From: Burkholderiales bacterium
Lineage (GTDB): Bacteria > Pseudomonadota > Gammaproteobacteria > Burkholderiales > UBA6910
DNA: 64,000 nucleotides
NCBI GenBank assembly: GCA_026005015.1
Contig: BPKG01000003.1
Coordinates: 248,001-312,000 of the forward strand
Reading direction: 5' to 3'
The number at the start of each line of letters is the position of its first letter. The first letter of the stretch is position 1. Shown one piece after another: positions 1 through 64,000 of this stretch. Under the pieces are notes generated by a model. The model was not told where the DNA came from. It saw only the letters and a list, made by a program, of their open reading frames with translations, and did no database searches. The position numbers and the translations under genes were made by a program.

Positions 1-2
1 AA

Positions 3-152
3 CGGAAAAGCGGGTCTTTCGGCCTTCTGGGCATGCGCGAACGCGTGCAGGCGCTGGGGGGAGAGACCATGGTGCGCTCCAGTCCTGGGGAAGGCACGAC
101 CGTGGAGGTGAGCGTTCCGTTGAACTGCGCCGCGGCGGGAGAAGCCCGATGA
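3..152 (+). CDS. Sensor histidine kinase, C-terminal end (partial)
   Basis: This is the last 49 codons of a gene that begins outside the window. The frame reads GSFGLLGMRERVQALGG, the G2-type end of the HATPase_c fold in NarX/UhpB-type kinases, then SSPGEGTTVEVSVPL, the closing beta strands of the ATP-binding domain. Its TGA overlaps the ATG of the next gene (ATGA), so it is co-translated with a NarL-type response regulator and is almost certainly its cognate kinase. The sensor part is not visible, so the stimulus is unknown. Confidence 0.85.
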   Translation, partial: RKSGSFGLLGMRERVQALGGETMVRSSPGEGTTVEVSVPLNCAAAGEAR

Positions 153-793
153 TCCGAGTGCTTCTCGCCGACGACCACACGATCGTGCGCGACGGTCTCA
201 AGCAGATCCTCGCCGAGACCGGAGATCTGATCGTGGCGGGCGAGGCGGTAGACGGCCACGACGTGCTGCGCAAGGTCCGCGAACAGGATTGGGACGTACT
301 GGTGCTGGACATGTCCATGCCTGGCCGGAGCGGCATCGAGCTCATCAAGCAGCTCAAGGCTGAGAAACCCAAGCTCCCGATCCTGGTGCTCAGCATGTAC
401 CAGGAAGAGCAGTATGCCGTGAGGGCCCTGCGGGCCGGCGCGTCCGGCTACCTCACCAAGGATACCGACGCAGCGCAGCTCGTGGCGGTGATCCGCAAGA
501 TCGCCGCGGGCGGGGTCTACCTGAGCGTAGCCATGGCCGAGCGTTTGGCGATGAGCTTCAGCCCCACGACCAGCAGCCTTCCCCACACCCAGCTCTCCGA
601 TCGGGAACTCACCGTCTTCGAGATGCTGGTCTCAGGGCTCGGCGTCACCGACATCGCCGAGCGCCTGTGCCTCAGCGTGAAAACGGTGAGCACCCACAAG
701 GCCCGCATCCTGCAGAAAATGAACATGGGCAGCACCGCGGAGCTGGTGCGCTACGCAGTGAAGCACCGCCTCGTCCGCGACCCGGAAGAGTAG
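149..793 (+). CDS. NarL/FixJ-family response regulator
   Basis: A 214-residue, full-length two-domain regulator. The receiver domain (about residues 1-120) has the acidic pair D8-D9, phospho-acceptor D54 (VLVLDMSMPG) and the conserved lysine in YLTKD near residue 104. A LuxR-type helix-turn-helix follows (about 150-205), with LSDREL, LCLSVKTVSTHK and ILQKMNM. It overlaps the upstream kinase gene by four bases, so the two form a two-component pair. NarL-family proteins bind DNA as dimers at inverted repeats, and such a repeat lies about 50 bp downstream of the stop (840-853). The regulated process cannot be read from the sequence. Confidence 0.9.
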   Translation: MIRVLLADDHTIVRDGLKQILAETGDLIVAGEAVDGHDVLRKVREQDWDVLVLDMSMPGRSGIELIKQLKAEKPKLPILVLSMYQEEQYAVRALRAGASGYLTKDTDAAQLVAVIRKIAAGGVYLSVAMAERLAMSFSPTTSSLPHTQLSDRELTVFEMLVSGLGVTDIAERLCLSVKTVSTHKARILQKMNMGSTAELVRYAVKHRLVRDPEE

Positions 794-839
794 GCGTCCT
801 CTCCGCACCGGAGCCTCTGGCCCCGGGGATTCGCCTTTA

Positions 840-853
840 TAGGAATTTTCCTA
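840..853. promoter_or_regulatory. Inverted repeat TAGGAA-TT-TTCCTA, candidate operator
   Basis: Perfect 6-bp arms around a TT spacer, in the gap between the two response-regulator genes and about 105 bp before the second one. Size and symmetry fit a dimeric helix-turn-helix site, and the NarL-type regulator just upstream is the obvious candidate binder. This is inference; no second copy was noticed in the window. Confidence 0.4.
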
Positions 854-958
854 CAGCCCTTCGCGCATTCCTGCGCGCACTTTAAGCATCCTCCGATGCC
901 CGGCGCTTCCGGGGACCTGCATAATGGGCCCACGAAGAGCGTTACGGAAACAAGGGCG

Positions 959-1336
959 GTGAAGGTTTTCATCGTAGAGGATTCGGCGCCGGTACGGGAG
1001 CGGCTCACCACCATGCTAGGAGAGATCGCCTCTGTGGAAATCGTGGGGGAAGCGTCCAGCGCGCCGGAGGCGATCGACGGCATCGCGCGCACCCGCCCCG
1101 ATGCGGTGATCGTGGATCTCATGCTGGCGCACGGCAGCGGGATCGACGTCCTGCACGGGATCGCCCGCGAGGGCCTCGGGATCAAGACCATCGTGCTTAC
1201 GAACTATCCCTCCGACGAGTTCTTCCGCAAGTGCATGGAAGCCGGCGCCGACCATTTTCTCGATAAGACGATCGATTTCGATCGGGTGAAGGGCGTCCTG
1301 GAGAGTCTCGCGAAAAGCTTCCTGCCCCAGGCATAA
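959..1336 (+). CDS. Stand-alone receiver-domain response regulator (CheY-like)
   Basis: A single receiver domain of 125 residues with no output domain. Seen: acidic pair E7-D8, phospho-acceptor D53 (AVIVDLMLAHGSG), a Thr in IVLTNYP, and Lys in FLDKTID. I start it at the in-frame GTG at 959 because the CheY fold (VKVFIVEDSAPVRERL) begins there. An ATG at 896 would add 21 residues of no recognisable character and has no Shine-Dalgarno sequence. Such small receivers often act in phosphorelays or bind a partner protein. It follows a NarL-type two-component pair and precedes an fnr gene, so it may link to redox signalling, but no partner is identifiable. Confidence 0.75.
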   Translation: MKVFIVEDSAPVRERLTTMLGEIASVEIVGEASSAPEAIDGIARTRPDAVIVDLMLAHGSGIDVLHGIAREGLGIKTIVLTNYPSDEFFRKCMEAGADHFLDKTIDFDRVKGVLESLAKSFLPQA

Positions 1337-1389
1337 ACACGCGGCCGGGAACGCCCTGGACTGCCCGAAAACGCGCAAAGGAGAATGGG

Positions 1390-2313
1390 ATGGGTGTGGA
1401 CAAGGCAAACGCGTTGTACCGGTTGGGCAAGAATCGCGGCGGCGCCGCCACCGGCATGGGCACCGGTCCCGGAGATCAGGCGCAGGCGGATTGCGCAGGA
1501 TGCCCCGTGCGGCGCGCATGCCTGCTGGCTTACGCGCCAGCCGAGCCTTGCCAAGGTCTTCACCCGCTGGTCCACGTGCGCCGCCGGGTCCGGCGGGGGG
1601 AATCCCTGTTCCGGTCCGGCGATCCGTTCAACAACCTGTACGCAATCCGCAGCGGCTTTTTCAAGACCGCCATGTTGTACGCCGACGGACGGGAGCAGGT
1701 AGGAGGCTTCTACATGGCCGGGGAGATGCTCGGGCTCAACGGCATTGGACCCCAGGTCCATATCAACACCGCCACGGCGCTGGAAGACGGGGAGGTCTGC
1801 TCCGCCTCGTTCCCGGCGCTCGAGCAGGCGCTCCTCGACTCGCCCCTCATGCAAAGGCGCTTCCACAAGATTATGGCGGAGGAGATCGTTCGGGAGCAGA
1901 CCGCCATGATGCTGCTGGGCTCGTTCGCCGCGGAGGGGCGACTGGCGGCCTTCCTCCTGAACCTGGCCTACCGCTACGCCTCGCGCGGATATTCTTCGGA
2001 GGAATTCCACCTGCGCATGACCCGGGAGGAGCTGGGCAGCTACCTCGGGCTCACGCTGGAGACCGTGAGCCGCACGTTCTCCAGGCTCCACGACGCCGGC
2101 CTGGTGGAGGTCAATCTGAAGCGGGTGCGCATCCTCGACGTGAAGGGGCTGAGGCGCGTCCTGGACCGTGAAAGGCAGCCGCCGGAGCGCTCGCCGCGCC
2201 CGGACTCGACGCCGCGGGGCTCGGCCGAACGATCCCGCCGCGCCTTGCGCAACGGCCGCAGCGGGCCGCTCCTGCCCGGGCCGGGCGCGGCGCCTCTGGC
2301 CCTGGTATGCTGA
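1390..2313 (+). CDS. fnr: Fnr-type oxygen-sensing transcription regulator
   Basis: A Crp/Fnr-family protein with the full Fnr cluster signature: C35-x2-C38-x5-C44 and C137. C35 and C137 are 102 residues apart, the same separation as C20 and C122 in E. coli Fnr, so an oxygen-labile [4Fe-4S] cluster is expected. The cyclic-nucleotide-like fold (about 60-180) is followed by a helix-turn-helix whose recognition helix reads LTLETVSRTF. Its E-x3-R contacts specify TTGAT half-sites. Five matching boxes lie in this window (5195, 7857, 29166, 33289, 54883). Odd: about 60 Arg/Pro/Ser-rich residues follow the normal end (near RVLDRE). A one-base shift there would meet a TGA at once, so the tail may be a sequencing artefact. 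Confidence 0.92.
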   Translation: MGVDKANALYRLGKNRGGAATGMGTGPGDQAQADCAGCPVRRACLLAYAPAEPCQGLHPLVHVRRRVRRGESLFRSGDPFNNLYAIRSGFFKTAMLYADGREQVGGFYMAGEMLGLNGIGPQVHINTATALEDGEVCSASFPALEQALLDSPLMQRRFHKIMAEEIVREQTAMMLLGSFAAEGRLAAFLLNLAYRYASRGYSSEEFHLRMTREELGSYLGLTLETVSRTFSRLHDAGLVEVNLKRVRILDVKGLRRVLDRERQPPERSPRPDSTPRGSAERSRRALRNGRSGPLLPGPGAAPLALVC

Positions 2314-2591
2314 CGGAAGGACGGGCGATGACCGTTCAAGTGACCACCCGCAGCGGCGCTCCTTATGACGGGGTAATCGCATCGCCGCCGGCGGGGCCGT
2401 AAGGAGAGCCTGAGTCGAAAGGCCGCCGCGACGAGAGCTAAGAGGCTCCGCGCCCGGTCGTCGGGAGCCGGGTCGCGTCGCCGCGCCGAGCGTTGTGAAA
2501 CACCTCGACCGCGCTTGCCTCGCCTCCTTCTCGGCAGGCGGCCGATGATTCCTCGATCATCTGCCGGGAGCTCGACCCTGACCATCCGCGC

Positions 2592-3425
2592 ATGACGCAG
2601 CTTTACGGATTCGACGCGTATTCGCCCCAGGAAATCGCCGATAAGGTGGAAACGGTGGGCGTGGCTAAGGCGCGGCTGCCGCTGCCCGCCATGGTGATGC
2701 TGGGGGTGCTGGCCGGCGGCTTTATCGGGCTCGGCGCCCTCTACTTCACCTTGGTGACGTCCGACGCCTCGCTGCCCTTCGCCGCCTCGCGAGTGCTGGG
2801 CGGAGTCGCTTTTTCCATGGGGCTGATCCTGGTCGTCGTGGCCGGGGCGGAACTCTTCACCGGCAACAACCTCCTGGTCATGGCGTGGGCCGACCGCAGG
2901 ATCACGACCATGGAGATGCTGCGAAACTGGACCATCGTCTACTTTGCCAACGCCGTCGGCGCCGCCGGCCTGGCGGTGGTGGTCTACCTGTCCCAGCACC
3001 CCGAGATGGCCGGAGGCGCCATCGGCCGGCAGGCGGTCAAGATCGCCGCTGCGAAAGCCCATCTTCCGCTCGTCGAGGCGTTTTTCAAGGGCGTACTATG
3101 CAACGTGCTGGTGTGCCTCGCCGTATGGCTGGCGATGGCGGGCCGATCCGTGACCGATAAGGTGCTCGCCATCGTCTTCCCGATCTCCGCCTTCGTCGCG
3201 GCCGGCTTCGAGCACTCCGTCGCCAACATGTATTTCCTCGCCCTGGGTTGGATGCTCCAGGACGAATTCGTCGCGGAGGCGGCCTCGCCGCTCAACTGGA
3301 GCGGCATCCTGGGCAATCTGGTGCCCGTCACCCTCGGCAACGTGGCCGGCGGGAGCCTGATGGTGGCCCTCGTGTACTATCTGATCTACCGGCGCCCTTA
3401 CCGCCCTTCCGCTCCCAAGGACTGA
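2592..3425 (+). CDS. Formate/nitrite transporter (FNT family, FocA/NirC-like)
   Basis: A 277-residue integral membrane channel of the FNT family, which moves formate, nitrite or related small anions as a pentamer of six-helix subunits. Seen: six hydrophobic segments, the signatures FFKGVLCNVLVCLA and GFEHSVANMYF (with the central-pore His), and a final-helix motif GNLVPVTLGNVAGG. Length is normal. The N-terminus carries the short amphipathic helix of FocA proteins (SPQEIADKVETVGVAKA). It sits directly after fnr, but I see no Fnr box in the 278-bp gap. Formate and nitrite cannot be told apart from sequence alone. Confidence 0.88.
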   Translation: MTQLYGFDAYSPQEIADKVETVGVAKARLPLPAMVMLGVLAGGFIGLGALYFTLVTSDASLPFAASRVLGGVAFSMGLILVVVAGAELFTGNNLLVMAWADRRITTMEMLRNWTIVYFANAVGAAGLAVVVYLSQHPEMAGGAIGRQAVKIAAAKAHLPLVEAFFKGVLCNVLVCLAVWLAMAGRSVTDKVLAIVFPISAFVAAGFEHSVANMYFLALGWMLQDEFVAEAASPLNWSGILGNLVPVTLGNVAGGSLMVALVYYLIYRRPYRPSAPKD

Positions 3426-3470
3426 CGGCAGCGTCTGGGCTTCCATCCTTCGCGAAAGGCGAATCTTTCG

Positions 3471-5171
3471 ATGCTGGACGACTTTATTCGAGAGCCGCGC
3501 ATCGCCTATTTCTCCATGGAAATAGCTCTGCGCAACGAAATCCCCACCTATAGCGGCGGTTTGGGGGTGCTGGCCGGGGACACCATGCGCACGAGCGCCG
3601 ACTTGGGGCTGCCCCTGGTGGGTGTCACCCTGGTGAGCCGCGCCGGTTACTTCCGGCAGGAGATCGACGCCGCCGGGCGCCAAGTGGAGCGGCCCGACCC
3701 CTGGGAGCCGGAGCGCTGGACGACCCCGCTCAACGCCAAGGTGGCAGTGAGGATCGAAGGGCGGGAAGTCTGGATCCGGGGCTGGCTCTACGTGGTGCAA
3801 GGCCACATGGGCGGTCGAGTGCCCGTCATCCTCCTCGACACCGCCCTGGACGAGAACCAGCCGGAAGACCGGGAGATCACCCACTTCCTGTACGGCGGGG
3901 ACCAAGCTTACCGGCTGAAGCAGGAGATCGTGCTCGGCATCGGGGGCGTGCGCCTGCTCCAGGCCCTCGGCTTCACCGTGCGGCAATACCACATGAACGA
4001 GGGCCATTCCGCCCTTCTCGCTCTAGAGCTCCTGCGCCGCCACGCCTACCCTCCGGAGGACGTGCGGCCCGGGGAGCCGCCCTTCGACATCCCGCGGGTG
4101 CGGGACCTGTGCAACTTCACCACCCACACCCCGGTGGAGGCGGGCCATGATCGCTTCTCCTACGACCTGGTGCGGCGAGTGCTGGGGGAGTTCATCGACC
4201 TGGAGACGCTCAAGTCCCTGGCGGGCAGAGACGAACTCAACATGACGCGCCTCGCCCTGAGCCTTTCCGAGTACGTGAACGGCGTGGCCAAGCGCCATGC
4301 CGAAGTGTCCCGCCGGATGTATCCGGGCTATCGGGTGCACGCGGTGACCAACGGCGTGCACCCCTACACCTGGACCTGCGAAAGCTTCCGGCGGCTTTAC
4401 GACGCCCATCTTCCCGGCTGGTGCCACGAGCCCGAGCTGCTGGTGCGCGCCGACCGGATCCCGGACGCGGCGATCTGGGACGCCCATCGCCAGGCCAAGA
4501 CCCGGCTCATCGAGAAAGTGAAAGCGTCTGCGGGAATCGCCTTCCTGCCCGAACAGCCGATCATCGGCTACGCCCGGCGCATGACGGCGTACAAGCGGCC
4601 GGACCTCCTGTTCACCGACGTAGAGCGCCTGAAGGCCATCGCCCGGGAGCGGCCCTTCCAGCTCCTCCTGGCGGGGAAAGCCCACCCTCGCGATGAGCCG
4701 GGCAAGGGCTTGATCGAGCTGCTCCACGCCCACATGCGGCAGCTCGCCGGAATCCTTCCCATCGCCTTTCTCCCCGACTACGACATGGAGGCGGCGCTCG
4801 CCATGGTCTCCGGCTGCGACGTGTGGCTCAATACGCCGCTCCCGCCCCTGGAAGCCTCCGGCACCAGCGGCATGAAAGCCGCGTTCAACGGCGTGCCCCA
4901 TCTTTCCGTCCTGGACGGGTGGTGGATCGAGGGCTGCATCGAGGGCGTCACGGGGTGGGCCATCGGGGACGGGGCGCAAGCGGCCGCGGAAAGCGACGCG
5001 GCGTCCCTCTACCGCAAGCTGGAGCAGGTGGTGCTACCGCTGTACGACGCATCCGCCAGCGACCCGTCCGGCTGGATCGCCGTGATGAAGGGCGCCATCT
5101 GCAAGAACGCGTCTTACTTCAACAGCCACCGCATGATGCGCCGCTACGCGACCGAGGCGTACATGCGTTAG
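3471..5171 (+). CDS. glgP: Alpha-glucan (glycogen/maltodextrin) phosphorylase, short form
   Basis: A pyridoxal-phosphate enzyme releasing glucose-1-phosphate from alpha-1,4-glucan. Seen: N-terminal AYFSMEIAL and YSGGLGVLAGD (as in TIGR02094-type phosphorylases), central NEGHSALLALE, and the PLP site EASGTSGMKAAFNG with Lys near residue 469, followed by LDGWWIEG. At 566 residues it is far shorter than the 800-residue classical GlgP and fits the compact bacterial alpha-glucan phosphorylase group. It starts 45 bp after the FNT channel gene with AAGG upstream of the ATG. It would supply sugar phosphates from stored glycogen, complementing the PHA storage and pentose-phosphate genes elsewhere in the window. 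Confidence 0.88.
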   Translation: MLDDFIREPRIAYFSMEIALRNEIPTYSGGLGVLAGDTMRTSADLGLPLVGVTLVSRAGYFRQEIDAAGRQVERPDPWEPERWTTPLNAKVAVRIEGREVWIRGWLYVVQGHMGGRVPVILLDTALDENQPEDREITHFLYGGDQAYRLKQEIVLGIGGVRLLQALGFTVRQYHMNEGHSALLALELLRRHAYPPEDVRPGEPPFDIPRVRDLCNFTTHTPVEAGHDRFSYDLVRRVLGEFIDLETLKSLAGRDELNMTRLALSLSEYVNGVAKRHAEVSRRMYPGYRVHAVTNGVHPYTWTCESFRRLYDAHLPGWCHEPELLVRADRIPDAAIWDAHRQAKTRLIEKVKASAGIAFLPEQPIIGYARRMTAYKRPDLLFTDVERLKAIARERPFQLLLAGKAHPRDEPGKGLIELLHAHMRQLAGILPIAFLPDYDMEAALAMVSGCDVWLNTPLPPLEASGTSGMKAAFNGVPHLSVLDGWWIEGCIEGVTGWAIGDGAQAAAESDAASLYRKLEQVVLPLYDASASDPSGWIAVMKGAICKNASYFNSHRMMRRYATEAYMR

Positions 5172-5194
5172 CTTTCCGTGTCGTTTCGAATTGT

Positions 5195-5208
5195 TTGAGC
5201 TAGATCAA
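5195..5208. promoter_or_regulatory. Fnr box TTGAG-CTAG-ATCAA upstream of CBS-BON gene
   Basis: Matches TTGAT-N4-ATCAA with one mismatch. A TATAGT hexamer at 5240-5245 is a good -10. The spacing puts the box near -50, ten bases further out than a class II Fnr site, so activation geometry is less standard than at the other boxes. The nearest downstream gene is 5502. Confidence 0.5.
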
Positions 5209-5276
5209 AATGGATTCAGCCGAACCCGGGAGAATGGTCTATAGTGAAGGGGCGCCCGACGTCTTGTTGCGCGTCG

Positions 5277-5464
5277 TAAAGATGCTTGACGACGCTTGCC
5301 CTCTCCCGCCCTCTCTCCTTCCCTCTCTCCCGGAGGGAGAGAGGGACTGGACAGTCCCCCTCCCCCGCTGGAGGAGGAGGAAAAGAAGGGGGATGCCCCT
5401 CTCCCATGGGGCGAGGGGAAATGGATGGCGGTAAATGGTTTGTCAACCACTTACCGAAGGCTCA
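5277..5464. repeat. Dispersed intergenic repeat, copy A
   Basis: Occupies most of the 330-bp gap between glgP and the CBS gene. It starts TGCTTGACGACGCTTGCC, contains CCCTCTCCC...GGGAGAGAGGG stems, and ends in an imperfect hairpin (5430-5455, GGTAAATGGTT / AACCACTTACC) followed by GGCTCA. The same start, stem and end order recurs at 12179-12283 in the V-ATPase operon, so this is a dispersed non-coding element, not a gene. Confidence 0.7.
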
Positions 5465-5501
5465 GTAGGACCGGCGACGGCGTTGGAAGGAGAAAACGAG
5501 C

Positions 5502-6191
5502 ATGCAAGCCAAGGACGTGATGACCACCCCCGTGGTGACGGTAAAGCCCGAGACCAAGGTTTCCGAGATCGCCCGGCTGCTGCTGGAGCGTGGCATCAGC
5601 GCCGTGCCCGTGGTGGACGACAAGGAGCGGCTGCTGGGTATCGTGAGCGAGGGGGACCTCATGCGCCGGCCCGAATCGGGCACCCAGCGCCGCCCGTCCT
5701 GGTGGCTCGCCTTGTTCAGCGATCTGCGGGAGGAGGCCCGGGAATACGTCAAGTCCCACGGTCTTCACGCCCGGGACGTCATGACCCGCGACGTGATCAC
5801 CGTCGGAGAAGACGCGTCGCTCCAGGAGATCGCGGCGCTGCTGGAAAAGCACCGCATCAAGCGCGTCCCGGTGGTGCGCGACGGCAAAGTGGTGGGCATC
5901 GTCAGCCGGGCCAACCTGCTCCAGGCGCTCGTGGCGCAGCCGCCCGAGAAACAGGTCTCGGCAGACGATAGAACGCTGAGGGAAGCGGTGCTCAAGGCTG
6001 TGCAGTCCGTGGGGGCCGGGACCGTCTTCGTCAACGCGGTGGTTTCCGAGGGCGTAGTCCACCTGTGGGGGGTCGCGGCCTCCGGAGAAGTAAAGGACGC
6101 GATCCGGGTCGCGGCGGAGCGGGTGCCGGGGGTGAAGCAAGTGAAAGACGAAATCAAGGTTCTGCCGCGCCACGCGATGGGCTATGAATGA
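5502..6191 (+). CDS. CBS-domain pair plus BON domain protein
   Basis: A 229-residue soluble protein with two CBS motifs (about residues 1-60, DVMTTPVVTV...GIVSEGDLMRR, and 90-145, DVMTRDVITV...GIVSRANLLQAL) and a C-terminal BON domain (about 155-222, ending VPGVKQVKDEIKVLP). CBS pairs bind adenosyl ligands and sense energy charge; BON domains bind membranes or phospholipid. Start set by AAGGAG seven bases upstream. An Fnr box lies 294 bp upstream. Proteins of this type are frequent in low-oxygen stress regulons alongside universal stress proteins, as here. It overlaps the next gene by ATGA. Confidence 0.88.
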   Translation: MQAKDVMTTPVVTVKPETKVSEIARLLLERGISAVPVVDDKERLLGIVSEGDLMRRPESGTQRRPSWWLALFSDLREEAREYVKSHGLHARDVMTRDVITVGEDASLQEIAALLEKHRIKRVPVVRDGKVVGIVSRANLLQALVAQPPEKQVSADDRTLREAVLKAVQSVGAGTVFVNAVVSEGVVHLWGVAASGEVKDAIRVAAERVPGVKQVKDEIKVLPRHAMGYE

Positions 6192-6580
6192 GCATGACCG
6201 CCATGGGAACCGGTTACGAAGACTATGAAGTGGTTCGCGTCACCAGCGAATGCCGGCTGGTGGACGCGGGAGGACGCGAGCACGTGTACTGGCGGCGTGA
6301 CGGGCAATCCCTCCCAGCGGGCTGGTACGTCGTGAGCTGGCCCCCAGCGCCGGGACGGCAACCGCGGCGTTTCAACGAGGAGGCGGTGTTCCGGGGCCCC
6401 TTCAAGCTCGAGGCGGAGGCGCGCCACGCCCTGGCCCGGCTCAGGACCGAACAGCCGGCGGCTGCCCAGGACGTTCAGGCCACGGGTGCTGGTGCCCGAC
6501 CCCAGGAACCGGAAGGGGCGCCGCCGCGCGGTGGGTCTTCGAAGCGAACCGTGGGCTCGGTCGAGGTGCGCCGGCGTTGA
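6188..6580 (+). CDS. Hypothetical protein, translationally coupled to CBS-BON gene
   Basis: A 130-residue protein of unknown function. It has no signal peptide and no membrane segment. The first 85 residues look folded (VRVTSECRLVDAGGREHVYWRRDGQSLPAGWY suggests a small beta-rich module, quoted here as two stretches either side of GGRE). The last 45 are Pro/Ala/Gly/Arg-rich and probably disordered. The ATGA overlap with the CBS-BON gene means co-translation and suggests a linked role. No known family recognised. Confidence 0.65.
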   Translation: MSMTAMGTGYEDYEVVRVTSECRLVDAGGREHVYWRRDGQSLPAGWYVVSWPPAPGRQPRRFNEEAVFRGPFKLEAEARHALARLRTEQPAAAQDVQATGAGARPQEPEGAPPRGGSSKRTVGSVEVRRR

Positions 6581-6600
6581 GCTTCCGAGGCAGTCTTAGG

Positions 6601-6680
6601 GTGCGTGAAGCGCAGCCTGCCTGCGCTGCATGGGTCGCGGCAGGCAGGCGAAACGCACCGAACGGCGCAGCGCGCCTACG
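6601..6680. repeat. REP-like element (GTGCGTGAAGCG...AACGCACC), copy 1
   Basis: Contains GTGCGTGAAGCGCAG and AACGCACCGAACGGCGC, the same two blocks found at 54781-54857 (ATGCGTGAAGCGAAG and AACGCACCGAACAGCGC). A related form lies at 47765-47860. The two blocks are partly complementary and can form a hairpin, as in proteobacterial REP elements. Confidence 0.6.
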
Positions 6681-6685
6681 ACTCG

Positions 6686-6810
6686 AAACCCATCCCCACC
6701 CTAACCCTCCCTTTGACGGGGAGGAAACCCATCCCCACCCCAGCCTGCCCGCGGCCTGGCATGCCCATGTCATCCTCCCCCTTCAAGGGGGAGGCCGGGA
6801 GGGGGATGGG
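6686..6810. repeat. G/C-run inverted repeat element
   Basis: Two direct copies of AAACCCATCCCCACCC (near 6686 and 6725) face the complement GGGAGGGGGATGGG (6797-6810), with an inner CCCCCTTCAAGGGGG stem. It fills the 256-bp gap between convergent genes and could form a long stem, possibly ending transcription from both sides. Not coding. Confidence 0.55.
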
Positions 6811-6836
6811 TTGCGATTGAGGGGAGGCAGGCCCGC

Positions 6837-7823
6837 TCAACCCAGGAGGCGTCCCAGCACCAGCCCTGCGGCGACAAGCGCACCGTGGAGGGAGGCGGCG
6901 GCGATGGTGCGCTCGATCGCCGGCCGCAGCCTGCCCGGCTCGAAGGCATGACGCAGCAAGTCGCGTCCTGCCAAAGCGGTGAGGGGCGCGGCGGCGAGGC
7001 CGAGCAAAGCTGCCGGGGGCAACAGGCCCGCGACCGCCACCCCCACTAGCCATAGATAGGCCCCGAGACCGATCAGCAAGTAGACCCAGCGCGCCCGGGC
7101 CGGGGAAAGCCGCACCACCCAGTGGCGCTTGCCGGCGGCGGCGTCGGCGTTGCGGTCCGGAAACTGGTTGATGTAAAGAACGTTGGCGACCAGCAGAGCG
7201 TAGGACACCGCCGCCACCGCCGGCATGGCGCCGAAGGCACCGCGTTGCACGTAGTCAGTGCCCACCACGATCAACCCAAAGCCGGCAGCAACGCAGAGCT
7301 CGCCGAGGCCCCGGCTGTTCAGCTTGAAGGGCGGCGCCGAATAGGCCCAACCGATGAAGAGGCCCGCGACGCCGATGGCCCACAAGCCCGGGCCAGAGAC
7401 CCATGCGAGGGCGGACCCCGCGGCGATCACCGTTCCCGTCAGGAGGACGCCGAACCCTGCGGTCTGCTTCGCCGACAGCACCCCGTTCTGTATGAAGCGG
7501 CTGCCCCCGGTGTAGGGGAAGATGCGTTCGGTGTTGATGGCGTCGGTGCCGTTGAGGGCGTCGTAGTAGTCGTTGAGCACGTTCACCCCGGCGTGGGCGA
7601 CGAGGGCGAAAACGAGGGTGACCGCCGCGAGGCCCAGCGAAAGGCTCAAGCCGCTCCCGAAGGCCGCGGCCAGACCCACCGCCCAGGCGAACAGGGTCAC
7701 GCTCAGGAACGCCGGGCGCGTGGCCAGGAAATAGCGCAGGAGGGGATTGGAAAGGCGCGGAAGGGTCGGCTCCGGGAGCCCTGCCCTTTCCCTCGTATCG
7801 GTTCCACTGTTTGCCATTCGCAT
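6837..7823 (-). CDS. UbiA-family prenyltransferase (MenA-like)
   Basis: An integral membrane aromatic prenyltransferase of about 328 residues with eight or nine hydrophobic segments. Both aspartate motifs are visible: NDYYDALNGTD in the first third, the form typical of 1,4-dihydroxy-2-naphthoate prenyltransferase, and FPDRNADAAAGK in the middle. An upstream in-frame ATG (7952) would add 43 unstructured residues across the promoter, so I use the ATG at 7823, preceded by GGTGGAAAG. It diverges from the V-ATPase operon across a perfect Fnr box. Substrate is uncertain: MenA is the best guess, but beta-proteobacteria mostly make ubiquinone and no other men gene is present here. Confidence 0.8.
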   Translation of the reverse strand: MRMANSGTDTRERAGLPEPTLPRLSNPLLRYFLATRPAFLSVTLFAWAVGLAAAFGSGLSLSLGLAAVTLVFALVAHAGVNVLNDYYDALNGTDAINTERIFPYTGGSRFIQNGVLSAKQTAGFGVLLTGTVIAAGSALAWVSGPGLWAIGVAGLFIGWAYSAPPFKLNSRGLGELCVAAGFGLIVVGTDYVQRGAFGAMPAVAAVSYALLVANVLYINQFPDRNADAAAGKRHWVVRLSPARARWVYLLIGLGAYLWLVGVAVAGLLPPAALLGLAAAPLTALAGRDLLRHAFEPGRLRPAIERTIAAASLHGALVAAGLVLGRLLG

Positions 7824-7856
7824 AGGGCACTTTCCACCAAGGAAGGGGCTCGGCCT

Positions 7857-7870
7857 TTGATTTGGATCAA
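7857..7870. promoter_or_regulatory. Perfect Fnr box TTGAT-TTGG-ATCAA between prenyltransferase and V-ATPase operon
   Basis: Exact match to TTGAT-N4-ATCAA. On the + strand a TAACAT hexamer at 7892-7897 sits 21 bp past the box. That places the box centre at about -41.5 from a start near 7905, the class II Fnr geometry, with a 46-base leader before the first ATPase gene. It may also act on the divergent prenyltransferase. Confidence 0.75.
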
Positions 7871-7950
7871 TAAGCGGTGAGCTTCGGGGCGTAACATGGA
7901 TCGAAGGGGGCTGCCAGCGCGATGCTGCCGGCGGTCCGGTCCGTCCGTTC

Positions 7951-8301
7951 ATGAGTTCCGACCGTCGTTACTTGCCGGAAGAGGCCGACGAGGCCGCCAT
8001 CAACCAGGTGCTGGAAGCCGAGCGCGCGGCCCGGGAGCGGATCGAGGGCGCCCGGCAGGAGGCGGGCGGGTTGATCGCCGACGCGCGCCGAGAAGCCCGG
8101 CGCATTCAAGAGCGAACCGATGCCCGCGTCACCCGACTTCGCGCCGCATGCCAGCGGCGGGTGGCCCAGCGCGCCGCCGAGCTGGAGCGGGCCGCCCAGG
8201 AAATGCAGTCCATTCCCGTCCAGCAGGACGAGCGCTACGCGCGCCTGGACGAGGCCGTCGCCCGCTTGGCCGCCGCGCTCACCGGAGGAGATATTCCATG
8301 A
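7951..8301 (+). CDS. V/A-type ATPase peripheral stalk subunit (G/H-like)
   Basis: A 116-residue, highly charged, almost wholly alpha-helical protein with heptad-like Ala/Glu/Arg spacing from about residue 15 to 100 (RARERIEGARQEAGGL), as in the small peripheral-stalk subunit of archaeal/bacterial V-type ATPases (AhaH, NtpF, Thermus G). It opens a nine-gene operon and overlaps the next gene by ATGA. The family call rests on size, coiled-coil character and position rather than specific motifs. It would pair with the E subunit (11540-12169) as the stator. Confidence 0.7.
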   Translation: MSSDRRYLPEEADEAAINQVLEAERAARERIEGARQEAGGLIADARREARRIQERTDARVTRLRAACQRRVAQRAAELERAAQEMQSIPVQQDERYARLDEAVARLAAALTGGDIP

Positions 8302-9077
8302 GGGGCGGCGGCGCATTCGCCTATGCCCAGGCGCGTCTCCAGGCGCATCACGGACAGCGGGCCGGCGATCCCGTGTTCCAGTCCCTCGCCCCGATCGCCG
8401 AGTTCCGTCCTTACCTGGAGCGGGCGCGGCTCACTCCCCTCAAACCCTGGATACTAAACATCGGCCCCGGAAGCGATCCCCACGAGATCGAGCGCTTGCT
8501 GCGCGCCCACTTCCGGGCACGCATCGAGGAGGCGGCGGCGTGGGTCCCCGCCGCCTGGCGGGCGCCGGTGCGCTGGACCCAAGTGCTCGTCGATTTGCCG
8601 GCGCTCGAATACCTTCTGCGCGGCGAGCCGGCCCTGCCGTGGATGATGGAGGAGGACAGTCTAAAGGCCCTCGCCCTGGCCGAGCCCAAAGCGCGCCGCG
8701 CCGTGCTCGGGCTAGGGGACTACGGGCCCCTGGCCCAGGGCGCGGACAGGGAATCTCTGCTGGAGCGCTGGTTGCGGGCGTGGCGCTCCCTGCTCCCGAG
8801 GATGCCGAACCGCGCCGCCCGCCGGCTCGAAGGGCTGGTCGTACTGGTCCGCGACCACCGCGCCGCTTTCGCCCCGGCGCCCTCGGGCGAGACCCCATCG
8901 CCGCGGGCCGCTTGGGACGCCCGCCGGCGGCTCGAGGCGCAAGCCGCGCGCCACTTCCGGCGGGCTTTCCTCGAGCCGGCCGCGGTGTTCGCCCATCTGC
9001 TCCTCCTCGCCCTGGAATTCGAGCGCCTGCGCGGCGCCCTCGTGACCCGGCGCCTCTTCGCCTCGGAGGGCGGTTGA
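8298..9077 (+). CDS. Divergent V/A-type ATPase subunit C (d-like), putative
   Basis: A 259-residue soluble protein starting at the ATG that overlaps the previous stop. It begins AFAYAQARLQAHHGQRAGD and ends with ALEFERLRGALVTRRLF. The latter resembles the FEWERRNIR...RG.LFG end of subunit C, which sits between the rotor ring and the central shaft. The rest is too divergent for certainty. The operon has every other V-ATPase subunit and no other C candidate, and archaeal/Thermus operons also carry C, so position supports the call. Overlap TGATG with the next gene shows tight coupling. Confidence 0.6.
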   Translation: MRGGGAFAYAQARLQAHHGQRAGDPVFQSLAPIAEFRPYLERARLTPLKPWILNIGPGSDPHEIERLLRAHFRARIEEAAAWVPAAWRAPVRWTQVLVDLPALEYLLRGEPALPWMMEEDSLKALALAEPKARRAVLGLGDYGPLAQGADRESLLERWLRAWRSLLPRMPNRAARRLEGLVVLVRDHRAAFAPAPSGETPSPRAAWDARRRLEAQAARHFRRAFLEPAAVFAHLLLLALEFERLRGALVTRRLFASEGG

Positions 9078-10876
9078 TGCTGCGCCCGGTGCCCGCCCGC
9101 TGGTTCGAGGCCCTCGTCACCCATGACGACGTCGCCGCGGCGCTGGAGGCGCTCGCCCGCACCGGCACGGTGGAACTGGAGGTGCACGCCCCGCACCAGG
9201 CCCTCGCGCCCCTCGCAGAGCTGAAGCCCGCGCTCGACGCCTACGGCGATCTGGCGAGCCGTTATCGGCCCTACTGGCCTGCCGCGTCGGGCGCGGCGCC
9301 CGACGGCCTCCGCTCGCCGCGGGAGATCCTGGAGGAGGGGCTCGAGCGCCTGGCGCAATGGAGCAAAGCCGCCGATCCCGTGATCCGGCGGTTGCAGGCC
9401 CTCGAGCACGAAGCGGCCGAGCTGGAACTCTGGCGCGAGCTCTTCGAGCGCCACCCGGGAAGCGAAATCGAGTTCGACCTGCTGCGCCATCCCGACGGCA
9501 TGCTGGCGCGGCGGCTGTACGTTTTTCCTCTCGACGCGCCGCTGCCCCTGCCCGAAGGGGTGCTGGCCCGCCGCTTCCCGTTGAAACACCAGGCCTGCGT
9601 GCTGGTGGTGGGCCCACCGGAGGCCGTCGCCGACCTCGACCGCCAGGCGACCGCCCTCAAGGGCCGGGTGAGCGGGCTCCGCATCCCTCCCTGGCTCGGC
9701 GCGCGCGCGGCCGACAACCTGCTTCGCGTCGTCCGGCGCTTGGAGGAGATCCAGGCCGAGGGGGAGCGGGCGCGAGCGGAGCTGGCGGAGCTCAGCCGCC
9801 GCTTCGCGATCGCGCCTTGCATCGCCGCCATCGAGCGGCTGCGCTGGTTCGTGGCCCAAGTGCACCGGCTTCCGAGCACCGATTGCTTCGCCTGGCTCAC
9901 GGGCTGGACCTCCGATCTGGGCGGCAAGCGGCTCAAGGCGGCCCTGGAACGCGCGGGCGTGCGCGCCCTCCTGCGCTTTCCGTCTCCGCCCGAGGGAGCC
10001 AGACCTCCCCTCATCCTGAGAAACCCATGGTGGGCCCGGCCTTTCGAACTGTTCGCCCGGGCGATCGGGGTGCCTTCCCGGGATGAGGTGGATCCGAGCC
10101 CGTTGCTCGCCCTGGTGGTGCCCCTGCTGTTCGGCTACATGTTCGGCGACATGGGCCAGGGGCTGGTCATCCTGGTCGCGGGCCTGGCGCTGCGCCGGCG
10201 TCTTGCCGTGGCGCGGCTCTTCATCGCCGGGGGAATCGCGGCCATGGCCTTCGGCGCCCTGTTCGGGAGCGTCTTCGCCCGGGAGGACCTCATTCCGGCT
10301 CTCTGGTTGCACCCGTTGGATGAGCCCCTCACGGTGCTCGCCGTGCCCCTCGCTGGGGGAGCCCTGCTGCTTGCGCTGGGGCTCGTCCTCAACGGGGTGG
10401 AAGCGGGGTGGCGCGGCGAAGCCCGCCGCTGGCTGCAGCGGGATGCCGGTATGCTGCTGTTCTACGCCGGGATGCTCGGTGCCGTCCTCGAGCCAGCCCT
10501 GATCTGGGCGGCCTTCGGCGGCCTCGTCTGGTACGCCGCCGGGCACGCCCTGGGCGAGGGTCGCTGGAGCGGCCTCCCCGGCGGCCTCGGCGGCGCCCTC
10601 GAAAGCGCTTTCCAGCTCGCCCTCAACACCCTCTCCTTCGCCCGGGTGGGCGCCTTCGCCCTCGCCCACGCGGGCCTCGGCTCGGCGACGATGGCGCTGG
10701 CGGAGGCCGCCGGCGGCGCGGCGCCGGTGATCCTCGCGCTGGGAAACGCCCTCATCATCCTGCTGGAGGGATTGGTGGTCTCGATCCAGACCACCCGTCT
10801 CGTGCTGTTCGAGTTTTTCATCCGGTTCCTGCGCGGCGAGGGCCGCCCGTTCCGCCCCCTGGCCGTGCCCTATTGA
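9077..10876 (+). CDS. V/A-type ATPase membrane subunit I (a-type)
   Basis: A 599-residue stator membrane subunit that forms the ion half-channels. The N-terminal half (to about 330) is soluble and partly coiled-coil (EEIQAEGERARAELAEL). The C-terminal half has seven or eight hydrophobic helices. The essential arginine facing the rotor carboxylate is seen in LSFARVGAFALAHAG near residue 523. LFGYMFGDMGQGL is the conserved first membrane motif of the family. Starts at ATG 9077 (TGATG overlap). It is slightly shorter than typical 640-residue I subunits. Confidence 0.92.
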   Translation: MLRPVPARWFEALVTHDDVAAALEALARTGTVELEVHAPHQALAPLAELKPALDAYGDLASRYRPYWPAASGAAPDGLRSPREILEEGLERLAQWSKAADPVIRRLQALEHEAAELELWRELFERHPGSEIEFDLLRHPDGMLARRLYVFPLDAPLPLPEGVLARRFPLKHQACVLVVGPPEAVADLDRQATALKGRVSGLRIPPWLGARAADNLLRVVRRLEEIQAEGERARAELAELSRRFAIAPCIAAIERLRWFVAQVHRLPSTDCFAWLTGWTSDLGGKRLKAALERAGVRALLRFPSPPEGARPPLILRNPWWARPFELFARAIGVPSRDEVDPSPLLALVVPLLFGYMFGDMGQGLVILVAGLALRRRLAVARLFIAGGIAAMAFGALFGSVFAREDLIPALWLHPLDEPLTVLAVPLAGGALLLALGLVLNGVEAGWRGEARRWLQRDAGMLLFYAGMLGAVLEPALIWAAFGGLVWYAAGHALGEGRWSGLPGGLGGALESAFQLALNTLSFARVGAFALAHAGLGSATMALAEAAGGAAPVILALGNALIILLEGLVVSIQTTRLVLFEFFIRFLRGEGRPFRPLAVPY

Positions 10877-10896
10877 CCTTGATCGAGGAGGCTTGC

Positions 10897-11247
10897 GTGC
10901 AGCGAAAAATGAAGATAGCCATCGCCCTCACCGTGGTTTGCGCCGTACTGGGTGCTCTCACCGGCGTGCTCCTGTGGGGACCCTGGGCCCTGGCGGCGGA
11001 GGCGGCTGCGGGCGCCGCCGTGAGCGGCGAGGCGCTGAGCTGGGGCTTTGCCAGCGCCGGGGCGGCGACCGGGCTCGCGGCCATCGGCGCCGGCATCGCA
11101 GTGGCCAACGTGGGTGCCGCGGCGGTCGGGGCGATCGCGGAAAAGCCGGAGCTCTTCGGCCGGCTGCTCATCCTGGTGGGGCTGGCCGAAGGGATCGCCA
11201 TCTACGGCCTGATCGTCTCGATCCTGATCCTCAACCGGCTCGCCTGA
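10897..11247 (+). CDS. V/A-type ATPase proteolipid subunit K (c-ring)
   Basis: A 116-residue proteolipid. An N-terminal signal-like helix precedes two ring helices: GAATGLAAIGAGIAVANVGA and LILVGLAEGIAIYGLIVSIL, with ion-carrying glutamate E98. The start is the GTG at 10897, five bases after AGGAGG; an ATG at 10912 is also possible. The first ring helix lacks the Gln used for Na+ liganding in Na+-specific rings, and the Glu is followed by Gly rather than Ser/Thr. H+ coupling is therefore more likely than Na+ (inference). Confidence 0.9.
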   Translation: MQRKMKIAIALTVVCAVLGALTGVLLWGPWALAAEAAAGAAVSGEALSWGFASAGAATGLAAIGAGIAVANVGAAAVGAIAEKPELFGRLLILVGLAEGIAIYGLIVSILILNRLA

Positions 11248-11249
11248 CT

Positions 11250-11543
11250 ATGGTGCCCATCTTCATCGGGGACGAAGTGAGCGCCGCCGGCTTCCGGCTC
11301 GCGGGCCTCCTCGCCCGGACGCCGCCTCCCGGCGAGGAAGCGCCGCTTTTCGAATCCGCCCTGGGCGAAACATCGCTGGTGCTGGTCACCGCCGAGGTGG
11401 CCGCCCGCATCCCCACCCCCCTCCTTTCCCGCGCTCTCGCCGGGCCGTTACCCCTGGTCCTCGTGATCCCCGACGTGCGCGGCCGCCGGGCGCCGCTGGA
11501 CCTGGGACGCGCCGTGCGCCTGCAGCTCGGCATGGAGCCATGA
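11250..11543 (+). CDS. V/A-type ATPase subunit F
   Basis: A 97-residue small subunit of the central rotor shaft. It starts PIFIGDEVSAAGFRLAG, matching the family opening where a GDE/A.GFRLAG stretch forms the first Rossmann-like strand and helix. It then has TSLVLVTAEVAARIP and ends in PLVLVIPDVRG, the family's IP core. ATG 11250 follows the K stop by two bases; its own stop overlaps the E start by ATGA. Length is normal (95-110). Confidence 0.85.
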   Translation: MVPIFIGDEVSAAGFRLAGLLARTPPPGEEAPLFESALGETSLVLVTAEVAARIPTPLLSRALAGPLPLVLVIPDVRGRRAPLDLGRAVRLQLGMEP

Positions 11544-12169
11544 GCGGCGCGCTCGAGCAAATGCTGCGCCTGGTAGGCGAGCGGGAACGGCGGGAGCGGG
11601 AAGCGATCCTGGCCCAGGCCCGGGCCGAGGCGCGTCTAATCGTGGCCGAGGCGCGATCCGAGGCACGTAAGCGAGTGCGCCGGGACGTGGAGGAGATGCG
11701 CCAGTGGGTGCGCCAGGAAATCGGACGGGCGGAAGCGGCGTTCGAGACCGCGAAGCGCCGCCATCAGTCGCAGCGCGACGCGGCGCTGCTCGAGGCGGGA
11801 TGGGGGCGGCTGCGAGAGGCCCTCGCCGCCCGCTGGCGGGACCCCGCGGCGAGGCGCGCCTGGGTGGAGATGCTCCTTCGGGAAGCGCTCGCGAGCTTGC
11901 CCAAGACCGCCTGGGACATCGTCCATCCCCGCGACTGGCCGGAGGCGGAGCGCACCGCGCTGGCACAACGCCTGGAAGGCGCGCTGGGCCATCCGCCCCG
12001 CTTCCACCCATCCCCGGACTGCTCAGCCGGGTTAAAGCTGTGCGCCGGCGGCGCCTGCCTGGACGGAACCCTCGAGGCAATCCTGCTGGACCGCCCGGAG
12101 ATCGAAGCGCGGCTCCTCGCGGAGCTGGGCAGGGAAGCGAGCAAACGCCAGGCGGCGGGAGCGAAATAG
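11540..12169 (+). CDS. V/A-type ATPase subunit E (peripheral stalk)
   Basis: A 209-residue stator protein: a long N-terminal coiled coil (about 5-95, with AEARLIVAEARSEARKRV) and a globular C-terminal domain (about 100-200) ending CAGGACLDGTLEAILLDR. The latter matches the G.D.T....I..R pattern of E subunits that contact the B subunit. It would pair with the first gene of the operon. A 118-bp gap holding a dispersed repeat separates it from subunit A. Confidence 0.85.
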   Translation: MSGALEQMLRLVGERERREREAILAQARAEARLIVAEARSEARKRVRRDVEEMRQWVRQEIGRAEAAFETAKRRHQSQRDAALLEAGWGRLREALAARWRDPAARRAWVEMLLREALASLPKTAWDIVHPRDWPEAERTALAQRLEGALGHPPRFHPSPDCSAGLKLCAGGACLDGTLEAILLDRPEIEARLLAELGREASKRQAAGAK

Positions 12170-12178
12170 GGAGCGTCC

Positions 12179-12283
12179 TAAAAATGCTTGACGGCGCTCG
12201 GCCCTCTCCACTTCCCCCTCTCCCAGCGGGAGAGGGGAACAGGACCGCGGTCAATGGTTCGTCAACCATTGACCGGGGGCTCA
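12179..12283. repeat. Dispersed intergenic repeat, copy B, inside the V-ATPase operon
   Basis: Same element as 5277-5464: begins TGCTTGACGGCGCTCGGCC, has a CCCTCTCCC...GGGAGAGGGG stem, and ends with a perfect hairpin at 12249-12274 (GGTCAATGGTT-CGTC-AACCATTGACC) then GGCTCA. It lies between atpE- and atpA-type genes and ends four bases before the ATG, so it lies in the leader of subunit A and may affect its translation or relative expression. Confidence 0.7.
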
Positions 12284-12287
12284 ATCG

Positions 12288-14034
<1,747 letters not shown>

Positions 14035-14045
<11 letters not shown>

Positions 14046-15459
14046 GCTGGTGGTGGAAGGGGCAGCCACCCGCCTCGACGGGCCGCTCCTGTTCCTGCGG
14101 CGCGTGGTCGAAGCCGGGCTCAACGACGCGGTGGAGGTCCTGGGCAGCGACGGGCGTCCCCGGCTCGGGCGCGTGGCGACACTGGACGAAGCGCACATCG
14201 TGATCGAGGTGCTGGAGAGCACCGCGGGCCTCGCCCTGCCCGACACCCGCGTGCGCCTCCACGGCGGCCCGCTGCAGTTCAACGTGGGACCGGGGATCCT
14301 GGGGCGGGTCTTCAACGGCGTGGGACAGCCCATCGACGGCGGACCGCCGGTCGCCGCGGAGAGAAGCCTCCCCATCGAAGGCTTTCCCCTGAACCCCGTG
14401 GAGCGCAGCATCCCGCGGGACTTCATCGAGACGGGCATCTCCACCATCGACCTCATGAATTCCCTGGTGCGGGGGCAAAAGCTGCCCCTGTTCTCGGGGG
14501 GCGGGCTGCCCCATGACCGCATGGCGGCGGAGATCGCCATCCATGCGCGCCTGCGCCGCGGCGGCATCCGGGACCATGGGCAAAGCGGCGGACGGGGCGC
14601 CGCCCGCGCCGAGGACTTCGCCATCGTCTTCGCCGGCATCGGGCTGACCTACGAAAGCGCCGAGCATTTCCGCCGCGCCTTCGAAGAGTCCGGGGCCATG
14701 GGCCGCACGGCCCTGTTCCTCAACCTCGCCTCGGATTCGAGCACGCAGCGGCTGCTCACGCCGCGCTTCGCCCTCACCGCCGCAGAGTACCTGGCCTTCA
14801 CCGAAGGCAAGCACGTGCTCGCCATCATGACCGACCTCACCAACTACTGCGAGGCGCTGCGGGAGGTCTCGGCGAGCCACGGGGAGATCCCCTCGCACAA
14901 GGGCTATCCCGGCTACCTTTACTCGGACCTCGCCACCCTCTACGAGCGGGCCGGCTGCCTGCGGGGCTCGCCGGGAACGCTCACGCAGCTTCCGATCCTC
15001 ACCATGCCCGCGGACGACATCGGCCACCCGATCCCGGACCTCTCCGGCTACATCACCGAGGGCCAGATCGTCCTCGACCGGGAGCTTGACCGCCGCGGCA
15101 TCTACCCGCCGGTCAAGGTGCTGCCGTCCCTGTCGCGGCTGATGAAGGACGGTACCGGCGCGAAATACACCCACCCCGATCATCCGGCCCTCGCTAGCCA
15201 GCTCTTCGCCGCCTACGCCCGGGCGATGCAGGCGCGCATCCTGGCGAGCGTGGTGGGCGAGGAAGGCCTGTCTGAGACCGATGTCAAGTACCTGGCGCTG
15301 GGCGAGCGCTTCGAACGCGACCTGGTGAATCAGCCGGGCCCGCGCACCCTGGAGGAGAGCATGGCGATCGGCTGGCGCATCCTGCGGGCCCTGCCGAGGA
15401 GCGAGCTCACGCGGCTTTCGGACGCCCAGATCGCGGCGCACATCGAGGGCCGCCCATGA
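14035..15459 (+). CDS. V/A-type ATPase regulatory subunit B
   Basis: A 474-residue non-catalytic head subunit. The P-loop is degenerate (FSGGGLPHDRMAAEIA instead of GKT), as expected for B. Other family marks are IDLMNSLVRGQKLPLFS, TDLTNYCEALREVS and YPGYLYSDLATLYERAG. The start at 14035 lies inside the end of subunit A, giving translational coupling. The C-terminus overlaps subunit D by four bases. It forms the A3B3 hexamer with the preceding gene. Confidence 0.96.
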
Positions 15460-16049
15460 GGGAGATCACGCCCACCCGCACCGCGGCGATGGAGCTCAAG
15501 GAGGAGCGGCGCGCCATGCGGGAGGGCTACGAGTTCCTGGACGAGAAGCGGCTGCTCCTCGCCGCCGAAATGCTGCGGGAGCTCAAGCGCTATGAGCAGG
15601 ACCGGGCCGCGCTGCTCGAGGCGCTGGCGCGGGCGGCAAGCGCGCTGCAGGCGGCCTGCGCCCGTCACGGACTGCAGGGCGTGCAGGTCTATCCCGCCGC
15701 CCGGCTGGAAAACGCCCGGCTCCAGGTGATCCCGCGCCGGCTGCTGGGCGTGCGGCTGCAGGAGGCGCGGCTGGAGGCGGACGCCGCGTCGGCGTCGCCC
15801 GCGCTCCACCCTTCCCCCGAGGCTGAGCACTGCCGCGGCGCCTTCCTCGAGGTGGCGCGGCGCTCGGCCGGCCTCGCCGCGATCGCGGGCAACTTGGAGC
15901 GCTTGCGGCGCGAGTACCGCCGCACCGAGCGCCGCGCCCGCGCCCTGGAGGACGTGCTTATGCCGGAGATCGAGCAGGCGCTCTACGAAATCGAATCCCG
16001 GCTCGAAGAGATGGAGCAGGAAGAGGCGGTGCGGCTGAGGCGGGGGTAG
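15456..16049 (+). CDS. V/A-type ATPase subunit D (central shaft)
   Basis: A 197-residue rotor-axle protein. N-terminal PTRTAAMELKEERRAMREGY and LLDEKR-like EFLDEKRLLLAAEML match the first long helix of subunit D. The C-terminal helix RREYRRTERRARALEDVLMP followed by IEQALYEIESRLEEME completes the antiparallel coiled coil. It is the last gene of the operon and is convergent with the arxR-like gene 35 bp away. With it the set G/H, C, I, K, F, E, A, B, D is complete. Confidence 0.93.
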   Translation: MREITPTRTAAMELKEERRAMREGYEFLDEKRLLLAAEMLRELKRYEQDRAALLEALARAASALQAACARHGLQGVQVYPAARLENARLQVIPRRLLGVRLQEARLEADAASASPALHPSPEAEHCRGAFLEVARRSAGLAAIAGNLERLRREYRRTERRARALEDVLMPEIEQALYEIESRLEEMEQEEAVRLRRG

Positions 16050-16084
16050 CCCCTGTTTCGAACGCGCTAAATCCCGCGGCGCGG

Positions 16085-17431
16085 TCAGCGCTCCTCCGGG
16101 AGGTGCGCTTCCTGGGGCGGCTTGATCCTGTGCCGCACCATCTTCTCCCACAGGTTCTTGCGGCTGATGCCCAGCGCCTGGGCGGCGCGGCCGATCTGCC
16201 ACTGTTGGCGCTGCAAGGCCTGCAAGATATAGCTCGCTTCGCACTCCTCCAGGTATCGCGCCAGGTTGACCGCACCCGTTGGCGGGGGAAGCGACGCGAG
16301 CTGGCCGGGCTCGAAGAACGCCTCTGGCCCGAGCGCTTCATCGGGACAGAGAATACAGGCGCGCTCGATCGCGTGCCGCAGCTCCCGCAGGTTGCCCGGC
16401 CAGGGATAGCACAGCAGGGCCCGCTCCGCCTCCGCCGCGAGACGGCGCCGCGGCGTGCCGTGCTGGGCGGCGAACTCCTCCAGGAAGCGCTCGGCGAACC
16501 ACAGGATGTCCTCGCGCCGCTCCCGCAGGGGCGGCACCCGCAGGTGGATGACGTGGATGCGATAATAAAGGTCTTCCCGGAAGCGCCCCTGCTCGGTCAG
16601 CACCCTCAAGTCCTGATGGGTGGCACATACCAGCCGCAGGGAAACGGGGATCGCCTTTTCGCCGCCGACCCGCACTACCGCCCGCTCCTGGATCGCCCGC
16701 AGCAGCTTCACCTGCATCGGGAGCGGCATCTCGCCGATCTCGTCCAGGAACAGGGTGCCGCCGTGGGCCTGCTCGAACACGCCCCGGTGGGTACGCACGG
16801 CGCCGGTGAACGCGCCCCGCTCGTGCCCGAACAGCTCCGCCTCCAGCAGGGATTCGCTGACCGCGCCGCAGTTCACTGCCACGAACGCGCCGCCGCCCGC
16901 CACCCGGTGGAGCTCCCGCGCCACCCACTCCTTGCCGACCCCGGATTCCCCGGTGATGAGCACCGTGGAAGCATGCCGGGCGAGGCGCGGCAGCGTCTCG
17001 GCGATGCGCCGCATGGCCGGCGACAGCCCAAGGCCGGCCGGAACGGGCGCCACGGTGAAGGCACCCAGGGCGCGCACCTTCTCCACGAACTCATCCAGGT
17101 CGAACGGCTTGGTGACGTAATCGGCCGCCCCCTCCTTCAGCAGCCTCACCGCCCGATCGATGGAGCCGAAGCCGGTGATGAACAGGAACGGCGGCAGCGC
17201 CTGCGCTTCGCCCTTGAGCTGCCGGAACATGTCCTCGCCGCTCAACCCCGGCAGCCGCACGTCGCTTACCACCACCGCGTAGCGGCGGCGGCGAATGGCT
17301 GCCATGGCGGCCCGGGCGTCCCGGTGCCAATCGACGGCGTAGCCCTCCAGGCGGAACCGGTCCACCAGGGACTCGCCCATGATCGGGTCGTCTTCAACCA
17401 GGCACAGCGCCGGCGGGTGCTCGTGTTTCAT
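16085..17431 (-). CDS. arxR: Sigma-54-dependent response regulator, ArxR/AioR-like
   Basis: A 448-residue NtrC-type activator. The receiver domain (about 8-120) has DDP acidic residues, phospho-acceptor in [13 protein letters not shown] and Lys in YVTKPFD. The AAA+ domain has Walker A GESGVGKE and the sigma-54 contact motif ERGAFTGA. The C-terminal Fis-type helix-turn-helix reads [18 protein letters not shown]. Its ATG lies inside the kinase gene (38-base overlap). With the kinase and PhnD-like protein it forms the same X-S-R trio that controls arsenite oxidases, and it faces an arx operon. Expected targets are the GTTAC-N6-GTAAC pair at 19861-19910. Confidence 0.87.
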
Positions 17432-18938
17432 GCTCCGGGCTCACGGGAAGATGGACGACGAAGCGGGTCTCGCCGGGCTCGCTGTGCACGCGGATCGACC
17501 CGCCCAATTGCTGCACGATCTGGTAGGTGACCCATAGCCCCAGGCCGTTGCCGTCTTCGCTCAACCGGGAGAAGGGCTCGAACAGGTACTGCTGCTCGTG
17601 CTCGGGGATGTAGGCGCCGTCGTTGCTCACGCGGATCTCCAGGCGTTCCCCCACGACCCGCATGCCGCACTCGATGCGACCACCCGCCTCCACCGCGCGG
17701 GTGGCGTTGAGCAGCAGGTTGAGCAGGATCTGGCGCACCAGGGTGGAGGGCAGCGGCAAGGGCGCCTCGATCCGGTTGTCCCAGGCGAGATGTGCGCCCT
17801 TGGGGTGGGCGTCGGACAGGACCAGGATGCGGATATCCTCCAGGTCCTGGGGCGTCAGGGGATGGCTTTCCACCTTGGCCTCCACTAGCAGGGCCCCCAC
17901 CGTTTCCTTGATCTGCAGGAGGCCGCGCTCCAGGAGGGACAGCGTGCGCTGGCTCAGGGCCAGGTTCCCGGGCAAGGCGCACTCGCTGCACGGCTCCCCA
18001 CGTCCCGGGGCAAGGGGCGGCAGCGCCTCGCCCCCGTGCCGGCGGTAGGTGCTGATCGCGTTGAGCATGCCTCCCAGCGGATTGTTGATCTCGTGGGCGA
18101 TCCCGGCCGAGAGCCGGCCCAGCGCCGCGAGCCGCTCGCTCACCATCACTTGTTTCTCCATCGTCTCTTTCTCGCGCAGCTCGGCCAGCATGCGCTGGAA
18201 AGCCGCCCCCAACTGGCCGATCTCGTCCCGGGATTCTCTCAAGGAGCATTCGATCTCCTCGGGCTTTCGCGTTCCCACGAGCCGCATGCATTCGGCGAGC
18301 CGCACCAGGGGAATCGCCATGCGGTGCCCCCAGTACCAGGCGATCGGCAGGATCGCCGCCACCACCAGCAGGGTTATGAAGAATGCGTTTTTCACAATGC
18401 CGTCAAAGCGCTGGGCAAAGATCGACTTGGAATAGGTCATGACCAGCGTGGCGACGCGCACACCGTCGGCCATCACGGGCGCCAGCACGTAGATGTTGCG
18501 CCCTCCGGCCGGCTCCACCGTGACCGGGTTTTCCCCGGAAAGGACCGCCAATGGGCCGGCGAGGGCCGCCAGCTCCGGGTTCGCCCGGGCTGGGTCGCTC
18601 AAGATCGGATAACGCTCGGGATGGCTGGAGACGTACACCCGGTCCTTTTCGTCCAGCACGACGATCGCCTCCACCCGAGTCGCATCGCCGGCATCGAGGG
18701 CCTGGAGCGGGGTGCGCACGATTTCGAAGGCGCGCCACACGTCGTCGTGGATCACCAGCGGCGTCAGGGTGCGGGCCAGCACCCGGGCCAGGCGCTCGGC
18801 GCTCGCCTTGAGGTCGTGCTCGAGATCCACCGAAGCGCGGTAAACCAGCGAGGCGGTCACCATCAACGCGGTCGCCAGGATCACCACGGCGCCCTGCAAC
18901 GGAATCTTGTGGCGCAGGCTCAAGTCCCGCAGCCGCAT
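17394..18938 (-). CDS. arxS: Sensor histidine kinase, ArxS/AioS-like
   Basis: A 514-residue membrane kinase starting at the ATG one base past the arxX stop. A first membrane helix (about 12-32), a periplasmic sensing region of about 150 residues, a second helix (about 195-215) and a HAMP-like linker are followed by the H-box GIAHEINNPLGGML and ATP-binding boxes NLLLNATRAV and GNGLGLWVTYQIV. Unusual: a CxxC (EPCSECALPG) lies between the H-box and the ATP-binding domain, which could bind metal or respond to thiol reagents such as arsenite (inference). Translationally coupled to arxR. Confidence 0.85.
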   Translation of the reverse strand: MRLRDLSLRHKIPLQGAVVILATALMVTASLVYRASVDLEHDLKASAERLARVLARTLTPLVIHDDVWRAFEIVRTPLQALDAGDATRVEAIVVLDEKDRVYVSSHPERYPILSDPARANPELAALAGPLAVLSGENPVTVEPAGGRNIYVLAPVMADGVRVATLVMTYSKSIFAQRFDGIVKNAFFITLLVVAAILPIAWYWGHRMAIPLVRLAECMRLVGTRKPEEIECSLRESRDEIGQLGAAFQRMLAELREKETMEKQVMVSERLAALGRLSAGIAHEINNPLGGMLNAISTYRRHGGEALPPLAPGRGEPCSECALPGNLALSQRTLSLLERGLLQIKETVGALLVEAKVESHPLTPQDLEDIRILVLSDAHPKGAHLAWDNRIEAPLPLPSTLVRQILLNLLLNATRAVEAGGRIECGMRVVGERLEIRVSNDGAYIPEHEQQYLFEPFSRLSEDGNGLGLWVTYQIVQQLGGSIRVHSEPGETRFVVHLPVSPEHETRAPAGAVPG

Positions 18939-18939
18939 G

Positions 18940-19809
18940 TCACGCCCCTTGCGTCGCCCGCCACATGCGGGCGATGGAATCGAAGAGTTCCGGCCGCTCC
19001 ACCGAGAATCCATCGAGGTTGAGCCGCCTCAGAAGCGCCTGGCCCTCGGCGTCGCCGTCCATGCCGGTCAGGGCGGCCTGCAGGGCGGCGAAGTCCTGGG
19101 GGGAAACGCTCGAGCGAGCCACGAACGGTGGGTGGCCGAACTCGGGGGAACGGGCCGCCACCCGGGTTTTCGCCGTGAGCTCAGGGTGCATCTGCGCCAG
19201 CGTCTCCCACACGTAGCTGTCCACCGCGCCGCCGTGGGCCAGGCCGCTCGCCACCGCTTCCACCACCTTGCGGTGGGCCCAGGTGAAAAACGTCCGCAAG
19301 AAAAAAACGTCCGGGTTTTCCCCGTTGCGGATGAGGAAGTAGCGGGGAAACAGGTACCCCGAGTTGGAGTCCGGATCCGAGTAAGCGAACACCCGGCCCC
19401 GCAGGTCCAGCAGGGAGCGGGTGTGCGGATCGGACGCCGGCACGATCAGGTAGGAACGGTACAGGGGCTTTCCCCGGAACACCGGCACCGCCAGGAGTTT
19501 CACCCGCTCTCCCAGGCGCACGTAGGGATAGCCGCACAGCCAGGCGAAGTCGATGTGTCCCGGGCCGAGTAGCTCGTACACTTCCCGGTAGCTCCCCCGC
19601 TGCACGAAAGCGATGGGCCGCTCGAGCCGGCGCTCCAGGTAGGCCTTCCACCGCCGCAGGAACGCCGCCTGGTCGTCGAGGAAGACCGGCGTCAGCCCGA
19701 TGCGCACCGGGGCCTGCGGCTCCACGCCGATGGCCCCGGCGAAGGGCAACAGGGCGAGCGTCGCCAGGGCCCGGCGCCTGCCTTTCCATGGCCTGGCACA
19801 GCTTTCCAT
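18940..19809 (-). CDS. arxX: PhnD-like periplasmic binding protein, ArxX/AioX-like sensor
   Basis: A 289-residue secreted protein of the phosphate/phosphonate-binding (PhnD) fold. The start at 19809 follows GAGGAGAA and gives a clear signal peptide (RRRALATLALLPFAGA). A longer frame to 19962 would run through the operator sites. Motifs: IGLTPVFLDDQ, FAWLCGYPYVRLG, SDPDSNSGYLFPRYFL. In AioX proteins this fold binds arsenite with a cysteine and signals to a kinase. Here the mature protein has a single Cys (C92 in WLCGYPY), a possible ligand (inference). The adjacent kinase and regulator genes, and no ABC transporter genes, support a sensor role. Confidence 0.82.
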   Translation of the reverse strand: MESCARPWKGRRRALATLALLPFAGAIGVEPQAPVRIGLTPVFLDDQAAFLRRWKAYLERRLERPIAFVQRGSYREVYELLGPGHIDFAWLCGYPYVRLGERVKLLAVPVFRGKPLYRSYLIVPASDPHTRSLLDLRGRVFAYSDPDSNSGYLFPRYFLIRNGENPDVFFLRTFFTWAHRKVVEAVASGLAHGGAVDSYVWETLAQMHPELTAKTRVAARSPEFGHPPFVARSSVSPQDFAALQAALTGMDGDAEGQALLRRLNLDGFSVERPELFDSIARMWRATQGA

Positions 19810-19860
19810 TTCTCCTCGCTCCTCGGCCGCGGTCCAGGTTCCCGGCCGCCCTTTCTCCGT

Positions 19861-19910
19861 GTTACGCAACGGTAACCGTTTTCCTCGTCGCCCCGTTACC
19901 GGGCGGTAAC
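19861..19910. promoter_or_regulatory. Two GTTAC-N6-GTAAC inverted repeats, candidate ArxR enhancer sites
   Basis: Site 1 is 19861-19876 (GTTAC-GCAACG-GTAAC) and site 2 is 19895-19910 (GTTAC-CGGGCG-GTAAC). Both have perfect 5-bp arms and identical spacers in length, with centres 34 bp apart. They lie 52 bp upstream of arxX and 68-117 bp upstream of the -24/-12 candidate for the arx operon, the usual distance for a sigma-54 activator. Confidence 0.7.
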
Positions 19911-19948
19911 GATCAAGCCCATTAAAGCACTTTGCGCCCCTTGGGAAT

Positions 19949-19962
19949 TTGCGCTGGATCAA
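19949..19962. promoter_or_regulatory. Weak Fnr-like site TTGCG-CTGG-ATCAA in arx promoter region
   Basis: The right half ATCAA is perfect; the left half matches only TTG. It lies between the candidate ArxR sites and the -24 element. Anaerobic control of arx would make sense biologically, but with two mismatches this is only a suggestion. Confidence 0.2.
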
Positions 19963-19976
19963 ATCCTTACCGCCTG

Positions 19977-19992
19977 TGGCGCGCTTCGTGCG
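19977..19992 (+). promoter_or_regulatory. Sigma-54 (-24/-12) promoter candidate for the arx operon
   Basis: Reads TGGCGCG-CTTC-GTGCG against TGGCACG-N4-TTGCW. The invariant GG (19978-19979) and GC (19990-19991) are separated by exactly 10 bases. Start would be near 20003. The sigma-54 activator gene next door and the paired upstream sites support it. Confidence 0.55.
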
Positions 19993-20066
19993 TCATGGGG
20001 TTGGCGATGGAGACGCAAGATCCCGGAAAGTTCAAAGGTCGGAATATAAAAGTAATCACTAGCGCC

Positions 20067-21254
20067 ATGGATGTCCAGCCGGCGGACGGCGAGGAGGCGA
20101 GGTTGAAATTCGCGAGGCTTCATCCCCAAGCCCCGGTGGGATTCGCGGCCGAGGCATGCCTGCCGCTGCGCTCCCGCTACGCCCGCTGCGACGCTTGCCA
20201 GCAGGCGTGCCCCGCCGGCGTGCTCGCGCTGGACCAAGAGGCGCTGCGGATGGGGGACGGCTGCCTCCACTGCGGGCGATGCGCGGCGGCCTGTCCGACC
20301 GGCGCCCTCGCCGTGCCCGGTTTCGTGCCGCAAGCGGTCGTGGCGAGCAGCCCGCGGCCGCTGTCGGTGGAGTGCTGGAAGGTGCCCCGGCGGCTTTCCG
20401 CCCGGGAAGCGGTGCGGGTCCCCTGCCTGGGGGGCCTGTCCGTGGGGCGCTGGCTGACGCTGCGGGCCGCGGCGGGCAAGCGGCCGCTCGAAGCGGTCGA
20501 TCGAGGCTGGTGCGGCCGTTGCTCGGCCGGGGGCGCCACCCATCCGGCGGCATCCGCCGTGGCGCAGGCGAACCGGCTCCTGGAGGAGATGGGCGAGCCG
20601 CCCCAAGCCTTGATCCGCTTCGTGCACAAGCCGCTGCCGGTCAAAGCCATGCCGGAGGCGATCCCGGAGCCCGCGGCCGAGTTTTCTATGGGGCGGCGCG
20701 CCTTCTTCCGCGGCCTGGTGGGCCAGGCTGCGGAAGCGCTGAGCGTGATGGAGACGAGTGCTTCCGCGCCCGTTGCGGGCACCCGCAAGGTTCATCGGGG
20801 CCCGCTTCCCTCTCCGGAACGGACCCGAGTGGTCTCGGCGCTACGCCGGCTGGCGGATCGGTCCGGTCGGCCGCTTCCCCCTTCGATCTTTCCCGCGCTG
20901 CGCATCTCGGAAGCCTGCCGCAACCATCGGGTATGCGCCGCCACCTGTCCCACCGGCGCCCTCGCCGCTTACCAGGAGAACGGCGCCAGCGGCGTCGGCT
21001 TCGACGCCTCCGCCTGCATCGCCTGCGGCGAGTGCGAGCGCGCTTGCCCGGAGCAGGCGATCGGTTTCGCGCCGCCGGGCACCGGGGCGCTGTCCGGGAG
21101 ACCGGTTCGGCTGACCCGGGTCGAGGAGCGGGAATGCGCCGACTGCGGGCACCTTTTCGCCGAGCGCGGTGACGAGCCTTTGTGCGCCCCCTGCCGCAAA
21201 TCCCGCGACCTCGCCCGATCGGCGTTCCACCAGTTGTTCGCCGCCCGGGCATGA
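20067..21254 (+). CDS. arxB2: Multi-cluster 4Fe-4S ferredoxin protein (ArxB2-like)
   Basis: A soluble iron-sulfur protein of 395 residues from ATG 20067. Upstream in-frame ATGs at 19995 and 20007 would precede or abut the predicted transcription start. Cys groups: CDACQQACPAG and CLHCGRCAAACPTG near the N-terminus, a WCGRC, then CAATCPTG and CIACGECERACPEQ in the last third, and a C-terminal zinc-ribbon-like CADCGHLF...CAPC. This suggests up to four [4Fe-4S] clusters. Position first in the operon, before arxA, matches arxB2 in described arx clusters. Its role is presumably electron transfer; direct evidence is lacking. Confidence 0.75.
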   Translation: MDVQPADGEEARLKFARLHPQAPVGFAAEACLPLRSRYARCDACQQACPAGVLALDQEALRMGDGCLHCGRCAAACPTGALAVPGFVPQAVVASSPRPLSVECWKVPRRLSAREAVRVPCLGGLSVGRWLTLRAAAGKRPLEAVDRGWCGRCSAGGATHPAASAVAQANRLLEEMGEPPQALIRFVHKPLPVKAMPEAIPEPAAEFSMGRRAFFRGLVGQAAEALSVMETSASAPVAGTRKVHRGPLPSPERTRVVSALRRLADRSGRPLPPSIFPALRISEACRNHRVCAATCPTGALAAYQENGASGVGFDASACIACGECERACPEQAIGFAPPGTGALSGRPVRLTRVEERECADCGHLFAERGDEPLCAPCRKSRDLARSAFHQLFAARA

Positions 21255-21305
21255 GGACGCGTTCATGAGCCCTGGATCTGACATCCCCCTGGAGGAGGAA
21301 ACGAT

Positions 21306-23792
21306 ATGGAGTTTCTGCAAACCCTGATGAGCCGCCGGCGCTTCCTGCAGGTGACCGGAGCCACCGGCGCCGCGGCGGCCGGTAGCGCGGCGCTGCCGCG
21401 CCTCGCCGGCTTCTCCACCCTGTCCGAGGCCCGCGCCCAGCCGGCGGCCGGCTCCGGTCAGACCGTGATCACCAAGAGCATCTGCCACCAGTGCCCGGCG
21501 CGCTGCGGCATCGACGTCTACACCACCGACGGGCGGGTGCACGCGATCTACGGGGCGTCCAACAACCCGATCGCCAACGGCAAGCTCTGTCCCAAGGGGC
21601 ACCTCGGGACCTACATCCTCTACGACCCGGACCGCTTCAAGGGGCCGATGAAGCGCACCAACCCCAAGAAGGGGCGCAACGAAGATCCCAAGTTCGTTCC
21701 CGTCTCCTGGGACGAGGCTCTCCAGATCGTGGCCGACCGCTTGAACGCCTTGCGCGACAAGGGCGAGTCCCACCGTTTCGCGCTCTTATTCGGTCGCGGC
21801 TGGGGCGCGTCCTGCGCAGGTCTGCTGGGCGACTTCGGCAAGCTCTACGGCACGCCGAACGCCGGCATCAACCACTCGTCCATGTGCTCCGACGGCAGCA
21901 AGAAAGCGAAGAAGGCGACGGACGGCAACTACTCCTACAGCGCCTACGACTACCGCAACTGCAACTACCTGCTCAACTTCGGCGCCTCGTTCCTTGAAGC
22001 GTTTCGCCCCTACAACTACTTGATGCAAATGTGGGGGCACATGCGCTCCAAGAGCCCCAAGACACGAGTCACGGTCGTCGAGGTGCACCTCAACACCACC
22101 GCAGCGGCCGCCGACCGGGCGCTTTTCGTCAAGCCGGGCACCGACGCGGCCCTGGCGCTCGCCATCGCCCACGTCATGCTCACGGAAGGGCTGTGGGACA
22201 AGGAGTTCGTGGGCGACTTCGCCGACGGGCAGAACCGGTTCAAGCCCGGCCAGAGCGTCGATCCCGCGGCGTTCAGGGAGAAGTGGACCCTCGGGCTCGT
22301 CGACTGGTGGAACGCCGTGGTGAAGGACGCGACCCCCAACTGGGCCGCCGGCATCACCACCATCGCCGAGCGGGACATCGTGGAGACGGCCCGCGAGTTC
22401 GGCACCACGCGGCCCGCCATCGCTCTCTTCGAGCGCGGCCCGACCGCCCACTCCAACGGCACCTACGCCGGGATGTGCATCCACGCCTTGAACGCCCTGG
22501 CCGGGTCCCTCTTCGCCAAGGGCGGGCTCATGTACCAGATGGGCCCGGCCTACGGCCCGCCGCCGGTCAAGGTCGAGGACTATCTGGACGAATACGCCAG
22601 ATCGGAGGAGCGTAAAAAGTATCCAAGGATCGACCTGGTGGGCACCGAGGAATGGCCCATGGCGAGCAACATGATGCAGGAGATCGCCCAGAACCACCTG
22701 GCCGGCAAGCCCTACAAGCTGGACACGGTGATGTTCTATCTGACCAACCCGATTTGGACCGCCCCCAACCCACAGCAGTGGGAAGAGGCGCTCAAGGACG
22801 TGTTCGTGATCGACACCTCCCCGTTTCCGGGCGAGACCGCCATGTACGCCGACATCGTCCTGCCGGACCACACCTACCTGGAGCGCCTGCAGGACACGCC
22901 CACCTATCCCTTCGAAGGCTGGCCTATGGCGGGGCTGCGCACCCCGGCGATCAAGCCGCTCTACGACACCAAGGTGTTCGGCGACATCCTGATCGAGATC
23001 GGAAAGCGCATCAAGGGTCCGACAGGGGAGTACTACAAGAAGCTGGAGAGCACCGAGAACCTGCTGCGCCACCTGGCCAAGGGCTTCGCCGACAGCCCCG
23101 GCACCAACGGGGTCACCGACTTCGAGTCGTGGAAGCGGGAAGGGGTGTGGTACAGGAAGCCCTATCTGTGGCAGCAACGGCGCGGAGAGTTCTACGAGTG
23201 GGACGGCCAGGGCTACAACAGGTTGATGAAGCCCGAGGAGGTGAAGGCCAAGCTGCTCAAGACCACCTCGGGCAAGTTCGAGTTCCGCTCCGGTTATCTG
23301 GAACAGCACGCCGAGTTCATCCATCGCAAGCTCGGCATTGCCCAGGACAAGGTGGGCTACCCGCAATACCTCCCGGCCAAGTACACCGGTGGCGGCGACC
23401 TGCATTTCGTGACGCCCAAGGTGGCGATGCACGCGGAGGGCCGCGGCGCCAATATTCCCACCGCCATCGCCCTGCTTCAGCCAACGATGGGTGGCAGGAA
23501 GACGGTGTACCTGGAGATCCATCCCGACACCGCCAGGAAGCGCGGCATCGGGGACGGCGACCGGGTGCGGATCAAGTCGGCGGTAGGCAGCATCGAAGCG
23601 ATCGCCCGCTACGCCCCGGGGACCCGGCCGGACACGGTGGTGCTGCCCATGGAGCATGGCCATTGGGCGTGGGGGCGCTGGGCCAAGGGACGGCTGCCCG
23701 GCCATTCCGGTGAGGTCACGGCGAACCAATCCGACCCGATCTCCGGCCTCGCCAACTATTACACCGGCATGGTGACCGTGGAAAAGGCCTAA
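21306..23792 (+). CDS. arxA: Molybdopterin oxidoreductase, arsenite oxidase ArxA
   Basis: An 828-residue catalytic subunit of the DMSO-reductase superfamily with a twin-arginine signal (MSRRRFLQV). C60-x2-C63-x3-C67...C95 binds one [4Fe-4S] cluster. C194 (INHSSMCSDG) is placed to ligate molybdenum. Residues 162-167 read FGRGWG, the XGRGWG motif I recall as distinguishing ArxA (anaerobic arsenite oxidase) from ArrA (arsenate reductase). The gene order around it (X-S-R sensor trio divergent from B2-A-B-C-D) is the arx arrangement. Good RBS GGAGGAGG. Polysulfide or tetrathionate reductase are alternatives but fit the motif and sensors less well. Confidence 0.85.
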   Translation: MEFLQTLMSRRRFLQVTGATGAAAAGSAALPRLAGFSTLSEARAQPAAGSGQTVITKSICHQCPARCGIDVYTTDGRVHAIYGASNNPIANGKLCPKGHLGTYILYDPDRFKGPMKRTNPKKGRNEDPKFVPVSWDEALQIVADRLNALRDKGESHRFALLFGRGWGASCAGLLGDFGKLYGTPNAGINHSSMCSDGSKKAKKATDGNYSYSAYDYRNCNYLLNFGASFLEAFRPYNYLMQMWGHMRSKSPKTRVTVVEVHLNTTAAAADRALFVKPGTDAALALAIAHVMLTEGLWDKEFVGDFADGQNRFKPGQSVDPAAFREKWTLGLVDWWNAVVKDATPNWAAGITTIAERDIVETAREFGTTRPAIALFERGPTAHSNGTYAGMCIHALNALAGSLFAKGGLMYQMGPAYGPPPVKVEDYLDEYARSEERKKYPRIDLVGTEEWPMASNMMQEIAQNHLAGKPYKLDTVMFYLTNPIWTAPNPQQWEEALKDVFVIDTSPFPGETAMYADIVLPDHTYLERLQDTPTYPFEGWPMAGLRTPAIKPLYDTKVFGDILIEIGKRIKGPTGEYYKKLESTENLLRHLAKGFADSPGTNGVTDFESWKREGVWYRKPYLWQQRRGEFYEWDGQGYNRLMKPEEVKAKLLKTTSGKFEFRSGYLEQHAEFIHRKLGIAQDKVGYPQYLPAKYTGGGDLHFVTPKVAMHAEGRGANIPTAIALLQPTMGGRKTVYLEIHPDTARKRGIGDGDRVRIKSAVGSIEAIARYAPGTRPDTVVLPMEHGHWAWGRWAKGRLPGHSGEVTANQSDPISGLANYYTGMVTVEKA

Positions 23793-23801
23793 AGGAGGAC
23801 A

Positions 23802-24594
23802 ATGCAAATGGCGAAATGGGGAATGGTCATCGACCTGGACAAGTGCACCGGCTGCCAGGCCTGCACCACGGCGTGCGCCATGGAGAACAACCGGCTGCCG
23901 GGCGAGAACTGGCAGGACGTGCTGTTCTATCACCGAAGGCACCTATCCGAGCGCCCAGCTCAAATGGTTCCCGCGGCCGTGTTTTCATTGCGAGGACCCG
24001 TCCTGCGTGCACGTGTGCCCGACCAAGGCCACCTACAAGGATCCGGACGGCGGCTTCGTGCTGATCGACTGGAACAAATGCATCGGCTGCAAATACTGCA
24101 TGATCGCCTGCCCGTACGGGGTGCGCTTCTACGCCGACGAGAAGCCGGTGGTGGGCGGCGCGACCGGCGGGCCCGGGCCGGATATCCGCGAGGTGTTCCC
24201 CGGCGACGGCAAGCGCTCCTGGAACCCGCCGTGGCGCGCGCCGGACACCCGCGACGACTGGGTGCACGGGGTGGGCATCCAGCCCCATGGGGTGGTGTCC
24301 AAATGCACCTTCTGCTATCACAAGGTGAGTAAGGCGCCTCCGGGGACGCCCGACTTGGACGAGGACGATCCGGCGCTGAAAGAGTACGTGCCCGCGTGCG
24401 TGCGCACCTGTCCGCCCAAGGCGCGCTACTTCGGCGACCTGGACAACCCCGAAAGCCGGGTAAGCAAACTCATCGCCGACAAGCGGGGCGTGCGGCTCAA
24501 GGACGAAACCGGTAACAAGCCCCAGGTTTACTACCTCTCGGGGGGTGCCGGGCCGGCCGTGCCCAGCACCCGCGAAACCGTCGAGAAGACTTGA
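23802..24594 (+). pseudogene. arxB: ArxB-like 4Fe-4S electron-transfer subunit, one-base frameshift (status unclear)
   Basis: The first 43 codons read a normal ferredoxin subunit start (IDLDKCTGCQACTTACAMEN). At about 23928-23931 one extra base shifts the frame. The second frame continues perfectly from TEGTYPSAQLKWFPRPCFHC through CVHVCPTKATYKD, CIGCKYCMIACPYG, CTFCYHK and CVRTCPPKARYFGD. All four cluster motifs of a DmsB/PsrB-type subunit are intact across the two frames, so the break is more likely a sequencing error than decay. It would carry electrons from ArxA to the membrane subunit. Stop is 12 bases before the arxC start. Confidence 0.82.
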
Positions 24595-24606
24595 GGAGGC
24601 GGCATC

Positions 24607-25746
24607 ATGACGACGATGACGAAATCGCCTGTTGGCCCCGTCAACACGGTGCTGGTCGCGTCCCTGGCGGGACTGGCGATCGGCCTGGCCATCGTGCTCA
24701 TCAACCTGGGCGCTCAAGGTCACGCGGCCTTCAACACCACCAGCCTGGGCCTCATGTGGGGCTTGCCCATCGTGACCTACGACTACTTCGTGGTGACCTC
24801 CACCGGCCTCACGCTGGTTGCCTGCTTGTCCCTCACGTTCGGCATGCGGGACTTCGATCCCGTCGCCCGGCGCTGCCTGTGGCTCGCCCTCGCCACTCTC
24901 TTGGGCGGCGTCGTGTCGTTGATGCTGGAGCTGGGCCATCCGCTGCGCTCCCTGTACGCCATCCCGCTCAACCTGCAGACGGATTCGCCCCTGTTCTGGA
25001 AGATGCTGTTCATGACCGCCTACGGCCTGCTGCTGCTCGCCGCCCTGTCCCGCGGCGGGTCCCGGCCCGGCCGGGGGCTCGCCGTCGCGCTCTTCGCCGC
25101 CGCCCTCGGCGTCGCGCTGCTGGCCGGCTCGGTGTTCGGCATGATGGCCATGCGGCCCATGTGGTACGGGGGCGAGGTACCGCTCGCGTTCCTGGCGGAA
25201 GGGCTGACTGGAGGGCTCGCCTTCGCCATCCTCGGGTCGTACCTCGCCTACGGCGGCCAGGCCGGCATGCCCGAGGGCGTAAAGCGCCTCATGACCGGGG
25301 CTTTGCCCAAGCTGTTCGCGCTGATGATCGCCATTACGGTGGCCATCGTCGCCGCCCGTACCGTGACCGGCCTGTGGAGCAACCTGGACGGGTTGCAGGT
25401 GTGGGACAAGATCGCCGCCTCCCCCCTCTACCACCTGCACCTGTGGGCGGGACTCGTGCTGCCCCTTGCCCTCATGCTCCTGCCGGGCCAGCGCACCGAC
25501 GGCACGATGCAAGTCGCGGCGGCGCTGCTGGTGGCGGTGGCTCTCTTCATCGGGCGCTACGAATTCGTGATCGGCGGGCAGCTCGTGCCCCTGTTCAAGG
25601 GGAGCTGGGCGCCGGCCTTCATCGACTACGCGCCCTCGTTCACCGAATGGATGCTCGCCCTGACTTCCCTGTCGATCGCCGCCTTCCTGTACACGGCAGG
25701 CGACAAGATCCTCGACCTGGGTGCCCTGCCCCAGGGCGAGGGTTGA
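24607..25746 (+). CDS. arxC: NrfD/PsrC-type membrane quinone-interacting subunit (ArxC)
   Basis: A 379-residue polytopic membrane protein with nine or ten hydrophobic helices, of the NrfD/PsrC family that anchors molybdo-enzymes and exchanges electrons with quinone. Seen: LMLELGHPLRSLYAIPLN and WKMLFMTAYGLLLLAALS in the first half, and LHLWAGLVLPLALML later. GAGGAGG precedes the ATG. Order A-B-C fits a periplasmic oxidase delivering arsenite electrons to the quinone pool. It could equally serve a reductase; direction is inferred from ArxA. Confidence 0.88.
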   Translation: MTTMTKSPVGPVNTVLVASLAGLAIGLAIVLINLGAQGHAAFNTTSLGLMWGLPIVTYDYFVVTSTGLTLVACLSLTFGMRDFDPVARRCLWLALATLLGGVVSLMLELGHPLRSLYAIPLNLQTDSPLFWKMLFMTAYGLLLLAALSRGGSRPGRGLAVALFAAALGVALLAGSVFGMMAMRPMWYGGEVPLAFLAEGLTGGLAFAILGSYLAYGGQAGMPEGVKRLMTGALPKLFALMIAITVAIVAARTVTGLWSNLDGLQVWDKIAASPLYHLHLWAGLVLPLALMLLPGQRTDGTMQVAAALLVAVALFIGRYEFVIGGQLVPLFKGSWAPAFIDYAPSFTEWMLALTSLSIAAFLYTAGDKILDLGALPQGEG

Positions 25747-25758
25747 CGGAGAAAGCGG

Positions 25759-26562
25759 ATGCTGAAGGTCACCGACAAGCGGCTGGAGCGGGCAGCGCCG
25801 GCACCTGACGAGGCGCTGCGGCTGCGCGCGGAATTCTACCTGTGCCTGGCGCGGGCGTTCCTTCCACCCGGGAACGAGGCCGATTTCCGCGCCCTGACCG
25901 CGTTCCTGGCCGACGATCTAGGGGACCTGGCGCGGCGCCTGGACTATCCGATCGCCGACGAGCTGTCCGAATTCCGGGCGGCGGCCTCGGCGCTGGCGGA
26001 CCCGCTTTCCCTGCTCCAAACCTACGCGGCCTTGTTCCTCACCCCGCCCGCGCCGGTGTCCATCAACGCCGGCATCTACCTGGACGGGGCGCTCATGGGC
26101 GAGAGCGTGCGGGCCATGGAGGCCTGCTACCGCCGCTGCGGCGTCGAGCGCGGCGAGCACTTCCGCGATCTCTCCGACCACGTGGCGGTGCAGTTGGAGT
26201 TCGCCGCCTACCTCTACGCCCGGGCGGCGGAAAGCCCCGCCGGCGAGGCGGAGCTGCCCCTCACGGCGGGGGAGTTCCTCGGCGCCTTCCCGCGCCGCTG
26301 GCTGCCGGCCTTCTGCGACAAGCTGGAAACCGCGACGCGCAAGCAGGGCATCGTGCCCAATCCCTATGCCCCGCTGGCGCGCATCCTGCAATGCGCGGTG
26401 GCGCAGGACGCGGTGCCCCTGCCCGATACGCCCGCCCAGGCCGAAAGACCCGCCCCGCCGCCCCTCGACGAGCAGGCGCTCCACGAGATGGCGCGCGTAT
26501 TGCGCGAGCGGGGGCTTTCCACCGAGCACCTGCTGCGCGCCGGCCTGCCGCCGATCGGGTGA
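25759..26562 (+). CDS. arxD: TorD-family molybdoenzyme chaperone (ArxD)
   Basis: A 267-residue cytoplasmic chaperone that would bind the twin-arginine leader of ArxA during cofactor insertion. The TorD hallmark is visible as FRDLSDHVAVQLEFAAYL followed by the late PNPYAPLARIL, with the all-helical DEALRLRAEFYLCLARAFL start. A Pro/Ala-rich tail (about 220-240) is longer than usual. It overlaps the downstream cytochrome gene (GTGA). Confidence 0.87.
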   Translation: MLKVTDKRLERAAPAPDEALRLRAEFYLCLARAFLPPGNEADFRALTAFLADDLGDLARRLDYPIADELSEFRAAASALADPLSLLQTYAALFLTPPAPVSINAGIYLDGALMGESVRAMEACYRRCGVERGEHFRDLSDHVAVQLEFAAYLYARAAESPAGEAELPLTAGEFLGAFPRRWLPAFCDKLETATRKQGIVPNPYAPLARILQCAVAQDAVPLPDTPAQAERPAPPPLDEQALHEMARVLRERGLSTEHLLRAGLPPIG

Positions 26563-27062
26563 CCCTTTCGGGCCGCACCCAAGACCTCCTCCTTGGGGTA
26601 GTACTGGCCCTTCTTTCCGCGGCCCCGGCCCACGGCGAGTTGTCCCCGGACGACTACGTGGCGCCGGGCGCCGCGGCCTCTTCCCCGCCTCCCGCCGCGG
26701 CGCCTGAACAACCCTTTCCGGCACCGCCCCAACCGGCGGAGCCTCCGGTTCCCGCGGCGCCCGATGATGCGCGCCCCTACCCCCAGCGGCTCACCGAGGA
26801 GCGTTGCGGCCGCTGCCACAGCGTCGAGCGCTATGCCCGCACGCCCCGCACCCGGCTCGGCTGGGAATGGACGGTGGCGCGCATGCAGCTCGTGAACGGC
26901 GCCGTGCTGGCCCCGGACGAGCGTCCGGTCATCGTCCGCTACCTTTCGGAAACCTACGGCGCGCCGCCGGCCCGAGCGGCGGCCGAATGGGCGGCGATCG
27001 CGCTGATCGCGGCACTCCCCGCGGTCTGGTGGCTGCTGCGACGAAGGCGCAGCCGATCGTGA
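26559..27062 (+). CDS. Membrane-anchored monohaem c-type cytochrome at the end of the arx operon
   Basis: A 167-residue protein from the GTG at 26559, which overlaps the arxD stop. Order: signal peptide (LLLGVVLALLSAAPAHG), a Pro/Ala-rich linker of about 50 residues, one haem site CGRCH with an intact surrounding fold (RCHSVERYARTPRT...), candidate axial Met in ARMQLVNG, and a C-terminal membrane helix (WAAIALIAALPAVWWLL) ending in Arg-rich residues. It would hang in the periplasm and could take electrons from the oxidase or pass them to a reaction centre or terminal reductase. I do not know it as a standard arx component. Confidence 0.82.
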   Translation: MTLSGRTQDLLLGVVLALLSAAPAHGELSPDDYVAPGAAASSPPPAAAPEQPFPAPPQPAEPPVPAAPDDARPYPQRLTEERCGRCHSVERYARTPRTRLGWEWTVARMQLVNGAVLAPDERPVIVRYLSETYGAPPARAAAEWAAIALIAALPAVWWLLRRRRSRS

Positions 27063-27119
27063 AGCGAGCGAGCAGGAAGAGGCGGTTCGGGCGGGGCGGG
27101 GGGTAGCGCCGTCGTCCGG

Positions 27120-27510
27120 TCAGGCGCCGAGCAGCGCGCCGAGATCGTCCGTGGCGAACGGGTTGGCGAATCTCACCCCATCGAGCACCTGTCCGTCCTG
27201 GAAATCTTCCGAGAGAAGGAGAGTCCCCCCGGCTTCCTTGGCCGCCGCCCGCGCCAAGGTGGAAGGCTTTGCGGAAGCCACCGGAAACAGGATCTGCCAG
27301 TCCTGGACCTGGGCCCAGGCTTCTTCCATCGAGGCTTTTCCTTTGCGGGTCACCGCATGGAAGAACTCGCACAACGATTGGAGCGTCAGCACGCAATCGA
27401 GGTAGAGCGCGCTCGATCAGCTTGATCGCCCGCCCACGGCGCGGCCCGGCGTCCCGGTCCACGGCGTAGACCAGCACGTTGCTATCCAGGCCGATGCGCT
27501 CAGCGCTCAT
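27120..27510 (-). pseudogene. PIN-domain (VapC-like) toxin, frameshifted
   Basis: N-terminal frame: ERIGLDSNVLVYAVDRD, the first PIN motif with catalytic Asp. At about 27405 a one-base loss moves the rest to another frame, which continues LQSLCEFFHAVTRKG and AGGTLLLSEDFQDGQVLDG, the later PIN acidic motifs. Both halves look conserved. The start overlaps the end of the antitoxin gene by 11 bases, the normal antitoxin-toxin arrangement. Either a dead toxin or a sequencing indel. Confidence 0.75.
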
Positions 27511-27748
27511 GGACAGCTTCCCGGTCGAACTTCTCGCCGCCCAGCGAAAAACCCTTTCTCAATCGAGCGAGGGTGCGCGCCCAGGCGGCCTTTTGCTCGG
27601 CGGAGAGCTTGCGCTTCTCCCTCACTTTGACGAGCTTGGCGATGGGTTTCCCCCGCCGGGTAATGATGATCTCCTCTCCGCGCTCCACCGCCGCGATGTA
27701 TTGGGACAAGCGCTGGTTGGCTTCCCGCAGGCTGATTCGTTGCGCCAT
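27500..27748 (-). CDS. Phd/YefM-family antitoxin
   Basis: An 82-residue antitoxin with the family start ISLREANQRLSQYIAAVERG followed by EEIIITRRGKPIAKLV, the DNA-binding part that also represses the operon. The C-terminal tail is charged and would wrap the toxin. It lies upstream of and overlaps the PIN-domain gene, so the two form a type II toxin-antitoxin pair. Confidence 0.88.
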   Translation of the reverse strand: MAQRISLREANQRLSQYIAAVERGEEIIITRRGKPIAKLVKVREKRKLSAEQKAAWARTLARLRKGFSLGGEKFDREAVHER

Positions 27749-27865
27749 AAGAGTTCGCCGATTTCGATACCCTGCATCATTGCAGAACGTCCTACATCCG
27801 CGTCAAGCAACTCGTGCAGGTTTCCGACGCGGGCGCAGAGAGGTTCGCGAAGCGGCGGTAGGCGG

Positions 27866-28294
27866 TCAGCCGAGCAGCCAGCGCGCCCGGGCTTCGAACG
27901 CCTCCATCACGCGCCGGCCCATCGGGCCGAGCAGGGCGCGGGCCATCCGGTCGAGGAAGCGCGAGCCGGGCTCGAATTCGAGCCGCAGCTCCACACGGCA
28001 GCCCTCCTCCACAGGCTCAAACCGCCAGTCGATCGCCAGCCGTCGAAACGGGCCGTCCTCCGCGCGGATCTGGAGGCGCCCGGGCGGGTCGAAGAACGCT
28101 CTCGAAGTGAACCGCATCTGGAATCCGGCGAGGCCGAGGGTCTGCTCCACCCATGCCTCGTTGCCCGCGCGCTCGAGCACGCGGGCGTTGCGCCAGCCGG
28201 GGACGAACTCGGGATAGCGCTCCACGTCGGCCACCAGCTCGTAGAGCCGTCCGGCCGCGACGGGGAACAGGCGCCGCTCGCGGTACAAGGTCAT
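27866..28294 (-). CDS. RatA/Coq10-type START-domain protein
   Basis: A 142-residue polyketide-cyclase/START fold. Seen: FPVAAGRLYELVADVERYPEF and VPGW, the standard opening of RatA and Coq10 proteins, and the C-terminal helix MGRRVMEAFEARARWLLG. Coq10 homologues bind ubiquinone; E. coli RatA was described as affecting ribosome association. Its usual neighbours (smpB, ratB) are absent, so a quinone-binding role is equally possible. No operon partner is evident. Confidence 0.82.
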   Translation of the reverse strand: MTLYRERRLFPVAAGRLYELVADVERYPEFVPGWRNARVLERAGNEAWVEQTLGLAGFQMRFTSRAFFDPPGRLQIRAEDGPFRRLAIDWRFEPVEEGCRVELRLEFEPGSRFLDRMARALLGPMGRRVMEAFEARARWLLG

Positions 28295-28369
28295 GGGCGT
28301 CCGCCCGGCCGGTGCCTATTCGACGCCGGCGCGTTGGGAATCTGGCCCTTCGCCGCCAAACGCAGCCTG

Positions 28370-28603
28370 CTACATCGCCGCTTCTTGCGTCGGAAAGGCC
28401 GCCTCGATGCCGTCGAACAGATAATAGGCCTCCCAGTCCTTGTGGTGCCGCGCCATCACAGCTTCCTCCGCCTCGGCGGCGCTGGCGGCGAGCGTCGCAT
28501 AGGCCATGACGGTGTCCGGGACGCTGCCGCCTTTGGACTTGAGTTTCACGATCACCGTGTAGCTGCGGGGTTCGCGGGTGCGTTGGGCCGCCGGGTCGAT
28601 CAT
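28370..28603 (-). CDS. Small hypothetical protein
   Basis: A 77-residue protein of unknown function. It shows an alternating strand (SYTVIVKLKSKGG) followed by an Ala/Glu-rich helix (ASAAEAEEAVMARHHKDW), a layout like small ferredoxin-fold binding domains. No signal peptide, membrane segment or metal motif. It lies between the RatA-like and stress-protein genes on the same strand, 52 bp downstream of the latter, so it may be co-transcribed with it. Confidence 0.55.
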   Translation of the reverse strand: MIDPAAQRTREPRSYTVIVKLKSKGGSVPDTVMAYATLAASAAEAEEAVMARHHKDWEAYYLFDGIEAAFPTQEAAM

Positions 28604-28655
28604 GGTGGATGGTCTCCGTTGCTATCCAGGGTTTGGGGCCCGCCGGGGCGGGAGG

Positions 28656-29087
28656 TCAGCGGGCGCGCACCAGCAGCACCGGCACCGTGGCGCGCCGCAT
28701 CACCCCTTCCGCCACGCTGCCCAGCACCAGGTGCTCGAAGCCCCGGTGGCCATGGGTCCCCATGACGATGAGGTCGGCGCCCCAGCGGGCCGCCTCGTCC
28801 GTGATGGCCGCGGCGACGCGCCGCCCGCCGGCTTCGATGAGGGTCGTGCTCGCCTCCACGCCCGCCGCCTGCGCCCGGGCAGCGGCCTCCGCCAGCACCC
28901 GCTCGGCTTCGGCCCGCACCGCCCCGTCCAGATCGCCGTAGCCCTCGATCGCCAGGTTGTGGAGCGGCTCCAGCACGTGGGCCAGGCGCACCCGGGCGCC
29001 CTGCTCCTTGGCGAGCTTCAGCGCCTCCTCGAGGGCCCGGTTGGAGGGCACGCTGCCGTCCACCGGCACCAGCATTTGCTTGTACAT
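28656..29087 (-). CDS. Universal stress protein (UspA family)
   Basis: A 143-residue single Usp domain. It opens QMLVPVDGSVPSNRALEEAL and ends with the ATP-binding signature GTHGHRGFEHLVLGSVAEGV (G-x2-G-x9-G-S/T type), followed by PVLLV. GGAGGGGG lies upstream of the ATG. An Fnr box at 29166-29179 sits about 41 bp before a CATGAT -10 candidate, so anaerobic induction is expected, as for Anr/Fnr-controlled Usp proteins in other proteobacteria. Confidence 0.9.
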   Translation of the reverse strand: MYKQMLVPVDGSVPSNRALEEALKLAKEQGARVRLAHVLEPLHNLAIEGYGDLDGAVRAEAERVLAEAAARAQAAGVEASTTLIEAGGRRVAAAITDEAARWGADLIVMGTHGHRGFEHLVLGSVAEGVMRRATVPVLLVRAR

Positions 29088-29165
29088 GGTTCCCCCTCCT
29101 ATTCCCGCCGCCGGCTCTCGGGTGGCGAACTCGATCCATCATGAACTCGCCCTCAGCCCTTGGCT

Positions 29166-29179
29166 TTGACGTAAATCAA
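29166..29179. promoter_or_regulatory. Fnr box TTGAC-GTAA-ATCAA upstream of the universal stress protein gene
   Basis: One mismatch to the consensus. Reading the minus strand, a CATGAT hexamer at 29143-29138 puts the box centre at about -41.5 from a start near 29131, with a 44-base leader. This is class II geometry. Confidence 0.65.
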
Positions 29180-29259
29180 AGGCCAAGGCTGCCGGCAAGC
29201 CCCGGCTGTCGCTCCTCGAGTTGTCGCGGCGCAGGATCAATGCATTTCTCCGATTCGTA

Positions 29260-29296
29260 GCACCGCCCCCGGGGCGAGGCGACCCCCGAGCGGTGC
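29260..29296. terminator. GC-rich stem-loop downstream of the DsrMK-like operon
   Basis: GCACCGC (29260-29266) pairs with GCGGTGC (29290-29296), with a further CCCCGGGG-rich loop. It lies about 45 bp past the end of the minus-strand operon. No clear T-run follows, so factor-independent termination is doubtful. The rest of the 250-bp gap shows only the Fnr box. Confidence 0.3.
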
Positions 29297-29338
29297 GCTG
29301 AAGCGCGCCCTACCCGGGAAGCGATTTCGAGATGGGTT

Positions 29339-30692
29339 CTAATCCGCCAATCGCTCGGCCACCAGCTCCAGCAGGCTGCCCATTTTGCGGTTCCAGCGGA
29401 AATGGGCTCGGCCGTCGTCGAAGGTCTGGCGGCAGTTGCTGCAGGAGGTCGCCAGGACCTCCGGGTCCTGGGCGTCGATCTGGGCCATTTTGATCTCGAA
29501 GGCCCGGTAGCGCAGGGGGTCGGCCCGGTGGATGGTGACCACGCCTCCTCCGCCGCCGCAGCACCAGTTGAGCGCGCCGCTGTCCTGGGTTTCCCGCAAC
29601 TCCGCCCCCAGGGCGCGCAGCACCTCCCGGGGCGCCTCCGTGGCGCCGCCGCGGCGGGAGACCTGGCAAGGGTCGTGGAAGGTGACCGATTTTCCGAGGG
29701 GCTTGAGCCTGAGGCGGCCCTCCCGCACCGCCGCGGCCAGGTATTCGGAGATGTGTAGCACCTGGAAGGGCAGCGGCTGCCCGTACACGTTGGCGCCCTC
29801 CCAGCGGAGCGCCCCGTAGGCGTGGCCGCACTCAGGCAGGATCAACGTCTTGGCCCCGCACGCGAGCGCGGCCTCGATGAGCTTCATGCTCATGTCCCTT
29901 TGCCAGGCCGTGTTTCCCGAAAGCATGCCGAAATTGGTGGCCTCGTACCCGCGAGTGGACAGGGTCCAGGACTCCCCGAGGCGGTTCAGCACCTTGGCGA
30001 GGGCCACGATCGACTGGGGATATTTCATGATCTCGATGGAGGAAAGCGTCACCAGGACGTCCGCCCGTTCCCGGTCGAGGGGGATATCGATCTCGTGCTC
30101 CTCGGCGAGCCAGGCGATCCGCTCCTTGAGCACCTTGGGCGTCGCGCCGAGGGGGCTTCCTTCCCGCTCCGCCCGCTCCGCCACCGCCCACAATTCGTGG
30201 GGCACCAAGCCCGCCTCGAACATGGCGTGGCGCGCCAAGTGCCACCAGGCCGGCGATGTCGATGCCCATGGGGCAGATCATGGTGCAGCGCCCGCACAGG
30301 GTGCAGGCGTCGTAGATCAATTCCTGCCATTCCTCCAACTGGGCGGCGGTGACTTTGGGCTCGAGGCGGAGCGCGCGGTAGAACCACGCAAAGGGCCCCA
30401 TCTCCCGCCGGTAGATCCGCCGGAAGGGCCCGAGCTTCCAGATGGGGGTATAGCGGGGATCGCCGGTCGCCACGTGGAAATGGCACGCTTCGGCGCATTG
30501 ACCGCAGCGGATGCACGATTCCAGGTAAATCGCCGCGGTGCGCCCGAAATCCCGGGCGAAAGCCCGCCTTGCCGCCGCCAGGCGATCCTCGTCCGTCCTG
30601 TCTCCTTGCCGGTCGAACCTCGTCTGCGGCTTCCTGATGGAAAAGCGCGGCGAGTCCAGATCGATGGGGTGCTTGGCGTCGGCGTCGCTCAT
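29339..30692 (-). pseudogene. DsrK/HdrD-like Fe-S oxidoreductase, one-base frameshift (status unclear)
   Basis: The N-terminal frame from ATG 30692 has two ferredoxin motifs, CIRCGQCAEACHF and CTLCGRCTMICPMG. Near 30238-30244 one extra base shifts the frame. The second frame (to 29339) carries two CCG-type cysteine motifs, HDPCQVSRRGG...WCCGGGGG and SCSNCRQTF, as in HdrD/DsrK where they bind a special [4Fe-4S] cluster for thiol-disulfide chemistry. All parts are intact across both frames. It overlaps the membrane partner gene by four bases, so the pair resembles DsrMK/HmeCD, linking quinol to a cytoplasmic thiol carrier. Confidence 0.78.
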
Positions 30693-31367
30693 AGCGCGGC
30701 TCCCCTGCGGGCGAAGGCCGCCCCCGTCGCGCCCCGGGAGAAGAACACGAGAAAGGCGTGCCCGAGCTTGCCGAACGGCAGCCACGCGAGCAGCAACTCC
30801 AGGGACAGGAGATGAATCGCCACCCACAGCGGATCGGCCGGGGAAGCGGGATAGGCCCCGGTCTCGATGGGCAGGCTGATGAGGGCCATGCCGGTTAGCA
30901 TGGGGAGCAGGGTCACGAACCAACTGAAGTAGTCGTCGAAGGTGGAGCAGCAGGTGCAGCACGGGCGAGGAAAGCCGCGCGAAAAGGGCGTAGAACAGCC
31001 CGACGAAGGTGAACGCCACCGCGAGGGCGAACAGCCACCCGGGCACCGCGGGCCAGGTGAGCCCGGTCAAGCGCTCAATGAAGGCGATGTGGGGACCGTA
31101 GCCGAAGAACACGATGGCCAGGCCCAGGTGATACCCGTAGGCGTGGACCATCGAGGCCAGGGTCCGCTCGCGGAACGCCGCGTGGGGGACCATGCGCGAA
31201 ACGATGGCCCGCAGCGCCCCGCGTCCTGTGGCGGCGCTGCGGGGCTGCGAATAGTCCGGCTTGACCGGAAAGCGCAGGATGGCGATCGACCGCCAGGCGG
31301 TGCCGCCCAGGAACAGGGCCAGGGCGAGGGCGAGTCCAGGACCGCGGGCGAATTCGAGCAGTTCCAT
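30689..31367 (-). pseudogene. DsrM/NarI-like membrane cytochrome b subunit, one-base frameshift (status unclear)
   Basis: Starts LLEFARGPGLALALALF, with helices continuing through MVHAYGYHLGLAIVFFGYG and GWLFALAVAFTFVGLFYALF; His residues in the second are candidate haem b ligands. Near 30941-30960 the frame shifts. The other frame continues FDDYFSWFVTLLPMLTG and LLSLELLLAWLPFGKLGHAF, the rest of a NarI-type five-helix cytochrome. Three bases after the phaC stop and overlapping the Fe-S subunit, so all three are one transcript. Two frameshifts within 750 bp here point to sequencing error. Confidence 0.75.
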
Positions 31368-31370
31368 GGT

Positions 31371-33233
31371 TCAGGCCTGCAGCACGTAGGTTCCGGGGGC
31401 GTCCCAGAGGGGCGGATAGCCGGCAGCGGGCGCCCCCATGGGCGGCGGGGCCACCGGATCGCCCGAGCGCGCCACGAGCCAGGCGACCCACTCCGGCCAC
31501 CAGGAGCCCTCCTTGCGCGGCGCGATGGTAAGCCAGGCATCCGGGTCCGAATAGCGGTCGTCCTTGGACTTGGTGAGCACCTGGTAGCTGCGCCCCTTGC
31601 GGCCGGGCTCGGAGACGATGCCCGCGTTGTGGCCGCCGGTGGTGAGCAGGAACGTGACTTCGGTGTCGCTCAGCAGGTGGATCTTGTACACGGAGCGCCA
31701 CGGCGCCACGTGGTCCCGCACCGTGCCGACCGCGAAGATCGGCGCCCGGATGTCCGTGAGGGCGATCGGCCGGCCCTCGACCCGGTAGCGGCCCTCGGCC
31801 AGGTCGTTGTCGAGGAACAGGTGGCGCAGGTACTCGGAATGCATGCGGTAGGGCATGCGGGTCGCGTCCGCGTTCCAGGCCATGAGATCGGTCATGGGGG
31901 TGCGCTCGCCCATCAGGTATTCCCGGAGCATGCGCGACCAGACGAGATCGTTGGAGCGCAGGAGCTGGAAGGCGCCTGCCATCTGCTTGGCGTCAAGGAA
32001 GCCCTGCTCCCACATCATGTCCTCGAGGAACGTGACCTGGCTTTCGTTGATGAACAGCATCAGCTCGCCGGCTTCCTCGAAATCCGTCTGGGCGGCGAAC
32101 AGGGTGATCGATTTCAGCCGTTCGTCCCCGTCCCGGGCCATGGCGGCGGCACCGATGGCGAGCAGCGTGCCGCCGAGGCAATAGCCCACTGCGTGCACCG
32201 GCGCCCCCGGCACGACCGCCGTCACGGCGTCGAGAGCCGCCATCAGGCCGAGCCTGCGGTAGTCTTCCATGCCCAGGTCCCGGTCCTCGGGCCCCGGGTT
32301 CTTCCAGGAGATCATGAACACGGTGAAGCCTTGTTCAGTCAGGTATCGAACCAGGGAGTTGGACGGGGACAGGTCCAGGATGTAGTACTTCATGATCCAG
32401 GCCGGTACGATCAGGATCGGCTCCGGCCGCACCCGCTCCGTCGCCGGCGCGTACTGGATCAGCTCGATCAGCCGGTTGCGATAGATCACCTTGCCCGGGG
32501 TCACGGCCAGGTTGCGGCCGACCTCGAACCGCTCGGCGCCCACGGGCTTCTTGCCGCCCAGGGCGCGCTCCCAGTCCTCGGCGAAGTTCTGGGCCCCGCG
32601 TACCAGGTTCATCCCGCCCTGCCGCATCGTGTGCTCCAGCAGCTCCGGGTTGGTAGGAAGGAAGTTGGAGGGCGAGAAGGTGTCCAGGATCTGGCGCGTC
32701 ACGAACTCGACCACGCGCTCGTGCTGCCGGGTCACCCCGCGCACGCCCGTGGTGGCGTTGTGCCACCACTGCTGGCCGAGGAGAAAGCCCTGATAGATGA
32801 GGTTGTAGGGCCAGCGCTGCCAGGCTTCCCCGAGGAAGCGCCGGTCCTGGGGCAGGGGCTCGATGCAGGGCTCGGCGCTGCCTCCCTGCAGCATGCAGCG
32901 GCCGGCGTAATTGGCGAGCCGCACGGCCTTGCGGAAGGCCTTGTCGAGGAGGTTCATCTGCTTGCCCGGGCTCGTAGCCAGGTGGGCGGCCCAGTCCAGG
33001 TAGGCGCCGGCCAGGGCAGCCGGGGAAATGCCCGCCGTGAAACGCGCCAGGGTGGCATGGAGCGACCGGTCGATCACCTCGCCCAGGGCGGTGGCGGCGT
33101 AGGAATCCCGCTCCAGGTCGCGGCGGGGCGGCGGGGCAGGCGTAGACGGATGGCCTCCGCTCGACCCGGTCTCAAGGCCCGCTTTCGCGGCATCGCCCGG
33201 CGCTTTTTCCTTCGCCGTTCTGCCGTGTCCCAT
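31371..33233 (-). CDS. phaC: Class I polyhydroxyalkanoate synthase
   Basis: A 620-residue PHA synthase. The lipase-like box with nucleophile reads GYCLGG (Cys near residue 350). The catalytic Asp is in TVRDHVAPW and the His in TGGHNAGIV, the complete triad in order. N-terminal domain motifs PSNFLPTNPELLEHTM and LTPGKVIYRN-like AVTPGKVIYRNRLIELIQY are present. The length fits class I (single subunit, short-chain monomers). An Fnr box lies just upstream with class II spacing. It heads a transcript with the DsrMK-like pair, so polymer synthesis and a redox module appear co-induced at low oxygen. Confidence 0.93.
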   Translation of the reverse strand: MGHGRTAKEKAPGDAAKAGLETGSSGGHPSTPAPPPRRDLERDSYAATALGEVIDRSLHATLARFTAGISPAALAGAYLDWAAHLATSPGKQMNLLDKAFRKAVRLANYAGRCMLQGGSAEPCIEPLPQDRRFLGEAWQRWPYNLIYQGFLLGQQWWHNATTGVRGVTRQHERVVEFVTRQILDTFSPSNFLPTNPELLEHTMRQGGMNLVRGAQNFAEDWERALGGKKPVGAERFEVGRNLAVTPGKVIYRNRLIELIQYAPATERVRPEPILIVPAWIMKYYILDLSPSNSLVRYLTEQGFTVFMISWKNPGPEDRDLGMEDYRRLGLMAALDAVTAVVPGAPVHAVGYCLGGTLLAIGAAAMARDGDERLKSITLFAAQTDFEEAGELMLFINESQVTFLEDMMWEQGFLDAKQMAGAFQLLRSNDLVWSRMLREYLMGERTPMTDLMAWNADATRMPYRMHSEYLRHLFLDNDLAEGRYRVEGRPIALTDIRAPIFAVGTVRDHVAPWRSVYKIHLLSDTEVTFLLTTGGHNAGIVSEPGRKGRSYQVLTKSKDDRYSDPDAWLTIAPRKEGSWWPEWVAWLVARSGDPVAPPPMGAPAAGYPPLWDAPGTYVLQA

Positions 33234-33288
33234 CGTTTTTCCTCGAAGGGTAATGAAACTATTGTCTCCCGGCGGCCCAGTCGCCGTT

Positions 33289-33302
33289 TTGACCTATATC
33301 AA
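33289..33302. promoter_or_regulatory. Fnr box TTGAC-CTAT-ATCAA upstream of phaC
   Basis: One mismatch to consensus. On the minus strand a GACAAT hexamer at 33266-33261 puts the box centre about -41.5 from a start near 33254, giving a 21-base leader to the phaC ATG. Class II geometry. Confidence 0.65.
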
Positions 33303-33352
33303 AGGCCCTCGATCGGGGGCCGGGTGCATGGTCCGGCTCCTGGCGGGCACGC

Positions 33353-33817
33353 TCACCCTTCCGCGGCGTAGACCTCCCTGCCCTCACCGTCCATCACCCG
33401 CACGCCCACCGGTATGCCCTGCCGGACGCTGCTGGTCACCACGCAAAAATCCTCGAACTGCTCGAGGCAGCGGTCGAAGTGGGCAATGCGCTCGACGGCG
33501 TCGCCCAGGCGAATGGCCGCATCGATGCGCCCGATGCGCAGCCGCCCGCGCTCGTTACGCACCAGGGTGGCGGTCACGTCGGTGCGCAGCTTGCCCGGGT
33601 TTTGCTTGAATTTGCGCATGCAGAATAGCAGGCTCGCGCTCAGGCAGTGGGCCACCGCCGCAGCCAGCAGGCGGGCGGCGTTCGGCCCCTTTCCTTCTCC
33701 CAACGGCTCGGGTTCGTCCACCAGCAGGCTGGGTACGTCGGGCCCGCCGAAATCGACGCGGAATCGGTAGTCCTGCTCCTGCTCCAGGTAAATGGTGAAG
33801 GACATCTGCTCGGGCAT
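33353..33817 (-). CDS. OsmC/Ohr-family peroxiredoxin-like protein
   Basis: A 154-residue OsmC-fold protein. The two redox cysteines of the family are seen in AAAVAHCLSASLLF and FEDFCVVTSSVRQGIPV. OsmC proteins reduce organic hydroperoxides with lipoyl or thiol partners, and some members act on persulfides. It starts at ATG 33817, 17 bases after the RND pump stop, and is the last gene of the BigR-headed operon. That context favours a role in thiol/persulfide stress (inference). Confidence 0.85.
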   Translation of the reverse strand: MPEQMSFTIYLEQEQDYRFRVDFGGPDVPSLLVDEPEPLGEGKGPNAARLLAAAVAHCLSASLLFCMRKFKQNPGKLRTDVTATLVRNERGRLRIGRIDAAIRLGDAVERIAHFDRCLEQFEDFCVVTSSVRQGIPVGVRVMDGEGREVYAAEG

Positions 33818-33834
33818 GTCCGCTCTCCTGTCGC

Positions 33835-36800
33835 TCAATCTGGGAATTTGCGCCAGTGGTAGTGGTAGAACACCACCGGGATGACCAGCAGGGTGAGGAT
33901 CGTCGACACGAAGATGCCGAAGATCAGGGACACGGCGAGCCCGCCGAAGATCGGATCGTCCAGGATGAAGAAGGCGCCCAGCATGGCGGCCAGGGCCGTC
34001 AGAGCGATGGGGCGTGCCCGCACCGCGGCGGCCGAGAGGGTGGCCTCCTGCAAGGGCTTGCCGGCGGCCACTTCCTGCTGGATGAAGTCCACCAGGAGGA
34101 TGGAGTTGCGCACGATGATGCCGGCGAGCGCGATCATACCGATCATGGACGGGGCGGTGAACTGCTGCCCCAGGAGCGCGTGCCCGGGCATGATGCCGAT
34201 CAGGGTGAGGGGGATCGGCGCCATGATGATGAGGGGCACCCCGTAGGAGCGGAACTGGGCCACCACCAGCAGGTAGATGAGGATCAGCCCCACCGAATAG
34301 GCGATCCCCATATCGCGGAAGGTTTCGTAGGTCACCTGCCACTCCCCGTCCCACTTCATGCTCCATTCGTAGGGGTTCTCCGGCTGGCGGATCAGGAACT
34401 GCTTGATCGGCGCCCCGTCGATGGGGGTTTCGGCAAGGCGTGCGGCGATGGCCCGCAGCCCGTACATGGGGCTGTCGGTGCGGCCGGCCACGTCCCCGGT
34501 GACGTAGACCACGGGCAGCAGGTCCTTGTGGTGGATGGTCTGCTCCCGCTCGCTTTCCCGGATCTCGGCGATCTCCGACAAGGGGACCAGGGCACCGCTC
34601 TGGGCGCGCACCCGTAGGGCCTTGAGCGCCTCTCCATCGGCCTTGTCGCCGGGGTCCAGCTCCAGGCGCACGGGAACGGGCACCCGGGCGTGCTCGCTAT
34701 GCAGATAGGAAATGTCCTCGCCGCGGATCGCCGCGCTGACCGCCGCGGCCACGCTGTCCTGGGTGACCCCCAGCCTGGCGGCGCGGGCCCGGTCCACCGC
34801 GATCACGAGCTTGGTCTGCGGCGCCTCCAGCGTGTCGTCCACGTCCACCACGTCAGGAGTCGCCTCGAACACGGCCCGTACCTGGCGCGCCACGTCCAGT
34901 TGCCGCGTGTAGTCGAGCCCGTAGATCTCCGCCACCAGGGGGGCGAGAACCGGCGGACCCGGCGGCACCTCGACGATGCGCACCGTGGCGCCGAACGCCC
35001 GGCCGATCTGCTGCAGGGGTTCGCGCACGGCGGCGGCGATCTCGTGGCTTTCCCGGTCGCGGTGGCGCCGGTCCACCAGGTTGACCTGGATGTCGCCCTG
35101 GTGGGGCGCTTTGCGCAGGTAATACTGGCGCACCAGTCCGTTGAAGTTGATCGGGGCGGATGAGCCGGCGTAGATCTGGTAGTCGGTCACTTCCGGGACC
35201 CCGCGCAAATGGGCGGCGAGGGCGTCCAACACCCGCTGGGTCTCCTCCACCGGGGTGCCTTCCGGCATGTCCACCAGCACCTGGAACTCGCTCTTGTTGT
35301 CGAAGGGCAGCATCTTCATGATGACCGCCTGCAGGCCCACCAGGGAAAGGGAGCCCGCGATCAGAACGAGCAGCGCCGCCAGCAGCAGCCAGCGATTGCG
35401 GCGGCCCGCCTGCCGGCGCAGGAAGGGGGTCATGACGCGGGCGAAGAAGGCCTGGAGCAGCCGCGCGGAGCGCTCTTCCCCGGGGGCCGGGCCGTGGGCC
35501 TGCGCCTTGAGGAACAGCCGCCGGTAGAGCCAGGGGGTGAACATGAACGCCACCGCCAGGGAGATCAGCATGCCGGTGGAGGCGTTGATGGGAATGGGCC
35601 GCATGTAGGGACCCATCAGGCCGGTGACGAAGGCCATGGGGAGTAACGCAGCGATGACGGTGAAGGTGGCGAGGATGGTGGGCCCGCCCACCTCGTCCAC
35701 CGCGAGGGGGATCGCCTCGGTGAGCGATCTTCCTCCCTGGACCATGTGGCGGTGGATGTTCTCCACGACGACGATGGCGTCGTCCACCAGGATGCCGATG
35801 GAGAAGATCAGGGCGAACAGGGACACCCGGTTGAGGGTGAAACCCCAGGCCCAGGAGGCGAACAGGGTGATCGCCAGGGTGACGATGACCGCCGCGCCCA
35901 CCACCACCGCCTCGCGCCGGCCCAGGGCGATGAGCACCAGCACCACCACCGAGACGGTGGCGAAGACGAGCTTCTGGATCAGGGTCCGCGCCTTGTCGGA
36001 GGCGGTCTCCCCGTAGTTGCGGGTAATGGTCGAGCGCACGCCGTCGGGAAAGTAGATGCCCTTCAACTGCTCGAAGCGCTGAATCAGGGCTTCGGCTACG
36101 GTCACCGCGTTTTCGCCCGGTTTCTTGGAGACGGCGATGGTGACCGCCGGATGGTGGCCGGTGGGCGGCAGCCCCTTGGAACCGGCTGCCGGGCCCACGC
36201 CGAAGGTGACGTAGCGCTCCGGCTCGTCGGGTCCGAGGGCGACTTGCGCCACGTCCCGCAGGAACACCGGCGCCCCCTGGTGCAAGCCCACCACCAGGTC
36301 CGCCACTTCCTCGGGTGTGCTGAGGAAGGTGCCGGCCTGCACCAGGATTTCCCGGCCATCCTCCACCCGGGAGCCCGCGTCCCGGGAGGCGTTGGCCGTG
36401 CCCAGGGCCCGGCGCAGATCGTCCAGGGACAGGCCGTAGGCGGCGAGCCGCCGCGGGTCGAAGCGCACCCGTACCACCCGGTCCGGGCCGCCGATCACGT
36501 CGATGTCCCGGGTGCCGGGCACCCGCTGCAGCTCCGATTGAACGGCATGGGCGACGCGCAGCAGCTCGTTCGCGCCGATGGCCGGGTCCTCGCTCCACAG
36601 GGTGGCGGCGAGAATCGGCACGTCGTCGATGCCCTTGGGTTTGATGAGGGGCGGGCCGACCCCGACCCCCGGCGGCAGCCAGTCCTGGTTGGAATAAAAG
36701 GCGTTGTACAGCCGCACGATGGCGTCGGTGCGCGGCTCGCCCACCTCGAAGCGCACGGTGAGCACCGCGAGCCCCGGCATGGAGGCCGAGTACACGTGCT

Positions 36801-37059
36801 CCACGCCTTCGATCTCGGAGACCACCTGCTCGGCCGGCGTGGTCACCAGGGATTCCACCTCCCGGGCCGAGGCGCCGGGATAAGGGATGAAGACGTTGGC
36901 GAAAGTGACGTTGATCTGGGGCTCTTCCTCCCGCGGCGTCACCAGCACCGCGAAGAGCCCCATGAGCAGGCCGGTCAAGGCGAGAAGCGGGGTGATCTCG
37001 GTGGTGAGAAACTGCCGGGCGATGCGGCCCGAAATGCCCAGCCGGGGCCCGTCCGTCAT
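33835..37059 (-). CDS. RND-family efflux pump inner-membrane transporter (HAE1/AcrB-like)
   Basis: A 1074-residue RND transporter with twelve predicted helices and two large periplasmic loops. Helix 4 carries the proton-relay acidic pair in IGILVDDAIVVVENIH. Early loop motif FPYPGASAREVES-like FIPYPGASAREVESLVTTP is typical. Its ATG overlaps the adaptor gene stop by four bases, so it forms a tripartite pump with that adaptor. A TolC-like channel is in the nearby sqr operon. Substrate is unknown; the operon is headed by a persulfide-type repressor, suggesting a sulfur compound or sulfur-linked toxicant (inference). Metal-efflux CusA motifs are not evident. Confidence 0.9.
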   Translation of the reverse strand: MTDGPRLGISGRIARQFLTTEITPLLALTGLLMGLFAVLVTPREEEPQINVTFANVFIPYPGASAREVESLVTTPAEQVVSEIEGVEHVYSASMPGLAVLTVRFEVGEPRTDAIVRLYNAFYSNQDWLPPGVGVGPPLIKPKGIDDVPILAATLWSEDPAIGANELLRVAHAVQSELQRVPGTRDIDVIGGPDRVVRVRFDPRRLAAYGLSLDDLRRALGTANASRDAGSRVEDGREILVQAGTFLSTPEEVADLVVGLHQGAPVFLRDVAQVALGPDEPERYVTFGVGPAAGSKGLPPTGHHPAVTIAVSKKPGENAVTVAEALIQRFEQLKGIYFPDGVRSTITRNYGETASDKARTLIQKLVFATVSVVVLVLIALGRREAVVVGAAVIVTLAITLFASWAWGFTLNRVSLFALIFSIGILVDDAIVVVENIHRHMVQGGRSLTEAIPLAVDEVGGPTILATFTVIAALLPMAFVTGLMGPYMRPIPINASTGMLISLAVAFMFTPWLYRRLFLKAQAHGPAPGEERSARLLQAFFARVMTPFLRRQAGRRNRWLLLAALLVLIAGSLSLVGLQAVIMKMLPFDNKSEFQVLVDMPEGTPVEETQRVLDALAAHLRGVPEVTDYQIYAGSSAPINFNGLVRQYYLRKAPHQGDIQVNLVDRRHRDRESHEIAAAVREPLQQIGRAFGATVRIVEVPPGPPVLAPLVAEIYGLDYTRQLDVARQVRAVFEATPDVVDVDDTLEAPQTKLVIAVDRARAARLGVTQDSVAAAVSAAIRGEDISYLHSEHARVPVPVRLELDPGDKADGEALKALRVRAQSGALVPLSEIAEIRESEREQTIHHKDLLPVVYVTGDVAGRTDSPMYGLRAIAARLAETPIDGAPIKQFLIRQPENPYEWSMKWDGEWQVTYETFRDMGIAYSVGLILIYLLVVAQFRSYGVPLIIMAPIPLTLIGIMPGHALLGQQFTAPSMIGMIALAGIIVRNSILLVDFIQQEVAAGKPLQEATLSAAAVRARPIALTALAAMLGAFFILDDPIFGGLAVSLIFGIFVSTILTLLVIPVVFYHYHWRKFPD

Positions 37060-38144
37060 GCCGCGCCCCCGTGCTGGCGCTTGTAGGCGATGCCGGCGGC
37101 GATGGGATCGATGGCCACCTTCTCTCCGGGCTCGAGGCCCGCCAGCACCGGCACGCGCCCGTCGCCGGCCGGCGTGCCGACGCGCACGTAACGGAAGGCG
37201 ACCCGACCCTCCGCATCGACCACGTACACCGCCGTCACTTCGCTGCGGCGGACGATGGCCTGGGGCGGCAGCAGCAGCCGCTCCTCCTCCCCGCTCACGA
37301 AGGCCACCTTCACCAGGGTGCCCGGGAGCACGCTGCCGTTGGCGCCCTGCTCGCCCGCCGGCAGAGTCGCCAGCACCCGGAAAGTGTGGGTGGCGGGATC
37401 GGCCGCCGGCGGGATGCGCAGCCCGGTGACCTCCACGCTCTTGCCCCCGGGCAGGATCGCCCGCGCCTTGCGGTGCCTGCGCAGGGGCCCGATGTGCTGC
37501 TGGGGCACGTCCACCACGACCCGCAGGTGCTCCAGGGACAGGCCGGTCATGAGGGGCTGGCCGGGGGCCACGGACTCGCCCAGCTTGACGTCGCGGCGCA
37601 CCACGATGCCACTATAGGGCGCCCGCACCACCGTGTAGTCCAGGCCTTCCCGGGCTTCCCTGATCGCGGCCTCGGCCGCCGTCACCCGCGCCTGGGCGGA
37701 ACGCAGCTCCGCTTCCGCCCGGTCGAACTGGGCCTTGGCGATGAACCGCTTGTCGTACAGATCCTTGATGCGCTCGTAGGTCCGCTGGGCCTCGGCCAGG
37801 CGCGCTTCGGCTTCCGCCAGGGCGGCCTGGGCGTTGGTCAGCCGCGCCCGCTGCTCGGTGTCCCGCAGCCGCACGATGACTTCCCCCTTCTCCACGTAGT
37901 CGCCCACGTCGAAGGGCAGCTCCACCACTCGCCCGCTGGTCTGGGCCGACACCGTCGCCTGGTTGACCGCCTCCACCACGCCGTCGAACACGGTCTCCCG
38001 CGGGACGCGCGCAGGCTCCAGGGTGACCGTCTCCAGGGAGGTCGCGGCGGCGACCGGGGGCCTGTCCGCGGGCGCAGGCGCCTCCGAGCAGGCCGTGAAG
38101 GAAACTGCCGCCAGCAGCAGCCATGCGGCGCGGGGAATCGTCAC
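37056..38144 (-). CDS. RND efflux periplasmic adaptor lipoprotein (membrane fusion protein)
   Basis: A 362-residue membrane fusion protein from the GTG at 38144, preceded by GGAGGACC. A signal with lipobox (LLAAVSFTAC) marks it as a lipoprotein. Lipoyl halves (VSAQTSGRVVELPFDVGD and YTVVRAPYSGIVVRRDV) flank a long alpha-hairpin (about 90-160, ARLTNAQAALAEAEARLAEA), then beta-barrel and membrane-proximal domains. An extended frame to 38444 is spurious. It joins the RND pump to an outer-membrane channel. Confidence 0.9.
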   Translation of the reverse strand: MTIPRAAWLLLAAVSFTACSEAPAPADRPPVAAATSLETVTLEPARVPRETVFDGVVEAVNQATVSAQTSGRVVELPFDVGDYVEKGEVIVRLRDTEQRARLTNAQAALAEAEARLAEAQRTYERIKDLYDKRFIAKAQFDRAEAELRSAQARVTAAEAAIREAREGLDYTVVRAPYSGIVVRRDVKLGESVAPGQPLMTGLSLEHLRVVVDVPQQHIGPLRRHRKARAILPGGKSVEVTGLRIPPAADPATHTFRVLATLPAGEQGANGSVLPGTLVKVAFVSGEEERLLLPPQAIVRRSEVTAVYVVDAEGRVAFRYVRVGTPAGDGRVPVLAGLEPGEKVAIDPIAAGIAYKRQHGGAA

Positions 38145-38158
38145 GAGGGTCCTCCGGG

Positions 38159-38434
38159 TCAGGCCGGGCGCTTCGCCGGGCAGAAGGCCGCGCCGGGCTT
38201 TACGCCCAGCTTGGCGAGCAGCGTCGCCAGGGGGCAGAAGCCGGTGAAGGAAGCCTGCAGCATGTTGGCGCCGACGAAGGCGGTCAGCCACAGCCAGTGG
38301 GGGCTGTGAAGCTGGGAAAGCGCCAGGGAGACGAGGATGAACGCTCCGGCGAAACGGAACACCAGCTTGTCCACGTTGCTGCCGGCGGCGTCGAGGGTCT
38401 CGGGACCCGCGGTCATGGCGGCTCGCTTTTCCAT
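38159..38434 (-). CDS. DUF2892 small membrane protein (YgaP-like)
   Basis: A 91-residue protein with two membrane helices ([17 protein letters not shown] and [17 protein letters not shown]) and the DUF2892 ending [19 protein letters not shown] with two cysteines. In YgaP this domain is the membrane anchor of a rhodanese; here it stands alone. It lies two bases after the BigR-like repressor stop and 14 bases before the adaptor gene. DUF2892 proteins are common in sulfide/persulfide gene clusters. A second one is at 51034-51225. Confidence 0.85.
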
Positions 38435-38436
38435 GG

Positions 38437-38745
38437 TCAAACACCTTTCTTTCGGGATCGGGATCGTGGAACGGTGCAGTAATGGCCGTGCAGCACGCGG
38501 ATGATATCCAACGCAGGGCCGGGGCGCACCGAATAATAAATGGTCTGGGCTTCGCGTCGGGCGGCTATCAGCCCCTCCTCGCGCAGTACGGCGAGGTGCT
38601 GGGACAAGGCCGATTGGGACAGCGCAATTCGCTCGTTGAGCTCGCCCACCGACTGCTCCCCCTCCCCCAGCACGCACAGAATCAGCAGCCGGTGAGGATT
38701 GGCCAGACTCTTCAGCAAGGCCGCTGCATCGTCGGCATGACGCAC
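38437..38745 (-). CDS. bigR: ArsR-family repressor, BigR/SqrR-like persulfide sensor
   Basis: A 102-residue winged-helix repressor starting at a GTG. Recognition region [18 protein letters not shown] and the wing YYSVR are typical ArsR. It has exactly two cysteines, in [17 protein letters not shown] and LHGHYCTVP, the spacing and contexts of BigR/SqrR proteins. In these, the two form a per/polysulfide bridge that releases DNA. Metal-sensing ELCVC-type motifs are absent. It heads an efflux operon and is divergent from the oxidase operon. Matching operators are at 38844-38872 and 44081-44109. Confidence 0.85.
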
Positions 38746-38843
38746 TATTTCTCTCGCGTGCCGGCAGGCGCATGCTAACCGATCGGCCTCCGGCTAGACG
38801 AGCGCTCGATCGATCCAAAACCTGGCTCACCTTATTTCACCTC

Positions 38844-38872
38844 TTGCTAATTTAGCTTTTACTAATATAATG
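38844..38872 (+). promoter_or_regulatory. Promoter/operator of the oxidase operon (BigR-type site)
   Basis: -35 TTGCTA (38844-38849), 16-bp spacer, -10 TATAAT (38866-38871). A palindrome GCTAA-T-TTAGC (38846-38856) overlaps the -35, and CTAATA abuts the -10. The element is 20/27 identical, with identical phasing, to 44083-44109. It is AT-rich in a GC-rich context. A repressor bound here would block RNA polymerase; the divergent bigR gene starts 100 bp away. Confidence 0.75.
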
Positions 38873-39133
38873 CCTCTTGTCCCGGATCGCAAGGGACATG
38901 CGCCGAAAGCGCACCTTGACCGCCCCAGGCAACGCTCGCATGACCATTGCCCACTCTACTCGAGCCTTCTTTCACATCCGGCGCAAACCGGGGCGCGCGC
39001 TGTCGATCGGCTGTCGTGGGACCGCGCATACCCAGGTCCCGAAGAAAGGGGTGCCGCCGCTCGAGCGGCGCGCGGCAGATCCTGGACCGAGCCTTACGAG
39101 TATTACCTTCTTCGAGAAACAGGGAACGACATC

Positions 39134-40795
39134 ATGGAGTTGACCGCGGGCTTATTGCTTTCCACATTTCTCCTTTCCCTGCTCGCCCTCTTCGTTTTCA
39201 TCTGGTCCATGTCCAAGGACCTGTTCGGCTCCGGCGTGGAGGCCGCCAAAATCATTTTCGCCAAGCACGAACCAGGACGGGTTGAGGAGCCGGCCGCGAC
39301 CGGAACGGGGCTCCAAGCGCTGCAAGCGGCGGTCTCGAGCCAGAGCGCCGCCGGTCCACCCGTCGATCCCGTCGAGCTGGAAGAGCGGCTGCGCGCCGAC
39401 CGCTCCAGCGCCCTGGTGGCCGGTGTCGCCCTCACCTTCGCCGTACTCTGGCTGATCGTGGGCTCCATCGCCGGACTGATCGCTTCCATCAAGCTGCACG
39501 CGCCAGACTGGCTCGCCGATCAAGCGTGGCTCACTTTCGGGCGCATCCGGCCCATCCACCTGAACGCCGTCGCCTACGGCTGGGCGTCGTTTGCCGCCAT
39601 CGGCGTCTCGCTGTGGCTCCTGCCCCGGTTGCTGAAGACGGAACTGGCAGGCGCCGGCTGGGCCCTTGCCGGCGGCGCCATCTGGAACCTGGGCGTGCTG
39701 ATCGGCGTGGCGGCGATCGCCACCGGGCACAGCAACGGCATGGAATGGCTGGAGTTTCCGCTGCCCGCAGCCGTGCTTCTGATCCTGGGAGGCGCCTTGC
39801 TCGGCGTGCCCCTGCTGCTCACCCTGCTTAAGCGCCGCGTGCATCATCTCTACGTCTCGGTGTGGTACATCGCGGCCGGGTTGTTGTGGTTTCCCATCCT
39901 TTACCTGGTGGCCAACATCCCCGGCCTGCACTTCGGTGTGCAACAAGCGGCCATGAACTGGTGGTACGGGCACAACGTGCTAGGACTGTGGTTCACCCCC
40001 ATCGGGCTGGCGGCCGCCTACTATTTCATTCCCAAGGTGCTCGGTAAACCGATCTACTCCTACAACTTGTCCCTGCTCGGCTTCTGGGCGCTTGCCTTTT
40101 TCTACAGCCAGGTCGGTGGTCACCATCTGATCGGCGGCCCCGTGCCGTCGTGGCTGATCACGATATCCATCGTGCAAAGCGTGATGATGGTGATCCCGGT
40201 GATCGCCGTAGCCATCAACCAGCATATGACGGTCGTCGGTAACTTCCGGGCCTTGCTCTACTCGCCCACCCTGCGCTTCGTGGTGCTGGGCGCAATGATG
40301 TATACGTTGGCCTCTCTGCAGGGCTCGCTGGAATCGCTGCGTTCGGTCAACACGGTCACCCATTTCACCCATTTCACGGTGGCTCATGCCCATCTGGGCC
40401 TGTACGGCTTCTTCTCCATGGTGATGTTCGGCGCCATCTACTTCATCATGCCCCGCGTCATGGACTGGGAGTGGCCCTATCCGCGGCTCATCTCGCTGCA
40501 TTTCTGGCTGGTGGTAGCGGGATTCGCCGTCTATTTCGTCGCCCTCACCGTCGGCGGGTGGCTACAAGGCCTTGCGCTGCTCGATGCGCAGCGCCCGTTC
40601 ATGGAATCGGTCACCCTCACCATACCTTACCTGGAAGCGCGCTCCTTGGGCGGCGCGTTGATGACGCTGGGGCACCTGGTGTTCGCCTTGCACTTTTTCC
40701 TCATGGGGTGGCGCTTCGGGCCGCGCCGTCTCGGCGCAGCCCTGCTCGGACCTGCGGGGTTTCGAGCTAAAGCCGCGGCAGGAGGCGCGCTATGA
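39134..40795 (+). CDS. ccoN: cbb3-like haem-copper oxidase subunit I with N-terminal CcoS-like extension
   Basis: A 553-residue subunit I. The first 60 residues (a membrane helix plus FIWSMSKDLFGSGVEAAKI) resemble the assembly protein CcoS. Then come RPIHLNAVAYGW (low-spin haem His), WWYGHNVLGLW (copper His), FFYSQVGGHHLIGGPVPSW (two copper His, with the Tyr six residues before them that cross-links in cbb3 enzymes) and THFTVAHAHLGLYGF (haem His). So all ligands are present. An in-frame ATG at 38870 lies inside the -10 element, so I start at 39134 (AGGGAA upstream). A 260-base leader of unknown role precedes it. It reduces oxygen at the membrane. Confidence 0.88.
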   Translation: MELTAGLLLSTFLLSLLALFVFIWSMSKDLFGSGVEAAKIIFAKHEPGRVEEPAATGTGLQALQAAVSSQSAAGPPVDPVELEERLRADRSSALVAGVALTFAVLWLIVGSIAGLIASIKLHAPDWLADQAWLTFGRIRPIHLNAVAYGWASFAAIGVSLWLLPRLLKTELAGAGWALAGGAIWNLGVLIGVAAIATGHSNGMEWLEFPLPAAVLLILGGALLGVPLLLTLLKRRVHHLYVSVWYIAAGLLWFPILYLVANIPGLHFGVQQAAMNWWYGHNVLGLWFTPIGLAAAYYFIPKVLGKPIYSYNLSLLGFWALAFFYSQVGGHHLIGGPVPSWLITISIVQSVMMVIPVIAVAINQHMTVVGNFRALLYSPTLRFVVLGAMMYTLASLQGSLESLRSVNTVTHFTHFTVAHAHLGLYGFFSMVMFGAIYFIMPRVMDWEWPYPRLISLHFWLVVAGFAVYFVALTVGGWLQGLALLDAQRPFMESVTLTIPYLEARSLGGALMTLGHLVFALHFFLMGWRFGPRRLGAALLGPAGFRAKAAAGGAL

Positions 40796-41418
40796 AACTT
40801 GCCGGACGCTGGGAAATGGACGAAGCTCGCCTGATCGTCGGCGCCATGGTGATCCTCGCGCTCGCCACCTCGATCCTGGTGGTCCTCCCCTACCTGCTGC
40901 TGCGCGAGATCAGGCCGCCCGCGGGGCTCAAACCTTATAGTGAAGCCGAGTGGCGCGGCCGCCAGGTCTACATCGCCAACGGCTGCGTCTATTGCCACTC
41001 GCAGCAGCCCCGCGACCCACGCCAGTCCCCCGCCGATCAGCAACGTGGTTGGGGCAGACCCTCCATCGCCGGCGACTACGCCTATGATCGCCCGCACTTG
41101 CTCGGCACCATGCGCACCGGCCCTGACTTGTTGAACATCGGGGCGCGGCAGCCGAGCCGCGACTGGCATCTCGGCCACCTCTACCAGCCGAGGGCCTACG
41201 TTCCGGGCTCCATCATGCCGGCCTACCCGTTTCTGTTCGAAGCGCGCAAAGGCCCGGCCAAGGCAGGCGAGGTCGTGGTGAGTCTTCCGCCCGACTACAG
41301 CGAACCCGGGGTGACGCTCGTGGCCAAGCCGGAGGCGCTCGATCTGGTCGCTTACTTGCTGGCGCTCGATCGCACCTATCCTGCGTGGCCCCAGCCCAAG
41401 GAGGTCGCCAAGCCATGA
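40792..41418 (+). CDS. ccoO: cbb3-type oxidase subunit II, monohaem cytochrome c (CcoO-like)
   Basis: A 208-residue protein: an N-terminal membrane anchor (VGAMVILALATSILVVLPYLLL), haem site NGCVYCHSQQPRD and methionine ligand region VPGSIMPAYPFLF, all as in CcoO. It overlaps both neighbours by four bases. It transfers electrons from the cytochrome c subunit or pool to subunit I. Confidence 0.9.
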   Translation: MKLAGRWEMDEARLIVGAMVILALATSILVVLPYLLLREIRPPAGLKPYSEAEWRGRQVYIANGCVYCHSQQPRDPRQSPADQQRGWGRPSIAGDYAYDRPHLLGTMRTGPDLLNIGARQPSRDWHLGHLYQPRAYVPGSIMPAYPFLFEARKGPAKAGEVVVSLPPDYSEPGVTLVAKPEALDLVAYLLALDRTYPAWPQPKEVAKP

Positions 41419-42020
41419 CCGAACCCGAAAAACTCCCCGCGGCCATCCGCCGCGAGCAAGCCGATCCCAGCGAGCAGACAAGACCCCTGCCCTGGATCGT
41501 CACCATGCTGCTGGGGGCCATGGCGATGTGGGGCGCTTTCTACATCGTGACCACCCCTTTCGGCGAGGGATCCGATGTGGGCGATGGGCGCAGCGCAAGC
41601 GCCCTCGCGCCACCGAAGGTGGACCACCAAGGCGCGGCGCCCGCGCCCGATGGCCAGGCGCTGTTCATGGCCCGCTGCTCGGCTTGCCATCAGGCGAACG
41701 GCCAAGGGGTGGCAGGCGTGTTTCCGCCCCTCGCCGGCTCCGAGTGGGTGCTGGGCCCGGAGCGGGTACTGATCGCCGCCCTCCTGCACGGCATCAGCGG
41801 TGAAATCGAAGTTCGCGGTGCGAAGTACCAGGGCGCCATGCCTTCATTTGCTGCCTTGTCGGATGCCGAGATTGCCGCGGTGGCCACTTACATCCGCGGT
41901 GCCTGGGGCAACGCCGCAAGCGCGGTCACGGCGGAACAGGTGGCGCAGGTGCGCGCCGCCACCCGGGATCGCGCTCAACCGTACGAAGGAGGCGAAGCCC
42001 TCAAGGCGTCGCAGCAATGA
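41415..42020 (+). CDS. Membrane-anchored monohaem cytochrome c (CcoP-like role)
   Basis: A 201-residue protein starting at ATG 41415 (ATGA overlap with CcoO). N-terminal helix WIVTMLLGAMAMWGAFYIV, a linker, then a class I cytochrome c domain with CSACHQANGQG and Met ligand region YQGAMPSFAALSD. Normal CcoP has two haems; this has one, so it is a reduced or alternative electron-entry subunit. It is coupled to the next gene (ATGA). Confidence 0.85.
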   Translation: MTEPEKLPAAIRREQADPSEQTRPLPWIVTMLLGAMAMWGAFYIVTTPFGEGSDVGDGRSASALAPPKVDHQGAAPAPDGQALFMARCSACHQANGQGVAGVFPPLAGSEWVLGPERVLIAALLHGISGEIEVRGAKYQGAMPSFAALSDAEIAAVATYIRGAWGNAASAVTAEQVAQVRAATRDRAQPYEGGEALKASQQ

Positions 42021-42685
42021 ACGGGGCACCCCAGACCGGCTCTTGGCGCCTCACGCTGCTTGCCGTCGCAGCGATCCTGGCGGCTGGCCTGACGTTGATT
42101 TCCTGGCAGACGGAAGGCGGCCGCGCTTTCACCAGCGAATCCCTGCGCCGCCTCCGGGTGGAAAAGCACAGGCCTCCACTGCCGGCGCTCGCCGTCATCG
42201 ACGAGAGGGGTAAAACGCAGGCTCTGCCGGAGCTCGTCGCCGCAGGTCCCTTGGTCTGGATCGCGGACTTTTTCTATGCCCGCTGCACCTCCCTGTGCTT
42301 AGCCCAAGGAACGGTGATGGCGCAACTGCAACGGCAAATCCTGGAGCAGGATCTGGAGCGCCGCGTCGGACTCCTCAGCATCAGCTTCGATCCGGCCCAC
42401 GACCGTCCCGACGTGCTGCAGTCCTACGCCCGGCGCATGGGCGCCGAACCCCGGGTGTGGCGCTTCGCGACGCTCGCGCGGCCGGATGAGCGCCGCGCTT
42501 TGCTCGCGCACTTCGGCCTGGTCGTCATTCCCGCACCCCTCGGCGAATTCGAGCACAACGCCGCGCTTTATGTGATTTCCGCAGACGGACGCCTGCTGCG
42601 TATCGAAGACATGGACGCCCCCCAGCGGGCCCTCGCTTATGCGCTTCACGCCGCCGCGCTGGCCGATCATGGGCTGCCGCGCTAG
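42017..42685 (+). CDS. SCO1/SenC-family copper chaperone
   Basis: A 222-residue, N-terminally anchored thioredoxin-fold protein. The copper ligands are seen as FFYARCTSLCLAQG (C-x3-C) and a distal His in GEFEHNAALYVIS. It delivers copper to the binuclear centre of haem-copper oxidases, which fits its place after the oxidase subunits. The end overlaps the next gene by 17 bases. Confidence 0.9.
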   Translation: MNGAPQTGSWRLTLLAVAAILAAGLTLISWQTEGGRAFTSESLRRLRVEKHRPPLPALAVIDERGKTQALPELVAAGPLVWIADFFYARCTSLCLAQGTVMAQLQRQILEQDLERRVGLLSISFDPAHDRPDVLQSYARRMGAEPRVWRFATLARPDERRALLAHFGLVVIPAPLGEFEHNAALYVISADGRLLRIEDMDAPQRALAYALHAAALADHGLPR

Positions 42686-43259
42686 AGTCCATGCTTGGGG
42701 TGGCCTGAGTCTGCTTGCCGCCGCCCTGTCCGTCCCCGGCTTGCGCAGCGGTATCGAGAGCAGCATGACGCTCCACATGCTGGTGCAAATGCCCCTCCTG
42801 TTGGCGGCAGGAGCCTGGCTCATGGCGAGACTCGATCCCGAGGTCAGGGTCGGCGCGCGTTTCGACATGCAGGGGCTTGCGAGCTTCTCGTTCTGCCTCG
42901 TCGTCGTGAGCTACTGGATGCTGCCTTCGGCCATCGATCGCGCGGTGCTTGAGCCGCGCTTCGACGCCATCAAGGTCGCCTCGCTGCTCGCCTGCGGTGC
43001 AACGTTGCGCCAGGCAGTCATGCGCGCTCCTGCCGTGGTGCGGCTTTTCTTCCTGGGCTATCTCCTGCAGATGACGCTCTGGCTGGGGCTCTATTGGGCG
43101 CTCGCCGAGGAGCGCTTGTGCAACGTTTATAGCCTCTCAACGCAGCAGCAGGCAGGCGCGGGACTCGCGGCGCTCGCCGTCGCCTTGGGCGCCGTGTTCG
43201 TCTGGCGCCTGGCCCGGGCCGCGGCTTCCGGGCCCGAGGCCACCGCTTCGACCCCTTGA
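42669..43259 (+). CDS. Multi-pass membrane protein of the oxidase operon, unknown function
   Basis: A 196-residue protein with five or six hydrophobic segments (LSLLAAALSVPGLRSG, HMLVQMPLLLAAGAWLMA, FSFCLVVVSYWMLP, VVRLFFLGYLLQMTLWLG and a C-terminal one). Conserved-looking His and Trp in HMLVQMPLL and SYWMLPSA could be metal or haem ligands, but I do not recognise the family with confidence. ATG 42669 overlaps the SCO gene; an ATG at 42639 is also in frame. Its position suggests oxidase assembly. Confidence 0.65.
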   Translation: MGCRARVHAWGGLSLLAAALSVPGLRSGIESSMTLHMLVQMPLLLAAGAWLMARLDPEVRVGARFDMQGLASFSFCLVVVSYWMLPSAIDRAVLEPRFDAIKVASLLACGATLRQAVMRAPAVVRLFFLGYLLQMTLWLGLYWALAEERLCNVYSLSTQQQAGAGLAALAVALGAVFVWRLARAAASGPEATASTP

Positions 43260-43327
43260 GCCCAGAGCTTCTTCCGCTCTACCGCTCGCAATGCACGGGT
43301 CATGGCCCCGCGCCCGCCGCTAGACGG

Positions 43328-44026
43328 CTATCGGGCCTTGCCGCAGGCCAGGTTGGCGGGAATGGCCACATCCATGAGCCGTGGGTCCGGCAGGCGCAGA
43401 TTGCGCATGATTTCCACGTACTGCTCGCGCGTCTTGCCGGCGATGCGCGGGTTGAACCGTTTCTCCTCGCCGATGGTGGAGACCGTCCATCCCTTGTAGT
43501 CGTGGGCCGGGTAGACCAAGGTCTCGTCCGGGAGCCGGAACAGTTTGTTGACGATGGAATCCCAGGACTTCTCCGGGTCGCCGTTTTGGAAGTCGGTGCG
43601 TCCCGTGCCGCGGATGAGCAGCACGTCTCCGGTGAAGACGGCGTACGGGGCCTCCGGACGGAGGACGAAGCTGAACGATTCGTCGGTGTGTCCCGGGGTA
43701 TAGAGGGCGCCCAGCTTGATCCCGTCCACGTCGATCACCTCCCCTTCGCGGACGCTTTGCGAGACGCATTCGGCCTTGGTGAACTCGCCCATCATGGTGA
43801 CGCAGCCGGTCGCGTCGCGCAGATCGCCGAGGCCCGTGACATGGTCGGCGTGGGTGTGGGTGTCGATCGCCCGGAGGAGCCGCAACTCGAGCTGCTCGAT
43901 GGCGGTGAGATACTGGGGAACTTGCTCCTTCACCGGGTCGATGATCAGGGCCTCGCGCCCCTTGCCCGAAGCGATCAAGTACGTGTAAGTGCTGGAGCCT
44001 GCGTCGAAAAACTGTCTAAATAGCAT
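43328..44026 (-). CDS. pdo: Persulfide dioxygenase (ETHE1/PDO, metallo-beta-lactamase fold)
   Basis: A 232-residue ETHE1-type enzyme that oxidises glutathione persulfide to sulfite. Metal-binding motifs are THTHADHVTGLG, TPGHTDES and VYPAHDYKG. ETHE1-specific segments GRTDFQNGD and TVSTIGEEKRFNPRI are present. Length is normal. It diverges from the SQR gene across the second BigR-type operator (44081-44109). It would consume the persulfide made by SQR. Confidence 0.93.
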   Translation of the reverse strand: MLFRQFFDAGSSTYTYLIASGKGREALIIDPVKEQVPQYLTAIEQLELRLLRAIDTHTHADHVTGLGDLRDATGCVTMMGEFTKAECVSQSVREGEVIDVDGIKLGALYTPGHTDESFSFVLRPEAPYAVFTGDVLLIRGTGRTDFQNGDPEKSWDSIVNKLFRLPDETLVYPAHDYKGWTVSTIGEEKRFNPRIAGKTREQYVEIMRNLRLPDPRLMDVAIPANLACGKAR

Positions 44027-44080
44027 AGCGCGTCGTCCTTTCCCGCCGCGGGCATGATGCCCATGGCAGTATTTTCGAGT

Positions 44081-44109
44081 TTTCTAAATTAGATGTTTCT
44101 AATATAATG
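44081..44109 (+). promoter_or_regulatory. Promoter/operator of the sqr operon (BigR-type site)
   Basis: -35 TTTCTA (44081-44086), 16-bp spacer, -10 TATAAT (44103-44108). Palindrome TCTAA-A-TTAGA (44083-44093) overlaps the -35, and CTAATA abuts the -10, the same arrangement as at 38844-38872. Start near 44115 gives a 39-base leader with GGAGGAG before sqr. The site is shared with the divergent pdo gene. Confidence 0.75.
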
Positions 44110-44153
44110 AGCTTCGTCATGTTTGACAAGACGACTCTTAGAGGAGGAGCGCC

Positions 44154-45429
<1,276 letters not shown>

Positions 45430-45443
45430 AAAGGAGCGACCCC

Positions 45444-46055
45444 ATGATGAACTCATCCTTGCTGTTGGCCGCGACACTGTTCGCGCTGGTCACCGTGCCA
45501 GCGCTGGCGGCCGGATCCCCAGACCCCCGTCTGGAGCGTTCCCGTGCGCTCGCCGACTCGTTCCAGCAAGCGCTCAAGCAAAAGCTCATCAGCGCCATCG
45601 AGCAAGGCGGTCCGGTGAACGCTATCGGCGTGTGCAAGGAAGAAGCGCCGGCGATCGCCGCGGGGCTCTCGGCCCAAAGCGGCGCGCGGGTGGGACGCAC
45701 GGCGCTGCGCATCCGCAATCCGGCCAACGCCCCCGACGCGGACGCCCGGGCCGTCCTCGAGGGTTTCCAGAGGGCGCTTGCCGGCGGCGCCGGGCCGGAA
45801 ACCCTGGAGCGCTTCGAAGCGCGGCCCGACGGTGGCGCGCGCTACATGAAGGCCATCATTGCCCAGCCGCCCTGCCTCGCCTGCCACGGCACCGAGATCC
45901 CGGCGTCGGTACAGGCGGCCCTGAAACGGCACTATCCGGAAGACCAGGCGACCGGCTTCCGAGCGGGGGATCTGCGGGGCGCGTTTCTCGTCGATTGGCC
46001 GCCTTCAAGCGCGGGCGAAGGATCGCCTGCCGGGGGCAAGGAGGGGCGGCCATGA
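45444..46055 (+). CDS. Secreted DUF3365 (Tll0287-like) haem-binding protein
   Basis: A 203-residue periplasmic protein with a signal peptide (LLLAATLFALVTVPALA) and a single c-haem site PPCLACHGTEIP. The fold matches DUF3365: early GPVNAIGVCKEEAPAIA, then GRTALRIRNPANAPDADAR. Such domains sense or transfer electrons with a Cys/His-liganded haem. AAGGAG precedes the ATG. In the sqr operon, it may protect or probe the periplasm during sulfide oxidation (inference). It overlaps trxC by four bases. Confidence 0.85.
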   Translation: MMNSSLLLAATLFALVTVPALAAGSPDPRLERSRALADSFQQALKQKLISAIEQGGPVNAIGVCKEEAPAIAAGLSAQSGARVGRTALRIRNPANAPDADARAVLEGFQRALAGGAGPETLERFEARPDGGARYMKAIIAQPPCLACHGTEIPASVQAALKRHYPEDQATGFRAGDLRGAFLVDWPPSSAGEGSPAGGKEGRP

Positions 46056-46477
46056 TCCGGGTCTGTTCCCATTGCGGCGCGAAGAACCGGGTGCCGGCGG
46101 CCCATCTGGCGGACACCGGCCGCTGCGGCGCCTGCAAGCGCGAGCTTCCGCCCCTGGCCGAGCCGGTCGAGGCGGACGAAGCGCTGTTCGCCGAGATCAC
46201 CCGGGAGGCCAGGGTACCGGTGCTGGTGGACTTCTGGGCGCCCTGGTGCGCCCCCTGCCGCATGGCCGGCCCGGAAGTCGCCAAGGCCGCCGCCAACCTA
46301 GCGGGCAAGGCCGTCGTGCTCAAGGTGAACACCGAAGAGCACCCCGTGCTGGCGAGCCGCTTCGGCGTGCGCAGCATCCCCAACTTCGCCCTGTTCAAGG
46401 ACGGCGCGCTGCGCTGGCAGCAGCCGGGGCTGCTGGGGCACCGGCAACTGGAGCAGCTCGCTATGGAAGCGGCATGA
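46052..46477 (+). CDS. trxC: Thioredoxin 2 (TrxC-type with N-terminal zinc ribbon)
   Basis: A 141-residue cytoplasmic thioredoxin. Zinc-binding cysteines VCSHCGAKN and GRCGACKREL form the N-terminal TrxC module; the active site is FWAPWCAPCRMAGPE. The cis-Pro segment GVRSIPNFALF is present. Start at ATG 46052 overlaps the DUF3365 stop. In this operon it probably reduces persulfidated proteins. Confidence 0.92.
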   Translation: MIRVCSHCGAKNRVPAAHLADTGRCGACKRELPPLAEPVEADEALFAEITREARVPVLVDFWAPWCAPCRMAGPEVAKAAANLAGKAVVLKVNTEEHPVLASRFGVRSIPNFALFKDGALRWQQPGLLGHRQLEQLAMEAA

Positions 46478-47760
46478 AGCGTTGGCGCATGCAGGGTCGA
46501 CGACTCGCCCTGTTGATCGGCGGGCTCGCTGCGTGGGCGAGCGCCGGCGCCGGGGAGCTAGGAGACCTCCTGCGCTCGAGCCTTGCGCACCCGGCCGTGG
46601 CGGCCCGGGCCGCCGCCAAGGAGGCGGCCGACCGCCAACTCGATGCCGCCCGGCGCCGCACCCTGGGCGCCGCGAGCCTGGTCGCCGAGGCCGCCCGCTA
46701 CGAGGGGGAGCGCTTCGTCGGCGTGCTCTCTCCCGCCGCCCTGGCCGCCATGCCCTTTTCCCGGGATCTCGCCCGCTACGGAGTGGCTTATCAATTGCCC
46801 GTGGACTTGGCGGGGACCATCGCCGCTGCGCGGCGCGCCGCGCAAAGCGACCTGGAGGCGGCGCGGCTTGCCGAGCGACAAGCGGCGCTACTGAAGCTCC
46901 ACGACACCGCCAGCGCCTACGTGCGCCTGCAGGCCCTGCTGCACCAGGTGCAGGTGCTGAAGGTGCAGCAGGAGCGGGTCGAGCAGACCATCGAGCGCGT
47001 CCAGCGGGAAGTGGAGATCGGGCAGGCGGCCGTGGTGGATCTGCGCCTCGCCGAAAGCGAACAGGCCCGGCTGCACTCGGAGCAGACCCGCCTGCAGGCG
47101 GCGATCGAGGAGGCACTCACGGCACTAGAGGAAGCAAGCGGCCAGCGCCAGTTGCCCTCCGAGACCCTCTCCGCCGCGCCGGCCTGGCCCGAGGGCGGCG
47201 CCGAAGGCGCGCTGCCCCTGGGCCTGGCGCAAGCGCGGGCGGAAGCCCAAGCCGCCCGGGCCGAGGAGGCGCGGCGGCAGCTCTGGCCCGCCTTCTCCCT
47301 GGGGGCGGATTATTTCCAGTTCGACAGCGGAGCGTTGCCGCCGGACACCTGGACCCTGTCGGCGCGGGTGAGCCTGCCCATCGACCCCGCCGCCTGGGCC
47401 CGCGCCGACGCCGCCCGGGCCCAGGCCCGCGCCGCGCGGGAGGAGCGGGAAGCGGCTCGCCGGGACGTGGCGCGCCAATGGGCCGCCCTGCGTTCGGCCT
47501 ACGACACCGCCCGCGCCGACGCCGAGGCGCTTAAGCAGGAGATCGCCGCCCGGGAGGAAGTGGTGCGGGTCCAGGCCGAGCTGCTGCGGGTGGGCATGGC
47601 GCCCATGGAAGAGTTTCTGCGGCAACAGCGGGATCTGCGGGAGGCCGAAGCTCGAGGCACAGAGGCCCGGGCCCGCGCCCTGATCGCCTGGTCGGCGGCC
47701 CAGGTACTCCTGGGCACGCCAGTGGAGCGCTACATCGAAATCCTAGAGTCGGTCCGATAG
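46474..47760 (+). CDS. TolC-family outer-membrane efflux protein
   Basis: A 428-residue protein with a signal peptide (LALLIGGLAAWASAGAG) and two OEP repeats rich in long Ala/Glu/Arg helices (about 75-205 and 255-420), e.g. TIERVQREVEIGQAAVVDLRL and REEVVRVQAELLRVGMAPM. It overlaps trxC (ATGA), so it is the last gene of the sqr operon. No adaptor or pump gene accompanies it; the RND adaptor and pump without a channel are in the BigR operon, so the two operons together make one tripartite exporter (inference). Confidence 0.87.
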   Translation: MKRWRMQGRRLALLIGGLAAWASAGAGELGDLLRSSLAHPAVAARAAAKEAADRQLDAARRRTLGAASLVAEAARYEGERFVGVLSPAALAAMPFSRDLARYGVAYQLPVDLAGTIAAARRAAQSDLEAARLAERQAALLKLHDTASAYVRLQALLHQVQVLKVQQERVEQTIERVQREVEIGQAAVVDLRLAESEQARLHSEQTRLQAAIEEALTALEEASGQRQLPSETLSAAPAWPEGGAEGALPLGLAQARAEAQAARAEEARRQLWPAFSLGADYFQFDSGALPPDTWTLSARVSLPIDPAAWARADAARAQARAAREEREAARRDVARQWAALRSAYDTARADAEALKQEIAAREEVVRVQAELLRVGMAPMEEFLRQQRDLREAEARGTEARARALIAWSAAQVLLGTPVERYIEILESVR

Positions 47761-47764
47761 CCGC

Positions 47765-47860
47765 TGGGTGCGCTCCAGCGCATGATAAAGAGCGGTTGGT
47801 TCTGGCTTGTTGGTTCTGGCTTCACGGTGCGTTTCGCTCTTGCTCAACGCACCCTACCGC
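47765..47860. repeat. REP-like element, copy 2
   Basis: Contains GGTGCGCTCCAGCGC, two direct copies of TTGGTTCTGGCTT, and GGTGCGTTTCGCTC followed by CAACGCACCCTACCG, the inverted GTGCG/CGCAC blocks also found at 6601 and 54781. It separates tolC from the convergent pgl gene and overlaps the last few bases of pgl. Confidence 0.5.
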
Positions 47861-48571
47861 GAAGGCGCATCTTCCCATCCCACCGCTTGCACGTCGAGCA
47901 AAACGTCCACGCCTCGGGCGGGGGCGATGCGCCGCGCCGGGATGTCCTCGCCGCGACGCCACGCGGCCACCGCGGCGCGCTTGGGCTCGCCTTGCACGAA
48001 AAAGAGCACCTGGCGCGCCCGGCTGAGGCGCGACGCGCTCAGGCTGACCCGCTCGGGCGAGGGCTTGGGTGCATCGCGCACGGGGAGGACGTCCGTCTCC
48101 CGGTCTATCTCCGGGGCAAGGCCGGGAAAGAGGCTGGCGGTATGCCCGTCTTCGCCCAAGCCCAGCAACACCAGGTCGAATTCGCCCACCGACGCGAGCG
48201 TTCGGGCGTAGGCCGAGGCGGCGGCTTCCGGCCCCAGCTCCGCGGGGATGGGGTGAATCTGGGCGGGGGGAATGGGCACGTGATCGAGCCAGCGCTCGGC
48301 GATGCGCGTGTCGTTGCGGGCGGGGTCGCCCCGCGGCCGGCAGCGCTCGTCGCCGAAGTACACGTGCCAGGCGCTCCAATCGGTCTCGGCGCCAGGCGCA
48401 ACCATTCGTAGACCGGGAGCGGCGTCTCGCCCCCGGCGAGGACCAGATGGAACGCGCTCCGCGCCGCGATCGCCTCGCGGCTCGCGCGCGCGATCGCCCG
48501 GGCGCCGTGCCGCACCAGGTCCGCGGCGTCCGGGTACACGTGCCAGCGCAGGGTCTGGATCGTCACAAGGC

Positions 48572-48575
<4 letters not shown>
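47854..48575 (-). pseudogene. pgl: 6-phosphogluconolactonase, one-base frameshift (status unclear)
   Basis: First frame from a TTG at 48575 reads FHLVLAGGETPLPVYEWL. Near 48403 the frame shifts; the second frame continues WHVYFGDERCRPRGDP, LLGLGEDGHTASLFPGL and ends in VLLDVQAVGWED. All family motifs are intact across the two frames. The TTG overlaps the true zwf stop. It hydrolyses the lactone made by Zwf. A GTG a few codons inside (48566) is an alternative start. Confidence 0.83.
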
Positions 48576-50050
<1,475 letters not shown>

Positions 50051-50054
<4 letters not shown>

Positions 50055-50968
50055 TCCGTCTCGCGGGTCCGAACGGGATGCCCGCCGAACTGGCGGCGCA
50101 TCACGGCCAGCAGCCGCCAGGCGTAATCGTGTTTGCCCTGGCTCGCGAAGCGCATCATGAGGGCGGCGGAAATCGCCGGCACCGGTACCCCGCGCGCGAC
50201 GGCCTCCTCCACGGCCCAGCGCCCCTCCCCCGAGTCCGCCACCCAGGGCTCGACCCCCGCAAGCGCGGAGTTCTCCGCCAGCGCCGCGGCGGTCAAGTCG
50301 AGCAGCCAGCTCCGGATCACGGTGCCGTGCCGCCAGGTCTCGGCGATGGCGGCGAGATCGAGCCGGAAGTCTTCTTGCGCTTCGAGCAATGCGAAGCCCT
50401 CGGCATAGGCCTGCATCATTGCGTACTCGATGCCGTTGTGGACCATCTTGACGAAATGGCCCGCGCCGGCCGGCCCGCAGTGCAGCCAGCCCCGGTCGGG
50501 TGCCGGGGCGAGGGCCTTCAGGATCGGCTCCAGGCGCGCCACCGCCCGCGCCGAGCCCCCCAGCATGAGGGCGTAGCCGTGCTCGAGCCCCCCCACGCCG
50601 CCGGATACCCCGGCATCCACGAAGTCGATGCCCCGCTGCGCCAGGGAGGCGGCGCGGCGCATGGAATCTTCGTAATGGGAATTGGCCCCGTCGACGAGCA
50701 CGTCCCCTGGCGCGAGGAAGGGGGCGATGGCTTCGATATGCTGCCCGGTGACCTCCCCCGCCGGCAGCATGAGCCAGACCACCCGGGGCGGGGGGAGGAG
50801 CGCGGTGAGCCGCTCCAGGGAATCGGCGGCCGTCAGCCCCGTCTCTTCGGCGAGGGCCCGGGCGACCGCCGGGTTGCGGTTCCACGCCGCGAGCCCGATC
50901 CCGGCCCGCCGCAGTCGCCGCGCCATGTTGGCGCCCATCCTGCCCAGCCCGACGATGCCCAGCTCCAT
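50051..50968 (-). CDS. gnd: 6-phosphogluconate dehydrogenase, decarboxylating (short GndA type)
   Basis: A 305-residue enzyme. NAD(P)-binding ELGIVGLGRMGANMARRL, substrate motifs DGANSHYEDSMRRA, DAGVSGGVGG and HFVKMVHNGIEYAMMQ are all seen. The 300-residue form is the short bacterial group, compared with 470 in E. coli Gnd. It is the first gene of gnd-zwf-pgl, all overlapping, so the pathway is encoded as a unit and supplies NADPH and pentoses. Confidence 0.93.
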
Positions 50969-51033
50969 GGGCTCATGATAGCGGGGCCGGCGTGCCCGCG
51001 AAACCTCCCGCTGCCCGGGCGCTCAGGCGGGCC

Positions 51034-51225
51034 TCACTTTTTCGCGGAGCAGGTGTTGAGCCCCAGCAGGGAATAGGCGGGACAGAAGCCCACCAGCGCC
51101 GTCGCCAGGGGCACGATCCCGATCCAGCCCCAGGCGCCGATGGTTCCGGTCAGGGTCAAGCCGATCAAGGCAATGCCGACCCCGGCTCGCAGCACCCGGT
51201 CGATGCTTCCCACATTCGTCTTCAT
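51034..51225 (-). CDS. DUF2892 small membrane protein
   Basis: A 63-residue protein with a strong RBS (AGGAGG) and the DUF2892 core: SIDRVLRAGVGIALIGLTL, a helix WGWIGIVPLATALVGF, and CPAYSLLGLNTC. It lies just downstream of the Crp-like regulator with a perfect CRP-type palindrome between them (51281-51302), so it is the likely target. A second DUF2892 gene is in the BigR operon. Confidence 0.87.
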   Translation of the reverse strand: MKTNVGSIDRVLRAGVGIALIGLTLTGTIGAWGWIGIVPLATALVGFCPAYSLLGLNTCSAKK

Positions 51226-51280
51226 GGTTACCTCCTGTCTGCTTGTACCGACCCTATTCAACGCCCTCGGCCCGGCCCCC

Positions 51281-51302
51281 GTCTGTGACTTAGGTCACAG
51301 AC
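51281..51302. promoter_or_regulatory. Perfect CRP-type palindrome GTCTGTGAC-TTAG-GTCACAGAC
   Basis: Nine-bp perfect arms around TTAG, containing TGTGA-N6-TCACA. It overlaps the stop codon of the Crp-like gene (51295-51297) and lies 56 bp before the DUF2892 ATG. The neighbouring regulator has the R-E-x3-R DNA contacts that read this half-site, making it the likely binder. Confidence 0.75.
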
Positions 51303-51954
51303 CTTCGGCGATGCGCCTCAAGCCTTCCGGGTCGAGGACCAAGATCCGCTCCCGGCCCAGAGCGACCAGGCCCTGGTCGGCGAAGCTCCCGAGGAGCCGG
51401 CTCACCATCTCCCGCACGCTCCCCAATTCGTCGGCGAGCTGCTGGCGGGTGGCCCGGACAGTGCGGCCCCGCTTGAGCAGCAGAGCGGCGAGGCGCTGGT
51501 CCAGCTTGCGGAAGGCCACTTCCTCCACCAGCCGCATGAGGTCGGCTAGGCGCTCGGAAAACAACCGGAAGACGAAGGTGCGAAACTCGGGCGTGGCGAG
51601 CAGCTCGGTGAAAACCGGCGCAGGCAACAGCACCAGCTCCGTCTCTCCCTCCGCCGTGCCGCGGGCGTTGTAGCGGGCCTCCCCCAGAAGGCAACTGGAG
51701 GTGATGATACAGCTCTCGCCGGGCCGCACCCGGTAGAGGAACAATTCGCGCCCGCCGGGGGAGAGCTTGGACACCCGCACCGCGCCGCCCAGGACGAAGG
51801 GAAATCCCCGGCAGGGCTGCCGCTCGTCGAAGACGATGGCCCCGGAGGGCAACGCGGCCGCCTGGGCCTCCTGCTCGATGCGGCTGCGCAGCGGCGGGGC
51901 GAGCCGCGCTAGAAACGGGTAGAGGGCGATCAGGCGGTCGGCGAACGCAGGCAT
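51295..51954 (-). CDS. Crp/Fnr-family regulator without Fe-S cysteines (Crp/Dnr-like)
   Basis: A 219-residue regulator: effector domain (about 20-140; ALPSGAIVFDERQPCRGFPF, VLGGAVRVSKLSPGGRELFL) and a C-terminal helix-turn-helix reading QQLADELGSVREMVSRLLGSF. R, E and R there match CRP Arg180, Glu181 and Arg185, which contact TGTGA. Three Cys occur (PCRGF, ESCIITSSCLLG) but not in the Fnr pattern, so no [4Fe-4S] cluster is expected; cAMP, haem/NO or thiol sensing cannot be decided. ESCIITSSCLLGEARYNARG is a block common in this subgroup. Confidence 0.85.
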   Translation of the reverse strand: MPAFADRLIALYPFLARLAPPLRSRIEQEAQAAALPSGAIVFDERQPCRGFPFVLGGAVRVSKLSPGGRELFLYRVRPGESCIITSSCLLGEARYNARGTAEGETELVLLPAPVFTELLATPEFRTFVFRLFSERLADLMRLVEEVAFRKLDQRLAALLLKRGRTVRATRQQLADELGSVREMVSRLLGSFADQGLVALGRERILVLDPEGLRRIAEGL

Positions 51955-52022
51955 GGGCCGTCCGATCGGGCAAGCTTCACGATGAGCAATGCGGGCATCG
52001 CGGACCGAGGTTCGCCTGCGAG

Positions 52023-54740
52023 TCAAGCCGGCGGGCGCGAAGCCATCGCTCCGATCCGCCGCCGCAGAAACTTCTCCACCTCCAGGATGCCGAGGAGCGC
52101 CACCCCCACCGCTACCACCTCGATGCCCTGGCCGATGGCGAGGGGCCGGCTGCCGAAGAACAGCTCCATGAAGGGCGCATAGGTGAAGAGAAGCTGCAGG
52201 CCGAACACGGTGAACACCGCGATCAAGACCGGCCCCGTGCCCTTGACGCCCTCGAAAGTGAAGGAGGGAGTGCGCAGGTAGCGCACGCTGAAGAGATAGA
52301 ACACCTCCATCGCCACTAGGGTATTGACCGCCACCGTGCGCGCCTCCTCCACGCCGGCGCCGCGGGCGAGCGCCCATTGGAACATGCCGAAGATGCCGGC
52401 GAGAAAGAGCGTCGAAACCAGGGCGATGCGCCACAGCAGGAAGCCGGACAGGATGGGCTCCCCCACCGGCCGGGGCGGGCGGCGCATCACGTCGGGCTCG
52501 GTGGGCTCGAAGGCCAAGGCCAGGGCGAGCCCCACCGAGCTCACCATGTTGACCCACAGGATCTGCACCGGCGTCACGGGCAGGGTCGCCCCCGCGAGGA
52601 TCGCCGCCACCAGGCTCAAGGACTCGCCGCCGTTGATGGGCAGCAGAAAGGTGATGGCCTTGCGCAGGTTGTCGTACACGGTGCGCCCTTCCTCCACCGC
52701 GTGGGCGATGGAGGCGAAGTTGTCGTCGGCCAGCACCATGGCGGCCGCCTCCTTGGCCGCCTCGGTTCCCTTGCGCCCCATGGCGACGCCCACGTCGGCG
52801 CGCTTGAGGGCCGGCGCGTCGTTCACCCCGTCGCCGGTCATGGCCACCACCTCGCCGTTCGCCTGCAAGGCCTGCACCAGCCGCAGCTTGTGCTCCGGGC
52901 TCGCCCGGGCGAACACGTCCGCCTCCTGCACCGCCCGTCGCAGGGCGGCCTGGTCCATGGTCTCCAGGTCGACGCCAGTGAGCGCCCGCACGCCGTCGCC
53001 GATGCCGAGCTGGGCGCCGATGGCCCGGGCGGTCACCGCGTGGTCGCCGGTAATCATCTTCACTCGGATGCCGGCGCCGCGGCAGCGCTGCACCGCCCGG
53101 ACCGCCTCCTCCCGGGGAGGATCCATCAGGCCGAAGAGGGCGAGCAGGGTGAAGCCGCCCCGCTCCACGTCGGCAAAGAGCAGCTCCCCCTTTCCGGGCT
53201 CGACGGCGCGGAACGCTGCCGCCAGCACCCGCTGCCCGGCGGCAGCCGTCTCCTCGATGCGGCGGTGCCAATAGGGAAGATCCAGCGGGCGATCCTCCCC
53301 GCGGCTGCGCTGGGCGCTGCACAGCTCCAGCACCCGTTCCGGCGCACCCTTCAGGTAAACAAAGGCATGCCCCGCGTGGTCGTGGTGCAGGGTCGCCATG
53401 AACCGGTGCTCGGACTCGAAGGGGATGGCATCGATGCGCGGGCGCTCCTCCGCTTCCACCCGGGGATGGAGGCCGGCCTTGAGGGCGAGGGACACCAGCG
53501 CCCCTTCGGTGGGATCGCCCTCCAGCCGCCATTCCCCCGCCTCTTCCCGCAGGGCCGCGTCGTTGCACAGAAGCGCCGCCCGGGCGATCTCCAGGAGCTC
53601 CGGGTAGTCGTCCACCGCCGCTTCCCGCCCCTCCACCAGGAAGCCGCCCCGGGGCGCGTAGCCGGCGCCCTCCACCTCGAACGTCCCGTCCGCCGTCACC
53701 ACGCGCCGCACGGTCATTTCGTTGCGCGTCAGGGTCCCGGTCTTGTCGGAGCAGATGACCGTCACCGACCCCAGGGTCTCCACCGCCGGCAGCCGGCGGA
53801 TGATGGCGTTGCGCCGGGCCATGCGCTGCACGCCGATGGCGAGCGTGATGGTGAGGATCGCGGGCAATCCTTCCGGGATCGCCGCCACCGCCAAGGCGAC
53901 TGCGGCGGTGAACATGTCGGCGGCGGCGTAGTCCCGCACCAGGATGCCGAACGCGAACACCAGGGCCGCGGCGGCGAGGATGGCCACCGTCAGTTGCCGG
54001 GCGAAGTCGGCCATCTTGCGCAGGAGCGGCGTTTCCACCTGCTCCACCTGCTCCAGCATGGCGCCGATGCGCCCGAGCTCGGTGGCCGCTCCCGTCGCCA
54101 CCACCACCCCGGCCCCCTGGCCGTAGGTCACCAGGGTGCCGGAATAGGCCATGCAGGCCCGGTCGCCGATGGGCGCCCTCGGGTCCACGGGGGCGAGGGC
54201 CTTCTCCACCGGCTCCGACTCCCCGGTGAGGGCCGCTTCCTCGATGCGCAGGCTCTTCGCCTCGATCAGGCGCAGGTCCGCGGGAACCTTGTCGCCGGAA
54301 GCGAGCAGCACCACGTCCCCGGGCACCAGCTCTTCGGCCGGGATCTCCATCCGGCGCCCGGCGCGGCGCACCGTGGCCTTGGGGGAGAGCATCCCGCGAA
54401 TCGCCTCCAGCGCCTTCTCCGCCTTTCCCTCCTGGAAGAAGCCGATCAGGGCGTTGACCAGAACCACCCCGAGGATCACCGCGCTGTCCACCCAGTGGCC
54501 CAGGGCCGCGGTGACGACGACGGCCGCGAGCAGCACGTAGATGAGGACGTTGTGGAACTGGAGCAGGAACCGGACCAGGGGGCCGCGGCGCTTGGGCGGC
54601 GCCAGGCGGTTGGGACCGAAGCGCCCCAGGCGCTCGGCGGCTTCCTCGGCGCTCAAACCCGCGCGCCGGGTCCCGAGCCGCTCCATCACCGCGCCCGCGT
54701 CCAGGGCGTGCCAGGGGTCTGGATGTACAGGCTTGTTCAT
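52023..54740 (-). CDS. P-type cation-transporting ATPase (P2 type), Fnr-controlled
   Basis: A 905-residue pump. Phosphorylation site ICSDKTGTLTRNEMTV (Asp near 333), actuator ALTGESEPV, hinge MTGDGVNDAPALKRADVG and KGAPERVLELC are seen. Helix 4 AVAAIPEGLPAILTITLA is like Ca2+ pumps, but helix 6 (VNMVSSVGLALALAF) lacks the Asp of SERCA, so the ion is uncertain. A perfect Fnr box with a TATAGT -10 lies upstream. Hypoxia-induced P2 pumps are known elsewhere (M. tuberculosis CtpF), a functional parallel only. Confidence 0.9.
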   Translation of the reverse strand: MNKPVHPDPWHALDAGAVMERLGTRRAGLSAEEAAERLGRFGPNRLAPPKRRGPLVRFLLQFHNVLIYVLLAAVVVTAALGHWVDSAVILGVVLVNALIGFFQEGKAEKALEAIRGMLSPKATVRRAGRRMEIPAEELVPGDVVLLASGDKVPADLRLIEAKSLRIEEAALTGESEPVEKALAPVDPRAPIGDRACMAYSGTLVTYGQGAGVVVATGAATELGRIGAMLEQVEQVETPLLRKMADFARQLTVAILAAAALVFAFGILVRDYAAADMFTAAVALAVAAIPEGLPAILTITLAIGVQRMARRNAIIRRLPAVETLGSVTVICSDKTGTLTRNEMTVRRVVTADGTFEVEGAGYAPRGGFLVEGREAAVDDYPELLEIARAALLCNDAALREEAGEWRLEGDPTEGALVSLALKAGLHPRVEAEERPRIDAIPFESEHRFMATLHHDHAGHAFVYLKGAPERVLELCSAQRSRGEDRPLDLPYWHRRIEETAAAGQRVLAAAFRAVEPGKGELLFADVERGGFTLLALFGLMDPPREEAVRAVQRCRGAGIRVKMITGDHAVTARAIGAQLGIGDGVRALTGVDLETMDQAALRRAVQEADVFARASPEHKLRLVQALQANGEVVAMTGDGVNDAPALKRADVGVAMGRKGTEAAKEAAAMVLADDNFASIAHAVEEGRTVYDNLRKAITFLLPINGGESLSLVAAILAGATLPVTPVQILWVNMVSSVGLALALAFEPTEPDVMRRPPRPVGEPILSGFLLWRIALVSTLFLAGIFGMFQWALARGAGVEEARTVAVNTLVAMEVFYLFSVRYLRTPSFTFEGVKGTGPVLIAVFTVFGLQLLFTYAPFMELFFGSRPLAIGQGIEVVAVGVALLGILEVEKFLRRRIGAMASRPPA

Positions 54741-54780
54741 GACGTTCGATTGGGGGAGAGGGCCATCTCTTTTCAGCTTT

Positions 54781-54857
54781 GTGGGATGCGTGAAGCGAAG
54801 CGCAACGCACCGAACAGCGCCGACGAATGGTGCGCCAAAACGCACCCTACGCAAACT
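54781..54857. repeat. REP-like element, copy 3, in the leader of the P-type ATPase gene
   Basis: Contains ATGCGTGAAGCGAAGCGCAACGCACC (quoted in part: GCGTGAAGCGAAG and AACGCACCGAACAGCGC) and AACGCACCCTACGC, matching 6601-6680. It lies between the Fnr-dependent promoter and the ATPase ATG, so it is part of the 108-base leader. Confidence 0.6.
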
Positions 54858-54882
54858 ATACGGGGGCGGATGGCCCCCGCTA

Positions 54883-54896
54883 TTGATCCCGATCAA
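54883..54896. promoter_or_regulatory. Perfect Fnr box TTGAT-CCCG-ATCAA upstream of the P-type ATPase
   Basis: Exact consensus. On the minus strand TATAGT at 54860-54855 (5/6 to TATAAT) lies 22 bp past the box, so the centre is at about -41.5 from a start near 54848. The box overlaps the stop codon of mutY (54893-54895). Confidence 0.75.
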
Positions 54897-55945
54897 ATCG
54901 AAGGGATCGACGCCAGCACTCTCCGCACCGGCGTGGGCACCGCCCCCTGGGCCGCTTCGAGGACGGGAAGCCACAGCCACCCCGGTTGCGCCGCCCGCTC
55001 CGGCACGCGCCCCACCCGCAAGAGCCGCGGATGGACGCGCAGGGCGAAATGGGTGAAGACGTGGGTGAGGGGCTCCAGCGCCGCGAGCGCCTGGGGCCGC
55101 GCTTCCAGCACCCGGGCGCACCAGGCGGCGGGGTCCTCTTCCAGGCCGATCTCGGGAAACGACCATAGGCCGCCCCACAGGCCCACGGGCGCGCGCTTTT
55201 CCAGCAGCACTTCGCCCGCGCGGACCACCACCAGCCACTGGACCTCCCGCTGGGGCAAGGGCCGACGCGGGCGCGGCGCGGGCAGCCGATCCACCTGCCC
55301 CGTGCGCCGAGCCACGCAGTCGCCGGCCACCGGGCAGGCGGCGCAGCGGGGCCGCGCGCTGGTGCACACGGTGGCCCCCAGGTCCATGAGGCCCTGGGTG
55401 TACGCCTCGATGTCTTGCCCGGGAAGAAGCGCGTGGGCTTCCCGCCACAGGCGCCGCTCCACGGCCGGCGCGCCCGGGTGGCCTTCGATGCCCAGGTGGC
55501 GAGCGAGCACCCGCTTCACGTTGCCGTCCAGGATCGCGGCCCGCTCGCCGAAGGCGAAGACCGCGACGGCCGCGGCGGTGGAGCGCCCCACCCCCGGCAG
55601 CCGGGCGATGTCTTCGCTGCGGGTGGGGAAGGCGCCGCCCCACTTCCCCATGATCTCCCGGGCCGCCCGGTGGAGGTGGCGCGCCCGGGAGTAATAGCCG
55701 AGCCCGCTCCACAGCTCGAGCACCTCCTCCAGCTCCGCCGCGGCCAGCGCCGCCACGGTAGGGAAGCGCTCCAGGAAGCGCAGGTAGTAGGGAACGACGG
55801 TGGCCACCTGGGTCTGCTGCAGCATCACCTCTGCGATCCAGATGGCATAGGGGTCGCGGCGCTTCTGCCAGGGCAGGTCATGCCGTCCCGCCCGCCGCTG
55901 CCAGGCGATGAGCCGTTCGGCGAAGGTCCCGGTCGCCGGGGTCAC
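54893..55945 (-). CDS. mutY: A/G-specific adenine DNA glycosylase
   Basis: A 350-residue base-excision enzyme removing adenine opposite 8-oxoguanine. Catalytic Glu in IAEVMLQQTQV, helix-hairpin-helix LPGVGRSTAAAV, catalytic Asp in ILDGNVKRVLAR, and the [4Fe-4S] loop CTSARPRCAACPVAGDC (C-x6-C-x2-C-x5-C) are all present, followed by a NUDIX-like C-terminal domain. Start overlaps the AsmA gene stop (ATGA). Confidence 0.95.
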   Translation of the reverse strand: MTPATGTFAERLIAWQRRAGRHDLPWQKRRDPYAIWIAEVMLQQTQVATVVPYYLRFLERFPTVAALAAAELEEVLELWSGLGYYSRARHLHRAAREIMGKWGGAFPTRSEDIARLPGVGRSTAAAVAVFAFGERAAILDGNVKRVLARHLGIEGHPGAPAVERRLWREAHALLPGQDIEAYTQGLMDLGATVCTSARPRCAACPVAGDCVARRTGQVDRLPAPRPRRPLPQREVQWLVVVRAGEVLLEKRAPVGLWGGLWSFPEIGLEEDPAAWCARVLEARPQALAALEPLTHVFTHFALRVHPRLLRVGRVPERAAQPGWLWLPVLEAAQGAVPTPVRRVLASIPSI

Positions 55946-58263
55946 TTCTTGAACAGCTCCTTCAGCGCGTCCAGGGGGTTGGGCGGCGGCGCCTCCTGGC
56001 CCGCTTCGCCCCCTTCCTTAGGGCCGCCCAGCCGGCGCTGGATCTCCCGCTCCAGGGTGCGCTTGGCCACGTCGCCCGCGATGGCGCCGAAGTCGAACTC
56101 GTACCGGGGCTGGGCCAGGGGACCCGTCACCCGCACCGGCACCGTGATGCCTTTGAGCTGGGCCAGTTCCGCGCCCCCTTGTCCCTTGGAGGTGGCCACC
56201 ACGGTGGCCTTGAGCAGGTAATCCAGGGTGTCGTTGACGATATCCACGCTCCCCGCGCCGGCGAGCCGCAGCAGGGGCGACTTGCCCGTGAGGTCGTTGT
56301 TGCGGGCGACGCCGTCCTTGAGGAGAAAAGTGCCCGAGAGCTCGGAGAAGTCAGTCTTCTTCTCGCCGCTCGCGGCTTCCACCTGCTTGCCCCGCAGGGT
56401 GGCGAGGGCCGCCTTGGCCTCCCGCAAGGTCTCGGCGATGTTCACCCCCTTGATGGCGCCATCCTTGAGCTGGAAGGCCACGGTGCCCCGCAGGGCTTTC
56501 TTGAGGGTCTCGACGCTCGCCCCCTGGCCGCTCAAGTCCACGGTCACGGTGCCGCGCCCTTCCAGGCGATCCGTGCCGTTCAAGTCCCGAAGCAGGGGGC
56601 CCACCTGGACGCCGGTCAACTGCTGCTGGATGGCGATGGAAGGGGGCTGGGTGGCGGCGATGGCCAGCGCCCCCGAGAGCTTGCCCTGGTACAAGGTGGC
56701 GGATGGCGTGGCGTTCAACCGCCCGCCGGCGGCCTTCACGACGAGGTGCACGTCGGTGGCGGTCAGGTTCGCCGCCTTGAGCTTGCCGATTTTCACCACC
56801 CCGTTCAGGTCCAGGCCCTCGAGGAAGGCGAAGCCCAGGGGGGTGCCCTTCCGAGCGGCGGCGTCCTTCTGGGATGCCTCCCCTTGCCCGCTTCCCTTCC
56901 CCGCTCGAGGCGGGGCGCCGCCGGCGAGCCGGTCGAGATCCAGGGTTTCCACCGCCAGGGCGAAGGAGACCTTCGGCTTGGCGAACCCGTTCACGTCCAC
57001 CGTGGCGGTGAGGGGGCTCTCCAGCAGGGAGCCCTGGAGCCGGGTGCTGGCCGTTTCCTTCGCCGGGTTGAACGCCGCCTCTCCCGTCAGGTCGGCGGAG
57101 GCCTTGCCTCCGGGCAGATCCGGCCCCAGGGCGGTGCCGCTCAGCTTGAGGGGCTTCAACCGGAACTCCCGGGTCTCCAGGTTCCCCGTCAAGGGGGCGT
57201 TCACGGTCACCTTGAACGTCCGCTCCCCCTGGCGGCCGTCCAGGGTGAGCTGCAGGGGCCCCGCCTGGAACGCCTGGGCGTTGCCCTGCACGCCGGCGAC
57301 GGCCAGGTTCGCGACCCAGGCGTCCCGGCCCCCCGTGCGCTTGAAGCTCACGGTGGCCTTGCCGCCCGTGTAGCGTTCGCCCGCCAGGATCAGCTTGGGG
57401 GCGTCCACCGCCAGGTCCAGGGCTTCGCCCCCATGCTCGCCCGTGAGGGTGAGCTTCAGTTTCTCGGCCGCGAACTCCCCGGTCTTGGCGTTGGCGGTCA
57501 AGTCCCCGTTGGCGATAAGCTCAAGCTTCTTGAGCTCCGCGGCGTTCCCGGTCACGTGGAGGCTCGCGTCGTTCATGGCCACGCGCTGCGCCTGCACATT
57601 GAAAGTGAGGCGGCCCTGGAAGCGGGTGTCCAGGTTCAGCTCCGGCTGCTTGCCCACCGCGGTGAAGGTGAGGCCCACGGTGCTCGGCACGTCGTTGGCG
57701 ATGCGCCCGGTCTTGAGGTTCAGGTTGCGCAGCGTGAGCTCCCGTCCCTGGGTCTCGTCCCGGTAGTGGAGGGTCGCGTCGCTCACCGTCACCTGATCGA
57801 TGTCGATCGCTACGGGCGGCGCCCCCTCCTCTTGCGGCGCCTGGGCCTTTCCCGCCGGGGGCACCGGCACCGCCAGCAGGTCCTGGTAGTTGGTGGAGCC
57901 GTCCTTGAACTTCACCAGCCGCGCCCGCAAGCCCGTGAGGGCCACCTCGTCCACCACCACTTCCCGGCGCAGCAGGGGCCACAGGGCCACCGAAGCCCTC
58001 GCGCTCTCGATGGCGGCGAATTCCTCCTCCCCGCCCCGCTCGGACAGGCTCGCACGGCCGAGGCTCGCGCCGAGCTTGGGAAAAAGGGTGAGGCGCAGGT
58101 CGCCCTCCAGCGTCAGCGTGCGGCCGGTCTTTTCCTTGACCAGGGCCGCGAGCTGGGGCTTGTAGCGGTTGGCGTCGAAGGTGGCGGCGAAGAGGACGAG
58201 TCCCGCGATGGCGACGACCGCCAGCACGGCGAGTCCGAGGAGGGCAAGCTTGAGCTTTTTCAT
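55942..58263 (-). CDS. AsmA-family protein
   Basis: A 773-residue, N-terminally anchored periplasmic protein. Starts KKLKLALLGLAVLAVVAIAG, followed by the AsmA opening FDANRYKPQLAALVKEKTGR and LEGDLRLTLFPKLGASLG. The C-terminal AsmA_2 region includes VTVDLSGQGASVETLKKAL and GTFLLKDGVARNNDLTGKSP. These proteins are thought to move phospholipid towards the outer membrane. Start is placed at 58263; the longer frame (58422) is unsupported. Length matches E. coli AsmA-type proteins with a Lys/Ala-rich insert near residue 460. Confidence 0.88.
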   Translation of the reverse strand: MKKLKLALLGLAVLAVVAIAGLVLFAATFDANRYKPQLAALVKEKTGRTLTLEGDLRLTLFPKLGASLGRASLSERGGEEEFAAIESARASVALWPLLRREVVVDEVALTGLRARLVKFKDGSTNYQDLLAVPVPPAGKAQAPQEEGAPPVAIDIDQVTVSDATLHYRDETQGRELTLRNLNLKTGRIANDVPSTVGLTFTAVGKQPELNLDTRFQGRLTFNVQAQRVAMNDASLHVTGNAAELKKLELIANGDLTANAKTGEFAAEKLKLTLTGEHGGEALDLAVDAPKLILAGERYTGGKATVSFKRTGGRDAWVANLAVAGVQGNAQAFQAGPLQLTLDGRQGERTFKVTVNAPLTGNLETREFRLKPLKLSGTALGPDLPGGKASADLTGEAAFNPAKETASTRLQGSLLESPLTATVDVNGFAKPKVSFALAVETLDLDRLAGGAPPRAGKGSGQGEASQKDAAARKGTPLGFAFLEGLDLNGVVKIGKLKAANLTATDVHLVVKAAGGRLNATPSATLYQGKLSGALAIAATQPPSIAIQQQLTGVQVGPLLRDLNGTDRLEGRGTVTVDLSGQGASVETLKKALRGTVAFQLKDGAIKGVNIAETLREAKAALATLRGKQVEAASGEKKTDFSELSGTFLLKDGVARNNDLTGKSPLLRLAGAGSVDIVNDTLDYLLKATVVATSKGQGGAELAQLKGITVPVRVTGPLAQPRYEFDFGAIAGDVAKRTLEREIQRRLGGPKEGGEAGQEAPPPNPLDALKELFKK

Positions 58264-58453
58264 CGAAGGGCCTTGCATGTGGAGGTTGGGCGGAGAACAA
58301 TCCGCGGCCGTCGCGGCGGTGGAGAGGACACCGGAGCGACACGGGAGCGGCGCCGCGGCTTTCGCAACGGGCTCCAGCGTATCATATCGCGCAGCGGGGG
58401 AAAGGCGCCCTGCCGCGGTCAACTCGCCGCCGCGCCCGCCCTTCTACTGGTTC

Positions 58454-59110
58454 ATGCTCCAGGTCCGCGATCTCACCAAGGCCTATCATCCCGGCGCGCC
58501 GGTGCTGCGGGGCGTCGCCTTCGATCTCGCTCCCGGAGAATATGTGGCCATCATGGGGGAATCCGGCGTGGGCAAATCCACGCTGCTCAACCTGATCGCC
58601 GGCCTGGACACACCGGATGCGGGACGCGTGGTGCTGGAGGGGGTGGACCTCACCCGGCTCGACGACGACGAGCGCACCCGCCTGCGCCGCCGCCGCATGG
58701 GCTTCGTGTTCCAGGCCTTCCACCTGCTGCCCCACCTCACGGTGGCTCAGAACGTGGCCTTGCCCCTCGCCTTGAATGCCCTGGACGATCCGGACCGGGT
58801 GCAGCGCTTGCTCGAGCGGGTGGGGCTCGCAGGCAAGGCCCAGCGCTATCCCCGGGAGCTCTCCGGAGGCGAGGCCCAGCGGGTGGCCATCGCCCGGGCA
58901 CTGGTCCACCGGCCGGCCCTGGTGCTGGCGGACGAGCCCACGGGCAACCTGGACCCGCGCACCGCCGCCCAGGTGCTAGGCGTGATGAAGGAGCAACTTC
59001 AGCAGGACGGCGCCGCTGCCATCCTGGTCACCCATTCCGAGCGGGCCGCGGCCACGGCCCAGCGCGTCTACGTGTTGGGACCCGAGGGGCTCGCGCCCCA
59101 AACCCGCTGA
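58454..59110 (+). CDS. ABC transporter ATP-binding protein (LolD/MacB type)
   Basis: A 218-residue ATPase. Walker [10 protein letters not shown], signature [16 protein letters not shown], Walker [13 protein letters not shown] and switch VTHSER are in order; [15 protein letters not shown] is typical of the LolD/YbbA group. It ends one base before the permease gene. With the large permease and lipocalin it forms a set that does not act as a classical importer, since no binding protein is present. Confidence 0.92.
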
Positions 59111-61621
59111 ATGGGAACCGCCCGCCTCATCGCCCGGGCCGCCGTGCTCGGGCCCCTGTTCCAGGCGCCGGGCCGCACCGCCCTGTCCGTCGTGGCCATC
59201 GCTCTGGGCGTCGCCCTGGGAATGGCGATCCACCTGATCCACGGCACCGCCGCCGCGGAAATGCACGCCGCCACCCGGGCCCTCTTCGGCGAGGCGGACC
59301 TGGTGGTGCAAGGGGGGAGCGAAGGCTTCGACGAGGAGCTCTTTCCGATGGTGGCCCGCACCCCGGGCGTCAAGCTCGCGAGCCCGCTGGTGGAAGTGGA
59401 AGCGCGGCTTGAGGGGCGCCGGGAAACCCTGCGCATCCAGGGGCTGGATCCCCTGCGGGCCGGGCGGCTCCTGCCAGCCCTTTCCACCGGCGAAGGTGGT
59501 TCCCCCATCGACATCTTCAGCGACGATGCCTTGTACTTGAGCCCCGCCGCGGCCCAGGCGCTTGGGCTTCGAGAGGGCGACCGGCTCCCGGTGCGGGTGG
59601 GCACCCGGCCGGTGGAACTGCGGGTGGCGGGGTTACTCCCCGGAAGTGCCTTTTCCCAGTCCATCGGGGTCATGGACATCGCCGCCGCCCAGTGGAAGCT
59701 CGACCGGCTGGGGCGGCTCTCCCGCATCGATTTGCGCCTCGCCCCCGGCGCCGAGCCGGCGGAGGTTCGCGCCGCTCTGGCGAAGCGGCTCCCCCCCGAC
59801 GTGCAGGTGACCACCCCGGCGCTGGAGGCCCGGGAAGCCCTGAGCCTCTCCCGGGCCTACCGGGTGAACCTGACCGCCCTTTCCCTGATTGCCCTCTTCA
59901 CCGGCGGGTTCCTGGTCTTCTCCACCCAGGCCCTCTCCGTGCTGCGGCGCCGGCGGCAACTGGCCCTGCTGCGGGCCCTGGGGGCGGCGCGGGGGGCCCT
60001 CGCCCGCTGGATCCTGGCGGAGGGGGCGGTCCTCGGCGCCGTGGGCGCCGCCCTGGGGGTAGCCCTGGGTTACGCCCTGGCGGCCTTCGTCCTGGCGACC
60101 CTGGGCGCCGACCTGGGGGCGGGATATTTTCCGCACCTGGCCTCCCGGGTGCGGGCCACCCCCTGGACCTGGGCGGGCTTCTTCGTCCTGGGGGTTGGGG
60201 TTTCCATCCTGGGGGCCCTCGCCCCGGCCCTGGAGGCGGCCCGGATGGCGCCGGCCCAGGCCCTCAAGGCGGGGGACGAGGAGCGGCCCCTCGCCCGCCT
60301 CCCCTGGCGCGCGCCGGGGACGGTAGCCCTGGGGCTCGCCGCCGCCTTCCTCGGGCTGCCCCCGGTGGACGGGCTGCCCCTGGGGGGCTACGCCGCCATC
60401 GCCTTGCTCCTCCTGGGGGCGGTGCTGCTGCTGCCGGCCCTCACCCGCCGCGCCTTCGATGCGCTTCCCGTCCGCGGCCCAGCGTGGGCCCAGGTGGCTG
60501 CCGCCCACCTCAAAGGCAGCGCGGGCCAGGTGACGGTGTCGGTGGCGGCGGTGCTGGTGAGCGGTAGCCTCATGGTGTCCATGGCCATCATGGTGGCCTC
60601 CTTCCGCCACTCCCTGGACGCCTGGCTGGAAAAAGCGCTGCCCGGGGACCTCTATCTGCGCGCCGGCTTCGCCGGGGAATCCGCCTTCCTGGACGCGGCC
60701 TTCCAGGAGACTTTAGCGGGTCTTCCCGGTGTGGCTCGCTTCGAGCTGTCCCGCTCGGTGGAAATCGTCCTGGCCCCCGACCGTCCCCCCGTCACCCTGA
60801 TCGCCCGGCCCATGGGCCTTAACGAGGCCCGGGAGCGCTTGTGGCTCACCCGGGAGGCCCCCGCCCCGCCCGAAGAGGTCGATCCTCTGTGGGTGTCCGA
60901 GTCCTTCGCCGATCTCTACGGGGTTGCCCCGGGCAGCCGCTTAGTGCTACCCCTGGCCGGACGCCCCGCGACCTTTCGGGTGCAGGGGATCTGGCGGGAC
61001 TACGCCCGACCGGAGGGCGCGGTGGTCCTGGATCTGGCCCTGTACCGGCGGCTCACCGGCGATCCCCGTGCCACCACCGCCACCCTGTGGCTCGCCCCGG
61101 GGGCGACGGCCGATGGGGTGGCCGCGGGCCTGCGGCAGCGGCGGCCGGAGGCCGCCTTCGAAGTGAGCGTCCCGGGGGACATCCGGGCCGCTTCCCTCGC
61201 CCTCTTCGACCGCACCTTCGCCGTCACCTACGCCCTGGAGGCCGTAGCGGTGCTGATCGGGCTCTTCGGCGTGAGCGCCGCCGCCAGCAGCCAGGTGCTG
61301 GCCCGGCGGCGGGAGTTCGGCATGCTGCGCCACGTGGGCATGACCCGCCGGGAGATCGGGGCCATGCTGGCCTTCGAGGGCGGGGTGTGGGGCCTCACCG
61401 GTGTCCTGGCCGGCAACGTGCTGGGATTCGTGGTGGGCCTGATCCTGATCCACGTGGTCAACCGCCAGTCGTTTCACTGGAGCATGGATCTCCATCCCCC
61501 CTGGGGGCTGCTCGTGCTCCTGGCGGCGGGTCTGGTCGCCGCCGCGGCGGTGACCGCCGTGGCGAGCGGCCGCCAGGCCATGGGCATGGAGGTGGTGCGG
61601 GCGGTGCGGGAGGACTGGTGA
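59111..61621 (+). CDS. FtsX-like ABC transporter permease (YbbP type)
   Basis: An 836-residue membrane protein with ten predicted helices: one N-terminal (LSVVAIALGVALGMAIHL), a periplasmic MacB core, an FtsX block (about 260-390), a second core and a final FtsX block (EAVAVLIGLFGVSAAASSQ and on). ALRALGAARGALARWILAEG is the FtsX coupling helix. The stop overlaps the lipocalin start by GTGA. Such permeases work by mechanotransmission on lipids or lipoproteins. Confidence 0.9.
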   Translation: MGTARLIARAAVLGPLFQAPGRTALSVVAIALGVALGMAIHLIHGTAAAEMHAATRALFGEADLVVQGGSEGFDEELFPMVARTPGVKLASPLVEVEARLEGRRETLRIQGLDPLRAGRLLPALSTGEGGSPIDIFSDDALYLSPAAAQALGLREGDRLPVRVGTRPVELRVAGLLPGSAFSQSIGVMDIAAAQWKLDRLGRLSRIDLRLAPGAEPAEVRAALAKRLPPDVQVTTPALEAREALSLSRAYRVNLTALSLIALFTGGFLVFSTQALSVLRRRRQLALLRALGAARGALARWILAEGAVLGAVGAALGVALGYALAAFVLATLGADLGAGYFPHLASRVRATPWTWAGFFVLGVGVSILGALAPALEAARMAPAQALKAGDEERPLARLPWRAPGTVALGLAAAFLGLPPVDGLPLGGYAAIALLLLGAVLLLPALTRRAFDALPVRGPAWAQVAAAHLKGSAGQVTVSVAAVLVSGSLMVSMAIMVASFRHSLDAWLEKALPGDLYLRAGFAGESAFLDAAFQETLAGLPGVARFELSRSVEIVLAPDRPPVTLIARPMGLNEARERLWLTREAPAPPEEVDPLWVSESFADLYGVAPGSRLVLPLAGRPATFRVQGIWRDYARPEGAVVLDLALYRRLTGDPRATTATLWLAPGATADGVAAGLRQRRPEAAFEVSVPGDIRAASLALFDRTFAVTYALEAVAVLIGLFGVSAAASSQVLARRREFGMLRHVGMTRREIGAMLAFEGGVWGLTGVLAGNVLGFVVGLILIHVVNRQSFHWSMDLHPPWGLLVLLAAGLVAAAAVTAVASGRQAMGMEVVRAVREDW

Positions 61622-62688
61622 GGGGCTTTAAGGGTTCGCTCGGGCTGACGCTGCTGGGTTTCGCCGCCCTGGCGGCAGCGGGGATCGAGTATCCTCCGGT
61701 CACCCCAGGCCGGGAGATCTCGTTCCCCGCCGACGAGGGCAGCCACCCGGCGTTCCGCATCGAATGGTGGTACGTGACCGGGTGGCTCACCGCCGAGGAC
61801 GGGGCCCGGCTAGGTTTCCAGGTCACCTTTTTCCGCAGCCGGCCGGATTTTGCCAGCGAAAATCCCAGTCGATTCGCGCCGCGCCAGGTCCTGGCCGCCC
61901 ACGCCGCCCTCTCGGACCCCGCCTTAGGGCGGCTGCTCCATGACCAGCGGGCGGCCCGGGAGGGCTTCGGCCTGGCTTACGCCCGGCAGGGTCGGGTAGA
62001 TCTCGCCATCGACGACTGGACCTTGGTCCAGGAAGGCAGCCGCTACCGGACCGTGATCCCCGCCCAGGGGTTCCGCCTGGATCTCGCCTTCGAGCCCACC
62101 CAGCCGCCCCTGCTGCAGGGACGGGACGGCTTCAGCCAGAAGGGGCCCGAGGAGCACTCGGCGAGCTACTACTACAGCCTGCCCCACCTGCGAGTCGCGG
62201 GCACCGTGGAGCGGGACGGGCACCGCCGGACGGTGACCGGGGAAGCCTGGCTCGACCACGAGTGGTCGAGCCGGCTCATGGACGAGGCCGCGGTGGGCTG
62301 GGACTGGATCGGGATCAATCTCCTGGACGGGGGGGCGCTGATGGCCTTCCGCATGCGGGACCGGGAAGGCGGGACCCACTGGGCCGGGGGCACCCTGCGG
62401 CGCCCCGACGGGAGCGTTCGCACCTTCGGGCCCGACGAGGTCGTCTTCATTCCTGGGCGCCGCTGGGCGAGCCCCCGTTCCGGGATCAGCTATCCGGTGG
62501 AGTGGACGGTGCGGACGGGGCCTCTAGAGCTTAAACTCCGGCCCCTCATGGATGATCAGGAAAACGACGCCCGGGCAAGCACCGGCACCCTCTACTGGGA
62601 GGGCGCGGTGGAGGCGCTGGAAGCGGGCCGCCTGGTGGGGCGCGGTTATCTGGAGCTGACCGGCTACGGCAGGGCGTTGAGGTTTTAG
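61618..62688 (+). CDS. AttH/CrtC-like lipocalin-family protein
   Basis: A 356-residue secreted protein from the GTG at 61618, with a signal (LGLTLLGFAALAAAG). AttH/carotenoid-hydratase motifs are HPAFRIEWWYVTGWL, FFRSRPDFASENPSRFAPRQ, GEAWLDHEWSSRLMD and WDWIGINLLDGGALMAFRMR. The enclosed beta-barrel pair probably holds a lipid. ABC ATPase, FtsX permease and AttH-like protein in one operon recall AttEFGH, so export or display of a lipid is the best guess. A carotenoid hydratase is unlikely as no carotenoid gene is near. Confidence 0.88.
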   Translation: MRGFKGSLGLTLLGFAALAAAGIEYPPVTPGREISFPADEGSHPAFRIEWWYVTGWLTAEDGARLGFQVTFFRSRPDFASENPSRFAPRQVLAAHAALSDPALGRLLHDQRAAREGFGLAYARQGRVDLAIDDWTLVQEGSRYRTVIPAQGFRLDLAFEPTQPPLLQGRDGFSQKGPEEHSASYYYSLPHLRVAGTVERDGHRRTVTGEAWLDHEWSSRLMDEAAVGWDWIGINLLDGGALMAFRMRDREGGTHWAGGTLRRPDGSVRTFGPDEVVFIPGRRWASPRSGISYPVEWTVRTGPLELKLRPLMDDQENDARASTGTLYWEGAVEALEAGRLVGRGYLELTGYGRALRF

Positions 62689-63293
62689 TCGGCAGGTCCC
62701 ACGCTCCGGACCACGTCTCGGCGCTTCGCCAGGTGGGCGGTGGCGGCCTCGGCCTGGCCCGTGGCCACGTCCAGCGTATAGGCGCCCTGCACTCCCGGAC
62801 CGGAGACGATGGTCGCCCCCACGCTCTGGAGCAGCTCCCGGATCTGACCTTCCGTCGCCTCGTGATGGAAGGTCACGGTGAGCCGAGCGCCCCCGACCTG
62901 GACAGGGGTCGCCGCTTCCCGTTCATGGAGCAGCGCCCCGATCAGGGCCGCCTCCACCGCCGCCACCGTCACCGCGATGCCGAACATGGGGGTAAGCCAG
63001 CGGGGCCGGCCGCGGCGCCGCGGGGGTGCCGCCGGAACGGGAACCGGGGCCGAAGGCACGAGCTGCTGCATGAAGCGGGCGAAGGCGGCGTCCCGGCTTC
63101 GCGGTCCAACACTCGCTTGAGCCTCCCGTTCCCGCCGCCGCAGCCATTCCACTTCCGCCCGCGCGTCGGGGGAGCGGGCAAGGAAAGCCTCCACCCGCGC
63201 CAGCATCGGGCCGGTCAGATGTCCTTTAACGTAACGGGGAAGAAGCTTACGCAACTCCAGATCTTCCGGGTTGCGGTTTCTGCTATCAGCCAT
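62685..63293 (-). CDS. Putative anti-sigma factor, single-pass membrane protein
   Basis: A 202-residue protein. Cytosolic part (1-110) begins LELRKLLPRYVKGHLTG and contains VEAFLARSPDARAEVEWLR, resembling the anti-sigma four-helix domain without the zinc motif. One helix follows (LTPMFGIAVTVAAVEAALIG), then a periplasmic part with ATEGQIRELLQSVGATIVSG and GAYTLDVATGQAEAATAHL. No sigma-factor gene adjoins in the window, so the partner, if any, lies elsewhere. Its stop overlaps that of the convergent lipocalin gene. Confidence 0.6.
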   Translation of the reverse strand: MADSRNRNPEDLELRKLLPRYVKGHLTGPMLARVEAFLARSPDARAEVEWLRRREREAQASVGPRSRDAAFARFMQQLVPSAPVPVPAAPPRRRGRPRWLTPMFGIAVTVAAVEAALIGALLHEREAATPVQVGGARLTVTFHHEATEGQIRELLQSVGATIVSGPGVQGAYTLDVATGQAEAATAHLAKRRDVVRSVGPAD

Positions 63294-63489
63294 CGTCGGA
63301 CTCTCGCTCAACCCAGGTGTGCAAACCCATGGTCCACTTCGATAGTAGGCCGTTGTCCCGCGCTTGTCAGCTATCGAAACGAAGTCGCGAAAAGACAAAG
63401 ATCTAAGAGAGGCGGGCGAAGGCGATAGACGCCGCTGGAACCGCTTCGAATGGGTCTTGCAGGACGAAGCGGAAGCGTTTCTGAATGGC

Positions 63490-63553
63490 AGCGGGCGATG
63501 GGAATGGGCCCGGCTCGCGTTGCCTCCGCGATCCGGGCATCCCTCGCCGCTGT
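63490..63553. repeat. tRNA-Gly-3'-end-linked repeat, unit 1
   Basis: Starts AGCGGGCGATGGGAAT (one mismatch to the 3' end of the tRNA-Gly at 63813-63828), then GGGCCCGGCTCGCG and GTTGCCTCCGCGATCCGGGC...CCCTCGCCGC. Non-coding. Confidence 0.7.
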
Positions 63554-63603
63554 CAGCGGCTTCGTGGCCGCCCACGCATCAAACCGCAATCCGCACACCC
63601 CGA

Positions 63604-63660
63604 CGGGTGATGGGAATGTGCCCGGCTCGCGTTGCCTCCGCGATCCGGGCATCCCTCGCG
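63604..63660. repeat. tRNA-Gly-3'-end-linked repeat, unit 2
   Basis: Starts CGGGTGATGGGAAT, identical to the tRNA 3' end for 14 bases, then GTGCCCGGCTCGCG and the same GTTGCCTCCGCGATCCGGGC continuation. It is 114 bp after unit 1. Confidence 0.7.
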
Positions 63661-63678
63661 GCGATGCCGCTCGGGACC

Positions 63679-63732
63679 GTGGGCCCGTGGACGGGCCCAC
63701 GTCCAACCGGAGGTCCACCGGACCTCCGGTTG
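63679..63732. repeat. Two adjacent perfect hairpins
   Basis: Hairpin 1: GTGGGCCCGT-GG-ACGGGCCCAC (63679-63700), arms 10 bp. Hairpin 2: CAACCGGAGGTCC-ACC-GGACCTCCGGTTG (63704-63732), arms 13 bp. Both are perfect and lie between repeat unit 2 and the tRNA terminator. Confidence 0.7.
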
Positions 63733-63770
63733 TCGAACCCGGGTGGGTACTTCACCCTTCCCCACATTCC

Positions 63771-63810
63771 AGAAACCCAAGGGCCCTCCGCGGAGGGCCC
63801 TTGGGTTTCT
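63771..63810 (-). terminator. 40-bp perfect palindrome, terminator of the tRNA-Gly gene
   Basis: Twenty-base arms with no loop mismatch (half: CGGAGGGCCCTTGGGTTTCT). It begins at the encoded CCA end of the tRNA, on the downstream side. A GC-rich stem flanked by A/T-richer bases fits factor-independent termination. It is symmetrical, so it could also act on + strand transcription. Confidence 0.65.
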
Positions 63811-63883
63811 GGAGCGGGTGATGGGAATCGAACCCACGTTCTCAGCTTGGGAAGCTGATGTTCTACCATTGAACTACACCCGC
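63810..63883 (-). tRNA. tRNA-Gly, anticodon CCC
   Basis: On the minus strand the gene reads GCGGGTGTAGTTCAATGG from 63883. Acceptor GCGGGTG pairs with CACCCGC, with discriminator T and encoded CCA (63812-63810). D-loop AGTTCAATGGTAGAAC, anticodon arm TCAGC-TTCCCAA-GCTGA (anticodon CCC, reading GGG), and T-arm GTGGGTTCGATTCCCAT are complete. 71 bases plus CCA is normal for tRNA-Gly. Confidence 0.95.
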
Positions 63884-63931
63884 ACGGCGGACTCGGCTAT
63901 TTTCCTCCCCTTCCCACCTCGCCGGAAATCC

Positions 63932-64000
63932 AGCGGGTGATGGGAATGTGCCCGGCTCGCGTTGCCTCCGCGATCCGGGCATCCCTCGCCGCCTCAGGCG
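63932..64000. repeat. tRNA-Gly-3'-end-linked repeat, unit 3 (runs to window end)
   Basis: Starts AGCGGGTGATGGGAAT, identical for 16 bases to 63813-63828 in the tRNA, then the same GTGCCCGGCTCGCG continuation as unit 2. It lies on the other side of the tRNA from units 1 and 2, in the same orientation. Confidence 0.7.

Follow-up and report, generated by a model that had tools for sequence, protein, structure and literature searches.

Paired inverted repeats upstream of a Burkholderiales arx operon as putative ArxR enhancers of a sigma-54 promoter

NtrC-type tandem enhancers consist of two palindromes with a separation of about three helical turns, located at about -100 to -140, from which a GAFTGA activator acts on sigma-54 promoters. 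Among regulators of arsenite oxidation, AioR of Agrobacterium tumefaciens GW4 was footprinted by DNase I on the 16-bp sequence GTTCGGATTTCCGAAC (aioBA and mcp promoters; PMC5335332). For the arx operon of Alkalilimnicola ehrlichii MLHE-1, a binding site for ArxR and an RpoN promoter were predicted by homology to AioR (PMC5908839). As of a 2019 study on Azoarcus, it had not yet been demonstrated that ArxRS controls the arx cluster (PMC6683785). Besides arsenite, arx is reported to require anoxia.

The arx locus and its paired repeats

The window, a stretch of 64,000 nucleotides from a Burkholderiales bacterium (assembly GCA_026005015.1, contig BPKG01000003.1), contains genes with the content and order of an arx cluster: arxB2ABCD and a divergent arxXSR, with arxC assigned by position and arxB frameshifted (Table 1; gene assignments are from Pfam and NCBIfam). 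The frameshift is caused by one extra base within 23925-23935 (near 23930) and is either a real mutation or an assembly error. The start of arxB2 at 20067 was preferred over a start at 20007, because indels break the intervening frame in a second genome from the same genus. The recognition helix of ArxR reads SRKNLWEKM. Just beyond arxR, at 8120-15459, lies an operon for a V/A-type ATPase (subunit I-like, A and B subunits). The first-pass annotation had pointed to ArxR because the window has no sigma-54 activator gene other than arxR; this is correct, but the host genome has roughly 20 such genes and the argument is weaker than it was put.

Between arxX and arxB2 there are two 16-bp inverted repeats with GT...AC ends and 5-6-5 geometry, whose starts are 34 bp apart and the first of which begins 52 bp upstream of the arxX ATG. 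The first-pass annotation had described two exact repeats of identical geometry at these distances, and a scan of the window and of the host genome (3,379,044 bp) agrees: exact GTTAC-N6-GTAAC occurs only as the two copies in the gap, and reversing the pattern as a control gives 0 matches in the window and the genome. Operator 2 has longer arms (cGTTACCG-GG-CGGTAACg, 8+2+8), and perfect pairing in operator 1 is limited to its 5-bp arms. In the second genome of the genus, the arms of both repeats are invariant and the repeat spacers differ.

In form and in location, within the promoter region of arsenite oxidase genes whose XSR genes adjoin, the repeats match AioR/ArxR-type operators, and we consider it very probable that ArxR uses them as a pair of enhancers to activate arx from a sigma-54 promoter. 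Arsenite would be bound by ArxX in the periplasm and ArxS would then phosphorylate ArxR; ArxR dimers would occupy both GTTACC-N4-GGTAAC-type sites, which face roughly the same side of the helix, and would assemble the AAA+ ring. Looping of the short intervening DNA, perhaps with an IHF-induced bend, would bring ArxR to the promoter, where the GAFTGA loop would open RNA polymerase-sigma-54 at the -24/-12 element. With transcription of arxB2ABCD starting near 20003, the sites would be at about -134 and about -100.

Table 1. Features of the arx locus (window positions) and exact sites within arxB2 at other loci (positions of the respective locus)
Feature	Position	Strand	Basis or remark
ArxR operator 1 (putative, distal UAS)	19861..19876	.	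GTTACGCAACGGTAAC, exact GTTAC-N6-GTAAC
ArxR operator 2 (putative, proximal UAS)	19895..19910	.	GTTACCGGGCGGTAAC, exact GTTAC-N6-GTAAC
Candidate FNR-like box	19949..19962	.	TTGCGctggATCAA, 2 mismatches; overlaps the IHF candidate; in invariant block
Candidate IHF site	19957..19969	+	GATCAAATCCTTA, one mismatch to WATCAANNNNTTR; between operators and promoter
-24/-12 (sigma-54) promoter element, predicted	19977..19992	+	TGGCGCGCTTCGTGCG; score 9.9, shuffle p=0.015
arxR, NtrC-type response regulator	16085..17431	-	Receiver, AAA+ with GAFTGA, Fis-type HTH
arxS, sensor histidine kinase	17394..19013	-	ORF limits; true start probably inside
arxX, periplasmic arsenite-binding protein (PF12974, phosphonate-type)	18940..19809	-	Pfam match on longer ORF; ATG 19809 after AGGAG
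arxB2, ferredoxin-type Fe-S protein, first gene of the operon presumed to be controlled	20067..21254	+	ATG at 20067
arxA, molybdopterin arsenite oxidase subunit, ArrA-like	21306..23792	+	Pfam/NCBIfam, ArxA profile
arxB, Fe-S subunit	23802..24594	+	Frame shifted by one base relative to same-genus copy
arxC-position ORF, membrane subunit by position only	24607..25746	+	No Pfam match
arxD, TorD/NarJ-type chaperone (PF02613)	25759..26562	+	Pfam
Intra-arxB2 sites, other loci	L009 7618; L011 6733; L020 2352; L072 5279; L073 8282; L075 8287; L076 7939; L077 8287; L078 8284; L091 8074		Exact GTTAC-N6-GTAAC

Distribution and spacing of the sites across arx loci

A search of 84,980 species genomes with an ArxA profile returned 80 named loci; the set was completed with two plasmid loci and three additional genomes. 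Divergent arxXSR genes are present at 41 loci (window included), which are from beta- and gammaproteobacteria and from one alphaproteobacterium. All 41 have a site in the gap within one mismatch and 38 have an exact one, with 61 exact sites in 15.9 kb of gap sequence, whereas a site is present at none of the 19 loci that lack arxXSR (Halomonas, Billgrantia, Nitrincola, Marinospirillum and others; each with >5 kb of upstream sequence). A Halomonas-type lineage without arxXSR was also reported by others (PMC6549141). The association between site and arxXSR (Fisher p ~1e-12) is descriptive, as the loci are related and the counts are not independent. Both controls were close to empty: all spacers from 0 to 15 other than 6 gave one exact match in total, and when all half-sites were combined with N6, GTTAC had 61 matches and the next best half-site 2. 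Thus, the motif is enriched upstream of other arx operons; a lack of such enrichment, which the first-pass annotation had named as refuting its proposal, was not seen. Exact sites outside arx loci are few genome-wide, near the count of the reversed control pattern, and therefore no large regulon is claimed. At one locus, L079, arxXSR shares the strand of arxA but is far downstream of it, and its ArxR has an R-K-N helix; no operator within one mismatch was found at this locus.

The consensus of 79 sites is GTTACC-N4-GGTAAC, and 34 of the 41 divergent loci have at least two sites. These are spaced, start to start, mostly by 43 bp (18 pairs) and 42-45 bp, or by 30-34 bp (9 pairs), corresponding to about four or three helical turns. 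A -24/-12 element follows the sites at 39 of the 41 loci, so that the GG-N10-GC element noticed at enhancer distance from the window repeats has counterparts at matching distance elsewhere. From the centre of the last site to the C of -12, the distance is largely 54, 64-65, 75-77, 85-89 or 98-101 bp, with a tail to 160 bp; in the window it is 88 bp from the centre of operator 2, inside the commonest class (85-89 bp). The classes step by ~11 bp, and a jitter test on 29 collapsed loci supports a period close to the helical repeat (p=0.001); as the best-fit period is 11-12 bp and not 10.5 bp, helical phasing is read only loosely.

This clustering bears on a second possible use of the sites, namely that they mainly serve autoregulation, with ArxR repressing or activating arxXSR from 52 bp off arxX and control of arxB2 being secondary. 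An effect on arxX had been raised in the first-pass annotation and the short distance allows it; at several loci the nearest site overlaps or abuts the arxX start. Yet across loci the distance to arxX varies from such overlap up to 240 bp or more, whereas the distance to -12 is clustered. In addition, a sigma-70 consensus promoter for arxX was not found in the gap, and the paired sites of alphaproteobacteria are in the arxR/arxB2 interval, at a distance from the arxX promoter. Autoregulation as the main role is therefore unlikely: the conserved function appears to be control of arxB2, and an effect on arxX is possible in addition.

Further sites are found at unexpected positions. Ten loci have an exact GTTAC-N6-GTAAC within the coding sequence of arxB2 (Table 1), with 10 in 82 kb of arxB2 compared with 0 in 211 kb of arxA; these sites are in constant reading phase with a TTA codon, encode mostly LPxGN and are possibly a downstream operator. 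L009 has a second operator pair (14809-14866, 42 bp apart) ~140 bp upstream of another molybdoenzyme gene downstream of arxD, which is likely an extra target of ArxR. The genome of arx locus L088 has a second XSR cassette (L153, 322-7322), divergent to the gene of an 851-aa molybdopterin enzyme, with three exact operator sites (4214, 4266 and 4577) near and between the two.

The promoter element and regulators without GAFTGA

The GG-N10-GC element of the window (TGGCGCGCTTCGTGC, 19977-19991; GG at 19978-19979, GC at 19990-19991) is weak when taken alone: its shuffle p is 0.015, its score of 9.9 is that of an imperfect match and compares with up to 18 at other loci, and the GC-rich window has eight such loose matches (the sigma-54 weights, like the IHF pattern, were entered from general knowledge). 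The GG-N10-GC core agrees with the YTGGCACG-N4-TTGC consensus, and the context in the window is weaker (TGGCGCG...GTGC). In the second genome of the genus, most of the -24/-12 element is unchanged, and so is the block from CGCCCCTTGGG through ATCAAATCCTT. The single IHF candidate of the window is a weak one; it lies within a block that is invariant between the two species, and IHF-like sites are present between operators and promoter at 11 of 39 loci, compared with 2.2 expected. FNR-like boxes were considered as a basis of anaerobic control and rejected: they are not generally conserved, and 8 of 41 loci compared with 2.5 expected is too weak to claim such a role.

A promoter element of this quality could suggest that transcription of arx does not depend on sigma-54 at all, the GG-N10-GC being a chance match in GC-rich DNA and ArxR or FNR acting on a sigma-70 promoter; loose matches are indeed common in the window, an FNR-like box is present and there are family members without GAFTGA. 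We judge this to be quite improbable, given that the same-genus genome has kept the element, that its distance from operator 2 is the modal one (88 bp), that ArxR carries GAFTGA and that rpoN was found in the host genome.

The family members without GAFTGA are informative here. Seven Rhodobacterales relatives of ArxR/AioR lack the motif (L010, L046, L047, L050, L084, L161 and L162). All seven loci have kept the operator; a clear -24/-12 element is present only at L046 (p=0.007), and L047 is borderline (p=0.053, without the GG). The alphaproteobacterial loci with GAFTGA or GAFSGA and the betaproteobacterial aio loci that were tested alongside all have strong elements (p<=0.003). NtrC of Rhodobacter capsulatus, which likewise has no GAFTGA, was reported to activate sigma-70 promoters (PMC10274813). 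The seven Rhodobacterales loci probably represent a sigma-70 variant of arsenite control. As GAFTGA and the -24/-12 element are mostly missing together, their joint loss supports a functional reading of the element in the window, where ArxR has GAFTGA.

Operator form, regulator lineage and known systems

The published AioR motif fits the window sites at the half-site positions and fails at the spacer positions; this was not taken as excluding membership, because the motif over-specifies the spacer and most arx sites fail likewise. Six alphaproteobacterial arx loci with co-directional arxXSR are without GTTAC and have sites of the type GTTCGG-N4-CCGAAC, in or beside the arxR/arxB2 gap and paired at 32-33 bp; the site of L063 is identical to the footprinted AioR sequence. 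The GTTCGG form is also that of alphaproteobacterial aio plasmid loci (including NT-26 and pSinA), and sites of alphaproteobacterial arx and aio loci are usually paired. The GTTACC form is found at three aio loci of betaproteobacteria that have XSR genes next to them. With GTTACC before betaproteobacterial aio and GTTCGG at alphaproteobacterial arx, the operator form therefore follows the lineage of the regulator and not the enzyme. The proposal of a specific ArxR recognition sequence thus survives in part: the motif precedes arx operons with arxXSR, but it also precedes betaproteobacterial aioBA and is replaced at the alphaproteobacterial ArxR loci. Judged from sequence, it is the beta/gammaproteobacterial form of the AioR operator and not exclusive to ArxR.

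The half-site letters track the recognition helix at 55 of the 56 loci with a readable helix: R-K-[N/S/T]-L-W occurs with GTTAC sites (41 of 42 loci) and R-T-T-L-W with GTTCG sites (14 of 14). In a tree built from 55 regulators, a single fully supported split separates the two operator classes. They therefore go back to one evolutionary event, which leaves the assignment to particular residues hypothetical. We lean slightly towards a model in which a single operator architecture is common to XSR arsenic regulators and the helix decides between two specificities (GTTACC for R-K-[N/S/T], GTTCGG for R-T-T), following regulator lineage for both Aio and Arx. In this model, the promoter type of the Rhodobacterales was switched under a kept operator, with loss of the sigma-54 contact (GAFTGA) by the regulator and mostly of the -24/-12 element, and the sites within arxB2 are additional operators of some loci.

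The same data speak against a binder other than ArxR, such as another bEBP or an arsenic repressor. One of the sigma-54 activators in the host genome has a similar helix, SRKTLERK; no other SRKNLW helix was seen among the host-genome bEBP helices examined. The sites track the presence of arxXSR across loci, their letters follow the helix of the R protein, and the homologous AioR was footprinted on the alphaproteobacterial form (PMC5335332), which makes another regulator very improbable. That the repeats are chance palindromes of a short GC-rich intergenic stretch is negligibly probable: single exact sites are expected about once per genome (0.66 by a simple estimate), but pairs within 60 bp only ~8e-6 times, the two sole genomic copies are 34 bp apart, and the comparative counts already refute it.

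Reading the repeats as ArxR enhancers, the paired operator, the clustered promoter spacing and the regulator-dependent distribution open ArxR control to a simple binding or reporter experiment. The motif can be used to search genomes and metagenomes for targets of ArxR, and the pairing of helix and half-site is a candidate specificity switch for arsenite biosensors. The paired consensus, the dependence on arxXSR, the correspondence of helix and half-site and the switch in promoter type were not found in the open-access papers searched and are the new parts; the proposal of an ArxR site as such was preceded by the one-species prediction for MLHE-1 (PMC5908839). This prediction shares an ArxR site and a -24/-12 element upstream of arx with the window; its site, gtaacaattcaagc, is one 14-base non-palindromic string, with no palindrome, pair, spacing or cross-species test. 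Searches of two taxonomic groups did not turn up the MLHE-1 arx promoter.

Altogether, it is well supported that the locus is an operator of an already known kind. With NtrC-type tandem enhancers it shares the paired layout, while recognition sequence and input signal differ. With the AioR operator of A. tumefaciens GW4 it shares the 16-bp repeat, the GT...AC ends, the 5-6-5 geometry and the position upstream of an arsenite-oxidase operon, and the binder in GW4 is a response regulator of the XSR family; it differs in the half-site, which is GTTCGG in the GW4 footprint and GTTACC/G in the window, and in having a pair of sites where a single one was reported for GW4.
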